Shown: positions 1 through 50,403 of the stretch, piece by piece
How positions within the stretch are numbered: position 1 is the stretch's first letter
Layout: the number at the start of each line of letters is the position of its first letter
Assembly (NCBI GenBank): GCA_026414805.1
Contig: JAOAIH010000016.1
Location: 1-50,403, forward strand
Origin: Spirochaetota bacterium
GTDB taxonomy: Bacteria > Spirochaetota > UBA4802 > UB4802
DNA length: 50,403 nucleotides
Reading direction: 5' to 3'
Program-made: the position numbers and the translations under genes
Notes under the pieces: generated by a model
Seen by the model: only the letters and a program-made list of their open reading frames with translations
The model's database searches: none
What the model was told of the DNA's origin: nothing

Positions 1-160
1 TGAAGCCTGTCAGGAAGACAGGCTTTAGTTTTTTGGAGAAACCAGCAGGTCGTCCCGAGGCAAGTCGGGACCGGGGGAGCATGAAGCCTGTCAGGAAGAC
101 AGGCTTTAGTTTTTTGGAGAAACCAGCAGGTCGTCCCGAGGCAAGTCGGGACCGGGGGGC
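1..160. repeat. Tandem 81-bp repeat with two hairpins
   Basis: Two nearly identical copies of an 81-bp unit start at 1 and 82; the window edge may cut a longer array. Each unit has two perfect hairpins. The first is AAGCCTGTC (3-11) pairing with GACAGGCTT (17-25), followed by a T-rich run, so it looks like an intrinsic terminator. The second is GTCCCGA (52-58) pairing with TCGGGAC (65-71). The array lies just past the stop of the minus-strand nitroreductase gene and probably ends its transcript. Because 81 is a multiple of three, a reading frame stays open through the repeat; I consider it spurious. Confidence 0.9.
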
Positions 161-163
161 AGT

Positions 164-1039
164 TTATATAATTTTTAATTCATATTCCTTGCGCAAAGCA
201 TTTTTTACAAATTTTGTTTTTGGATAACCCAGTGCTATTACTGCATGGATTCTATGGTTTTTAGGAATAAGTAATTTTTGCTTTATATAGTTTGCATTGT
301 TAATTGTTGCAGATGCATATCCAATGAAGCAGCTTCCCAAGCCCATTGCATGTGCTACCAGTGTAATGTTATAGGCAGCATATTGTCCATCTTCAACGGG
401 CATACTCCCTTCCATGTCGCTGTGGACAATAATCACACATGGAGCTTCATGGAATAAAAGATCCTTCCCTTCTTTTGCACGTTGAAGACCTAGTTTTACT
501 GATTCATAATTATTTTTATAGTAATGTAGTATTCTTGTACCGGCAAAAAAGATTGACATGTATCGTAACAATGGATTCCCAGCAATCTTATTAAGCCTGA
601 TGAAAAAAGATTTAATATCTTCAGCAAGGGCTAAAACCTTTTCCCTGCTATTTATGACTACAAATTGCCATCGCTGGCAATTACTTGCAGATGGTGCAAG
701 TACTGCTGCTTCAATTAAATCCTTTATTATGTCTTCCTTGATTGGTTCTGGTTTGAATTGCCGTACACTTCTTCGCGAATGAATAAAACTGATAATATCT
801 GCTGGTTTAATTTTGGGTTTTGCTATTGTAGTATCTCCAAACGAAAAAACTAATTTTTTTAGTTCTTTAAAGCTTATGGCATCAAATCTACAGACACAAT
901 AGCAATGTGAACATAATATACAATCGTCATTTATAATTGTGATTTGTTTATTTTGTATTGATAAGACCTCTTTGGGGCATATGTTTATGCATTCACCACA
1001 ACGTGTACATTTTTGTTTGTCAATAATTGGACCAGTCAA
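164..1039 (-). CDS. Ferredoxin-nitroreductase family protein
   Basis: A 291-residue fusion protein. Residues about 8-55 form a two-cluster ferredoxin with CTRCGECINICPKEV and CILCSHCYCVCRF. Residues about 85-285 form an FMN-dependent nitroreductase domain, recognisable from SRRSVRQF and from LAPSASNCQRWQFVVI. Such fusions pass electrons from ferredoxin-type clusters to FMN; the substrate (nitro compound, enone or other) cannot be told from sequence. The start is TTG at 1039, chosen because AGGAGGTG (1045-1052) sits five bases upstream and no in-frame ATG fits better. It is a single gene, ending at the hairpin repeat array. The family call is firm, the physiological role is not. Confidence 0.9.
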   Translation of the reverse strand: MTGPIIDKQKCTRCGECINICPKEVLSIQNKQITIINDDCILCSHCYCVCRFDAISFKELKKLVFSFGDTTIAKPKIKPADIISFIHSRRSVRQFKPEPIKEDIIKDLIEAAVLAPSASNCQRWQFVVINSREKVLALAEDIKSFFIRLNKIAGNPLLRYMSIFFAGTRILHYYKNNYESVKLGLQRAKEGKDLLFHEAPCVIIVHSDMEGSMPVEDGQYAAYNITLVAHAMGLGSCFIGYASATINNANYIKQKLLIPKNHRIHAVIALGYPKTKFVKNALRKEYELKII

Positions 1040-1231
1040 ACTAACACCTCCTTAATTGAATGTATACAATAATTTATAATTTGGTTGTGCGTTTTTTCAG
1101 TAATTTTTAAGAAAAAACAATCTTAATATATTTATATTCAAATAAGTCAATTCTTGTTTATTTTTATTGTTTAAAAATTCAGTAAATGGCATCTCTTTGA
1201 ATAGTAAAACTCACCATCACAATTGATGATT

Positions 1232-1553
1232 TCATTTGTAATCCATTTGAAAACGTTTTGTTGTACCATGATGTTTCACTGTATGTACAAGACCCAAACT
1301 AAGTGATACTGATACCGATTTGTTGCCTGCTATTATAAATGCCAGTCCAACCATCGAAGCATTTACTTTATTTGTTGATAGATCATATTCTATACAAACT
1401 GGTATCACTGGATTTGAAGTATTTGTAATTTTTTTCTGTTAATTTCGGCTCATTGAGACTGTAACTAAAAAGATAATACGGAGTTATTTTAAAGATTTCA
1501 TACTATTTAAGCGAAGGATCTATCTTATGGATTGGAGTTTCTATTGACAGAGT
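1232..1553 (-). pseudogene. Decayed C-terminal fragment of a barrel-like envelope protein
   Basis: Reading the minus strand from 1553, one frame gives a plausible protein interrupted by TAG at 1503-1505. It continues with ITPYYLFSYSLNEPKLTEKN and then needs a shift at a run of seven T on the plus strand (1429-1435). After the shift it reads PVIPVCIEYDLSTNKVNASM, then SVSVSLSLGLVHTV, and stops at 1232. Alternating hydrophobic and polar strands suggest an outer-membrane or beta-rich exported protein. One nonsense codon and one frameshift in about 105 codons indicate a dead gene. The family is not identified, and no N-terminal part was found upstream. Confidence 0.55.
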
Positions 1554-1885
1554 TTAATTAAATCACATGTAAAATATATAGTGAATCACAAAATTATATA
1601 GAAAGAATTAAACATAAATCCAATCTATTATACTATAAATATAATGTATATGTTATCACTGTTGTTAAAATTGTAGGAATATACTCTTTCTTTTGTCAGT
1701 GAAAATTGAGACAAGTATATTGCTATAATTTGATCAGGGTATAGTATATCTTTCAATACAGCATTAATAATACTTTATAAAATATTGTATATCAACAATT
1801 AATGGTTGACTTTTAAAATAATTTACTATTTTATTGGTTATTAAAATATATTTATATCTTAATGACTAAATTATGTGCACTTCTT
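1554..1885. other. AT-rich intergenic stretch, no gene seen
   Basis: Very AT-rich sequence with frequent stops in all frames. It may hold further remains of the upstream half of the decayed gene at 1232-1553, but I could not read any convincing peptide in it. Confidence 0.5.
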
Positions 1886-1964
1886 AAAAACTGCTTTAAT
1901 CATTTGGAATTAACTAAAAAAAGCAGTTTTTTACAATAAATGTGTCCATAAAGGGACACGTCCC
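1886..1964 (+). repeat. Structured 80-bp dispersed element, copy 1
   Basis: AAAAACTGCTTT (1886-1897) pairs with AAAGCAGTTTTT (ending near 1931) around a 20-nt loop. A small hairpin GTGTCC (1942-1947)/GGACAC (1954-1959) and the near-palindrome GGGACACGTCCC (1953-1964) follow. The same layout, in inverse orientation and with matching loop and flank bases, occurs at 31404-31482. This copy lies about 70 bp upstream of a chemoreceptor gene. It could be a non-autonomous mobile element, a terminator family or a structured RNA. Confidence 0.6.
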
Positions 1965-2035
1965 TGAAATGTAATTTTATAATTTCTATTTCTATTGTAT
2001 TGATTTATTTAAAGTAATTTTCCGGAGTATTTTGT

Positions 2036-3577
2036 ATGTTATTATTAAAAAAGTTTTTAAAAAGTTATGATAATAAAGACTATCTAACCCGACAGCAGGC
2101 TGAGGCATTATTTATTCTTTATTTTATTCTTACTGTGGGTTTGGTTGCGTTGGGTATTTCCATGTTCATATTATACCGTGCATACCATCCAACCCATCTT
2201 GGGGTAGTGTTGTGTGAACTATCCCTGCTCATAGCATTTTATCTTACTGTAAAGGGAAGGATTATATTAGCAAGCTATTGTATGCTATTGCCACTGAACA
2301 TTGTTTTGTGGTACATAATATGGCTAATAACAGGAGTTGATGATACTCTCACAGTTATTGATTCAATATTTTATGTTTTCCCTTTGATTGCAACAACTAC
2401 TCTCATCAGCAACAGAACTTCGGTTATAGTTTTTACAATATTTAATGGTGTTGCTCATGCACTGTATGCAACTCATTTTTATAAAACAGGTGTTTTGAAT
2501 CATAAACAGTTTCTTGATTTGTTGCAGGATGGTGTTATTGCAATAAGTGCGTTTGGTGGTATTTGTGTGGCATTCATAACTATGAAAATGAGATCACATG
2601 ATAAGATACTTGTATCAGTAAATGAGGTGCATGAAAATAAATCTAAAATTGAAAATATTCTGCAACAAACGTATCAAGTTTCTCAGGATCTTGCTGTTGC
2701 AACATCAAAACTTGTGGGCATGACCGACAATTTTTCACAAACTACTCAGTCACAGGCTACAACGCTGGAAGAAATAACATCTTCAGTAGAGGAAGTCACC
2801 GCAAGCGGAGAGGGGGTGCTTGCAATGGTGCAACATCAGTCAGGTATGGGAAATGAAGTGAAAAACAATATGGATTCATTATATCAGATAGTTACCGATG
2901 TAGGAGTCAAAATTCAGGAAGCTATCGAAATACGAAATATTTTAAATGCTATGGTTGACCAATCTAGAAATGAAATACAGTTTACTCTGGTTGATGTTCA
3001 TAATGCGCTTTCCCAATTTCAAGGCATGAAAAATACTGTTGAAATCATTGAGGATATTTCGGATAAAATAAATCTTTTATCACTTAATGCGGCTATTGAA
3101 GCTGCAAGAGCAGGCGAATATGGGAGAGGGTTTGCGGTAGTTGCTGAGGAGATAGGCAAGCTTGCGGATAACACACAGGCAAATTTAAAAATTATCAATG
3201 ATATGTTTAACAAAAGCAACGTGGGAATTACCCAGGCTTCAAAACGCCTTGATGGTTTTATAAATGTACTCAATACTATGATAGGAAATATTGAGAAATT
3301 ATCTGGCAGTATAGATGAAGTAGTAAAGCTAGCGCAGCAAGACCTTAATCTTAACAGGCACACACGAGATTCGCTGGAGCAGTTACTGCAGGAGTCAAGT
3401 AATATTTTAACTGCAACAAATGAACAAAAACAAGCCCTTGATGAAATAGCAAAGAGTATTAATATATTCAACGATACAATCCAGGATATAGCATCCAGTG
3501 CACAAAATCTTTCGGATTTTTCTGTTGAGCTGTCGTTTATGGTACAAAAACTCAAAAGTCTATCTAACATTACATAA
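2036..3577 (+). CDS. Methyl-accepting chemotaxis protein, six-helix membrane type
   Basis: A 513-residue chemoreceptor. Residues about 20-195 are hydrophobic with roughly six membrane segments and no large periplasmic sensor loop, so sensing is probably within the membrane. No clear HAMP domain is seen. The cytoplasmic signalling region runs from about 215 to the end. Its tip, around residues 338-380, contains [20 protein letters not shown] and [15 protein letters not shown], the region that docks CheA and CheW. The start at 2036 follows CCGGAG. A second receptor of the same length and layout lies at 18626-20167, so the two are probably paralogues. The ligand is unknown. The gene contains one AGCTATCG octamer (2920). 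Confidence 0.93.
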
Positions 3578-3689
3578 GTGATAGAAATAAAAATATAAAA
3601 AGTTGTTGACAAAATTTATTTTATAACGAATGTTCGATATAAATAAATATAATGATATATATAAATTTTTTATGGAGGTTTGCACAGTT

Positions 3690-4976
3690 ATGAAAACAAA
3701 CCAAGTATATGATGCAATTGTGGTGGGAACTGGTCCGGGTGGGGCAACCGTTGCAAGGGAGCTATCGAAAAAAAAGAAAAAAGTTTTGATGTTAGAAAGA
3801 GGCTCTGACCCCACCATCAAAGGCACGTACTTGCAGGCAGCATCCATGTTTATGCCCGGCAAAGGCACTCTGTTTACATATGGTGGGCTTGCAATGGTTC
3901 GCGGCATCACAATGGGTGGCAGCTCGGTATTTTATTATGCAACTGCATTTGATCCTCCCACCGCTATGCTCAAAAAATATGGTATTGATATTACTAAAGA
4001 GATAGCTGAATGCAAAAAAGAGTTACCAATAGCTCCGTTGAAGGATGAGCTCATTGGACCCATGGCAAAGCGCATTATGCAGAGTGCTCGTGAGTTAGGT
4101 TATCCGTGGGATAAATTGCCAAAGTTTGTATATCAGGACAAATGCAGGGCTTCTTGCGATAAATGCAATTTGGGATGCCCGTATGGTGCAAAATTCAATG
4201 CACGAATGTGGGCTGAGGAAGCTGTAAAGTTGGGTGCATCATTAATAGTAAACGCTAAAGTTGAGAAAGTCATTTTTGATGGTAAACGTGCTATTGGCGT
4301 TGAATATACAAAAAAAGGAAAAAAAGAAAAAGTATATGGTAGTGACATCATCATAGCTGCTGGTGGCATAGGCTCGCCAATTATTTTACGCAACAGTGGT
4401 ATTAAAGGTGCAGGGTTTGATTACTTTTTTGATCCATTGATTTGTGTGATGGGAACAGTTACGGATATAAAAGGCGGCAGGGAATTCCCTATGGCATGTG
4501 GACATCAGTTTATTGAGGATGGTTACGTAATGACTGATATGACAGTGCCACAGCTTTTGTACCAGGCATTTGCAGCAGAGGTGCTGCGAGTTGACCGCCT
4601 TTTAAGTCACAGCCACACTCTACAAATCATGATTAAAGAAAAGGACTCTTTAGGTGGCTATCTAACAAACAATGAAGGTGTGCGAAAGCGACTGGCGTTT
4701 GATGACAGAAAGAAACTTATGCATGGGTATGAGCGTGCAAAAAATATCTTAAAAAATGCAGGTGCAAAAAATATCTTCAAATCCTGGTATATTGCAGCAC
4801 ATCCTGGTGGCACTGTAAAGATAGGCCATCTTCTTGATAAGAACTTACAGACCGAAAAAGAACACCTGTATGTGTGTGATTGTTCGGTAATACCTGAAGC
4901 ATGGGGGCTTCCGCCAGCGCTTACATTGTACAGCTTAGGCAAGCGCCTGGCCAAGCATTTAACAAAATCAAAATAA
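3690..4976 (+). CDS. GMC-family FAD-dependent oxidoreductase
   Basis: A 428-residue flavoprotein. The FAD-binding motif GTGPGGATVARELSK is near the N terminus, MGGSSVFYYATAFDPP follows at about 95-115, and the C terminus carries AAHPGGTVKIG and SVIPEAWGLPPALTLYSLG, the usual GMC active-site and FAD-contact regions. A cysteine-rich insert, CRASCDKCNLGCPYGAKF, is typical of a bacterial subgroup linked to lipid or alcohol oxidation and may bind metal or a cluster. The start at 3690 is preferred over upstream starts because GGAGG (3674-3678) precedes it. It begins the same-strand run that leads into the dehydratase/reductase cluster. CGAATGTTCG (3627-3636), upstream, is a weak candidate operator. 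The substrate is unknown. Confidence 0.88.
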   Translation: MKTNQVYDAIVVGTGPGGATVARELSKKKKKVLMLERGSDPTIKGTYLQAASMFMPGKGTLFTYGGLAMVRGITMGGSSVFYYATAFDPPTAMLKKYGIDITKEIAECKKELPIAPLKDELIGPMAKRIMQSARELGYPWDKLPKFVYQDKCRASCDKCNLGCPYGAKFNARMWAEEAVKLGASLIVNAKVEKVIFDGKRAIGVEYTKKGKKEKVYGSDIIIAAGGIGSPIILRNSGIKGAGFDYFFDPLICVMGTVTDIKGGREFPMACGHQFIEDGYVMTDMTVPQLLYQAFAAEVLRVDRLLSHSHTLQIMIKEKDSLGGYLTNNEGVRKRLAFDDRKKLMHGYERAKNILKNAGAKNIFKSWYIAAHPGGTVKIGHLLDKNLQTEKEHLYVCDCSVIPEAWGLPPALTLYSLGKRLAKHLTKSK

Positions 4977-5002
4977 ATTTTAATATAGATATGGGGAACT
5001 AA

Positions 5003-5599
5003 ATGCCAAAAGTAGTGGATCATGATGCATATCGTGATGATTTATTGTCACGTTGTTTCTGGGTTTTTGCTCAGTATGGATATGACAAAATGACAATGCG
5101 GCAAATTGCAAAGGTGCTTGGAGTATCAACAGGCACCTTGTACCATTATTTTCCAAATAAACAGGCAATTATTAAAGCACTGTTTGACTGGGTTATGCGC
5201 ACCAATGTAGGAGATGTAAAAAACAGGGTGCGGGATATTGATGTCACAAGCATGCGAATAGATATTGCTAAAGATTTCTGGAAACAAAACGCCGAATACT
5301 ATCGGCATGTAATGTTGCTTGCGTTTGACCTGTTGCGAAACACAAGTAAAGAAGAACATGAGCCAGTGTTCAAATCGTTTGCTGATTATTATAAAAATGC
5401 AATGGTTGAAATTTTTAAAATACCGTACGAGTTTTCTGAACTGTTGTTTATACTGTTTTTAGGTTCGGTTTTTCACTCAATTGTTACTCCTCAAAGTTTT
5501 TCATACGATAATGCCGTTAATACCATTGTCACACTCATACGTGAAGCAGTAAAGGAGAATGGATGTAATAAAGCACCATATAAACAAACATCACAATAA
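5003..5599 (+). CDS. TetR/AcrR-family transcriptional regulator
   Basis: A 198-residue regulator. The N-terminal helix-turn-helix reads MTMRQIAKVLGVSTGTLYHY followed by FPNKQAIIKALFDW, the standard TetR layout, and an all-helical ligand-binding domain follows. It starts 27 bp after the GMC gene with a modest GGGGA ribosome site, so the two are probably co-transcribed. By position it is the likely local regulator of the GMC-to-activase run. Its inducer might be an acyl-CoA or aromatic-CoA thioester; that is inference from the neighbours only. Confidence 0.92.
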   Translation: MPKVVDHDAYRDDLLSRCFWVFAQYGYDKMTMRQIAKVLGVSTGTLYHYFPNKQAIIKALFDWVMRTNVGDVKNRVRDIDVTSMRIDIAKDFWKQNAEYYRHVMLLAFDLLRNTSKEEHEPVFKSFADYYKNAMVEIFKIPYEFSELLFILFLGSVFHSIVTPQSFSYDNAVNTIVTLIREAVKENGCNKAPYKQTSQ

Positions 5600-5655
5600 T
5601 CATGTGCGATAGTTACTGAACATTATTGCACTGGTTTTTATTGGAGGAGTTGCCA

Positions 5656-6810
5656 ATGAAAAGTCAAAGGCTTTCAACAGTGTGTATACAGCTCATTTTC
5701 ACAAAAGAAGGAAAAGCGTTTCTCCATCAATCAATACAAGCATTTTTTTTACAGTGGGCTAAAGGCAGTATAATAAGAAAGGTTGTAGCTAAGCTTATAG
5801 TTGTATGCATATCACCATTTGTAAAAGTGCAAAAGGAGGATATTCCTGTTGAAACACTGCTTAATGACGAGCAATGGTGGAATAATGTGGGCAAAAGTGT
5901 TATGCACGCTATAGCAACACATGACATGGCAGTGGCAAAGAAATATGCAGAGAGTTTAGGGAAGCATGTGCCAAATATTTTGGGAATGATAGCAAATGGT
6001 ATATGGATGTATCCTGCAAAGGTGGTGGCATTGCTTTCGTGCATTCCCTCATTGGTTAATTGTGCAATCAGGGCAATACATACAACGCTAAAGCCAATAA
6101 ATGAACAAGCACCAGATCTTCTGGCGGATGTTGTGAATTCGCTTTTAAAAGAAATTGATACCAGCGCTTTAGGTGGTAGTGCCAATCAACTGAGTGAGCT
6201 TATTCGCAAATTAAATACTGGTGATGAGCTTATCAGGGAATCGGCATTTTCGCCACTTGAAAACACTATTACACATATAATTGCTGCAGTTGTAAATGGT
6301 ACAGGAGTAGATGATAGCAATAGGTTTTTTAACAATATACTATCGCTCAAAAATAAACTGCGAAATGGTGTATGTGATGCATTGAGTGGCAATCCTGATA
6401 CCGTGCGTGCAGTGATACATTATGTTTTGCTCAATACTTTGCACAAAATTTCTACAACGCGAAAATTGCTCAATGAATACTCTGTGCAGGATAGTGTTGA
6501 TATTCCTGTTGAAGAGATTGCATATTTAATAAATGACATGATGCGGCTTGGTGTGTTGCTTCATCACAATAATAAACTTTTGTTTGATTCGCTTGTACAT
6601 CGTTTTGCGCATTCGCTTGATACTTCAACAATTGAGGAATTTGTTAGCAAAGTTGGTAATGATTGCTTTGCTGCGTTGCAGCCAGTTCTTGTGCGTGTTT
6701 TCTCTTTTGTACTTAAGTGCTGGACTACACTTTTATACAATCAAAGCAGCGAAATGCAAGAAGCACGCAAAGCATTTGCACGCGCCTTATTAAGGGATGT
6801 GGAGGAATGA
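5656..6810 (+). CDS. Unrecognised helical protein of the dehydratase/reductase cluster
   Basis: A 384-residue protein I do not recognise. It reads as almost entirely alpha-helical with mixed hydrophobic and charged stretches, for example MIANGIWMYPAKVVALLSCI at about 107-126, but has no clear signal peptide, Walker motif or cysteine cluster. The start at 5656 is chosen because GGAGG (5643-5647) lies eight bases upstream. Its stop codon (6808-6810) ends one base before the next start, and the next gene's ribosome site lies inside this gene, so the two are translationally coupled. It may be a partner, chaperone or membrane-associated factor for the enzyme that follows. Homologues, if any, should be sought next to similar dehydratase clusters. 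Confidence 0.75.
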   Translation: MKSQRLSTVCIQLIFTKEGKAFLHQSIQAFFLQWAKGSIIRKVVAKLIVVCISPFVKVQKEDIPVETLLNDEQWWNNVGKSVMHAIATHDMAVAKKYAESLGKHVPNILGMIANGIWMYPAKVVALLSCIPSLVNCAIRAIHTTLKPINEQAPDLLADVVNSLLKEIDTSALGGSANQLSELIRKLNTGDELIRESAFSPLENTITHIIAAVVNGTGVDDSNRFFNNILSLKNKLRNGVCDALSGNPDTVRAVIHYVLLNTLHKISTTRKLLNEYSVQDSVDIPVEEIAYLINDMMRLGVLLHHNNKLLFDSLVHRFAHSLDTSTIEEFVSKVGNDCFAALQPVLVRVFSFVLKCWTTLLYNQSSEMQEARKAFARALLRDVEE

Positions 6811-6811
6811 T

Positions 6812-7966
6812 ATGTTTGATGAGATGTATATGATAGCGCAATCAATTGAGAATGAATATATTAAGAACGCAAAAAAAGAAGGAAGATTATGCATTGGCTA
6901 TACGTGTTCATATTTTCCTGAAGAAATTTTGCACTCATTGGGGATAGTGCCATATCGTATAAAAGGGATTGATGTTCATTCATTGTCTGTGGCTGATGCA
7001 GCGTTTGGGCCATTTATTTGTAGCCATCCTAAGTGTTTGCTGCAGCATTTTGTTGATGGCCACTATGCATTTTTGGATGGGATTATCATTACACCAGGGT
7101 GCGACTCAATGCGAAGGATTGATGAGTGTTTAAGAAAAACTGCTGAAAATCTTAGCTTGTCTGTAGTCCCGGGATTTTTCTTTCACTATGCAGTTCCACA
7201 TAAAATAACAGAGTATAGTATCAAATGGCTTGTGGATGAGTTGCAACGATTTATTGAGCGTGTTACGGCTCATTTTCAATTATCATTTTCACTAGAAAAA
7301 TTGAATGAGTCCATACGGTTTTACAACAGGCTAAGGACTCTTATAGCACAACTTAATGAACTACGCATGCAACATCCACCAGCTATTACTGGTGCTGATG
7401 CAGTTGCTACGTTTGTTTCTGGTTTATCGATGCCACGTGAAATCTTTGCACAAAAATTAGAGTCACTATTATCGCAATCAATGCACAGCCATTATGATAG
7501 GTTGAGGCTTATGCTAATAGGCAGTGCAAACGATGATATTCAACTGCTCAAATTAATTGAAGGTGATATCGCAGCAGTTGTAGCTGACACCCTGTGTTAC
7601 GGACCACGGCTTGATGTGGATTATGTCAATGAAGATGATGAACCATTACACGCATTAGCTTTTAGATATCTACAACATAGCCATTGTCCACGGATGTTTG
7701 GAGGGTATAGACAGCGCCTGGCAAAAGTGTTAGAAACAATAGCAAAAGCACAGGTTGATGGAGTAATTTTACAGAACATACGCTTTTGCGACCTGCATGG
7801 TGCAGAGAATGGTCTTCTTGAACGCGATTTAGAAAAAATAGGTGTACCGTGTGTTCGCTTAGAACGAGAGTATGGTCCTTTAGCTGATTATGAAAGGCTC
7901 AGGATGCGAATAGAAGCATTTATTGAGCGTATACAGGCAAGGAAGGTTACAAAGACGCATAGCTAA
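6812..7966 (+). CDS. 2-hydroxyacyl-CoA dehydratase/benzoyl-CoA reductase-type subunit (BcrC/HgdB-like)
   Basis: A 384-residue protein with the architecture of the cluster-binding subunits of 2-hydroxyacyl-CoA dehydratases and class I benzoyl-CoA reductases. It has GYTCSYFPEEILHSLGIVPY (Cys32), FICSHPKC (Cys70, Cys75), IIITPGCDSMRR (Cys97), and near the C terminus FCDLHGAEN (Cys326) followed by GVPCVRLE. The first and third motifs are at the usual iron-sulfur ligand positions. The size matches BzdN/BcrC-type subunits (about 380 residues). Start 6812 follows GGAGGA. It should pair with the 467-residue subunit downstream and receive electrons from the activases. A double-cubane-cluster protein is the main alternative identity. 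Confidence 0.87.
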   Translation: MFDEMYMIAQSIENEYIKNAKKEGRLCIGYTCSYFPEEILHSLGIVPYRIKGIDVHSLSVADAAFGPFICSHPKCLLQHFVDGHYAFLDGIIITPGCDSMRRIDECLRKTAENLSLSVVPGFFFHYAVPHKITEYSIKWLVDELQRFIERVTAHFQLSFSLEKLNESIRFYNRLRTLIAQLNELRMQHPPAITGADAVATFVSGLSMPREIFAQKLESLLSQSMHSHYDRLRLMLIGSANDDIQLLKLIEGDIAAVVADTLCYGPRLDVDYVNEDDEPLHALAFRYLQHSHCPRMFGGYRQRLAKVLETIAKAQVDGVILQNIRFCDLHGAENGLLERDLEKIGVPCVRLEREYGPLADYERLRMRIEAFIERIQARKVTKTHS

Positions 7967-8083
7967 TAAGAGTATTTGAGGGGAACAATGCTTATTGCTC
8001 TGCCCCATCCCTTAAATTTCATTTGTTATAAATGGGGGATGAGAGGTGAGGGTAAATAAATGTTATTTTATTTGGAGGGTTCC

Positions 8084-9487
8084 ATGCGGCAAGCGTTAAA
8101 GCAATATAACTTTGACTGGATGTTGTGGCGTACCTATTTGGCTGGTTCCAGGTTGCAATCAGGAACACAAAACGAATATGCATTAGCATTGCAGTATATA
8201 CCTTATTTCAGAGAACCCGTGATGCAGATATTTAAGACTAAAGCAGGGCAGCTTTTCCTTGAGATGGTGGCACTGTATTTAGATAATATAGTGAATGCTC
8301 ATGCACGTGGCAAAAAGACATGTATGACCACCTTTTGCTTTTCACCGGCAATATTATATGCACTGGACATAGTACCCGTTACTCTGGAAGTACTATCTGT
8401 TATGATGACATTTTTGTACAAACGTGGTACAGCAGAGTTTTTGGATTATTGTAATGAAGCAGGATTTACAGAAACATCGTGTTCATCACAGCGTGGCTCG
8501 ATGGGAGCATACTTAGCTGGCATTGGAGCACCAATCGATATGGTGGTTACCGATTCGCCGGGAGTATGTGATACCAATGCCAATGCATTTGCATTCTTTG
8601 CAGCATATAAGGATGTACCATTTTTTCAACTCAATATGCCACCATGGCTTGTGGAAGAGCGAGTTACACGCTATCATGTGGAAGATTATAAAGCTCTTGT
8701 TCAATTTTTAGAGGAACAAAGTGGCAGAAAGCTTGAAGATGATACCTTGCAGCAGATATTGCTGGAGCTACACAAACAGGATGAGCTTATAAACATTCTA
8801 GAACAGTACCTTTGCTATAAACCTCTACCACTTCCAGTAACTACCTGTCTATTTATCTATGCGGGGAGGTTTATGTTTGCGGGGATGCCTATTTACACCA
8901 AGCTTTTAGAAATGCTTGTTGAAGAAGGAAAAGAAAACGTGATGTTGCAAAAACAAGGATTATATCAGGCTTTAGAAAAAGTGCGTGGGTTTTTTTGCTA
9001 TATTGACCACTATACACACAGCCTTCGCCTGTGGCAGATGCTTGATGAACTTGGCATTGGCTATTCTGGAAATATTTTGAGTCATTTCTGGGCTGACAGC
9101 AATCCCCCTGTAGTAAAGTATAACTGTAGGGAAGCTGCATATTCAATAAAAACAGATACTCGTGATGATATGCTGGTAAGCATTGCTGCCATTAATTCTC
9201 GAATGCCGATGATAAAATCCATACGTGGACCCTATGACCTGCCGTATATGTGGCTTGAGGATACGCTGGCTCTGGCACGATTGTATAATGCTGACTTCAT
9301 TGTATATAATGGGACACCAGGTTGTCGCAACACCTGGGGAATGGTAAAGTTATTGGCACAGGATACTGAAAAAGCAGGATTCCCCACGCATATTATGTAT
9401 GCTGATGCATTTGACGACCGTGTGCAGTCATGGGAATCAACACGTGACCGCTTTGAGGAGTTCTTGCGGGTACGGAGGCTTATATGA
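8084..9487 (+). CDS. 2-hydroxyacyl-CoA dehydratase/benzoyl-CoA reductase-type subunit (BcrB-like)
   Basis: A 467-residue partner to the preceding subunit. Candidate cluster cysteines are Cys85 in CMTTFCFSPAILYALDIVPV, Cys133 in TSCSSQRGSMGAYLAGIGAP and Cys162 in DSPGVCDTNANAF. The C terminus, MYADAFDDRVQSWESTRDRF, matches the usual end of this subunit type. Length and position after the shorter subunit resemble BzdO in bzd-type benzoyl-CoA reductases. Start 8084 is chosen because GGAGGG (8074-8079) is just upstream. A 117-bp spacer before it holds a weak inverted repeat, CATCCC (8006-8011)/GGGATG (8036-8041), and might carry an internal control. The stop overlaps the first activase start by 4 bp. 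Confidence 0.87.
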   Translation: MRQALKQYNFDWMLWRTYLAGSRLQSGTQNEYALALQYIPYFREPVMQIFKTKAGQLFLEMVALYLDNIVNAHARGKKTCMTTFCFSPAILYALDIVPVTLEVLSVMMTFLYKRGTAEFLDYCNEAGFTETSCSSQRGSMGAYLAGIGAPIDMVVTDSPGVCDTNANAFAFFAAYKDVPFFQLNMPPWLVEERVTRYHVEDYKALVQFLEEQSGRKLEDDTLQQILLELHKQDELINILEQYLCYKPLPLPVTTCLFIYAGRFMFAGMPIYTKLLEMLVEEGKENVMLQKQGLYQALEKVRGFFCYIDHYTHSLRLWQMLDELGIGYSGNILSHFWADSNPPVVKYNCREAAYSIKTDTRDDMLVSIAAINSRMPMIKSIRGPYDLPYMWLEDTLALARLYNADFIVYNGTPGCRNTWGMVKLLAQDTEKAGFPTHIMYADAFDDRVQSWESTRDRFEEFLRVRRLI

Positions 9488-10272
9488 TTGTTGCTGGATG
9501 TGACATAGGTTCGCTCACCACAAAGGCGCTTCTTTTTGATGGAAACAAAATTATTGCATCATCAATAGTGAAGTCAAATCCAAAACCTGAGGAAGGAGCA
9601 TTAGAAGCGTTGGGTAATGCGTGTGCGATAGCAACTGTTAATACAAACGATATTGCATATTGCATTGGCACTGGTTATGGGCGCAAACGCATACCCTTTG
9701 CACACGAGACAATCTCCGAGATATCATGTCACAGTAAAGGAGCATTCTATCTTTATCCCAATGTGCGAACCATCATCGATATAGGCGGGCAGGATTGCAA
9801 GGTGATATCTCTTACAAGCGATGGAGAAGTTGACCGATTTGTCACCAATGATAAATGTGCAGCAGGTACTGGAAGATTTTTAGAAGTGATGGCTAAGATA
9901 TTAAAGATTGAATTGCAGGAGCTATCGCACATGGCAAAAAAAGGCAATGCTGCTATTACACTTGCATCAGCGTGTACTGTATGGGCGCAAGCAGATGTAA
10001 TAAAATATCTGAATGAAGGAGTAAGCAAAGAAAATATTGCTCTTGGGGTATGCCGTTCAATGGCAAAACGCGTATCGGTACTTGTCAATCAACTGCAATT
10101 GAAAAAGGATGTATGTATTACTGGGGGTGTGGCAAAAAATGACGCAGTGGTAAGGGAGCTTGAAAAGCTTTTAGGGGTAACAGTAGTAAAAATTTCCAAT
10201 GTAGATCCACAGCTTACTGGCGCATTAGGTGCTGCGCTGTATGCGTACAGTAAGACAAGGGGGAAACAATGA
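9484..10272 (+). CDS. Acyl-CoA dehydratase activase/reductase ATPase subunit, first copy
   Basis: A 262-residue ASKHA-fold ATPase of the HgdC/BadF/BcrA family. The phosphate-binding motif CDIGSLTTKAL is at the N terminus, IDIGGQD at about 98-104, NDKCAAGTGRF gives Cys125, ASACTVWAQAD gives Cys164, and GGVAKN is near the C terminus. In this family the two cysteines from two protomers hold one bridging [4Fe-4S] cluster, and ATP hydrolysis drives a low-potential electron into the dehydratase or reductase. The helix after Cys164 (VWAQADVIKYL) departs from the usual VFAESEVI, unlike the next gene, so the two copies may have distinct roles in a heterodimer. Overlaps of 4 bp on both sides indicate tight coupling. 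Confidence 0.93.
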   Translation: MIVAGCDIGSLTTKALLFDGNKIIASSIVKSNPKPEEGALEALGNACAIATVNTNDIAYCIGTGYGRKRIPFAHETISEISCHSKGAFYLYPNVRTIIDIGGQDCKVISLTSDGEVDRFVTNDKCAAGTGRFLEVMAKILKIELQELSHMAKKGNAAITLASACTVWAQADVIKYLNEGVSKENIALGVCRSMAKRVSVLVNQLQLKKDVCITGGVAKNDAVVRELEKLLGVTVVKISNVDPQLTGALGAALYAYSKTRGKQ

Positions 10273-11057
10273 TTGTAGCAGGATGTGATATAGGTTCAAC
10301 TACGGCAAAAGCCGTAGTGCTTGAAGATACAAAACTACTTTGGCATGCAATAGTACCAGTTGAAGGTAGCCCAAAGGATGCAGCAATGGAGTTGTTTGAA
10401 AAACTTCAGCGTGTAACTGGAATACCCAAAAGTGAAATTGCGGCAGTGTGTGGTACTGGCTATGGACAAAAGAATATACCGTATGCAACTTTTGTGGAGT
10501 CAGAGATTGTATGCCATGCAAAGGGTGTATTGTGTGTTGATCCACAGATACGCACTATAGTTGATATTGGTGGCCAGGATGCCAAAGTATGCCGCATAGA
10601 TAATTTTGGAAATGTTGAGAGGTTTGTGTATAACGATAAATGTGCATCTGGCACAGGAAGGTTTTTGGAAATTACTGCTGATGTTCTTGAAGTAAAGTTA
10701 AATGATTTAGCACACCTCCATAAAAGTGGCCATAAAGAAATTGCATTGTCAAATCAATGCGTGGTATTTGCAGAATCAGAAATAATTTCGCTTTTAAACA
10801 GTGGCCAGGAAATTGGCAGTATTGTAAAGGGGTTGCACAAAGCACTTGCATCACGTGTTGCATCGCTAGCGTTAAGCATTGGCACAGTGCCAAAAATAGC
10901 ATTCACTGGTGGAGTAGCGCTTAATGGTGGAATGGTTGAGGCACTTGCACAGGTGCTTAAAACTGAACTGGTTGTACATCAGTGGTGCCAGATAATGGGT
11001 GCATTGGGGGCAGCGTTGGTGGCGCGTGAAAGGGTGGAAAATCGTGTTGCATCATGA
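10269..11057 (+). CDS. Acyl-CoA dehydratase activase/reductase ATPase subunit, second copy
   Basis: A 262-residue paralogue of the preceding protein, with the same length and motif spacing: CDIGSTTAKAV, VDIGGQD at 98-104, NDKCASGTGRF (Cys125), SNQCVVFAESEIISLL (Cys164), and GGVALNGG. Both cluster ligands are kept. Two tandem ATPase subunits after two cluster-binding subunits recall the four-subunit class I benzoyl-CoA reductases (BcrA/BcrD, BzdP/BzdQ), whereas typical 2-hydroxyacyl-CoA dehydratases need only one homodimeric activase. This makes a heterodimeric ATPase dedicated to a stoichiometric ATP-driven reduction plausible, though unproven. Confidence 0.93.
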   Translation: MIVAGCDIGSTTAKAVVLEDTKLLWHAIVPVEGSPKDAAMELFEKLQRVTGIPKSEIAAVCGTGYGQKNIPYATFVESEIVCHAKGVLCVDPQIRTIVDIGGQDAKVCRIDNFGNVERFVYNDKCASGTGRFLEITADVLEVKLNDLAHLHKSGHKEIALSNQCVVFAESEIISLLNSGQEIGSIVKGLHKALASRVASLALSIGTVPKIAFTGGVALNGGMVEALAQVLKTELVVHQWCQIMGALGAALVARERVENRVAS

Positions 11058-11712
11058 TATTAATAAAATTTTTGAATCAATTGCTATACGCAAAGAATGT
11101 AAAGTATATAATTGCACAAGTTACCCTGCCTGGCCACAGGCATATAATAATCAGATGATTTTTAAAGAAGAAATAGGTGCAGAATATGGTGGTCCGTATG
11201 GATCTTGTGCACTTTCAACTGTATGGAATGATGTAGTAGATGGGAGGCTTACACTGCTTGGTAACACAACTTTTGCAGCCCAATCTGCATGGGGTCGTCT
11301 GACTCTTGTGAAAGCAAACATAAGCAAGCCACAGGATTATTATGTGTATCAGCAAAAATGTATGCTTGTTCCTATAATGCACGCAATGGAAGGAGTTATG
11401 ATACGGGTACATCCATCAGAATATAAGGAGTGGGTACGTGTACATTATGATTATGTTCATAGCAATTCAATTGTGAATTTTTTTTCACGCCTTCACCAGT
11501 GGTACAAAGAGATAGATGGTGTACAGGCGTGTGAAAGCATTGTGATATGTTTGCAAAGGGAAGATCTTGGTTTGCTTGCACCACTGGTTGAAAAGCATAA
11601 AACCATTATGCATACATTTGCAAAGCGATTACAGGAGCATATAAAAGAATGCGATACGTGTGATAACAGCCAAATATGCAGAGAGATAAATTCTATGGTT
11701 GGTGGCACCTAA
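11044..11712 (+). CDS. Cysteine-rich protein of the activase cluster, function unknown
   Basis: About 222 residues if it starts at GTG 11044 (TTG 11047 is an alternative); both lie inside the end of the second activase gene, a few bases after an AGGG-type ribosome site. Cysteines are concentrated in the N-terminal ECKVYNCTSYPAWPQAY and GSCALS and in a C-terminal ECDTCDNSQICREI. The C-x2-C-x5-C tail looks like an iron-sulfur or metal site. I do not recognise the family. Coupling to the ATPase genes and a CooC-like gene 319 bp downstream suggest an electron carrier or a cluster assembly factor for the same enzyme. No signal peptide or membrane segment is seen. Confidence 0.75.
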   Translation: MLHHDINKIFESIAIRKECKVYNCTSYPAWPQAYNNQMIFKEEIGAEYGGPYGSCALSTVWNDVVDGRLTLLGNTTFAAQSAWGRLTLVKANISKPQDYYVYQQKCMLVPIMHAMEGVMIRVHPSEYKEWVRVHYDYVHSNSIVNFFSRLHQWYKEIDGVQACESIVICLQREDLGLLAPLVEKHKTIMHTFAKRLQEHIKECDTCDNSQICREINSMVGGT

Positions 11713-11813
11713 ATTACAAAACAACCAAAGCAATTGCTATTACAGTGTCATTGTAGATGTAATAATGTGCAAGGAAGAATCGTGTAGTGGGGGGAGTAGA
11801 GGGAACCTTTGGA

Positions 11814-11986
11814 GTGTGGCTTCAGGATGACAGTGTGTGCATGTCATTCTGACCCCGATTGTATCGGGGGAAGAATCTCATGTATTAGAAAATGATGAGA
11901 TCCTTCAGCCACTACGTGGCTTCAGGATGACAGAAAGGTAGTGTGGCTTTAGGATGACAGAAAAGGGAGTGTGGCTTCAGGATGAC
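11814..11986. repeat. Cluster of dispersed intergenic repeats
   Basis: Four copies of GTGTGGCTTCAGGATGAC or close variants occur at 11814, 11914, 11941 (one C to T change) and 11969. Between the first two lies GTCATTCTGA (11842-11851), roughly inverse to TCAGGATGAC, then the hairpin CCCCGAT-TGT-ATCGGGG (11853-11869), then GAATCTCAT and ATGAGATCC as an outer inverted pair. The element fills most of the 318-bp gap between the cysteine-rich gene and the CooC-like gene. It resembles the short interspersed repeats common in intergenic DNA of several bacterial phyla. It may end or attenuate the upstream operon. Confidence 0.85.
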
Positions 11987-12030
11987 GTTGCCCCATAGTA
12001 TTGATTGCCCAAATGTGTTGAGGTACTTGT

Positions 12031-12774
12031 ATGAACACACAAACGCCAAAAGTTATAGCCTTTTGTGGTAAAGGTGGATCAGGCAAGACGTCGGTATGCA
12101 CAATTGTGATAAAGTATTTAATGGGTACGGGCAAAAAAATACTGGCTATTGACGCTGATCCAGCAGAGGGGCTCTCATGGGCATTGGGGGTTACGCCATC
12201 TAAAACACTGGATGATTTGCGTCAGTCACTATCGCATGCACTTAACACAAAGCAGGTAACAAATAAAGATGAACTATATGCAATGGCACATTATGAACTA
12301 CTTTCAGGTCTAATTGAGCATAAAGGCTTTGATTTTTTGGCTGTTGGGCGCCCGGAAGCTGAAGGATGTTTTTGCAGCATAAATTCATTTCTACGCCATT
12401 GCATTGGCTTGCTTGTACAGCATTATGATGTTGTGTGCATAGATGGTGAGGCGGGCCTTGAACAGGTTAACCGTAGGGTGCTTGATACTGTCAACCATAT
12501 AATAATTGTGAGCGATACATCACTTCGTAGCATGTTAGTATCAAAAAGTTTGATTGCGCTTTCAAAAGAGCGGATGAATGGAGCACAGTGCAGTATTATT
12601 ATAAATAAAGTGGGCGATAGTTACTGTGAAGTTAATGGACTTCCTGTTATTGGGACACTGCCACTATCAGAGACTATTTGCCGTTTTGACACTGCGGGGA
12701 AAAGCCTTTTAGAGATTGATGAAAATGATGAATTCTATGTAAGGCTTAAAGAAATTATTATACCATATATCTGA
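12031..12774 (+). CDS. CooC-like P-loop ATPase (nickel or cluster insertion type)
   Basis: A 247-residue MinD/SIMIBI-class ATPase. The deviant Walker A, CGKGGSGKT, has signature Lys14 and Lys19; LAIDADPAEGLSWALG follows. GRPEAEGCFCSINSFLR carries a C-x-C pair (Cys113, Cys115), which in CooC sits at the dimer interface and binds metal. VCIDGEAGLEQVNRR matches the Walker B region of the family. CooC loads nickel into carbon monoxide dehydrogenase, but no such enzyme is encoded here; the nearest metalloenzyme is the dehydratase/reductase cluster. A role in maturing that enzyme is an inference from position. The start at 12031 follows GAGGT (12020-12024). Confidence 0.85.
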   Translation: MNTQTPKVIAFCGKGGSGKTSVCTIVIKYLMGTGKKILAIDADPAEGLSWALGVTPSKTLDDLRQSLSHALNTKQVTNKDELYAMAHYELLSGLIEHKGFDFLAVGRPEAEGCFCSINSFLRHCIGLLVQHYDVVCIDGEAGLEQVNRRVLDTVNHIIIVSDTSLRSMLVSKSLIALSKERMNGAQCSIIINKVGDSYCEVNGLPVIGTLPLSETICRFDTAGKSLLEIDENDEFYVRLKEIIIPYI

Positions 12775-12975
12775 AAGTATCCATATTATATGAAGTACTC
12801 ATGTGGCTTAACCACTGTGATAAGTAATTGAAGTTGCACTCTCCTTATTCAGATTCAATTATCATATCCACTCTGTGCTCTGTAACGTGGTAAAATATTA
12901 TTGAAATATATTATATTATACTGTAGCATATAAGTGGAAGCTATTATTGGCCATTTTTATATATGAGGTGTAGTG

Positions 12976-15642
12976 GTGAGCACAGTTTCCAAATCTTCAC
13001 TTGGAATTCTGGACTATCTTAATGATTCTGTATTTATACATACCTTTGATGGTACAATACTTGAGGTAAATAAAACAGCAAGTGAGCAGCTTGGATATTC
13101 AGTTGAAGAGCTAAGGGGGATGAATATTCGTGATCTTGATACACCGGAATTTGCAGCGTTAATTCAGGAGCGTATAGAAGAATTCAAACAAAAAGAAAGA
13201 TTAATTTTTGAATCAGCACATAAACGAAAGGATGGTAGTGTTGTTCCTGTTGAAGTGAGCATACGTCCAATTAGTTATGACAACACTCCCTGCATTATAA
13301 GTGTGGTGCGCGATATCACTGCTCGTAAACTGATGGAAAAGTCTCTACAGGATAGCGAAGCAAGGTTCAGAGCAATTGCTGAGAACATATCTGATGTTGT
13401 ATGGATAGTTGATTTTCACTTTGAATTTATATATATAAGCCCTGCAGTAGAACAGGTCTTAGGCTTTACTCTTGAAGAATATTTAAAAAGGCGTGTGGAT
13501 GAAAGATACCCACCAGAAGTGTTGCAGGATATGTATGTAAAATTATTAGAGGAATTAGAAAATGAAAAAAACCCAAATATCGATAAAAACAGAACCCGTG
13601 TTATTGAGATACAGGAATATAGAAAAGATGGCTCTTTGGCAGATTTAAGTGTTCATGTTAAATTTTTACGTGATGAATCAGGAAAGCCTAATGCCATAAT
13701 AGGAGTATCACGCGATGTAACAGAGAAAAAAAAGGCCGAAAAGGAGATACAGCGGTATAAGCTCATTTTTGAACAATCGTTGAATGAAATTTACCTCTTT
13801 GACAGTAAAACACTTAAATTTATGTATGTCAATCATGCTGCACTGAATAATCTGGGGTACTCATTTGAAGAAATGTCACAAATGACTCCTGTTGATATTA
13901 AGCCTGAATTTACGTTTGAGACGTTTAATAAAAAAATAGAACCATTAAAAAAAGGAACTAATAAAAAGATTGTATTTGAAACTGTACATAAAAGAAAAAA
14001 TGGGAGTGTATATAATGTAGAGGTTCATTTACAGTTGGTAAAACATGATGGAGAGGAATATTTTGCTGCTATCATCCTTGATATAACAGAAAGAAAAAAA
14101 ATAGAAGCAGCACTTAAGGAAAGTGAAGAAAAATTCCGGATACTTGCTGAATCTACTCCAATGGCTATCATAATGTATCAGGACGATAAATGGATCTATG
14201 CTAATCCAGCAGCTGAACGTATAACTGGTTATACCAAGGAAGAATTATATCAAATGAATTTCTGGGATATTATTCATCCTGATGAACAGGAATTGGTAAA
14301 AGAACGCGGAAGAAAACGACAAAGAGGTGAACATGTAACGCCAAGTTATGAATTCAGGATTGTTGATAAAAGTGGTTTGGTAAAGTGGGTCTTTATAACT
14401 GGGGCTTCTGTTATTTATAAAGGAAGAACTGCCGGGTTACTATCGGTTCTTGACATAACTGAAAAGAAAAAGGATGAAGAAGAAAAAAAGAAATTACAGG
14501 AACAGCTGTTACAATCACAAAAGATGGAAGCAATTGGCACTCTTGCAGGTGGTGTTGCACATGAGTTCAATAATATGCTCAACATAATTGCAGGACATGC
14601 TGAGTTGGCGCTAATAAATATTCCCAACGATAGTCCTGCTCGCCAAGATGTTGAGGAGATAAAGAAAGCAGCTCAGAGGTCCGCAGAGATTACAAAAAAA
14701 TTGCTTACCTTTGCCCGAAAGCATGAGGATGCATACACCACAATAAATTTGAATGAAACTATTGATGCAATTATTGGCATGCTGCAAAGGCTCATTGGTG
14801 AAAATATACAGCTTATATGGAAACCCTTGAAAAAAGAGCTGTTGGTAAAAATTGATCCATTGAGTATTGATCAGATTTTGGTCAACTTGTGTGTAAATGC
14901 CCGTGATGCCATTAGTAATCATGGCAATATTACTATAAGGACGAGTGTTGTTAATTTAGATGAAGTTATGGCTTTACAAAATGGAGTATTCCCAGGGGAT
15001 TATGCTGTAATTGATGTCAGCGATACCGGGCAAGGGATGGATGATGAAACACTGCAACACATTTTTGATCCATTTTTTACTACAAAAGCAGTGGGTAAAG
15101 GGACTGGGCTTGGCTTATCTACTGTGTATGGAATTGTAAAAAATAACGGAGGATTTATCAAAGTTAGAAGTGATAAAGGGAAAGGCTCAACATTTTCCAT
15201 TTATTTACCTCTATTCATTGAAAGAAAAGAATTTGCACCCTATTATGACGAAGCAATAATGACGCTCTATCGTGGTACTGAAACTATTTTGCTTGTGGAG
15301 GATGAAGTTTCAATTTTAAATATGACCAGAAAGATGCTGGAGAATTTGGGATATACCGTGTTACCTACCAGTGATCCATTTGAAGCACTGGAAATTGCAA
15401 AAAAATATGCCGGGACAATTCATCTTTTATTCACTGATGTTGTAATGCCAAAGATGAATGGTGTGGATTTGTCAAAACTTATCACAGCACTGCATCCATC
15501 TATTAAGGTTATATATACATCAGGTTATCCTGCAGAGATACTGTCGCAACATAATTTTAAACCAAACACAGTCAATTATTTGCCAAAGCCGGTGTCGTTT
15601 GCCGTATTGGCTTCTGCCATTCGTACAATTTTGGAAAGCTGA
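12976..15642 (+). CDS. Multi-PAS hybrid histidine kinase with receiver domain
   Basis: About 888 residues, apparently soluble. Four PAS domains with linking PAC motifs occupy residues about 8-500. The dimerisation/phosphoacceptor domain follows with GVAHEFNNMLNIIAGHAEL, its His near residue 529. The ATPase domain has LVNLCVNARDAI, DTGQGMDDETLQHIFDPFF and GTGLGLSTVYGIVKNNGG. A C-terminal receiver domain starts with TILLVEDE and carries the phosphoacceptor Asp near 821 in LLFTDVVMPKMNG. No DNA-binding output or partner regulator is adjacent, so phosphotransfer must go to a distant protein. GTG 12976 is preferred over GTG 12973 because of its distance from GAGGTG (12965-12970). PAS domains may sense redox, oxygen or small ligands. 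Confidence 0.94.
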   Translation: MSTVSKSSLGILDYLNDSVFIHTFDGTILEVNKTASEQLGYSVEELRGMNIRDLDTPEFAALIQERIEEFKQKERLIFESAHKRKDGSVVPVEVSIRPISYDNTPCIISVVRDITARKLMEKSLQDSEARFRAIAENISDVVWIVDFHFEFIYISPAVEQVLGFTLEEYLKRRVDERYPPEVLQDMYVKLLEELENEKNPNIDKNRTRVIEIQEYRKDGSLADLSVHVKFLRDESGKPNAIIGVSRDVTEKKKAEKEIQRYKLIFEQSLNEIYLFDSKTLKFMYVNHAALNNLGYSFEEMSQMTPVDIKPEFTFETFNKKIEPLKKGTNKKIVFETVHKRKNGSVYNVEVHLQLVKHDGEEYFAAIILDITERKKIEAALKESEEKFRILAESTPMAIIMYQDDKWIYANPAAERITGYTKEELYQMNFWDIIHPDEQELVKERGRKRQRGEHVTPSYEFRIVDKSGLVKWVFITGASVIYKGRTAGLLSVLDITEKKKDEEEKKKLQEQLLQSQKMEAIGTLAGGVAHEFNNMLNIIAGHAELALINIPNDSPARQDVEEIKKAAQRSAEITKKLLTFARKHEDAYTTINLNETIDAIIGMLQRLIGENIQLIWKPLKKELLVKIDPLSIDQILVNLCVNARDAISNHGNITIRTSVVNLDEVMALQNGVFPGDYAVIDVSDTGQGMDDETLQHIFDPFFTTKAVGKGTGLGLSTVYGIVKNNGGFIKVRSDKGKGSTFSIYLPLFIERKEFAPYYDEAIMTLYRGTETILLVEDEVSILNMTRKMLENLGYTVLPTSDPFEALEIAKKYAGTIHLLFTDVVMPKMNGVDLSKLITALHPSIKVIYTSGYPAEILSQHNFKPNTVNYLPKPVSFAVLASAIRTILES

Positions 15643-15644
15643 TG

Positions 15645-17339
15645 CTACATTTCCAGCAGCATTTTCTTGATTTCCCTCTTTAATATCTTACCAACCCCGC
15701 TTGTGGGCAACTGATCCATAAATACAATGAGTTTTGGCACTTTATATGGTGCAACATGCTGCTTGAGGTACTGGAGTATCTTTTCCTTTTCTTGTTCAGA
15801 TTTTTCAATTCCTGGTTTTAACACTATTGCACAGCCAACACGCTCTGACCCCGGACGCTCTGGGTCAGGTATCCCAACTGATGCTGCAATCTCCACATCT
15901 GGATGCTGAGCCAGTACTTCATCAAGTTCACGGGTAAATACCTTAAATCCTGATACAATAACCATATCTTTGACCCTATCTACAATATAAAAGTATCCAT
16001 CTTCGTCCATCTTTGCCACATCACCGGTATACATCCAGCCATCCCTTACAGCTTTTGCTGTTTCATCAGGTTTGTTATAGTATCCCTTCATTAACTGAGG
16101 CCCACGAATAACTATTTCGCCGGTTTCGCCAATTTTTGCTAGCTGCCCAGTTTCAGGATCTATTAATTTTACTTCTGTATCGGAAATAGGCATACCAATG
16201 GAACTTGCTTTTTTTGTACCAAAGCGTGGATTACAAATCATTACTGGAGACATTTCGGTCATCCCATATAATTCAATAAAGTTGCCCTGGCCAATGATTG
16301 CTTCCAGTGACTTAATATATTCAGCGGGAAATGGTGCTGCTGCACTCAAACACCATTTTAGGTGACTCTTAAGATTTAACTTTGCAAATTCTGGGCGTTT
16401 TAGCAGTTCAAAGTATACTGTAGGGACATTTACCACAAAAGTTGGTTTATACGTTTTGAGTGCGCTTATTAAAAAGTGTGCATCTCTGGGGTTGGGTACA
16501 CAGATCTGTGTTATTCCCTGTGTCATGGAAAAACCCCCTAATGCTAATCCTGCAATGTGGAATAGTGGAAATGCTGATAGCGCAATGTCTTCTGGTTGTA
16601 AGTCCAACCAAGTTAAAACCTGATGTCGATTTGACATATAGCTTTTCTGAGTAAGCATAGCGCCTTTGGCAGGCCCTGTTGTACCACCAGTATACATCAT
16701 AAATATAAGATCTTCCCAATTCCGTTTTACCATTATATGGTCTGCTTTTGAGCTTTTTACCACATCCATAAATCTAACCACTTTTTTCCCAGTCAAAGCA
16801 GCAATTGGAGCAGTTGGTATTTTTTTAAGAAGTTTTCCTAATACACGCTTTATATCTGGAAGAAAATCAGCAATCTCAGTTACTATCACCTCAGAAAATG
16901 GTGCTTTTGAGCTAACCTCTGCAATCTTTTCAAACAGAATATCTAAAGTGATAACAACTTTTGTTTTTGAATCATTTAATTGATATTCCATTTCGGATGG
17001 GGTAAGCAGCGGACTCAAACCCGTGGATACTGCACCAGCTTTTTGAACTGCTATAACCCCAATATAATGCGCCGGAATATTTGGTAAATGCAGTCCCACA
17101 ACATCATCAGGCTTTACACCTATGTCCACAAGATAATGTGCCAGCCTGTTCGACAGCTCATCTAATTGCTTAAAGGTGATGTTAGTACCCATATAGATAA
17201 GCGCTGTTTTGTTTGGGTACTTTGCAACAATTTGGGCAAATTTCTCTGCAAAGGTTTTTGTTTCGTACTGCAAGTTAGGTGCTACGTGGCTGTCGTAATG
17301 CTGTAACCATGGTTTTTGTGAATACACATCATTGTTCAT
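15645..17339 (-). CDS. fadD: Long-chain acyl-CoA synthetase (AMP-forming)
   Basis: A 564-residue adenylate-forming enzyme that activates a fatty or aromatic acid to its CoA thioester. It has the AMP-binding loop MYTGGTTGPAKGAMLTQ, ELYGMTEMSPV, the YTGDVAKMDEDGYFYIVDR hinge, DMVIVSGFKVFTRELDEV and the C-terminal catalytic lysine region GVGKILKREIKK. The product is cytoplasmic or loosely membrane-bound. ATG 17339 is preferred over the in-frame ATG at 17351 because TGGAGG falls just upstream of the former and overlaps the latter. The gene runs tail to tail with the histidine kinase gene, two bases apart and with no visible terminator between. Acid chain length cannot be judged. Confidence 0.9.
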   Translation of the reverse strand: MNNDVYSQKPWLQHYDSHVAPNLQYETKTFAEKFAQIVAKYPNKTALIYMGTNITFKQLDELSNRLAHYLVDIGVKPDDVVGLHLPNIPAHYIGVIAVQKAGAVSTGLSPLLTPSEMEYQLNDSKTKVVITLDILFEKIAEVSSKAPFSEVIVTEIADFLPDIKRVLGKLLKKIPTAPIAALTGKKVVRFMDVVKSSKADHIMVKRNWEDLIFMMYTGGTTGPAKGAMLTQKSYMSNRHQVLTWLDLQPEDIALSAFPLFHIAGLALGGFSMTQGITQICVPNPRDAHFLISALKTYKPTFVVNVPTVYFELLKRPEFAKLNLKSHLKWCLSAAAPFPAEYIKSLEAIIGQGNFIELYGMTEMSPVMICNPRFGTKKASSIGMPISDTEVKLIDPETGQLAKIGETGEIVIRGPQLMKGYYNKPDETAKAVRDGWMYTGDVAKMDEDGYFYIVDRVKDMVIVSGFKVFTRELDEVLAQHPDVEIAASVGIPDPERPGSERVGCAIVLKPGIEKSEQEKEKILQYLKQHVAPYKVPKLIVFMDQLPTSGVGKILKREIKKMLLEM

Positions 17340-17427
17340 GGCAACCTCCAAAAATTGGTTTTATGTATAATAGTAAATTATGCACTCTGATATATTGAAA
17401 CTAAACTGCTCTGCAATAGGGCATGGA

Positions 17428-18408
17428 TTACTGCATGGCTAATTCCTCCGGATATGGACTAAGATATTTTTGCGATAGCAAGTAGCTATCGTTGAATCGA
17501 TGAGCCCAATTGAGCAAAAGTTCTGTTAGTACATTTCGACGTATTTTATTTTTGCTATATTTATCAATGAGGTGAAGGAAATGCTTTTTTTCATTCACAT
17601 TAAGTTTATCTGAGAAATAGCCAAATATATGGAGCAGGGTATTCACATGCTGTTTATGGGAAGGCTTTTTCCTAAATGCAGAAACAAATACATCCCTGTA
17701 TTCATTAATTAGTGTGTTTAGCTGCCCTTTTGTGTAACTGGCTACTATCCTGCCTAACTGAGCAAGTTTTTTTTGATTATATGTCATTAAAATATATTTA
17801 TAATTTTGATGAAACTGTATTACACTTTGTATGTCAGGGTTTTTTGAAAATGTTTGACGTATGTCAGCAAATGTAAAGATCCTTACAAGAAAGTGTTCGC
17901 GGATCTCTTCATCGCGAAGCCTTCCTTCATCTTCACAAGGGATATTGTCAAACCGTTCAAGCACATGCATGGCAAATAGCCCCTTCCCTTTGCTGTGAAA
18001 TATGGTACCCTTGCTGTCTTTGTAAATTTTAGTTCCTGAAATGCCACATGATGGTGATTTTGCTTTAAGTATAAAACCATCAATATCATGAAGTGCTTCA
18101 AGATGTGATTTGGCAAATTGATGCATTGCATGGGTTACATCTTTTCCGGTTCCAGGCTGAAATAATTTACATTGGCCGTTGTCATAATATACTAAAATTC
18201 TATCTCTGGGTACTCCTAATCCTATTGCTATTTCAGGGCACACGTTAATAGAGTGACAAAATTTTAAAAGAGAGCTAACAAACTCATCATGTATTGTTTG
18301 GCCATTATAACGTACATTTTGGCCATTAAGGCATGCACTAACACAGATAGTTGGCGTTGGAAATTGCAAATTGCTAACCCTTTGGTTTATTTTTTTATAA
18401 ATACGCAT
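17428..18408 (-). CDS. DUF523-DUF1722 protein (TudS-like desulfurase domain plus YbgA-like domain)
   Basis: A 326-residue two-domain protein. Residues about 20-165 are DUF523 with the three conserved cysteines in SACLNG, NVCPEI and SPSCG. DUF523 proteins of the TudS type hold a [4Fe-4S] cluster through three cysteines and desulfurate thiouracil. Residues about 190-310 are DUF1722 (YbgA-like), helical and of unknown function. The fusion is widespread in bacteria. It starts at 18408 with a weak AGTAGG site and is divergent from the second chemoreceptor gene. Two motifs of the AGCTATCG type lie within a short stretch near its 3' end (17473 and 17484). Confidence 0.88.
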   Translation of the reverse strand: MRIYKKINQRVSNLQFPTPTICVSACLNGQNVRYNGQTIHDEFVSSLLKFCHSINVCPEIAIGLGVPRDRILVYYDNGQCKLFQPGTGKDVTHAMHQFAKSHLEALHDIDGFILKAKSPSCGISGTKIYKDSKGTIFHSKGKGLFAMHVLERFDNIPCEDEGRLRDEEIREHFLVRIFTFADIRQTFSKNPDIQSVIQFHQNYKYILMTYNQKKLAQLGRIVASYTKGQLNTLINEYRDVFVSAFRKKPSHKQHVNTLLHIFGYFSDKLNVNEKKHFLHLIDKYSKNKIRRNVLTELLLNWAHRFNDSYLLSQKYLSPYPEELAMQ

Positions 18409-18567
18409 AGCCTACTTTTTAAAAAGTTTTTCAACATATGCATAAATATAAAGTATAATCATACGGCCCACAATGTACGTCAATTCTTCACGCCAAACAT
18501 CAATATCAAATTAATTCATATAGGAATAGTATATAATGTTTAGTGTGCTGTCAAGAATAAATTTTGG

Positions 18568-18596
18568 TTGACCGTCCATCCAGTATATGATATTAT
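18568..18596 (+). promoter_or_regulatory. Sigma-70-type promoter for the second chemoreceptor
   Basis: TTGACC (18568-18573), a 17-bp spacer and TATTAT (18591-18596), about 30 bp before the chemoreceptor start. Housekeeping-type boxes, not the motility-sigma pattern. Confidence 0.6.
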
Positions 18597-18625
18597 GCCA
18601 TCGATTTTAATATGAGGGTAACAGT

Positions 18626-20167
18626 ATGTTTCGCAATAGAATAATGGTACTATACAAAGAGGAAAATCCTCTTATAAAGAAAAGGTCTTTATTGCTGTAT
18701 GTGATGAATGGCGTTATATTAAGTGTAATACTTCCCCTCCCATTGATAATCTTACTGGTGAGAGGTGATTTTTTACGACCTTTTATTATTGGAATTGTAC
18801 CTGCAATTGGCACTATGATTAGTTTGTTAGTCTTAATGAGGGGTAAATATTTTTCTGCAGCAAATGTAACATCGTTAACGACATCAGTTGCAATTGTAAT
18901 TGGTATATACCTGCAATTTAGCGGAACAAAGGGAATGGGGTATTCATCCATGGTGTATTTAATGCCTGCGGGGATTGTGTTTTCCTCGCTTTTTTGCAGT
19001 AGAGTATGGACTACCGGAATTGCTCTGTTTTTTTTCATAAGTAACTGTTTGTTTTATTATTTAAATACCATGCAGGCAGTTATTGAAAAAAAGATTTTAT
19101 TCACAGGGTTTGTAGATAGTAGTATGTCAATCATATTCTGTTATGCATTATCATTTTTAATAGTGAAAATTATGAAAGAGTCTATGCAGGAGATTCAAGA
19201 AGAATCTGATAAGAATAAACAACAATATATAACATTGAAGCAGCTTGTGGGTGCAATACAGGATGCATCATCACACTTGATGGACGCTGTTGTGCAGATG
19301 CGGAAGATGACTACAAAACTTTCAGAGCAGGCACAGAGCCAGGCTGCTTCAGTAGAGGAGGTAACTTCAGCCATTGAAGAAGTGAATGCAAGTATGGATA
19401 TGGTTAGCCAGCATGTAAAAGAGCAAACGGTAAACCTCAAGACGCTTGATGGTCTCACGAGTGATTTTACTCAGCTTGTTGAACAGCTCAAAGCTACCAT
19501 AGATACTGCTGCGCAGAAGATTTATGCCACAGCTCAGCAATCACAAAAAAATGAAAAAACACTGGAAGAGCTTAACACTACAATGCATGATGTTGGAATA
19601 AAATCACAGCAGATGAATTCTGTTGCCGACGTTATTGATTCCATTGCAGAGCAAATAAGCCTGCTGGCATTGAATGCTTCAATTGAGGCTGCCAGAGCAG
19701 GTGAGGCGGGGAGAGGTTTTGCAGTTGTAGCAGATGAAATATCAAAGCTCTCGGATCAAACATCTCAAAGTTTGAAAGAGATATATAATTTAATTAGGGA
19801 AACAGAAAGCCAGATTCAGAAAGGAATACATATTGTTCAAGAAACAGTAACAGCAATGAGCATCGTAATAGGTAATGTAGGGCAGATTGCCGATGATATA
19901 CAGAAAATCAGTGAAATCATGCAAGTGCAGGCTGAAAAAAATAAAATAATCAGCAATAAAACAAAGGAAACACATGCACATGCAGATGAAATCAATTATT
20001 CTGCAAGTGAACAGATGGTTGCGTTGGGCGAAGTTGCCAAATCCATTTCCATGATTAATGAGTATACACAGGACTTATCAAATGCTGTGATGAATCTTGT
20101 GGAAATAGCAAAGGATGTGGATTTTCAGTCAACTGCGCTTATGGAAAAAATCAGGTTTGTTGGATGA
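18626..20167 (+). CDS. Methyl-accepting chemotaxis protein, six-helix membrane type, second copy
   Basis: A 513-residue receptor with the same length and domain layout as the one at 2036-3577. Residues about 22-185 contain about six membrane helices with short loops. The cytoplasmic region starts near 195, and the CheA/CheW-binding tip at about 337-380 reads [20 protein letters not shown] followed by [15 protein letters not shown]. No HAMP domain is evident. The N-terminal halves of the two receptors differ, so they probably sense different things. The start at 18626 follows GAGGGT. The gene ends two bases from the convergent U32 gene. Confidence 0.93.
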
Positions 20168-20169
20168 AT

Positions 20170-22194
20170 TTATTGAGTGCAGTCAGTAAGTATATCATAA
20201 TATTTGTAGTGTTGTACACAAAATTTCTTCCCTTTATGTTCTAAGATAGCATCAGGCATGCACAGTCTGGTTATCATGTATCGACGTGGCGTTTTAAATT
20301 TGATATATTCCTTATAATTTAAAATTGAAAACGCAGAGTTTTGTAAATCTTCTGATACAGTAAAATAGCTAATACCATGATGCTTAAATGCTTGGTAAGT
20401 ATATGAATTTACAATATAGCAATAATCCCCTGCACATACAATTGCATTTTTGTTTTTGAAATATTCTAGCCATCCATACGTTGGTATAATAAAACGGGTG
20501 TGGCCATTTGCTATGAGCATGTCAATTTTTTGAATAGTATCATCTAACGCATTTTGTGGTACAAAAACTGGCAATTCAATAAAAGTCTCTGCATTGATTT
20601 GGGAATGCTGAATATTTTCAAATTCAATATAGTGATGTGTTTTTACAGTGGGTACTATTGCGCTGTTATCTTCCTGAATAGATTTGATGTATGCAGCAAT
20701 TTTGCTTTTTCTTGTTTGATTATTATGTTGCAAGTACAGCTTGAAATCATTATATAATTTGGAATATACATCACGGCGTATTTGCTTTACAACAGAAAGC
20801 GGGATAAAAATACCATCCTTAACGTTTACGGTAACAATAGCTGTAAATGGGAAACTGGATGTCTGCTGAAAGATTTCTTCAATATTACATGCCGATAGCT
20901 CATGTGCCAGTGCTTTCTGTACAGGAACCTGTACACAATATTCCTTTGAAAAATCTTTGATTGAAGCATTAATATTTATTTGATGGTCAATATCAATATG
21001 TACATGTGCAATATATGGTTTGTATGGAACTTTTTTAAGTTGCTGCAAATATGATAGTTCTCTGCTTTCACCTATTTGGTATACATCCATTGGAGTTTCT
21101 CCCTTAATTCTGATAAACCATGTAAGAATGCCCTGGTTTGCATTGTACGTGTAATGTAGCAATGTACCTTCATGAATTTTTTTCCCAAAACGGTCAATAA
21201 TCCGCAAGCGTGCCCCTTTTGTGATGTTATGGATGGTTTTTATTATACATGAGTTGGAATTGATAGTGATTACCGTGCCAATGAATGTTCCTGCCACACC
21301 AGGCTTTTGGGTATCAACTAGTTTTTCATAAGAGCTATCGAACATATATCCTTTGCTTGAGTTGCGAAGGGTTGGTGGATTGCTTTTATAGCTGGTGCCA
21401 TGAAAAAGTGAGTCAATTAATTTCCTATAATAGCTTACAACATCTTTAATATACCAGGTGCTTTTTAAGCGCCCTTCAATTTTAAAATTTGTAATCCCTG
21501 CATTAATGTAATCAAGTATTGATGGTCCTATTGCCAAATCCTTCATGGAGAAAGGGTAACGTGTTTTATTTGATACTGCAAATGGGAAGCGGCATGGCTG
21601 TAAACATCTACCTCTGTTGCCTGATTCTCCAAACAGGTAAGACGAGAAAAGACAGCATCCTGAAAATGAAAAACACATGGCACCATGAATAAATACTTCA
21701 TAGTCAAGGGGTACTTTGTGCACTATGCTTTTGATTTCATTAAGCGATAGCTCCCGCGGCAATATAATGCGTGACACACCTAAGTTTTTAAGAAATTGCG
21801 CATGCAAGCTGTTATGACAGAATGTTTGCGTTGAAGCATGAATCGCTAAAGAAGGAAAGTAGGTGCGCATGAGGTGAATAAGCCCAATATCTTGCACTAT
21901 AACTGCATCTACTTTTACATCCTCTGCAACGTCAAGAATATCAATTACCTGTTCAAATTCGCTGTCAAATATTAATGTATTGAGGGTAAGATATACTTTT
22001 TTATCATGGTGATGTGCATAGTTGACTGCAAATTTAAATTCATCGATAGTGAAATTTTTTGCACGTTTGCGAGCATTAAAATCTTTAAGACCAAGATACA
22101 CAGCATCAGCACCAGCTTGTAGTGCAACTATAAAAGCTTCGGGTGAACCTGCCGGGGCAAGGAGTTCAATACTGTGTTGTTCTATTTTCCTCAT
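20170..22194 (-). CDS. U32-family protein, RlhA-like 23S rRNA hydroxylase candidate
   Basis: A 674-residue U32 (peptidase family) protein. The N terminus has LLAPAGSPEAFIVALQAGAD followed by AVYLGLKDFNAR. The cysteine region FSGCCLFSSYLFGESGNRGR followed by CLQPCRFPF binds an iron-sulfur cluster in this family. The length is close to RlhA (about 650 residues), which forms 5-hydroxycytidine in 23S rRNA using prephenate, and well above TrhP, which acts on tRNA (about 450). Residues after about 340 correspond to the extra C-terminal part of long U32 proteins. Its ATG overlaps the stop of the amidohydrolase gene by 4 bp, so the pair is coupled. It holds two AGCTATCG octamers (21333 and 21745). 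Confidence 0.85.
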   Translation of the reverse strand: MRKIEQHSIELLAPAGSPEAFIVALQAGADAVYLGLKDFNARKRAKNFTIDEFKFAVNYAHHHDKKVYLTLNTLIFDSEFEQVIDILDVAEDVKVDAVIVQDIGLIHLMRTYFPSLAIHASTQTFCHNSLHAQFLKNLGVSRIILPRELSLNEIKSIVHKVPLDYEVFIHGAMCFSFSGCCLFSSYLFGESGNRGRCLQPCRFPFAVSNKTRYPFSMKDLAIGPSILDYINAGITNFKIEGRLKSTWYIKDVVSYYRKLIDSLFHGTSYKSNPPTLRNSSKGYMFDSSYEKLVDTQKPGVAGTFIGTVITINSNSCIIKTIHNITKGARLRIIDRFGKKIHEGTLLHYTYNANQGILTWFIRIKGETPMDVYQIGESRELSYLQQLKKVPYKPYIAHVHIDIDHQININASIKDFSKEYCVQVPVQKALAHELSACNIEEIFQQTSSFPFTAIVTVNVKDGIFIPLSVVKQIRRDVYSKLYNDFKLYLQHNNQTRKSKIAAYIKSIQEDNSAIVPTVKTHHYIEFENIQHSQINAETFIELPVFVPQNALDDTIQKIDMLIANGHTRFIIPTYGWLEYFKNKNAIVCAGDYCYIVNSYTYQAFKHHGISYFTVSEDLQNSAFSILNYKEYIKFKTPRRYMITRLCMPDAILEHKGKKFCVQHYKYYDILTDCTQ

Positions 22195-23912
22195 GCTTTT
22201 AATACTTTACCAGGCATTACACCATGCGTTATTTTTCCGTTTTCAACAATATGGCATCCATTTATAAATACATGTTCTATACCTTTTGCAGCAGCTGGTT
22301 TACCTTCTTTAGTAAAATTTTCATTTATTGTGTTTGGGTCAAAGATTACTAAATCTGCATACGCATTATTTTTAATTATACCACGGTTTTCTAAATTATA
22401 ACGACTTGCAGCAAGGCTAGTAATCCTCCGGATTGCTTCTTCAAGAGGGAACAAACCCAACTCGCGCGCATAGTGCCCTAAAAAGCGGGGAAAACATCCA
22501 TATGCTGAAGGCGGGGGAGTGCCTTCCTCATAAGAAGGTAGAATAGAATCCGCACCTATGCTCATCATTGGGTGTGTAAGCATAGTATTGAACATCTTCT
22601 CAAGCCAGGGCCGTGCGGGATAGCCATAGGTGTATGTTACTTCGCCTTCTTCTTCAAGTGTCAATCTGCACAGTGCATTAAATGGATCTGTTTTCCACAC
22701 TTTTGCAATTTCAATAAATGTTTTTCCTTCAGCCCAACGGTTTTTGGGACTTTTTACCGATAGCACTCGCACAGGTTTCCACCCAATTGCCCGAATGTGA
22801 GGATCAGACCATGAATCTTCCTCCCAGTGAGGCCACTTTGGTACTGTTGTTTCCATCTGCTTTTTTATTTTCTGCCGTATATCGGGATTTTTGAGGCGCT
22901 CTAGTAGTTTTCTGCGTCCACCTCTGTTAACCCACGGTGGAAATAATGCTGTGATTGTGGTGTTCCCCATGGTATAAGGGAGTGCATCCATCCCAATATC
23001 AATTCCTCTATCGATAGCTCTATTAATAATTTCCAAACCTTTCTCTAAAGCCGGATTAGGTATTCCGGGCAAGGGAATGATAGTGTTGATTGCTTCAATG
23101 ATGTTAAAGAAATATGGTAGCACATTGCTGATTAAGGGAAGAAATGGCAATGAGTGAAGGTGTGAGATTTGCAATGGCACTCCCGCGCTTTCAGCTATGG
23201 TTACTGCTTCTGTGATAGAGTATGGCAATGTGGTGCAGTATCCCCTGAGATGTGACACATAGGGCCTGCCATATTCACTTGTAACTTTAGCTAATTCAAT
23301 AAGCTCATCGGTATGAGCATACATGCCGGGATAATACATTAGCCCCGTTGAAAAGCCAACACAACCAGCATTCATTGATTCGCGTAAAAGCTTTTTCATA
23401 CGCGAAAGTTCTTCATCTGTACAAAATCGGTTTTCATCTCCCATTACTGAAATGCGGATTGGGCCATGTGCTGCAAGCTGAGCGACGTTAATCATCAGTT
23501 GAGTTTTTTCAATATAAGAAAAGTACTCTTTCATCGATTCCCAATAAAATTGCTTAACTGGTACACTCATGCTCTGGATAAGCTCTAAAACCATTGATTT
23601 GTATTTGTCAATACATGGCGCCATGGCCCAGCCGCAGTTGCCAACAACTGCTGTGGTAACACCTTGTTGCACAAATGATGAAAACCTATGTACAGGATCT
23701 TGATCAACTATATACAAGTCGTGGTGGGAATGAATATCAATAAATCCTGGGGCAATAATTTTGTCAGAAGCATCAACACTTTCTTTTGCAACAGCATCAT
23801 TTAGTTGATTATCGAGTATAATCCGATCTTTTAGTATTGCGATTGTTCCTTTATATGCTTTTTTTCCTGTACCATCAATTATGGTACCATTTTTAATTAT
23901 GTAATCAAACAT
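22191..23912 (-). CDS. N-acyl-D-amino-acid deacylase-like amidohydrolase
   Basis: A 573-residue amidohydrolase of the D-aminoacylase family. The metal motif GFIDIHSHHD is near residue 65. GVTTAVVGNCGWAMAP supplies the cysteine that bridges metals in D-aminoacylase. Later ligands appear in VSHLRGY and LQISHLHS, and the catalytic Asp is in SIGADSILPSYEEG. The enzyme should hydrolyse N-acyl-D-amino acids or related amides in the cytoplasm. It is somewhat longer than the usual 480-530 residues. ATG 23912 is taken because it lies eight bases after GAGG; a GTG at 23921 would overlap the ribosome site. It forms an operon with the U32 gene. Confidence 0.87.
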   Translation of the reverse strand: MFDYIIKNGTIIDGTGKKAYKGTIAILKDRIILDNQLNDAVAKESVDASDKIIAPGFIDIHSHHDLYIVDQDPVHRFSSFVQQGVTTAVVGNCGWAMAPCIDKYKSMVLELIQSMSVPVKQFYWESMKEYFSYIEKTQLMINVAQLAAHGPIRISVMGDENRFCTDEELSRMKKLLRESMNAGCVGFSTGLMYYPGMYAHTDELIELAKVTSEYGRPYVSHLRGYCTTLPYSITEAVTIAESAGVPLQISHLHSLPFLPLISNVLPYFFNIIEAINTIIPLPGIPNPALEKGLEIINRAIDRGIDIGMDALPYTMGNTTITALFPPWVNRGGRRKLLERLKNPDIRQKIKKQMETTVPKWPHWEEDSWSDPHIRAIGWKPVRVLSVKSPKNRWAEGKTFIEIAKVWKTDPFNALCRLTLEEEGEVTYTYGYPARPWLEKMFNTMLTHPMMSIGADSILPSYEEGTPPPSAYGCFPRFLGHYARELGLFPLEEAIRRITSLAASRYNLENRGIIKNNAYADLVIFDPNTINENFTKEGKPAAAKGIEHVFINGCHIVENGKITHGVMPGKVLKA

Positions 23913-23941
23913 ACACTGCACCTCTTTTCATTTTGATTTAC

Positions 23942-23970
23942 AGTATAATAATAACAAGAATTGCTTACAA
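23942..23970 (-). promoter_or_regulatory. Promoter of the amidohydrolase-U32 operon
   Basis: On the minus strand TTGTAA (23965-23970) is followed after 17 bp by TATACT (23942-23947), 30 bp upstream of the start. The -35 box is weak, the -10 box is good. Confidence 0.5.
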
Positions 23971-24127
23971 CTCATAGTGTATTGTTTGATTACTAAAATT
24001 TTCAAGTTATTTTATGGATGAAGATTGAATGATGTAAAGATAGAAGTGCAACTTTAGTAGGTAGCAGGTCAATAGTATAATATTTTTGCGATAGCTGTCA
24101 AATTATGGTACTTATGGCAGAAACACC

Positions 24128-24607
24128 TTATTTTAGTATCTTGGGTGGTGGTCCCCAGTAGAATTTGAGGCAATGGATGCCTTTTTCTCTATAAAAATCA
24201 AAAGTATATGACCTGTTTTCATAATAACGCGGAAGATTAAATGGATAGTTATCGGTATTAATTTCTTTTAATCGCTTCTTGAAGTATTCAAAAAATTCAA
24301 CAAGTACATTATCCACACAAAAAGCAATAATATTGGCAACTGACATCTTCCATAGCTTCTTTACATCTAAAAAAAACTCATATTCTGAATGGTACAATAC
24401 CAAATGCACTCTCTTCCAAGGCTCATCTTGCTTACGTTTTCGGTATGCTATGCGTTTAAAAGCCATATATTGCTTTTTTTCTTTTTTGGCTGCATACATC
24501 ACCATATATACTATAAACGATCGTAATGGAAGCGATAGTTTTTTAGAATAGGAATGCAGAATAGCTAAATGCTGAAATGAAATACAGGTTGTAGTTTCAC
24601 AATCCAT
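24128..24607 (-). CDS. Hypothetical protein, 159 residues
   Basis: I do not recognise this protein. It begins with an ordinary cytoplasmic-looking segment and is rich in lysine, tyrosine and phenylalanine. The middle, VHLVLYHSEYEFFLDVKKLW followed by KMSVANIIAFCVDNVLVEFF, could be a strand-helix-helix unit of the kind found in ribbon-helix-helix proteins, and the tail is aromatic. The start follows a strong GGAGGAA, and a good promoter lies upstream (24642-24669), so I take it as real. It is divergent from the TetR gene at 24763, which might also control it. Confidence 0.7.
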   Translation of the reverse strand: MDCETTTCISFQHLAILHSYSKKLSLPLRSFIVYMVMYAAKKEKKQYMAFKRIAYRKRKQDEPWKRVHLVLYHSEYEFFLDVKKLWKMSVANIIAFCVDNVLVEFFEYFKKRLKEINTDNYPFNLPRYYENRSYTFDFYREKGIHCLKFYWGPPPKILK

Positions 24608-24641
24608 AATTTCCTCCCAAAAATTTATATTTGTGATGGAG

Positions 24642-24669
24642 ATACTACCACATAGAATAATTATGTCAA
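24642..24669 (-). promoter_or_regulatory. Promoter of the 159-residue hypothetical gene
   Basis: On the minus strand TTGACA (24664-24669) is followed after 16 bp by TAGTAT (24642-24647), about 35 bp before the start codon. Confidence 0.55.
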
Positions 24670-24762
24670 TACAATAAATCAGGAATATCTTTTAAAGCAT
24701 AACTGGTCAACGATTATAATATTATCTTGACATACAAATGAATACACGCACACTATACGAGT

Positions 24763-25353
24763 ATGAAAAATGCAAAGTCTTTTCAACAGTTAAAAGAATC
24801 TGAAAAGGAAAACAGGAAAAAAATTATCATTGATGCAGCAGAACGCGTGTTTGCATCAAAACCATTTAATCAGGTAACAATGCGTGATATTGCCAAGGAA
24901 GCAGGCATTACCCCCGGAGCAATTTACCGGCATTTCCCTGACCAGCAGTCGCTTTTTGTCGAAGCTTTTTTACGAGGAGCAGAAAAAATAATTAAGGAGT
25001 TAGAACAGATTATATCAAAGAGCAAAAATCCATTAAAAGATGCTATCGCCATATTTTTAAAATTTTTAATGAAAAATGACCAGTATTTCAGGATGATGAC
25101 GCATTTTATGCTTGATGCCCAGTTGAGCCTGGACCTGGTTGAAAAGCTCAATGACGCTGAGCGGAAGTTGCTTGACCAGTTTACTAAATTATTTAACAAA
25201 AAGCCAAATCCACGGTTACATGCACATAGCCTCTTTGCTGCACTAAACGGCATAGTTATTACATTTCACAATTATCCTGGCAGAAGTAAGAAAGATATTC
25301 ACCAGCACATGAATCGCCTTGGTGATATGCTGTATCAGCTATTTTCTAAGTGA
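24763..25353 (+). CDS. TetR/AcrR-family regulator, probable acyl-CoA dehydrogenase repressor
   Basis: A 196-residue regulator. The DNA-binding domain is at about 18-65, with VTMRDIAKEAGITPGAIYRH and FPDQQSLFVEAFLRGAEK, and a helical ligand domain follows. Its 3' end overlaps the convergent acyl-CoA dehydrogenase gene by 15 bp. Two 15-bp palindromes at that gene's promoter (26955-26988) are of a type TetR dimers bind, so this protein is the first candidate to bind them, likely released by a fatty acyl-CoA. No matching palindrome was seen at its own promoter. The ribosome site before 24763 is poor. Confidence 0.9.
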   Translation: MKNAKSFQQLKESEKENRKKIIIDAAERVFASKPFNQVTMRDIAKEAGITPGAIYRHFPDQQSLFVEAFLRGAEKIIKELEQIISKSKNPLKDAIAIFLKFLMKNDQYFRMMTHFMLDAQLSLDLVEKLNDAERKLLDQFTKLFNKKPNPRLHAHSLFAALNGIVITFHNYPGRSKKDIHQHMNRLGDMLYQLFSK

Positions 25354-26940
25354 TGTTAACTCCTGTGCATGTTCTACTTCATGCAATGCACAATTCTGGA
25401 ATTCATGTAAAAGGTCATGACACGCATTTTCCCATAGAAGACAGAACTTGGCATTGTCCTGCCCGGGATAGATAAAATTGCTCTGCACACATTCAGAAAA
25501 TAACGCTGCAATTTTGTTCACTAGACTGGTTTCTGCATTGTACAGAATGTCTTTAATAAATTCATTCACAGGATACCATGTCGATGCCCGCTGAATGTCA
25601 CGGTAAATTTGCGTTAAGAGTACATTGCGTGGACCTTCCCATAATTCGTTGATCATCATATCTCGAAAAAGACGAGGCAGGCTTGAAAAATCTTCCATAA
25701 CACCATGTCCACCAAATACTGATATTGCCTTTCGCAACACATCAGTTGCGTCCCACGAAGCCACAATTTTTTGTAACATAATGAGTATTCTAACGCAAAA
25801 GCGCTTTCGTTGTATTTCTACATCTTCATCAGTTATCAATCCGCCTCGCAATCCACCAGGCAAGGATTGGAATAGTTCATAGATTTTGAATGCACCAGCA
25901 AGTGTACGCTTTGCATAATGATTTAATTCTTCAAGTTGACGCTTGAGCAGTGGGAACTGATTGATAGCAAATCCAAATGCAGTGCGAAATTGTGCATACT
26001 GTGTTGCTTCTCGTGCAGCGCGTATCATAGCCGCTGCAGCAGATAATCCCACTGTTAATCGGGAATGTGTGAGCACTATCCCCACCACATTTGCAATGCC
26101 TCGTTCAATTGGCCCTACTTTATAGGCGATAGCTCCATTGAATGTAATCTCTGCTGTGGGAAGTTCTGCGGTACCAAGTTTCCATTTGAGTCTGTCGATA
26201 GTATATCCATTGCGTTTTTGAAGATTTTTATCAATATATGATGGCATGACAAACAAACCAACATGCTCTGAACCTTTGGGACGGGCAGTAATAACAACAT
26301 AATCAGCATGTGTGGCCGAACAGAAAAACTTTTTACCGTAAAGGAGCCAGTGGTCACCATTTTCTACTGCTTCTACATCGTTGGCAGCAACATCCGAACC
26401 ACCCTGTATCTCGGATAGGTATTGAGCACCAATACCAAAATTGCCATTGATACCTTCTTTGCAATGTACCAGGATTTTTTCAAGTTCCGGATGGTCATGG
26501 TATTGCTCAAGTAGCGCAACCAATCCTTCAGTACACACGAGTGGACATGCAATACCAGCTTCACCATTTTGATAAATCAATATTTGTTTTACAAGGCGTT
26601 CCCATGGTAAAGTTTTTGAAGAAAATATCCCTTGGCCAAAAACTTCTTTTTCCATTTCTTCTAGTGCCGTTGGGCGTATGATACGGTCAATACGGTGGTT
26701 GTGACCATCATAGTGCTGCATAAAAATCCTGTTATGGGGTTGAGCAATCTCATCAGCTATATCACGCCAACGGTATGAGGCTAATCTGGATAGCTCCCTT
26801 GTACGGATATCAACTGTTTCAAAATCATCTTTTGAAAAGTACCTGGTTACCTTTTGCAAAAAAAGGTCATCAGCGTAATAGTCTATATTATTTCTCCATT
26901 GCAGGTATTCATCAAAGCTGTAGGATGTATTTTTTGCCAT
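25339..26940 (-). CDS. AidB-like acyl-CoA dehydrogenase
   Basis: A 533-residue flavoprotein of the acyl-CoA dehydrogenase superfamily, longer than standard beta-oxidation dehydrogenases (about 380) and close to the AidB-like group (about 540). It has YLSEIQGGSDVAAN, the FAD and substrate region KKFFCSATHADYVVITARPK, FGFAINQFPLLKRQL, and the C-terminal FGGHGVMEDFSSLPRLFRDM and ELWEGPRNVLLTQIYRD, where the family glutamate lies. The start follows AGGAGGG. It is preceded by an unusually clear regulated promoter. It likely oxidises a fatty or branched acyl-CoA; the exact substrate is unknown. One AGCTATCG copy lies at 26127. Confidence 0.92.
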   Translation of the reverse strand: MAKNTSYSFDEYLQWRNNIDYYADDLFLQKVTRYFSKDDFETVDIRTRELSRLASYRWRDIADEIAQPHNRIFMQHYDGHNHRIDRIIRPTALEEMEKEVFGQGIFSSKTLPWERLVKQILIYQNGEAGIACPLVCTEGLVALLEQYHDHPELEKILVHCKEGINGNFGIGAQYLSEIQGGSDVAANDVEAVENGDHWLLYGKKFFCSATHADYVVITARPKGSEHVGLFVMPSYIDKNLQKRNGYTIDRLKWKLGTAELPTAEITFNGAIAYKVGPIERGIANVVGIVLTHSRLTVGLSAAAAMIRAAREATQYAQFRTAFGFAINQFPLLKRQLEELNHYAKRTLAGAFKIYELFQSLPGGLRGGLITDEDVEIQRKRFCVRILIMLQKIVASWDATDVLRKAISVFGGHGVMEDFSSLPRLFRDMMINELWEGPRNVLLTQIYRDIQRASTWYPVNEFIKDILYNAETSLVNKIAALFSECVQSNFIYPGQDNAKFCLLWENACHDLLHEFQNCALHEVEHAQELTSLRK

Positions 26941-26954
26941 AATCCCTCCTTATA

Positions 26955-27006
26955 GTAAACAATATTTACGCAAGTAAACCATATTTACTTTAAAATATTT
27001 TGTCAA
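26955..27006 (-). promoter_or_regulatory. Promoter with two tandem 15-bp palindromic operators
   Basis: The plus strand shows GTAAACAATATTTAC (26955-26969) and GTAAACCATATTTAC (26974-26988), each an inverted repeat GTAAA-N5-TTTAC, with centres 19 bp apart. On the minus strand TTGACA (27001-27006), a 17-bp spacer and TATGGT (26978-26983) form the acyl-CoA dehydrogenase promoter. The second operator covers the -10 box and the first lies over the transcription start. This is a textbook arrangement for repression, probably by a TetR or FadR-type protein. Confidence 0.82.
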
Positions 27007-27419
27007 ACATTTATTTCTTGTTTTTCTGGATTTTGGAATAACAATGTTATAGTAATTTAGCACATATCAAATTGTCTGTGATGCATTTATTCTCATTTCT
27101 TACAACGTATATTTTTAAAAACTTTGATGTAATCATGTTTATATATAAATATTAGCAATGCTACAATTCTTGGATTTATTTTAAACTGTTGTAACTTTTT
27201 ACCTGCAATAATAAGTACCATTGCAAGGATACTAAAAGCGTAGAAATTGTATTAGATTTTTTATCACACTTGTGATTTTTATTGAATTTAAGCATTTTGG
27301 AAAATCTACTTTTAATCTAACCATATCATATGTGCATGCTTGTTACTTTGCTTAAAGCATTACCAAAGAGTGCATTCTAATACTTCTTTGCATTGTAAAA
27401 AAATAAAAGGATTGCTATA
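27007..27419. other. AT-rich intergenic stretch between divergent genes
   Basis: About 410 bp of AT-rich sequence without a convincing reading frame, hairpin-T-run or repeat shared with the rest of the window. The only clear signals are the promoters at its two edges. Confidence 0.5.
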
Positions 27420-27448
27420 TTGACGGTGTGTTAACACATTGATAATAT
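27420..27448 (+). promoter_or_regulatory. Promoter with palindrome in the spacer
   Basis: TTGACG (27420-27425), a 17-bp spacer and TAATAT (27443-27448), 21 bp before the start of the 278-residue hypothetical gene. The spacer contains the perfect 12-bp palindrome TGTGTTAACACA (27427-27438), a good candidate operator for a dimeric regulator. Confidence 0.65.
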
Positions 27449-27469
27449 ACATAAATAAGGGCTTGATGT

Positions 27470-28306
27470 ATGGATGACATAAAAAAAATAAATGAGCTAA
27501 TTTTGCAGCGTTTGCAGCAACCGTTTATAGCAGACAATAATGCTTTGCATTTTATTGAATCATCATTAGGTTTGTTTCCTGAACAGATATCTGAAAGCAT
27601 ATTGGAAGAGTATGGAATTATTGATTTGATTGTGGTGCCCGACGAACAATTCAGAAAAATTATTGAACCATATATACCCGCAAAAGGGATACCTGAAGAA
27701 AATGTTAATGAGATAGTGTTTGGAATTGAAAGATATATTACATATATATCATTACATATAGCAGGTCAGGTAATTACATATAGTGATCCTTCAGTTTATA
27801 AAACGTTTGTGACAAAACTATACTTACCAAAAGAAAATATTCCTATACCAAACAATCAACAACTATTGAACAAATACATTACTGCCAGAATAGCAGTGCG
27901 ATTGTATGCAAAAATTGAAAATTTACAGATAATTAAAAGGCTAATCGATAACCTTGTTTTTGAAAATGATGAATCCCTATTGTATGATTGCATAAAGCTA
28001 TTTTCACACATAGTGTATGATACCGCAGATATATATACTGCTTTATCTGTTCAGAAACAGCGGTTGCAAAAACAATTGCTTGAAATGTACGAATTTAAAC
28101 AGCTTATGCAGGTATACAGTATGGAATTCTTAATGTCAGTACGAAGGAATGTTCCTTTAACAGATCAGCGCTCACTACTGTATCAGATAACATTAATTGA
28201 TACGATATGTACTGCACTCTTTGGCATTCCTGCAAAAGGCTTTGTGCACGATTTAGAATTTGAAATTAATGATTATACTATAAATCAGTTATTCAATAGA
28301 CTGTAG
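27470..28306 (+). CDS. Hypothetical protein, 278 residues
   Basis: I do not recognise this protein. It appears cytoplasmic and mainly helical, with no signal peptide, membrane segment or nucleotide-binding motif. The N-terminal 60 residues are acidic and the region 185-215 is glutamine-rich and possibly coiled (SVQKQRLQKQLLEMYEFKQL). It has a clear promoter and palindromic operator just upstream, so it is a regulated single gene, and it converges with the P-loop kinase-like gene 5 bp from its end. Start 27470 follows AAGGG. No function can be proposed. Confidence 0.7.
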   Translation: MDDIKKINELILQRLQQPFIADNNALHFIESSLGLFPEQISESILEEYGIIDLIVVPDEQFRKIIEPYIPAKGIPEENVNEIVFGIERYITYISLHIAGQVITYSDPSVYKTFVTKLYLPKENIPIPNNQQLLNKYITARIAVRLYAKIENLQIIKRLIDNLVFENDESLLYDCIKLFSHIVYDTADIYTALSVQKQRLQKQLLEMYEFKQLMQVYSMEFLMSVRRNVPLTDQRSLLYQITLIDTICTALFGIPAKGFVHDLEFEINDYTINQLFNRL

Positions 28307-28311
28307 CAGTT

Positions 28312-28839
28312 CTATTCAGTCAGTGTAAAATCATTGATTATAAGTACGTCATGAAAACCTTCCTGTTTTGAAGGCAATTCTTTTTTACTGTGTAATTGAC
28401 GGATTACATACTCTGGTATGGTTAATTGTAAACGCTTGCTCTGCTCCAAACATTTTTCAAGGGGCGTATCAAGAAATATAGCACCTATTGTTTTTTTATT
28501 TTCCTTTGCAATAGTGATAAAACGTTGCCGGGATTTTTTTGTCATAAAGGTATTGATGATCAGTACATTGCGCTTATTCTGAATAAAGTGTTCGGTTATT
28601 TTACGCTCAACGTGTTTTGCAAGCACATCATCTTCTTCTGTAAATTTTTCAGCTGCCCATGGCTCACCAAAGTGAGTCATCTCGTACATAAGTTTTCTGA
28701 GTTCCAATCGTGAAATACGGTATAATCCAGAATTTTTAAAATATGTATTTGCAAATTCAGTTTTTCCTGATCCGTATAATCCGCATAGAAGAACTATATT
28801 GTATGTTTTGAATTTTTCTATTGCTTCGTAATATTTCAT
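28312..28839 (-). CDS. P-loop kinase-like ATPase (polynucleotide kinase/zeta-toxin fold)
   Basis: A 175-residue P-loop protein with Walker A CGLYGSGKTEFA at the N terminus. RISRLELRKLMYEM follows, and after about 60 residues NVLIINTFMTKKSRQRFI, which matches the lid and acceptor layout of small kinases such as the T4 polynucleotide kinase domain or zeta-toxin-like kinases. GAIFLDTPLEKCLEQSKR is a typical second conserved block. It phosphorylates an unknown nucleotide, nucleic acid end or sugar. The start follows AGGAGAAAG. No antitoxin-sized neighbour is present, so a toxin role is not supported. Confidence 0.75.
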   Translation of the reverse strand: MKYYEAIEKFKTYNIVLLCGLYGSGKTEFANTYFKNSGLYRISRLELRKLMYEMTHFGEPWAAEKFTEEDDVLAKHVERKITEHFIQNKRNVLIINTFMTKKSRQRFITIAKENKKTIGAIFLDTPLEKCLEQSKRLQLTIPEYVIRQLHSKKELPSKQEGFHDVLIINDFTLTE

Positions 28840-29065
28840 TTTCTTTCTCCTATATAAATTATTATCATTTCATACTTAAATTATGAAGTGACCTAAAGAA
28901 TCTATATGTAAATAAGAGATTTTTCCCATATTTTATCCCGACCCGGATGAAAATGTAAATATTGGAATCTCCGTGATATCAACATTATTGCAATGGATAT
29001 CATGATGTGAATATAAAATCCAATATCTATTATACTATCGACATTATAATGGCAAAAAACAATAC

Positions 29066-29995
29066 TTAGTTACTATCGCCATACCTGGCCTTTGCAATAC
29101 ATGCATCCATATTAGGAACCAGGACATCATTCTGTATGCGGCCACGTAAAGGGGTTGCTTGGTAATCTTTAATAAGAACCGGGTTACCTATAGCACTATC
29201 CGGGTATTTTGCATATTCAACCACAAATAGCGGAGTTTTATATTTTTTTGCACTTTTTGCTGCTTCAAAACATCCTGCATTGTTTGCCGTTTCAATGATG
29301 ATAAGCGCATTAACCATGGCAGCAATCATACTGTTACGCTTATATGAATTGTGCAGGGCATATTCTTCCTGTGGGACAAAAGGAGAAATAAAAAGCCATT
29401 GTGACAGATTAATACTGTCTTTGAGAATATCCGGGATAATCAAATTATCCATGCCCATAGGTATAACCACAATTGTGTTACCACCAGCTTCTACCGCCCC
29501 ACGATGCGCCATGATTTGAGGACCCTTGGCAAAGCCACTTACTACAGTAATAGAATGCCGTGCTGCTATTGATGCTGCGTGATAGGCAATGTGGTAACCA
29601 CGCTCGCTTGCATTGTGGTCGGATAGTAGTGCAATTGTGATTGTTTTGATAATATCACTATTTCCAAAAAAATACAATATGGGTGGAGGGTAATCTATAT
29701 TCTTTAGAATTTTTTCTGGATAGCGGCTATCAAAAAAAAGAACGGGTTCAATGTTTTTTTCAATCAGGTCTTCGTATTCTTTTTCTGTTTTGTCGATAGC
29801 TCTTGGGATTTTTGCAATGTACTGGCTCAACTCTAATGAAAGACCGGTTTCATGAGCTATCGCTTTTGGCTCAAGCTCAAAAATGTCATACAGCGACAGC
29901 TGAAGGCTTGCAAGCAATGAATGAATTTTTTTTAATGAGGCAATGCCTATGCCTTCAATACGCGATAATGCCATCCATAATTTTGTGTCGTTCAT
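29066..29995 (-). CDS. DprA/Smf-like DNA-processing protein, divergent
   Basis: A 309-residue protein of the DprA family, which loads RecA onto incoming single-stranded DNA during transformation. The N-terminal MNDTKLWMALSRIEGIG and the helical segment after it match, and the Rossmann-type domain shows YPEKILKNIDYPPPILYFFG, VSGFAKGPQIMAHRGAVEAG, IVVIPMG and YKRNSMIAAMVNALIIIETA. The core differs from the usual GxARGID and RNR-type motifs (GFAKGPQI, YKRNSM), and the region after about 275 is short. Start 29995 is preferred over a TTG at 30058 because the family begins this way, although its ribosome site is poor. It could be a non-competence relative. Confidence 0.75.
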   Translation of the reverse strand: MNDTKLWMALSRIEGIGIASLKKIHSLLASLQLSLYDIFELEPKAIAHETGLSLELSQYIAKIPRAIDKTEKEYEDLIEKNIEPVLFFDSRYPEKILKNIDYPPPILYFFGNSDIIKTITIALLSDHNASERGYHIAYHAASIAARHSITVVSGFAKGPQIMAHRGAVEAGGNTIVVIPMGMDNLIIPDILKDSINLSQWLFISPFVPQEEYALHNSYKRNSMIAAMVNALIIIETANNAGCFEAAKSAKKYKTPLFVVEYAKYPDSAIGNPVLIKDYQATPLRGRIQNDVLVPNMDACIAKARYGDSN

Positions 29996-30115
29996 AGCTA
30001 GTAGTGTGCGTTTGATTATTGATAGCGATTGTGAGTGTGGAATATATTTAATCAACAATATTTTTGTGCTATTGTGCGTTATTTCTTAAATATATATATT
30101 GATAAAGTAGTTAAA

Positions 30116-30386
30116 ATGAAAAAAATGTTTTTTACTGGAGCGATAATTATCTTGAAATTTTTATGCTGTATGATTAAAAGCGAGTCATGGGCTATTTACG
30201 TATGTTCTAGTAGAAGGTTTAAAAGGAAAAGCTGATTATGATAAAGATGGTTTTATTAAAACTTTGGAATTAGCAAATTATGTAGATGATCAGGTTCCAG
30301 CATTAGCTGAAAGGTTATTCAAAAAGGGTCAATATCCAACTGCCACGCCACATGGGCAGGCATTCCCAATTGGGAGGATAAAGTAA
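30116..30386 (+). pseudogene. Remnant of a caspase-like (peptidase C14) gene
   Basis: The 3' part reads, from 30174 to the stop at 30384-30386, SHGLFTYVLVEGLKGKADYD, then KDGFIKTLELANYVDDQV, then PHGQAFPIG. This is the characteristic C-terminal end of bacterial caspase-like domains. An in-frame TGA at 30171 lies directly before it. In another frame an ATG at 30116 begins a signal-peptide-like MKKMFFTGAIIILKFLCC. The simplest reading is a secreted caspase-like protein that lost its middle, including the His-Cys dyad, in a deletion joining the two ends out of frame. The next gene is a CsgG-like/DUF4384 protein, a common companion of such peptidases. Confidence 0.7.
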
Positions 30387-30437
30387 TGGTTGTTATGTAA
30401 TAGCATGTATCACAATATACTACAGTGAGGTGATAGT

Positions 30438-31376
30438 ATGCAAATACGAATTCTTTTTATCAACTTTATTGTACTATTGTCTTTAACAGTTAATGGGTAT
30501 GCTCAGGAATATATTACTACCGGTATTATGCCATTTACTGCTGCTAACAGGAATCAGTCTGAAGTGGTTGTTTCTCAATTAACAAAGTCTCTACAGCAGT
30601 ACCCGTTTATAAAATTAGTTGAGCGTTCACAGATGCAAAGTATTGTCAATGAAATCCAGCTTTCTATGACAGGACTTGTGAATGAACAAAGCGCTTTGCA
30701 GCAAGGGAAGATTTTAGGAATAAAGGTTATGATTTTTGGAGCTATCGACAAAAATACGATAAGTGCACGGGCAGTGCATACTGAAACAGGGCGGGTGATT
30801 GCTTCATCAAGCCATACGTTTCAAGCTGTAGAACAGGTTGGCACCGAATTGGCTTTGGGTATTGAAAGCTTTCTGGCACGTGAAAATTTAAAGAAAATGC
30901 GTAACGATAGCCCCGATATTCAAGTTGATTTTTGGGTTGAAACAAAAGACGGTAAAAAAGTAGATCCCAATCAGGGCTTAAAAATTGGCAATTCAGTTAA
31001 GTTTAAATTCAAAGCTAATAAATCAGGCTATGTGACAATTGTAGATATACAGCCCAATGGCGAAGTAGTGATTCTTTTTCCAAACCAGTTTAAGCAGGAC
31101 AATAAGATTATGGCAAACACTGTGTATTCAATTCCTTCTGATGATGACGGATTTGAGTTAACGGTAACTGAGCCAGCAGGTGAGGATACAATAACATTGT
31201 TCTTTACTGAAAAAAAGGTTGATTGGCTGGATATGAAGAAGTTGCAGGGTGAAGGTTTTAAAACTGTCAATACCGAAGAGAGGTTTGCTGTCACACGTGG
31301 TTTTGCTGTCACTGCTACGCAACTCAACAACAAACAGTGGGAGAGTGTTATATTGAATATAAATGTTAAAAAATAA
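30438..31376 (+). CDS. Exported CsgG-like/DUF4384 protein
   Basis: A 312-residue exported protein. Residues 1-22 form a signal peptide ending GYAQ. Residues about 25-140 resemble the CsgG/LpoB-type periplasmic fold (TGIMPFTAANRNQSEVVVSQ, LVERSQMQSIVNEIQ, GKILGIKVMIFGAID). Residues about 160-300 match DUF4384, with GNSVKFKFKANKSGYVTIVD followed by PNGEVVILFPNQF. DUF4384 proteins often accompany caspase-like peptidases, consistent with the remnant just upstream. It is probably a periplasmic envelope factor. Start 30438 follows GAGGTG. It contains one AGCTATCG (30740). Confidence 0.85.
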   Translation: MQIRILFINFIVLLSLTVNGYAQEYITTGIMPFTAANRNQSEVVVSQLTKSLQQYPFIKLVERSQMQSIVNEIQLSMTGLVNEQSALQQGKILGIKVMIFGAIDKNTISARAVHTETGRVIASSSHTFQAVEQVGTELALGIESFLARENLKKMRNDSPDIQVDFWVETKDGKKVDPNQGLKIGNSVKFKFKANKSGYVTIVDIQPNGEVVILFPNQFKQDNKIMANTVYSIPSDDDGFELTVTEPAGEDTITLFFTEKKVDWLDMKKLQGEGFKTVNTEERFAVTRGFAVTATQLNNKQWESVILNINVKK

Positions 31377-31403
31377 GGTAATTTCTAAAAACCGTTATTT
31401 TGG

Positions 31404-31482
31404 TTGTCCCCTTGTGGGCACAATACAATAGATAAAACTGCTTACTATTTATATGAATAATTCCGAAAGAGAGCAGTTTTTT
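31404..31482 (-). repeat. Structured 80-bp dispersed element, copy 2
   Basis: AAAACTGCT (31434-31442) pairs with AGCAGTTTT (31472-31480) around a 29-nt loop; the flank holds TGTCCCC-TTGT-GGGCACA. The reverse complement aligns with 1886-1964: both show an AAAAACTGCT arm, GGAATTA in the loop, an AAGCAGTTTT arm, then a GTG-CC/GG-CAC type hairpin. It separates the CsgG-like gene from the small exported gene and overlaps the longest upstream reading frame of the latter, which supports the later start. Confidence 0.6.
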
Positions 31483-31503
31483 ATGATTTTTTTAGAGGCA
31501 CAG

Positions 31504-31770
31504 ATGAAAAGAATATTTATATTTATTGTTATATGTATGATGTGCTTTATGCTAACTGGAATGGCAAATGCAAATGATAACAGTGTGTATGATGATGCAA
31601 AGGCAATAGAGCGCGATTCAAAAAATGCCCAAAAAGAAGCAGAAAAGAAAAACTATGACAGTGCAAGAGAAGAAGCCGGTAGGGGGTTTGATACGCCAAC
31701 AGACCCTTTAAATAGTAACCGTGAGTATGATATTCCAATGCCGGGAGAGCCACAGATTGATAATGAATAA
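31504..31770 (+). CDS. Small exported protein, 88 residues
   Basis: A secreted or periplasmic protein of unknown function. The N terminus, MKRIFIFIVICMMCFMLTGM followed by ANANDN, is a signal peptide, and a cysteine in the hydrophobic core might instead point to a lipoprotein. The mature part (about 60 residues) is highly charged, with AIERDSKNAQKEAEKKNYDS suggesting a short helix, and ends in a proline- and aspartate-rich tail. The upstream in-frame ATG at 31453 falls inside the structured element, so I place the start at 31504. The stop overlaps the next start by 8 bp. Confidence 0.65.
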   Translation: MKRIFIFIVICMMCFMLTGMANANDNSVYDDAKAIERDSKNAQKEAEKKNYDSAREEAGRGFDTPTDPLNSNREYDIPMPGEPQIDNE

Positions 31771-32341
31771 AATTATTTTACCATCAGTAATTGCAATTTT
31801 ACTATTAGGAGTATTATATGCTAATGATGCCATAATAATTAAATCAGGTTGCTTACGAGCAACGATAAATGCTATCACCTTTGAATTAAAAAATTATCAA
31901 GCAAAGTGCAAAGTAGCCAAACAGGCAGGTGATATTAAAACTACAGAAAAAATGAAAAAGAGAATAGCTCAATGCAATGATGATCTCAAACGTTTCACAT
32001 CAATGTCAGCTGATAATTATCTTTTGCCAGATATATCCACTAACACTGAAAAACAAAAACTTTTTGAATTAGATAAAACATTTGGCCCTCTAATGCCACC
32101 TGTAAAAAAAGAAGTAACAATTACCTTCAAAGAAAAATGCAGAGAAGGGGCATTACTTGAAATTGATGGCATAACCAGGTCAGGGCCCTTTTATCATGTG
32201 GCTGGAATCGTAAATAATAGCTATGATAATTTGGAAGTAGGGAGGCATTATAAATTGATTATTTATCTTGTGTATAAAAAAGAATATTTTGGTTTTATTC
32301 CAAATTATTATGTATATATATCCCATTATGAGGCGATATAA
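31763..32341 (+). CDS. Exported protein, 192 residues, unknown function
   Basis: Not recognised. Residues 1-20 form a signal peptide (MNKIILPSVIAILLLGVLYA). A helical, lysine-rich segment of about 50 residues follows with cysteines at about 29, 47 and 71, and then a beta-rich C-terminal domain with EVTITFKEKCREGALLEIDG and GRHYKLIIYLVYKKEYFGFI. The start is set at 31763, overlapping the previous gene by 8 bp; the upstream in-frame ATG at 31721 would lack a signal peptide. It belongs to a tight run with the genes on both sides, so an envelope function shared with them is likely. Confidence 0.65.
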   Translation: MNKIILPSVIAILLLGVLYANDAIIIKSGCLRATINAITFELKNYQAKCKVAKQAGDIKTTEKMKKRIAQCNDDLKRFTSMSADNYLLPDISTNTEKQKLFELDKTFGPLMPPVKKEVTITFKEKCREGALLEIDGITRSGPFYHVAGIVNNSYDNLEVGRHYKLIIYLVYKKEYFGFIPNYYVYISHYEAI

Positions 32342-32695
32342 ATGATGAAAAGCGTTAAACCCGGCAGGGCTACTTGGCTAGCTTGCTTTATTGGTTCAAT
32401 AAGTATTGTTGTTTTTGGCATAGCATGGAGTGTGCTTGTTGTACCCTTATTTGCACAGGAAAATGAGATGCAGCAACCCCATCTTTACTTTTTTCTTTTG
32501 TTTGGAATTGTTTTTATTGGGATAGGCATTGCCAGCACAATCTTTAATTATAAAAATACTTATAGTAAAAACCGTTATTCATTATATGATGTTGTCGATA
32601 GCTCTCAAGAGGACTTTTTTAGATTTAAGACTAACAATTATAACACTAGCACAAATAGTATGAATTATTGTCCATATTGTGGAAATGTCATTTAA
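32342..32695 (+). CDS. Small membrane protein with C-terminal zinc ribbon
   Basis: A 117-residue protein with two membrane helices (about 11-38 and 48-68), a polar linker and a terminal YCPYCGNVI, half of a zinc-ribbon knuckle, at the very end. Two-helix proteins with a zinc ribbon are common but not assigned a single function, and here only one CxxC pair is present, so the metal site would have to be completed by a second subunit or is lost. It starts directly after the stop of the previous gene (zero gap). One AGCTATCG (32596) lies inside. Confidence 0.65.
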   Translation: MMKSVKPGRATWLACFIGSISIVVFGIAWSVLVVPLFAQENEMQQPHLYFFLLFGIVFIGIGIASTIFNYKNTYSKNRYSLYDVVDSSQEDFFRFKTNNYNTSTNSMNYCPYCGNVI

Positions 32696-32696
32696 A

Positions 32697-33206
32697 ATGA
32701 CTATACATTTTACCCCGGTTGCGGAAGGAGAATACGATAGTATGTATACGATAGTTCCTATTGATTGGCTTGAAACTAAATTTGATGTGCATCATGATAA
32801 CGAGCTTATTGGCAAAATTATTAATGAAGTTCCATGGTTTAAAACCAAAAGTATAATTCAGAGTAACGATACAACATACATTGCGCTGCGTGAAAGTTTA
32901 TGTGGGAAATGGTTTTTAACATCTTCCAGTGATAAGGCTGTAATTGCAAGTGCAACCAAACCAAGTTTTTTTATAGATAAATTTATAATTCACTACAACA
33001 CACAAAAAATAGTGCTTCATTCGCCATATTTGAGTATTAAAAACTATTTTACTATTAAAAGAAACAATCTTGAAATAGGAAGAATACAAAGAGCAGCGTT
33101 GCTATCGACTAAATGGGCATGTGAAATTAAAGAAGAGCTACCTCTTGAAATCGTTTTATTTATTCTGTATCTATCGCGAATTGTTATCAGTAACAGAAGT
33201 TCATAA
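32697..33206 (+). CDS. Hypothetical protein, possibly LURP1/scramblase-like beta fold
   Basis: A 169-residue protein made of short alternating strands, with KFDVHHDNELIGKIINEVPW, then FIIHYNTQKIVLHSPYLSIK, then NNLEIGRIQR and a hydrophobic C-terminal segment (LEIVLFILYLSRIVI). The pattern recalls the LURP-one-related/tubby-like membrane-associated barrel, which also ends in a hydrophobic helix, but the match is weak and I would not name it. It starts one base after the previous stop; an in-frame ATG at 32679 would overlap that gene. It ends the small envelope-gene run. Confidence 0.6.
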   Translation: MTIHFTPVAEGEYDSMYTIVPIDWLETKFDVHHDNELIGKIINEVPWFKTKSIIQSNDTTYIALRESLCGKWFLTSSSDKAVIASATKPSFFIDKFIIHYNTQKIVLHSPYLSIKNYFTIKRNNLEIGRIQRAALLSTKWACEIKEELPLEIVLFILYLSRIVISNRSS

Positions 33207-33264
33207 ATGTGTGATAAAAATTCCAAGTCAATCTACAGTAACTATCGCAAAGTATATTATGGTA

Positions 33265-33292
33265 TTGACATTATCTGGCAGTACCGTATCAT
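33265..33292 (+). promoter_or_regulatory. Promoter of the crotonase gene
   Basis: TTGACA (33265-33270), a 16-bp spacer and TATCAT (33287-33292), 37 bp before the start at 33330, with AGGGG just before the start. Confidence 0.55.
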
Positions 33293-33329
33293 TTTACTTT
33301 AATCATGATATTATTACATAGGGGTTGCT

Positions 33330-34115
33330 ATGACACAAAAAATTACTGTAGAAAAAAAGGGGCATCTGCTGCTCATTGGGCTTAACCGCCCCGAAAAGCG
33401 CAATGCGTTTGATGTGGATATGTACTGGGACCTTGCAAAGGCCTATGGCACATTGGATGCTGATGATGACCTGCGCTGTGGTGTGCTGTTTGCGCATGGG
33501 GATCATTTCACTGCTGGTCTTGATCTTGTGCAGTGGGTGGAGCCATTTTCTAAAGGTGTGTACCCCACATTGCCGGAGGGCAGTAAAGATCCGTTTGGCA
33601 TTGATGAAGACAACCGGGTGTCAAAGCCAATTGTTGCTGCAGTACAGGGTATATGCTTCACAGTGGGCTGGGAGCTGATGCTGGCAACCGATGTGCGGGT
33701 TGCAGCTACCAACCTGCGTCTTGCCCAGATTGAGGTAAAGCGCGGGATATATCCGGTGGGTGGTGCCACAGTGCGGCTTTTTGAGGAGATAGGCTGGGGC
33801 AATGCCATGCGGTATTTACTCACAGGCGATGAAATGAATGCACAGGAAGCCTACCGTTTGGGGTTGGTGCAGGAGTTGGTGGAGCCGGGGAGACAGCTTA
33901 CGCGCGCAATTGCAATTGCAGAGGTTATAGCAAAACAGGCACCACTTGGGGTCAGAGCAATTTTGCGCTCGGCAAGACTTTCACGCGTTGAAGGGGCAAA
34001 AGCTGCACTTGCGCGTCTTTTGCCCGACCTTTTGCCAATTATGAAAAGTGAGGATGCTCAGGAAGGTGTCAAAGCATTTATTGAGCGACGCGAAGCCAAC
34101 TTCAAAGGCAAGTAA
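33330..34115 (+). CDS. Enoyl-CoA hydratase/isomerase (crotonase) family protein
   Basis: A 261-residue crotonase. It has the N-terminal GLNRPEKRNAFDVDM, the oxyanion-hole segment LFAHGDHFTAGLDL, VAAVQGICFTVGWELMLATD followed by VRVAA, and RLAQIEVKRGIYPVGGATVR. The usual hydratase glutamate positions are not both obvious, so it may be an isomerase, hydrolase or other crotonase. Base composition sets it apart: sampled lines are about 53 percent GC, with one line near 60, against about 35 to 40 percent in neighbours, and codons favour G or C at third positions. It also lacks any AGCTATCG copy. This suggests recent horizontal gain. Confidence 0.9.
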   Translation: MTQKITVEKKGHLLLIGLNRPEKRNAFDVDMYWDLAKAYGTLDADDDLRCGVLFAHGDHFTAGLDLVQWVEPFSKGVYPTLPEGSKDPFGIDEDNRVSKPIVAAVQGICFTVGWELMLATDVRVAATNLRLAQIEVKRGIYPVGGATVRLFEEIGWGNAMRYLLTGDEMNAQEAYRLGLVQELVEPGRQLTRAIAIAEVIAKQAPLGVRAILRSARLSRVEGAKAALARLLPDLLPIMKSEDAQEGVKAFIERREANFKGK

Positions 34116-34125
34116 TAGCACAATA

Positions 34126-34635
34126 TTAAATAATGGGGTAGTCAGGTGGTCCTGGTTGCCCCATTAACGCTTTTACAATGTAATACGCTATTGTAATTGT
34201 GTACCCTAATTTCAAACCTGTACTAATTAAAAAACCTGCAAAAGTGAGGAATGCTGCCTTCAGTGCAGTCCAAGCGTCATTGTGTGCCATAAGTTCACCA
34301 ATGAATGCACCTATGAAAGGACCAATAATTATGCCAATGAATGGCAAAAGTATGCTGCCCACTATTAATCCAATCATTGAACCTGCTACCCCTTTCTTTG
34401 AACCGCCAAAGCGGTTAACAATCCATGAAGGTAAAATGTAATCAAGCACAGTGAGTATGGCGGCGATAGCTCCGGATATAAGCAAAAAGGTAAAACTAAA
34501 AGAAGCAAATCCACTGAGATTAATGAGAATAATTGCAAAAAAGCTAAGTGGTGGTCCCGGAAGTATTGGGAAAATTGAACCTAGTATACCGCCAACAGCG
34601 CACAAAAGCGCAGTTATTAATAGTGCTATTTCCAT
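34126..34635 (-). CDS. DUF456-family membrane protein
   Basis: A 169-residue hydrophobic protein with about four to five membrane helices. It has the family's N-terminal GGILGSIFPILPGPPLSFFA and the glycine-rich SWIVNRFGGSKKGVAGSMIG, then GSILLPFIGIIIGPFIGAFI followed by GELMAH. Members are small integral membrane proteins of unknown function. It converges with the crotonase gene 10 bp away. No clear Shine-Dalgarno precedes the ATG at 34635. It contains one AGCTATCG (34464). Confidence 0.85.
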   Translation of the reverse strand: MEIALLITALLCAVGGILGSIFPILPGPPLSFFAIILINLSGFASFSFTFLLISGAIAAILTVLDYILPSWIVNRFGGSKKGVAGSMIGLIVGSILLPFIGIIIGPFIGAFIGELMAHNDAWTALKAAFLTFAGFLISTGLKLGYTITIAYYIVKALMGQPGPPDYPII

Positions 34636-34702
34636 GATTGCATACCAATTATAAGGATATACACAGGGATGCAGGTGCTATGCATCCCTGCTTTACTATT
34701 TT

Positions 34703-35377
34703 TTACCACTCGTCACTTTGCTTATCTATATATTTTTCACGTACAATGGCTGTAATATCATCAATATAGAAGTAATTCCATGCTGGCAGGCGTTCTAATG
34801 TGCTTGGGTTATATAGTATCTTGACAATTTCAATATTTCTTTTTTGAGCTAAATATTTATCTTCTTGTGCAATTTCATCGGTAATGGGAACTGATAACTT
34901 CCGCCAGCCCAAAAAATTCAATTTACCCATTACCAGGCGTTTTATATTGCCATTTGCATCTTTCACAAGGATTGAAAGTTCACCGGAGAAGTTTTTCCCA
35001 TATACCCACATGTTGATATATTTACAGTATTTATCTATGATCAAAGGTTTTGCAGGAATGATTGTTAATACCGAACCACTTTTAGCAAAAACCTTCACAC
35101 CTAAATATCGCTTTGAGTTTTGTACAGGTGCAGGATAGTCGGTTCGCATTGCAACACCTGCTTTTTCATCTTTTACCACACGCAAACTTATATTTTTATC
35201 AGTATATTCAGTAGTTTCAAAGTCTTCTAATATGATTTCTTTATATACCTGGTCACTGAGCTGTTTTTCCTGTTCTAGAACTTTTTGCGCTTCTTTTGCT
35301 TTCTCATCCTGTGCATATACAATGCCAATTGAACAGCATAACAACAGTGCCATAAGTCCGTATATGATTTTCTTCAT
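34703..35377 (-). CDS. flaA: Flagellar filament outer-layer (sheath) protein
   Basis: A 224-residue protein with an N-terminal signal peptide, MKKIIYGLMALLLCCSIGIV, cleaved after YA. The mature part matches spirochaete FlaA: ILEDFETTEYTDKNISLRVV, YLGVKVFAKSGS, INMWVYGKNFSGELSILVKD followed by ANGN, MGKLNFLGWRKLSVPITDEI and AWNYFYIDDITAIV. FlaA coats the FlaB core of periplasmic flagella and is exported by the Sec pathway. ATG 35377 is chosen because AAGGAGGT precedes it and the signal peptide starts there; an upstream in-frame start would add 20 unneeded residues. A near-perfect promoter lies upstream. No other flagellar gene is nearby. This is the main evidence for a spirochaete host. Confidence 0.87.
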   Translation of the reverse strand: MKKIIYGLMALLLCCSIGIVYAQDEKAKEAQKVLEQEKQLSDQVYKEIILEDFETTEYTDKNISLRVVKDEKAGVAMRTDYPAPVQNSKRYLGVKVFAKSGSVLTIIPAKPLIIDKYCKYINMWVYGKNFSGELSILVKDANGNIKRLVMGKLNFLGWRKLSVPITDEIAQEDKYLAQKRNIEIVKILYNPSTLERLPAWNYFYIDDITAIVREKYIDKQSDEW

Positions 35378-35412
35378 ACTGCAAATGACCTCCTTCTTTA
35401 TTTTAGCTTGTT

Positions 35413-35448
35413 GTGCTTCATTATATATATGAAGCACCGTAATGTCAA
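35413..35448 (-). promoter_or_regulatory. Consensus sigma-70 promoter of flaA with inverted repeat
   Basis: On the minus strand TTGACA (35443-35448), exactly 17 bp and TATAAT (35420-35425): a perfect housekeeping consensus. An 8-bp inverted repeat, GTGCTTCA (35413-35420) and TGAAGCAC (35430-35437), brackets the -10 box and could be an operator or a hairpin. Confidence 0.85.
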
Positions 35449-35481
35449 CAGAAAATATTTTGCTGTTTGATAAATTGCAAT

Positions 35482-36392
35482 TTAATCAATCCTGATTTCA
35501 GCATATACACCAAAATGGTCTGATAAATGTATGCCATCATAAAGAGTAGTGCAGCATACCCGTGAATCAATTATATTATCAGGTGCAATTGCTTTATTCA
35601 AAATAATGTAATCTATTCGCTTTGGTTCAAGCTCATGAATTTTATTAAGATGTGAATAGAGTGAATCAAATTTTTTATTTGTGTCAATTGCATAATATTT
35701 CTGTATGTTGGTGTTTTTTAATGGATTCCAGGTGTAGGGATCACGATTTTTTGAGCTTACATATGTATCGTAAAAGCCTTGATTTAAGAAATACTGCATT
35801 TCAGGCGAATCCGGAGTAGCATTGAAATCGCCCATCACAATCAAAGGAAAATTTTCAGGAACTATCGCCTTACAATATTCTGCCATTAGTTTTGCTTCTT
35901 CCATTCGCCACTTATTGTCTGCCTCAAGTTTACGTATTGTTGCAGGCACAAATCTTTTCGGGCTAGGAGGGCGTCCCCTTCTTTAAGATTGATAGGAATT
36001 CCTAAGCGACCTACTTTTAATCCTGCAACACCAACATGGTAGATGTAGCCGTAGTTAATGTCCCGTGCAAGCCTTTTAACGTAATCAGGCAAAAAGTTTG
36101 CTTCATTCAAAGCTATAATGTCAGGATTAAGACGAGCTATCTCTTGCAATAGTGCCTGATATCGCTTTTGGCGGATTTTTGGGCTTTCGTATTCTCCCAT
36201 TGTAAAGGTACCAATATAATCAAGCCCCGACCACACATTTATACTCGAGCATTTTATGCTGTGTGTTTGTAATCCTGTAGGTTTTTCCTTTGTTGTGCAT
36301 GATATCATCGTCATCATTCCTATTACCATTATAGTCGTATAAAATAGTAAAGCCCGTGTGTGCATCATGGCAACCACCGTGTGTGGGTACAT
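35482..36392 (-). pseudogene. Broken lipoprotein endonuclease/exonuclease/phosphatase-family gene
   Basis: Two frames on the minus strand together cover one protein. The first (down from 36392) has a lipoprotein-type signal ending in MISC, then INVWSGLDYIG, RLNPDIIALNEANF and GDALLAR, and loses frame near 35950. The second continues to the stop with NKWRMEEAKLMAEYC, LIVMGDFNATPDSPEM, RIDYIILNK and the catalytic HLSDHFGVYAEI. The central strands and the usual histidine block before the second half look missing, so an out-of-frame internal deletion is more likely than a single base change. The intact protein would have been an exported Mg-dependent nuclease or phosphodiesterase. Confidence 0.75.
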
Positions 36393-36576
36393 AGGTTACA
36401 TTATCTATCATGGCAAATTGATTATTATACCAGGAAATTACAATGGACTGATTTCATTAATGTCAATACTATTTTGGTGGCAGAGATTTACCAGTAACTA
36501 TCGCCCATTTAAATTGTAACAAAATTATGAATTGTATTTCAAAATGCGGTAGTGTAGCTAAATATGCTAATTTAAG

Positions 36577-36607
36577 TTGACTAATGTAAGTAATGTGTGA
36601 CTATAAT
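36577..36607 (+). promoter_or_regulatory. Possible promoter of the exported-repeat/mla operon
   Basis: TTGACT (36577-36582) and a perfect TATAAT (36602-36607) separated by 19 bp, about 100 bp upstream of 36706. The long spacer weakens the call. Confidence 0.4.
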
Positions 36608-36705
36608 CGAATTCTAATAATTAATATTAACCTAAATATCCAAAAGAAGAGGTGGCTGGCATAAATCGTATCATAAAGAAATGGGTAGTGTTATATGGAA
36701 GACGT

Positions 36706-38325
36706 ATGAAAAATAGCGGATTACAAAAAATTGTACAACTGTTGACAATAAGTGCCTTTATTATCTTTACTATCAATACTTTTGCTTTTGCTCACAATGA
36801 TTTTGACTGGATGTGGTTTGTATATGAAAAGGGAAGCTACTATGACAGTGCATATACTGTATACAGACCTTTGTATTTGAAAAATATATATAATAATGGG
36901 TCGTTTACTGCTAGTCTTATGCCAGTGATATGCTGGAAATATGTTACACCCAGGCAGCATACCACAAAGGGTATATTTGGCTTTTATGAGGCAGTGGACT
37001 ATTGGGGACAACAGCATTACGAAAATGATACGGGGCTATTCCCGTTGGTATTATATGGGGTTTCAACCGATGAAAAAGATAGATATTTTCATCTGTGGCC
37101 GTTTGGTGGCACCCTAAAAGGGAAGCTTGCAACTGATTCAATTACCACTTATGTTTTTCCTGGTGTTGTACTATTTTTTTTGTATCCTACATCATCGTAT
37201 TATGTTATAGCCGTTTATCTTGTTGCATCACTCATCCCCGTTTATGTACACTACACCAGTAAGGACTATGATGCCCACGGGATTTTGTGGCCGTTAATTC
37301 AATGGGGCAAAAGTCCACTGCGTGATGATCTGCGCATAATGCCATTGTATGCACATAGTAAAAAGAAGGGGTTTTATGATACATATTCGTATGGGCTTTT
37401 GTACAACGTTCGTAAGGAATATATTGGCAATGATATTATGAATACAGTGTTTTTTGTACCATTATATGCACGGCGCTGGCTTGAATCTGGCAAGGCTGAG
37501 GGTTCTTCATTACTATGGCCATTCTTTTCATGGGGATATAATGATAAACATGGGAATCTTGAAATCAATTTTCCATGGCCTCTTGTACAACTTCGTGATT
37601 GTGATGACCCGTATATTTATAAGCGAATCTTCTTCCCATTTTATGGTAAATATATTGAAAGAAATAAAAGTACTTTTTTTGTTACTCCACTTTACTTTGT
37701 ACTTGAAAAACAAAGCAGCGAGTTTGAATCTCAATATTCTATTTATGGCATACTTTTCTGGTATTTTAAACGAGATTATACCCAACAGCATCAGCGCTAT
37801 GGCAGGCACTGGCGTTTTTATAAATTATGGCCGTTATTTCATTATGAGTATAATGACAGGGGCGATAGCTCTTTTGCTTTCTTATCAATATTACCTTTCA
37901 GGGATGAGGAAGGCTATGAGCGATTGTATCAACCGTTTTTCAGCATAGTGGAATATTCAAAACAGTCTAATGGTGATAAGCGTTTTGGATTATTGCTAAG
38001 GACATATTTCCAGAGCTGGAACGAAAATTATTTCACAATGAAGATACCTTTTATCATTTCATATTCTGTAAAAGATAGCACAATGCAAAATATATCATTA
38101 CTTATGTCATTTTTTAGCTATACTGATGACGATACTGTTGAAGAATTGCGTATTGGGTGGATACCTATATACAGAAATATTAAAGATAAAGAAGCATACA
38201 ATGCAAAACAAAAAAAAGCAGTAGCAATACAAAATGCAGAAGGAGGTGCAACTTTCCTTGATCACGGATTTGTATATGCGGCACATGTATTGCCAAAAGC
38301 AACAGTATATGTAGTGAGATTTTGA
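36706..38325 (+). CDS. Large exported protein with tryptophan-proline-phenylalanine repeat strands
   Basis: A 539-residue protein I cannot assign to a named family. A signal peptide (about 30 residues, ending FAFAHN) is followed by many repeated blocks with the core (L/F)(W/F)P(F/L): FPLVLYGV, FHLWPFGG, GILWPLIQWG, LLWPFFSWGYN, FFPFYGKY, KLWPLFHYEYN. Blocks recur every 20 to 50 residues and are extremely rich in Tyr, Phe and Trp, as expected for outer-membrane beta strands or a large beta-propeller. One hydrophobic stretch (about 150-180) may be a membrane segment. ATG 36706 is preferred over GTG 36652 because it begins the signal peptide. It lies just upstream of mlaE, so it may be the outer-membrane part of that lipid transport system. 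Confidence 0.7.
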   Translation: MKNSGLQKIVQLLTISAFIIFTINTFAFAHNDFDWMWFVYEKGSYYDSAYTVYRPLYLKNIYNNGSFTASLMPVICWKYVTPRQHTTKGIFGFYEAVDYWGQQHYENDTGLFPLVLYGVSTDEKDRYFHLWPFGGTLKGKLATDSITTYVFPGVVLFFLYPTSSYYVIAVYLVASLIPVYVHYTSKDYDAHGILWPLIQWGKSPLRDDLRIMPLYAHSKKKGFYDTYSYGLLYNVRKEYIGNDIMNTVFFVPLYARRWLESGKAEGSSLLWPFFSWGYNDKHGNLEINFPWPLVQLRDCDDPYIYKRIFFPFYGKYIERNKSTFFVTPLYFVLEKQSSEFESQYSIYGILFWYFKRDYTQQHQRYGRHWRFYKLWPLFHYEYNDRGDSSFAFLSILPFRDEEGYERLYQPFFSIVEYSKQSNGDKRFGLLLRTYFQSWNENYFTMKIPFIISYSVKDSTMQNISLLMSFFSYTDDDTVEELRIGWIPIYRNIKDKEAYNAKQKKAVAIQNAEGGATFLDHGFVYAAHVLPKATVYVVRF

Positions 38326-38386
38326 CATATTGTATATATGGAGCACATTAAACACGAATTTATAGTTACACTACCAGGAAATGAGT

Positions 38387-39187
38387 ATGGCAGAAAAAAT
38401 ACAAAAAATTATTGTTAATTTTATTTATGATATAGGGGCAAACACCTTACGGATTATTTCAATGATGGGGTACTGCATGCTGCTTTTTTTGGAGGTTGTA
38501 TATTATTCCAAAGCAGCATTTGAAAAACGCCGTGAAATTTTAAAGCAAATGTATTACGCAGGGGTTAAAACATTCATCGTTGTATCAATCGTAGCACTCT
38601 TTACAGGAATGATTTTAGCACTGCAAACGGGATTAGAGTTAAAACCGTATCAGCAGCAGGCACTGGTTGGCAATATTATCATTGCCACTCTTACACGCGA
38701 AATGGCCCCGTTTGTGACTGCAATCATTTTAATTGCTGCAGTTGGTTCAACAATGGCAGCGGAAATTGGCACTATGACAGTTTCTGAAGAGATTGATGCA
38801 CTGGAGATGATGGCTATAAGCCCAGTCAAATTTCTGGTAATGCCACGGGTTATTGCTCTTGCAATTATGTTGCCTGTTGCAACAATTTATACCAACCTTC
38901 TTGGAAGTATTGGTGGTGGTATTGTTGCATACTTCCAGCTAGATGTAAGTTTTGATGTGTATTATACGCATGTTCTTGAGTCATTGCATTTCAAGGCTAC
39001 TTACGTGGGGCTTTTAAAAGCCCTGGTATTTGGCATAATGGTTTCAACTATTAGCTGTGCCAATGGATTGCGTGCAACAAATGGAGCGTTAGGTGTTGGG
39101 AAGGCAACAAGAAATTCTGTTGTTTCGTCGTTTTTAATGGTACTGATTGTAGGATACTATATCACAGCACTCTTTTATGGTAAATAA
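38387..39187 (+). CDS. mlaE: MlaE-family lipid ABC transporter permease
   Basis: A 266-residue inner-membrane permease with five to six helices. The conserved block ALVGNIIIATLTREMAPFVT, then ILIAAVGSTMAAEIGTMTVS followed by EEIDALEMMAISPVKFLVMP, is diagnostic of MlaE. With the next two genes it forms an Mla-type transporter that moves phospholipid between the outer and inner membranes. ATG 38387 is preferred over 38381 for spacing from AGGA. Confidence 0.92.
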   Translation: MAEKIQKIIVNFIYDIGANTLRIISMMGYCMLLFLEVVYYSKAAFEKRREILKQMYYAGVKTFIVVSIVALFTGMILALQTGLELKPYQQQALVGNIIIATLTREMAPFVTAIILIAAVGSTMAAEIGTMTVSEEIDALEMMAISPVKFLVMPRVIALAIMLPVATIYTNLLGSIGGGIVAYFQLDVSFDVYYTHVLESLHFKATYVGLLKALVFGIMVSTISCANGLRATNGALGVGKATRNSVVSSFLMVLIVGYYITALFYGK

Positions 39188-39212
39188 GTGCAGGATGGAA
39201 TGTAATTAGATT

Positions 39213-39959
39213 ATGATAGAATTTAGAAATGTAACCAAAGTATTGAGTGGCGTTAAAGTGCTTAATAATTTAAGCTTTGAGGTTGAAAAGGGAGAGACCT
39301 TTGTCATCATCGGACGTTCAGGAACTGGGAAAACCGTTACTTTGAAGCATATTGCTGGATTGCTTACTCCTGATGAAGGTGAAATTTTTGTTGATGGTGA
39401 ACGCGTTAATGGCCATAATAAAAAGCAAATTGAAAAAATTCGTGAAAAAATAGGTTTTGTATTTCAGTCAGGAGCATTGATAAACTGGATGAATGTTGAG
39501 GAAAATATAGCTCTTCCGCTTGTTGAACATAAATTATACCCACCAGATGAGATAAAAAGGATTGTTGAGGAAAAGATGGATTTATTGCAACTAACTTCAG
39601 CACGTGATAAAATGCCAGCTGAAATAAGTGGTGGCATGAAAAAACGAGCAAGCTTAGCACGAGTCTTGGTGAGAAATCCTGAGATAATACTATACGATGA
39701 ACCAACAGCTGGGCTGGATCCAGTTATGTCAAGTTTGATTAACACAATCATAATTCAATTAAAAAAAGATTTTAAGATTACTCAAGTTGTTGTGACTCAT
39801 GATATGGATAGTGCGTACGCCATTGCCGACCGCATTGCAATGCTGTATGATGGAACAATTATACAATGTGATGTCCCTGAAGGAATCCGCAATACAAAGA
39901 ATCCTATTGTGCGGCAATTTATTACGGGTTCTTTAGAGGGGCCAATTGAAGTGTTATAA
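39213..39959 (+). CDS. mlaF: Mla-type lipid ABC transporter ATP-binding protein
   Basis: A 248-residue ATPase. Walker A is GRSGTGKTVTLKHIAG, the signature EISGGMKKRASLARVL is the MlaF form (GGMKKR), Walker B is IILYDEPTAGLDP, and the switch histidine follows in VVTHDMDSAYAIADRIAML. It energises the MlaE permease at the inner membrane. It follows mlaE by 25 bp and precedes the mlaD homologue by 23 bp. The family call is secure; lipid specificity and transport direction are not shown by sequence. Confidence 0.93.
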   Translation: MIEFRNVTKVLSGVKVLNNLSFEVEKGETFVIIGRSGTGKTVTLKHIAGLLTPDEGEIFVDGERVNGHNKKQIEKIREKIGFVFQSGALINWMNVEENIALPLVEHKLYPPDEIKRIVEEKMDLLQLTSARDKMPAEISGGMKKRASLARVLVRNPEIILYDEPTAGLDPVMSSLINTIIIQLKKDFKITQVVVTHDMDSAYAIADRIAMLYDGTIIQCDVPEGIRNTKNPIVRQFITGSLEGPIEVL

Positions 39960-39982
39960 AATTTAATATGGCAGGAGGAAAT

Positions 39983-40636
39983 ATGAAACAGGAAATTGCC
40001 GTAGGGATAGTAGTTATACTGGCAATGATTGTGTTAGGATATTTTACTATAATAATGAGTGGCGAGATTATTGATACCCATAAATATTATCCCATGACAG
40101 TAGTATTCAAGGATGTTGAAGGGTTATCAAAAGACGATAAGGTACGGATAAATGGGGTTTTGTCGGGATATGTTGATTCTGTGGATTTAATTGATAACCA
40201 TGTTGTTGTGAAATTGCGCCTTTATAATCATTTTACGCTCTATGAAAATTACGAAATAATTGTCAGGAACGAAACTGCATTGGCTGGCAAATATGTGAGC
40301 ATTAATCCAGGAACTGCCATGGATGAACATGGCAAGCAATATGCTGTAATAACCACTCGTGAAAATCTTATAGGAACATCAGTACCCGATCCCTTTACTA
40401 TGCTTTCGCGCCTCATAGCTGACAACAGGGGCAACGTTAATGCTACTGTTAAGAATTTGAGGGATATAACTGATAAAATCAATACTGGAAAAGGAACACT
40501 TGGCAAAATCATTAATGAAGATACAGCTCATGCACAGGCTACTGATTTGATAAAACAATTGCAGGATACTATTGAAGATACCCGTGAACAGGCACCTATT
40601 ACCAGCTTCCTTAGAGCTGCATTAACAGCTTTTTAG
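39983..40636 (+). CDS. mlaD: MlaD-like MCE-domain substrate-binding protein
   Basis: A 217-residue protein with one N-terminal membrane anchor (IAVGIVVILAMIVLGYFTII) and an MCE domain at about 35-115 with VVFKDVEGLSKDDKVRINGV, IVRNETALAGKYVSINPGTA. The periplasmic hexameric MCE ring carries lipid from the permease. The C-terminal half is a polar, helical tail. The start 39983 follows GGAGGAAA. A weak hairpin AGCTG/CAGCT followed by T's overlaps its stop codon. Confidence 0.87.
   Translation: MKQEIAVGIVVILAMIVLGYFTIIMSGEIIDTHKYYPMTVVFKDVEGLSKDDKVRINGVLSGYVDSVDLIDNHVVVKLRLYNHFTLYENYEIIVRNETALAGKYVSINPGTAMDEHGKQYAVITTRENLIGTSVPDPFTMLSRLIADNRGNVNATVKNLRDITDKINTGKGTLGKIINEDTAHAQATDLIKQLQDTIEDTREQAPITSFLRAALTAF
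40615..40634 (+). terminator. Weak terminator-like hairpin at the end of the mla operon
   Basis: AGCTG (40615-40619) pairs with CAGCT (40626-40630), followed by TTTT. The stem is only 5 bp and it overlaps the stop codon of the mlaD homologue. Confidence 0.3.
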
Positions 40637-40897
40637 CAATATATGCATTAAATTTGTAAAATTGCCAAATTCCTGCTATTTTGTATAGAAGGTTACTATA
40701 TACCTATCATTTTCATTTGGGTGAATTGATGTAAGAATCTTTATAGCTGTGAAACATCATTGTTAAAATTTTGCTTGAATATAAAAATTACTGGTTTTTT
40801 GCTTGCACCATATTCGTTTCTAAGAAGCTTTGATTTTCATCTGAACGCATAGATATGAAAACGTATAAAAATATGATATAAGGAAAGGAATGTCTGC

Positions 40898-43800
40898 ATG
40901 CCCAAGCGCACTGATATCAAAAAAATTTTAATAGTTGGATCGGGTCCTATTGTTATTGGCCAGGCATGTGAGTTTGATTACTCAGGTTCACAGGCCTGCA
41001 AAGCGTTACGTGAAGAAGGTTATGAGATAGTTCTTGTCAATTCAAATCCTGCCACAATAATGACCGACCCTGAAATGGCACACCGAACCTACATTGAACC
41101 AATAACACATGATATAGTAGCACAGATCATAGAAAAAGAAAGGCCTGATGCGTTATTACCCACTGTAGGAGGCCAGACAGCATTGAATATTGCTGTACAG
41201 CTTTATGAAAGTGGGGTTTTGCAAAAATTTGGCGTTGAACTGATTGGAGCAAAGATTGATGCCATAAAAAAAGCCGAGGACCGAGACCTTTTTAAAAAGG
41301 CGATGCTTAACATAGGGTTACAGGTGCCAAATTCTGCGCTGGCATCATCTATTGATGAGGCAATAAAGGTACTAGATACTATTCCACTTCCAATTATTAT
41401 CAGGCCGGCGTTTACATTAGGCGGTACCGGTGGTAACATTGTATACAATCGGGAAGACTTTGTTGAACTGGTTCGCAAAGGGCTGGATGAATCACCAATA
41501 AGCCAGGTTTTACTTGAAGAATCAGTTATTGGTTGGAAGGAGTTTGAACTAGAAGTAATGCGCGACCTTAACGATAATGTTGTCATTATATGCTCTATTG
41601 AAAATTTTGATCCTATGGGCATTCACACCGGTGACTCCATAACTATCGCCCCCCAGCAAACCCTGACCGATAGAGAGTATCAAGTGCTTAGAGATATGGC
41701 TATTAAGATAATTCGCGAGATTGGGGTAGAGACTGGAGGTTCCAATATTCAGTTTGCGGTTAATCCTAAAGATGGAAGAGTCATGGTCATTGAAATGAAT
41801 CCGCGTGTCAGTAGAAGTTCAGCATTGGCATCAAAAGCTACTGGATTCCCCATAGCAAAAATAGCAGCTAAACTTGCGGTGGGGCTTACACTTGATGAGA
41901 TTGCAAATGATATTACCCGTGAAACACCTGCATGCTTTGAGCCAACCATAGATTATGTGGTGACAAAAATACCACGCTGGGCATTTGAAAAATTTGAAGG
42001 AGCTGATACAACGCTTGGCACACAGATGAAATCGGTTGGTGAGGCAATGGCTATTGGACGCACGTTTAAAGAGTCATTTCAGAAAGCATTGCGTTCTCTT
42101 GAGATTGACAGGTATGGATTTGGCTCAGATGGCAATTTGAAAATAGATGTATTTGTTGATCAATTGCCTGAGCGACAAAGAAATGATGTAATTGAACAGA
42201 ATTTACGAATACCCCGTGATACCAGGATTTTTTATATTAAAAAAGCACTTGAACTTGATTGGCCTGTTGAAAAGATACATGCTCTGACGTCAATTGACCC
42301 ATGGTTTTTACATCAGTTGCGCGAGCTTGTTGAAGCAGAGCGGCAATTTGTTGAAAATGCGCGCAATGGATTACAAAAAGAGCTTGTGCTTAAAATGAAG
42401 CGCCTTGGTTTTTCAGACAGACAGCTTGCATTTTTATTATACAGAGATGAATTACGAGCATTATATGAAAAAGGTCCTGATGCTCAGAAGGATTATTCTA
42501 AGCGGCTAACAGAGCTTGAAGACACTATAAGGAAGTTCAGATTTGAGCAGGCGATAGTGCCTGGTTATAGGCTTGTTGATACCTGCGGTGGCGAATTTGA
42601 AGCCTATACACCCTATTACTACTCCTCGTACGATGATGAGGATGAAGCTAAACATTCGCAGAAGAAAAAAGTAATGATTCTAGGTGGTGGGCCTAACCGA
42701 ATTGGGCAAGGTATTGAATTTGATTACTGTTGCTGTCATGCATCATTTGCATTACGTGAGTACGGGATTGAATCAATTATGGTAAACTCAAACCCTGAAA
42801 CAGTATCCACCGATTATGATACCTCTGACCGATTGTACTTTGAACCGCTAACCTTAGAGGATATCCTTCATATTTACAATAAAGAACAACCAGATGGCGT
42901 AATAGTGCAGTTTGGAGGTCAAACGCCGTTGAGACTAGCACGGCGTCTTGAGGCAAATGGCGTAAAGATCCTTGGTACATCACCTGATTCAATTGACAGG
43001 GCCGAGGACAGGCAGCGTTTTGCAGAAGTTGTGAATAAACTTAAACTCAATCAGCCTGAAAATGGCATTGCATTTACCCGTGATGAAGCGGTAGCACAGG
43101 CTGCACGCATTGGGTACCCAGTGCTGGTACGTCCTTCGTATGTACTGGGGGGGAGGGCAATGTCCATTATATATGATGAAAAAAGCCTTTTAGAATATAT
43201 AGTTTCTGCTGTTGAGCTATCGCCCGAACATCCTATCCTGATTGATAAATTCCTTGAAGATGCTCTTGAAATAGATGTGGATGCGCTGTGTGATGGTACG
43301 GATGTATACATTGGTGGTATAATGGAACACATTGAGCTTGCAGGTATTCATTCAGGTGATTCTGCGTGTAGTTTGCCCCCGGTGAGCGTCAAGCCCACAA
43401 TGATGCAGACAATAGTTGAAACCACTACTGCACTGGCAAAGGAGCTTAACGTTGTAGGGCTTATTAACATTCAGTTTGCAATAAAGAATGATATTTTATA
43501 TGTGCTTGAAGTAAATCCGCGAGCTTCGCGTACAGTACCGTTTGTATCAAAGGCAACAGGTGTGCCACTTGCAAAGATTGCTGTATGGATTATGCTTGGC
43601 AAAAAGCTTAAAGACTTTGAGCTGACCCATATGAAAAAAATCCCTTACCTCAATGTGAAAGAAGCGGTATTGCCATTCAATAAATTTCCTGGTGTTGATA
43701 CACTGCTTTCACCTGAGATGAAATCAACAGGGGAGGTAATGGGGATTGCTTCAAACTTTGGTGAAGCATTTTATAAAGCTGAACTAGCGGCAGGCGATAG

Positions 43801-44218
43801 ATTGCCACTGTCTGGCACAATTTTCCTTAGTATTAATCAGAGGTCAAAGGAAGAGCTTCTTGAAGAGATGCGATTACTGTATAAAGAAGGCTTTAAGCTT
43901 ATAGCAACTGAAGGAACTGCTGCGTTCCTTAACGAACACGGTATTCCCTGCCAACGCGTGTATAAAGTGAGCGAAGGCAGGCCCAATATTGTTGATATCA
44001 TAAAAAATAAGCAGGTGGACCTTATTATTAATACCCCAACTGGAAAGAGGCCAAAAGAAGATGCCTATACCATACGCCAGGCGGCAGTGAGGTATAGGGT
44101 ACCAATAATTACCACACTAGCTGCTGCAAAAGCTGCGGTTCAGGGGATAATTTCTATGAAAAAAGCTGGACATTTTACTGTAAAGCCTATACAGGAGTAC
44201 CATCTGGAGGTGCAGTAG
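40898..44218 (+). CDS. carB: Carbamoyl-phosphate synthase large subunit
   Basis: A 1106-residue enzyme, close to the usual 1070 residues, making carbamoyl phosphate for pyrimidine and arginine synthesis. The two homologous ATP-grasp halves are clear: the first starts [20 protein letters not shown], with [20 protein letters not shown] and [20 protein letters not shown]; the second starts at about residue 590 with [19 protein letters not shown], with [23 protein letters not shown] and [20 protein letters not shown]-terminal MGS-type regulatory domain follows ([34 protein letters not shown]). carA is not in the window. The gene ends inside the start of pyrR. One AGCTATCG (43215) is present. Confidence 0.97.
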
Positions 44219-44757
44219 TGTGTGAAGAAAAGATACTGATGAATGCCAAGCAAATTAATGATGCAATAGAAAATATCAGTAATGATATTATTAAAGAATT
44301 TGGCGATGTATCAAATATTGCCATTGTTGGCATTCAAACCCGGGGTGTAGAGATAGCAAGAAGGATAAAAAAGTATATAGAGAATTATAGTGGAAAAGAA
44401 ATAAAAATGGGCACACTTGATATTACGTTCTATCGTGATGACCTGGCAACGCGTGGAGTGCTTCCTGCAATCAAAGAAACTTCTATTACGTTTAACATAA
44501 CAAAAAAGAACATTATACTGGTGGATGATGTTCTGTTCACTGGAAGGACAATAAAAGCTGCACTTGAAACATTAATGTCCTTTGGAAGGCCTCAGATAAT
44601 ACGATTGGCAGTACTTGTTGATCGCGGTAACCGTGAATTACCAATTCAGCCAGATTACTGTGGTATAAAAATAAATACAAAAGTTAGTGATAAAGTAAAG
44701 GTGCGCCTTAAAGAAACTGATGGTATTGATGATACTGTGTTGTATTGTTCAGAATAA
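44218..44757 (+). CDS. pyrR: PyrR bifunctional pyrimidine regulator/uracil phosphoribosyltransferase
   Basis: A 179-residue type I phosphoribosyltransferase of the PyrR family. The PRPP-binding motif is NIILVDDVLFTGRTIKAALE, with IVGIQTRGVEIARRI, LDITFYRDDLAT and AVLVDRGNRELPI. PyrR binds pyr mRNA in response to UMP and has uracil phosphoribosyltransferase activity. The start is GTG 44218, one base over the carB stop, with GGAGG upstream; an ATG at 44239 is possible. I could not find a PyrR-type attenuator hairpin upstream of carB, so its role here might be enzymatic or directed at distant genes. Confidence 0.93.
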   Translation: MCEEKILMNAKQINDAIENISNDIIKEFGDVSNIAIVGIQTRGVEIARRIKKYIENYSGKEIKMGTLDITFYRDDLATRGVLPAIKETSITFNITKKNIILVDDVLFTGRTIKAALETLMSFGRPQIIRLAVLVDRGNRELPIQPDYCGIKINTKVSDKVKVRLKETDGIDDTVLYCSE

Positions 44758-44769
44758 TACTATTCAACG

Positions 44770-45642
44770 ATGAAGCCCACATATCATTGCATTCCTTGCC
44801 ATATTAATCATATCTATCGTGTGATTTCTGTTCTAAACTTGGGTGCAGATACTGCATTTGAGTTGATGAAGGAACTCACTTCCATCATAGCAGGTGATTT
44901 TTCCTGCCCGCCTGATTGTGCATATGAAATGTACAAATCAATACGAAGGCGTATTGATATAGATCCCTTTGCTGAAATAAAAAAAGAAAGCAATGCTTTA
45001 ATGATGACACTGTTGCCCCGATTAAAGTCAGTAGTGCTATCAGGTAATACTCTAAAACAAGCAATGCGGATTGCTCTGGCTGCCAACCTGATTGATTATG
45101 GAATTAGCGCACATACGTACAATGATGATATAGCGTTGCAATTTGCAAATATAGTTGATGATATAACAATTCCAGAAGATTTTTACACGCAATTTATTGC
45201 ATCGGTTGCTCATTCAAAGAAAATACTTTATATAGCTGACAATGCGGGTGAGATAGTTGCTGATATGCTACTTATTCAACATCTTCCAGTGGGTAAAATA
45301 ACCTGTGTTGTCCGTGGAGGCCCAATTATAAATGATGCAACAATGGAAGATGCAAAACAGATTGGGTTAGATGCAGTTGTAAGAGTAATTACCACTGGCG
45401 ACTACACACCGGGCATAAACCTTAACCGAAGCAGCAAAGACTTTTTATATGAGCTATCGCAGGCTGACATGATAATCCTAAAAGGGCAGGGAAATTTTGA
45501 AACGATGATTGATGCCGATGTAGATAGCTTTGTTAAAAAAGGCATGAAGATGTTTTTTATGTTTAAAGTAAAATGCCTGCCAGTTGCTGAATTCACTCAA
45601 AAGAAGGTGGGTGATAGCGCCTTTATAATAAGGGAAATATAA
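44770..45642 (+). CDS. DUF89 damage-control phosphatase family protein
   Basis: A 290-residue DUF89 protein related to the archaeal and bacterial members of the damage-control phosphatase family, which dephosphorylate toxic or useless phosphometabolites with a metal ion. The N-terminal HCIPCHINHIYRV matches the family's conserved cysteine pair, and the metal-binding motif ILYIADNAGEIVADMLLI lies at about 153-170, followed by VVRGGPIINDATMEDA and ADMIILKGQGNFETM. It closes the carB-pyrR-DUF89 run, 12 bp after pyrR. A link to pyrimidine salvage is suggested only by position. It ends at a strong bidirectional terminator. Confidence 0.87.
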   Translation: MKPTYHCIPCHINHIYRVISVLNLGADTAFELMKELTSIIAGDFSCPPDCAYEMYKSIRRRIDIDPFAEIKKESNALMMTLLPRLKSVVLSGNTLKQAMRIALAANLIDYGISAHTYNDDIALQFANIVDDITIPEDFYTQFIASVAHSKKILYIADNAGEIVADMLLIQHLPVGKITCVVRGGPIINDATMEDAKQIGLDAVVRVITTGDYTPGINLNRSSKDFLYELSQADMIILKGQGNFETMIDADVDSFVKKGMKMFFMFKVKCLPVAEFTQKKVGDSAFIIREI

Positions 45643-45667
45643 AAAGGGCACAGTATGTGCCCTTTTT
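45641..45667. terminator. Bidirectional intrinsic terminator
   Basis: AAAAAGGGCACA-GTA-TGTGCCCTTTTT: stem GGGCACA (45646-45652)/TGTGCCC (45656-45662), with A-tract and T-tract arms. It lies between two convergent genes and suits both. Confidence 0.92.
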
Positions 45668-45696
45668 ATTTAAAAATATACTATTATAGTAGTGAG

Positions 45697-46938
45697 CTAT
45701 TTCTTTACTGGCGGTTTGAGAAGTGCCATAACAATCATAAGACCTACTACACCTAGTACCAGTGTAGGCCAGAAAGCTACCTGATAAGAGCCAAATACAT
45801 CCTTTGCCTGTCCTGATATAATGCCACCAATGATCGCACCTAAGCCATAAGCAAAGAATACTATGCCGTAATTGCGGGCATAGTTTTTTAAGCCAAAAAA
45901 TGCAGCGGTAGTTGTAGGAGCAATTGCAAGCCACCCACCTAGGATAAGCCAGAATCCGCAAAATGCTACTGTATACAGTATTACATCGCCTTCTTTTGCC
46001 ATGAGCATCATTATAGAAACTGCTATGATAATCAAAAGGTTCAGAATTGCAGCACCTTTTGGAGTGATCTTATCGGTAAGCCAGCCAAAAAGTGGGCGTC
46101 CTACTGCATTGAATATTGCAAAAATGCCTACCAGGGTAGTTGCAGTTTCCCCATCAATTTTGATTATTTCACTACCAACTGGCTTGGATATACCTATTGC
46201 CATTAAACCTGCTAAACAACCGATAATATATGCCAGGAAAAGTCCCCAGAAAGTAGAGGTTTTTACCATTTCGGATGAATCAAAGTCAACTGCACTTGCT
46301 GCAGCAGCTGAAGGGACCCATCCAGCAGGTTTCCATCCAGCTTCAGGTGTTTTAATTGGCAGTGCAAGCAGTATTAAAATAATTGCAAAACCTATACCAA
46401 AGTACAGGAAGGTCATTGAGAGTCCAATTGATGGAATTAGCGCACCAGCCAATTTTCCAGTTATTAGAGCTGATCCACCAAAGCCAGCTAACATAAGACC
46501 GGTTGCTAAACCTTTCTTGTCAGGGAACCATTTACCAGCAATATTAATGGGGCATCCATATACAATACCAACACCGCCACCTGCGATAATACCATATGTT
46601 AACACTAATACATAAATATTCTTCATTTCACCAGCAAAGTATGACAGTGCCCATCCAAGACCAACAATAAGGCCACCAAGAATAGCTATTTTCTTTGGCC
46701 CATATTTTTCCATTATTCTTCCAGAGAAAAACATCATTACCGAAAATGACGCCAAAAAGATCATAAATGGCAGATTACCCTGGGAAGCTGTAACACCAAA
46801 ACTTTCTTTAATTACTGGTAAGAAAATACTATACGCATACACACTTCCAAGACATAAATACATTATTAAGCTAGTAACCACGTACACCCATCGCCCGGCT
46901 TCCGGTGACAGGCCAAAAAGTTTGTTGTGATGTGTCAT
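45697..46938 (-). CDS. MFS transporter of the oxalate/formate antiporter (OFA) family
   Basis: A 413-residue transporter with twelve predicted membrane helices. The family shows in the first helix, WVYVVTSLIMYLCLGSVYAY, in GGGVGIVYGCPINIAGKWFP, and in DKKGLATGLMLAGFGGSALI. It exports or exchanges a small carboxylate. Start 46938 is preferred over an in-frame start 48 bp upstream because AGGAGG lies upstream of it and the longer form would add 16 non-homologous residues. It is a single gene, bounded by the bidirectional terminator downstream. Substrate is uncertain: this family also includes proteins of unknown substrate. Confidence 0.88.
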   Translation of the reverse strand: MTHHNKLFGLSPEAGRWVYVVTSLIMYLCLGSVYAYSIFLPVIKESFGVTASQGNLPFMIFLASFSVMMFFSGRIMEKYGPKKIAILGGLIVGLGWALSYFAGEMKNIYVLVLTYGIIAGGGVGIVYGCPINIAGKWFPDKKGLATGLMLAGFGGSALITGKLAGALIPSIGLSMTFLYFGIGFAIILILLALPIKTPEAGWKPAGWVPSAAAASAVDFDSSEMVKTSTFWGLFLAYIIGCLAGLMAIGISKPVGSEIIKIDGETATTLVGIFAIFNAVGRPLFGWLTDKITPKGAAILNLLIIIAVSIMMLMAKEGDVILYTVAFCGFWLILGGWLAIAPTTTAAFFGLKNYARNYGIVFFAYGLGAIIGGIISGQAKDVFGSYQVAFWPTLVLGVVGLMIVMALLKPPVKK

Positions 46939-47053
46939 ATAACCCGATCCTCCTGAAAATTTTTTAGTAACATATAATTTATACATTTAAGACAATAATT
47001 GTGAAAAGCAAAATTATTTATAGTCTATTAGTCAAGAATAATTTTTTAGGGTG

Positions 47054-48055
47054 CTAAATTGCTTCTTTTTTATTGTTATCTGCTTTTGATATGTTCTGTG
47101 CCTTAAAGTTTGAATAAAACTGCTTTGTCACAGCAAAAGGTTCATCATATTGTTGTGAAGCATTCCACCATATAAATCCTTTCACTCCTGCATCGTGGAC
47201 AGCCTGTATTTGCTTGGCCATATATTCCTGAAAAGACAAACCAGACATTGCTACCCTTATTTTAAATGCCTGTATGTACATTACTATCTGTGCATTTTTA
47301 GTGCGCTCTTTTGCCCTTTTAGCAGTTATAAACACAGTGTAGTATGGGTCAGCCATAAGCTTTTTGCTCCACGTATAGTGTGAGGGATAAGCCATGGGAC
47401 AGATCACATCAACAATAGGGTCTAGTCCTTCCATACGCTGTCCTATAATATCGTTTGTATTAAGTGGGACTCTTCCAAAAATATCACAGGCAATTTTTAC
47501 ATTATATGGCTGTAATTCGGATTTTGCGCGCGCTAAAAATCCTTCAATTGTGTTATACCGTTCCTGTAATGGTATATGCTTTAGTATACCATGATCATTG
47601 AACCTTATATAATCAAATTGAATTTCCCTGAAGCCAACTTCACAGGCTTTTTTTGCCAGCTCCAGCCTTCCTTTTATGAGTTCCTCAGGGACTGGATATA
47701 CTTTCAATCCATCGGGGAACATAACCACACGGGCAATAGGATAAAATCCCTGTGATACCACATAATCAACACTCTCTTTTGGGATTAAAAACTTATTGTT
47801 GGTTTCATTGTGAGCATCAATGACAACTGCATTAAATCCAGCGTCTTTTGCTCTTATTATAAAATTTTTAAGAAGATTCATGTTGCGCCCGGATTGTGAG
47901 TTAAGGTATATGCCTTTATAAAATTCCGGGGCAGGGATAGGTTGTTTTATTTGTTCAACTGTTACCTGCGTATCGCTTTTACCAAACATCTCAAAGCCAA
48001 CAAGTATAGCTACTATCGCTATGCATAAAACAAAAAGTACCGCAACTCTTTTCAT
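47054..48055 (-). CDS. Exported DUF4015 glycoside hydrolase-like protein
   Basis: A 333-residue exported protein with an N-terminal signal or membrane anchor (VAVLFVLCIAIVAILVGFEM). The mature part is a TIM-barrel-like DUF4015 domain, with KGIYLNSQSGRNMNLLKNFI, DAGFNAVVIDAHNETN, FREIQFDYIRFNDHG, KIACDIFGRVPLNTND, DVICPMAYPSHY and the C-terminal GVKGFIWWNASQQYDEPF. Family members are called putative glycoside hydrolases; the carboxylate pair expected in the active site is plausible in FDYIRF and CDIFGR but not proven. It may act on envelope or capsule glycans. Start follows AGGATG. Confidence 0.85.
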   Translation of the reverse strand: MKRVAVLFVLCIAIVAILVGFEMFGKSDTQVTVEQIKQPIPAPEFYKGIYLNSQSGRNMNLLKNFIIRAKDAGFNAVVIDAHNETNNKFLIPKESVDYVVSQGFYPIARVVMFPDGLKVYPVPEELIKGRLELAKKACEVGFREIQFDYIRFNDHGILKHIPLQERYNTIEGFLARAKSELQPYNVKIACDIFGRVPLNTNDIIGQRMEGLDPIVDVICPMAYPSHYTWSKKLMADPYYTVFITAKRAKERTKNAQIVMYIQAFKIRVAMSGLSFQEYMAKQIQAVHDAGVKGFIWWNASQQYDEPFAVTKQFYSNFKAQNISKADNNKKEAI

Positions 48056-48138
48056 ATGTCATCCTTTCTATTAGTTATAATTATATTTGTATGGTAAATG
48101 GTGCTATTATCACAATATTTGTCGACTAAAATATATAC

Positions 48139-48166
48139 TTGATGCATCAAAAAACAGTGCTAAAAT
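48139..48166 (+). promoter_or_regulatory. Possible promoter of the second MFS gene
   Basis: TTGATG (48139-48144), a 16-bp spacer and TAAAAT (48161-48166), about 64 bp before the start. TTGATGCATCAA is a perfect 12-bp palindrome (48139-48150) overlapping the -35 box. Confidence 0.45.
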
Positions 48167-48229
48167 TTTAATTTACTTATTTTGGGTGTCATGTAATAAG
48201 ACTAAAAGTAGAGTATCTTGCCATAAATA

Positions 48230-49504
48230 ATGGAAACTTCAATGATTAGCCATTCTGCCAACCCATTCAGGTCGCTTAAGGTATATAATTTCAGAGTGTT
48301 CTTTATTGGGCAGTTTGTTTCGCTCATTGGGACATGGATTCAGCAGCTTGCGTCAAGCTGGCTTATGTACCGTTTAACTGCATCGTCCTTGTGGCTGGGG
48401 CTGCTTGCCTTTTCTGCTCAGTTACCAATATTTATATTAACTCCAGTAACTGGTGTTGTGGCTGACCGCTATAACCGCCATAACATATTAATGATTACAC
48501 AGATGCTGTTATGTGCACAATCACTGTTGCTGGGGCTTTTGGTAGTATTGGGATATATTACACCAATATGGCTTTTGGCACTTAATATTATGCAGGGGCT
48601 GTTTAATGCTTTTGATATGCCTGTGCGACAGTCCTTTGTATTTGACATGGTTGCTGAAAAGGAACTGTTAAGCAACGCTATTGCCTTAAACTCCGTGGTA
48701 TTTAACAGTACCCGCCTTATTGGACCACCACTTGCTGGTTTTCTGGTGGCGCAGTTTGGCGAAGGGGTGTGCTTTTTAATTAATACTGTTACCTTTTCAG
48801 GTATAATTGTTGCTTTGTTGCTCATGAAGAATGTTCAATCAACTAACTTTTCGCGTGCTGGTGATTTTAAAGAAAATATAATAGAGGGGTTCATATATGT
48901 TAAAAATCATTATCCAATACGCACAGTGTTGCTGCTGCTTGCACTTATAAGCTTGTTGGGCATGCCGTTTATGGTGCTGATGCCAGTTGTTGCAGTAGAA
49001 ATCCTTCATGGTGATTCACATACTCTTGGGTTTTTGCTAGGAACTGCTGGGTTAGGTGCGCTGTGTGGGGCACTATTTGTTGCATCGCGAAGTCATGCAA
49101 CACGGTTTGAAAACAACATCGCCGTTGGATCGCTTTCACTTGGATGCGCTCTGGTATTTTTTTCGTTCTCACGTAATTTTTATCTTTCACTTGGACTCAT
49201 GTTTATTATTGGTATAAGTTTAATTGTACAGATGGCTTCTTCTAATACATTCATTCAGTCAATGGTGGAAGATTCAATGCGTGGCAGGGTTATGAGCCTG
49301 TATACCATGTCATTTATGGGTATGGCAACTATTGGTAATCTTTTTGCAGGAGCTATCGCCCAGCATATTGGTGTGCAATATACCCTGCTTTTAAGTGGAA
49401 TGGGCTGTACTGTGGTTGCTGCAATGTTTTTTAAACAATTGCATACACTGAAAAAAATACTAATAACTCAATACAGTTATGCAACAAAAAGTTTAAAAGA
49501 GTAA
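48230..49504 (+). CDS. MFS transporter, MFS_3/enterobactin-exporter type
   Basis: A 424-residue transporter with twelve predicted membrane helices. The N terminus, FRVFFIGQFVSLIGTWIQQL followed by ASSWLMYRLT, the conserved ADRYNRHNILMITQ and the NIMQGLFNAFDMPVRQSFVF segment are typical of this large group of drug, siderophore or metabolite exporters. The substrate is unknown. The start codon has no strong ribosome site; an ATG at 48242 is another option. It overlaps the convergent barrel gene by 12 bp. One AGCTATCG (49351) lies inside. Confidence 0.85.
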   Translation: METSMISHSANPFRSLKVYNFRVFFIGQFVSLIGTWIQQLASSWLMYRLTASSLWLGLLAFSAQLPIFILTPVTGVVADRYNRHNILMITQMLLCAQSLLLGLLVVLGYITPIWLLALNIMQGLFNAFDMPVRQSFVFDMVAEKELLSNAIALNSVVFNSTRLIGPPLAGFLVAQFGEGVCFLINTVTFSGIIVALLLMKNVQSTNFSRAGDFKENIIEGFIYVKNHYPIRTVLLLLALISLLGMPFMVLMPVVAVEILHGDSHTLGFLLGTAGLGALCGALFVASRSHATRFENNIAVGSLSLGCALVFFSFSRNFYLSLGLMFIIGISLIVQMASSNTFIQSMVEDSMRGRVMSLYTMSFMGMATIGNLFAGAIAQHIGVQYTLLLSGMGCTVVAAMFFKQLHTLKKILITQYSYATKSLKE

Positions 49505-50403
49505 GTAAAATCTGACTATAGGCCCATGGTTGAGTAATATAAATGATGTATCATAACCAAGTTCACTGGAATCAGAGGCGTGCCCACCCCACTTTTGTAG
49601 AAGTGCCAGATTGCCACTGTATCCAATCGCTAATGCAGAAGTTTCGGTAAAGAAATATGCCAATCCATATGCAAGATCTGCACCCATATACGAAACTGTC
49701 GATTTTTGACCCACAATTTTTTTTCCTGGATTAAGTGACATTGCCCATTGCAAAGCTTCGTCACTTAATGTTCCCTTACCCAGCCCAAATCTGGCAATGT
49801 ACGAGAGCCATGGGGTTAACCCCATATCAGGTTTGGTTAACTCGTTGTCCACACCACGGATTGCAGAAGATAAAGAATCCAATCCTAAAATTATTGAGTA
49901 TAACGATATTTGGTATTCTTTATCATATATAGGTGTACCGGATGTGATAAGAGCTTCATCTAAGAATTTAACACGAACTGGAATAGTAAGAGCAGTATGC
50001 CCAAAACCAAAGTATCCAAAATCATTGGGATAATATATCAAATCATAATGTTTGATTTTCAATTTATAATCAAAAGATGATGTCATACCAGAGGCCAAAA
50101 TGCCATCCCACTTTGCTGTACCTTCCAGATTGCCATATGTTATTTTAAGGATAAAGCCCTTGTATCCAAGGTACCCAAGTATTTGCTCAATTCTTCCAAT
50201 CATTCTGTCACCAGTATCGATATTGATGCCAAATGTAATTCCATAGTCAGAAAGACGTATGTTTGACTCATATGAGGTTAATGCTGTACGGTCAAATTTA
50301 TATTTTAATGGTATTTTTTCATCATAGTCTTTGGCAAAAAGATACGAAACATTCCACCACACCCATGGTTGTAGATTTACCCCAATCCATATTTGATCAT
50401 CTT
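49493..50403 (-). CDS. Outer-membrane beta-barrel protein, 5'-truncated by the window
   Basis: A reading frame that stays open to the window edge, so the start lies outside; about 303 residues are visible. Inside the frame at the edge it reads DDQIWIGVNLQPWVWWNVSY followed by LFAKDYD. The sequence alternates hydrophobic and polar residues through about a dozen strands, for example SNIRLSDYGITFGINIDTG, FILKITYGNLEG, SALAIGYSGNLALLQKWG, and ends in GPIVRFYLLF, a terminal phenylalanine as in the barrel-assembly signal. It should be an outer-membrane protein of unknown function. It overlaps the MFS gene by 12 bp in convergent orientation. Confidence 0.75.
   Translation of the reverse strand, partial: DDQIWIGVNLQPWVWWNVSYLFAKDYDEKIPLKYKFDRTALTSYESNIRLSDYGITFGINIDTGDRMIGRIEQILGYLGYKGFILKITYGNLEGTAKWDGILASGMTSSFDYKLKIKHYDLIYYPNDFGYFGFGHTALTIPVRVKFLDEALITSGTPIYDKEYQISLYSIILGLDSLSSAIRGVDNELTKPDMGLTPWLSYIARFGLGKGTLSDEALQWAMSLNPGKKIVGQKSTVSYMGADLAYGLAYFFTETSALAIGYSGNLALLQKWGGHASDSSELGYDTSFILLNHGPIVRFYLLF

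Follow-up and report, generated by a model that had tools for sequence, protein, structure and literature searches.

The window, i.e. the whole 50,403-nt stretch of DNA analysed in this study, carries on its minus strand (25339-26940) a gene for an acyl-CoA dehydrogenase (ACAD) of 533 amino acids, which profile matches assign to the AidB/ACDH-11/Bd2924 type. The middle and C-terminal ACAD domains (PF02770 and PF00441) were found above cut-off, and Glu435, within LWEGPRNVLL, corresponds in the alignment to the WEG-motif Glu of ACADs with solved structures. By profile, the nearest solved relatives were 6sd8, which we take to be Bd2924, 4y9j, 5ez3, and 3djl, with ACDH-11 of C. elegans, Bd2924 of Bdellovibrio, and AidB as the closest structures; the protein missed the AidB/isovaleryl-CoA dehydrogenase equivalog cut-off (NF008594, 93.7 bits vs 545). 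A protein search returned close relatives in uncultured Spirochaetota. In contrast to ACDH-11, Bd2924, and AidB, the subfamily was found in one uncultured order only, being present in 25 of the 393 genomes of the phylum that were searched.

A TetR-family regulator of 196 amino acids, the proposed binder of the operators described below, is encoded on the plus strand at 24763-25353. The initial annotation placed this gene convergently past the end of the ACAD gene, and the ORF coordinates agree, the two 3' ends overlapping by 15 bp (25339-25353). The protein has an N-terminal TetR_N helix-turn-helix (PF00440, E 7.6e-18) with the recognition helix ITPGAIYRHF at residues 49-58, and its AF2 model (pLDDT 88.7, pTM 0.80) predicts an all-helical TetR fold with a large C-terminal ligand domain. 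The model matched the best TetR structures with TM 0.71-0.75, and BkaR and the complex of Bacillus FadR with stearoyl-CoA stood at the top of the fold ranking, a ranking that discriminates weakly among TetR proteins, whose E-values differ by no more than one or two orders of magnitude. The curated NCBIfam cut-off for FadR was missed (NF053878, 44.4 bits vs 200). In all five genomes of the window's genus, the TetR gene has TTGACA 35-36 nt ahead of its ATG (in the window, a -35-like hexamer at 24727-24732, plus strand, 36 nt before the ATG) and no Shine-Dalgarno sequence; the TetR mRNA is probably leaderless. The ACAD gene has the Shine-Dalgarno sequence AAGGAGG (26945-26951, minus strand, by inspection). 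No copy of the operator was found at the TetR gene's own promoter in this genus, which thus gives no sign of autoregulation. A 159-aa ORF at 24128-24607 had no Pfam or NCBIfam match; a similar protein of 180 amino acids is encoded at L014:11805-12347.

Upstream of the ACAD gene lie two 15-bp palindromes without mismatches, GTAAACAATATTTAC at 26955-26969 and GTAAACCATATTTAC at 26974-26988, at the coordinates and with the 19-bp start-to-start spacing given in the initial annotation. Its reading of the promoter also held: on the minus strand, TTGACA (27006-27001) is followed after a 17-bp spacer by TATGGT (26983-26978), and the upstream palindrome covers this -10 hexamer. The two hexamers score 10/12, in a promoter scan that overall did not rise above shuffles. 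In the transcribed orientation (minus strand), the promoter-proximal operator O1 (26974-26988) reads GTAAATATGGTTTAC and is kept in relatives, and O2 (26955-26969), 19 bp further downstream, reads GTAAATATTGTTTAC. O2 starts just past the transcription start deduced from the promoter sequence (approximately 26971), spanning approximately +2 to +16 of the predicted transcript, with its end 14 bp short of the ATG (26940). An RNA family search of the region found none. Sites over the -10 hexamer and +1 are what a polymerase-blocking repressor would need.

The counts of single palindromes are the one observation in favour of regarding them as chance products of AT-rich promoter DNA. The palindrome GTAAANNNNNTTTAC was not enriched in the window (42 matches at no more than two mismatches vs 48 expected), and 11 exact sites were present genome-wide, compared with 32 for a reversed-pattern control. 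Eight of the other nine exact copies fell within ORFs; exact single sites elsewhere in the genome were either inside ORFs or intergenic without an adjoining lipid gene. TAAACNNNGTTTA alone, with fewer matches than the reversed control, was likewise uninformative for genome scans here, the genomes being AT-rich. The exact pair, however, matched once in 3.24 Mb, and the sole other match at three or fewer mismatches had three. From the control rate of 32 per 3.24 Mb, we estimate that pairs at exactly 19-bp pitch would arise by chance about 3e-4 times per genome. Frequent occurrence of the motif at unrelated sites had been named as a point against the operator, and with stray single matches mostly in genes and a unique pair, the claim stands. 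The pitch, position, and symmetric substitutions of the pair are furthermore conserved over many genomes, which already contradicts chance, and we consider that explanation extremely improbable.

A relaxed paired pattern found the pair in each of the five genomes of the genus, with an extra match in the window's own genome only; this further match (C4:43822) is intergenic with poor half-sites and was taken as chance. The lipid control suggested by the initial annotation holds in part: the ACAD promoter carries the pair, but no other lipid gene in the genome does, pointing to a local one-target circuit instead of broad lipid control. As judged from these matches, the regulon in the window's genome appears to be the ACAD gene alone.

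The pair precedes the ACAD gene or a ligase-ACAD operon in five of five genomes of the window's genus, lying approximately 110-220 bp from the ATG in two of them. In one (L014), the pair has symmetric substitutions, TGAAC/GTTCA replacing TAAAC/GTTTA, and the gene behind it encodes an AMP-ligase and lies ahead of the ACAD gene in an apparent operon. That gene (L014:4373-5950), encoding an AMP-binding acyl-CoA ligase, holds the operator-bearing promoter. Among the 25 genomes with the ACAD, the TetR gene adjoins it in 14, convergently in 11 (families f1, f4, and f7) and divergently in three (f6). In each of the 14, a palindrome follows closely on TTGAC at the promoter of the ACAD gene or operon; a second site at 19 bp is recognisable in nearly all and clear in most of them, being weak in members of f6. 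In 19 promoters, the distance from the start of TTGAC to the first site is 7-19 bp. Eleven ACADs have no TetR gene beside them: five of these have the motif, along with a related TetR encoded at another place in the genome, and the other six are without the motif. Two genomes, G023 and G024, have TAAAC sites though the TetR gene is unlinked or 8 kb away, the TetR match in G023 being distant. A palindrome test independent of the motif gave a peak at 19 bp in the TetR-adjacent group, and no such peak in the six ACADs lacking both a nearby TetR and the motif. Per-locus shuffle p-values for the pair were weak in several loci, and single loci were often not significant alone; the weight thus rests on the comparison across genomes.

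The half-site varies by lineage: the window's genus has TAAAC and TGAAC, some members of f6 have CGAAC, and f4 and f7 have TAACC. The recognition helix of the TetR protein varies alongside it (ITAGAIYRYF/ITPGAIYRHF, ..SSIYTYF, and ISHA.IYRYF). Residue 51 (window numbering) sorted the half-sites in 37 of 37 TetR-site pairs, assigned by us from proximity or presence in the same genome: His or Lys goes with ACC and other residues with AAC. The helix ..SSIYTYF pairs with [CT]GAA.. sites; among the SSIYT proteins, that of L144 alone has a site with an outer T and not C. In L161, where Lys occurs at residue 51, Lys and SSIYT are found with a CGACC site, combining both rules. Helix and site types follow the TetR clades in the tree, indicating few independent changes; at the level of clades (about nine), our own arithmetic gives p values of approximately 0.03 for the split by residue 51 and 0.008 for the pairing of SS with CG.

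The presence of the palindrome in genomes lacking the regulator, raised in the initial annotation as evidence against the assignment, was examined for the TAACC type, chosen for its low background, by searching for TWACCANTGGTWA in 18 genomes of f4 and f7. It occurred at 16 places in nine genomes with an ISHA- or ITHA-type TetR and in none of the eight scanned genomes where no such TetR was found; the eighteenth genome (G027) has an ISHA/ITHA-type TetR and only a degenerate pair. For this type, the assignment stands. Furthermore, G036 encodes an ISHA-type TetR and lacks an orthologue of the ACAD; here, a 19-bp TAACC pair is found at the TTGACA promoter of another ACAD gene, at a distance of 4 kb from the TetR gene. 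Single TAACC-type sites were also noted before a GGDEF gene (L088) and, in G032, at L110:1501, with a cupin-like/SDR gene pair on one side and another TetR gene on the other.

These comparisons bear on whether another regulator, either a TetR paralogue or an unrelated dimeric repressor, binds the pair, the neighbouring TetR having a different target. In favour of this, the TetR gene is convergent and not divergent, an arrangement from which the genome-context rule gives no target (PMC3511530); the site is missing from the TetR gene's own promoter; and TAAAC sites are also used by paralogous TetRs with different helices. Against this, the TetR-ACAD linkage persists across families that differ in orientation, site variants track the recognition helix of the neighbouring TetR, and the scanned genomes without an ISHA-type TetR have no matching sites; we therefore regard binding by another regulator as improbable. 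Going by these sequence comparisons, the palindromes over the ACAD promoter are very probably the binding site of the neighbouring TetR repressor. The regulator, operator, and target set put forward in the initial annotation is supported by the double site in all five genomes of the genus, the TetR linkage in 14 genomes across orientations, and the covariation of site and helix. Although the divergent-neighbour rule would not predict the target of this convergent TetR gene, it can be assigned by covariation.

Considering these results, we propose, with high confidence, that the TetR protein encoded at 24763-25353 represses the ACAD gene by occupying 26955-26988 as two dimers, and that a fatty acyl-CoA probably releases it. 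One dimer would bind each 15-bp palindrome, and the bound protein would block the -10 and start region of the ACAD gene. Dimers 19 bp apart could touch each other or cooperate. The releasing molecule is probably a fatty acyl-CoA, either a substrate or a product of the ACAD, a guess from fold resemblance; under this proposal, the ACAD would be made when its substrate is present. Resemblance of the modelled fold to FadR and BkaR makes acyl-CoA a reasonable inducer. Alternatively, the TetR protein may bind the pair but have as its ligand a different CoA thioester, a free fatty acid, or some signal unrelated to these, or its binding may activate transcription. The ligand pockets of TetR proteins diverge quickly, and some TetR proteins, such as AtrA, are activators (PMC3511530). 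The sites, however, cover the -10 hexamer and +1, the usual position for a repressor, the targets of the subfamily are acyl-CoA enzymes, and the best fold matches are BkaR and the acyl-CoA-binding FadR. A different ligand or an activating role is thus the less likely course, though one to be taken seriously, and we favour repression relieved by acyl-CoA.

The regulator is of a known kind, that of FadR-like TetR proteins, and what is distinctive here is an unusually strict operator pitch together with a natural series of specificities. Predicted operators lie at promoters of acyl-CoA metabolism genes, namely the ACAD gene here and ACAD and acyl-CoA synthetase genes for the relatives and paralogues, and on these predictions we infer that the protein works like a FadR-type regulator though it falls outside the FadR equivalog. 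Its best fold matches also included the FadR proteins of Bacillus subtilis and B. halodurans, one of these structures being the stearoyl-CoA complex 3whc; they share about 20% identity with it, and the operator sequence of Bacillus FadR differs from the pair described here. AtuR is a TetR repressor with two 13-bp repeats at one promoter. Two palindromic sites at one promoter are also found for TetR/tetO and PA3973 of P. aeruginosa (PMC9736018), with an edge-to-edge gap of 11 bp in both compared with 4 bp (19-bp pitch) here. Mycobacterial BkaR (Rv2506, Fad35R), the top fold match, is a TetR repressor of acyl-CoA/keto-acid genes that likewise has two palindromic copies in one intergenic region; unlike the system described here, it has a 16-bp core, GTTA(N)T(N4)A(N)TAAC, with an even centre and is divergent and autoregulatory (PMC3920632). 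The TetR-family FadR of Thermus thermophilus controls beta-oxidation genes including acyl-CoA dehydrogenases through a 15-bp pseudopalindrome, TTRNACYNRGTNYAA (PMC5597230). At the level of operator geometry, the sites described here share with it a length of 15 bp, an odd centre, and the core ACnnnGT, examples being GTAAACANTGTTTAC and TAACCANTGGTTA. The consensus published for Thermus is, in contrast, a single site, and the available part of that report makes no mention of a fixed-pitch tandem array (PMC5597230). A literature search joining TetR, acyl-CoA dehydrogenase, Spirochaetes, and operator found no paper.

The pitch was strict across the sites compared. Beside TTGAC, 40 of 50 sites have a partner exactly 19 bp away and none has one at 18 or 20 bp, a partner being a match at 7 or more of 10 positions and both members of a pair being counted in some promoters; for each of the other offsets between 13 and 36, at most four of the 50 had a partner. 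In some promoters, there seem to be three sites. Within the order, 19-bp-paired sites associated with paralogues precede acyl-CoA synthetase and ACAD genes. The synthetases include one of the CoA-binding/ATP-grasp type, and one paralogue, accompanied by an operator-type site, is divergent from tandem ACADs of approximately 570-610 amino acids. Paralogue sites were also found before a metallo-beta-lactamase-fold gene and before an AMP-ligase gene. As far as these predicted sites indicate, any broader control of acyl-CoA metabolism appears to be exerted only via paralogous TetRs in related genomes.

We suggest, with slightly less than even confidence, that one TetR subfamily has multiplied in this uncultured order of Spirochaetota, its paralogues dividing acyl-CoA metabolism between them and being kept distinct by a small recognition code, in which residue 51 would read A or C in the half-site and the SSIYT helix the outer CG. 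The rigid 19-bp tandem pitch would, in the same proposal, be kept because neighbouring dimers contact each other on the DNA. The regulator, operator, and target set described above is a concrete one for an uncultured bacterial lineage, and its natural sequence variants are a ready data set on how TetR proteins change DNA specificity without cross-talk.

At five loci (L162, L166, L168, L170, and L190), a TetR gene whose product has the helix ISPGSIYTYF/ISPGAIYTYF is divergent from a metallo-beta-lactamase-fold gene, and several of these loci have what appear to be three sites at 19-bp steps. Two f7 genomes (L185 and L186, at approximately 1500) have an additional TAAAC pair at 19 bp, located before a second gene similar to the acyl-CoA synthetase genes of the paralogous TetRs.
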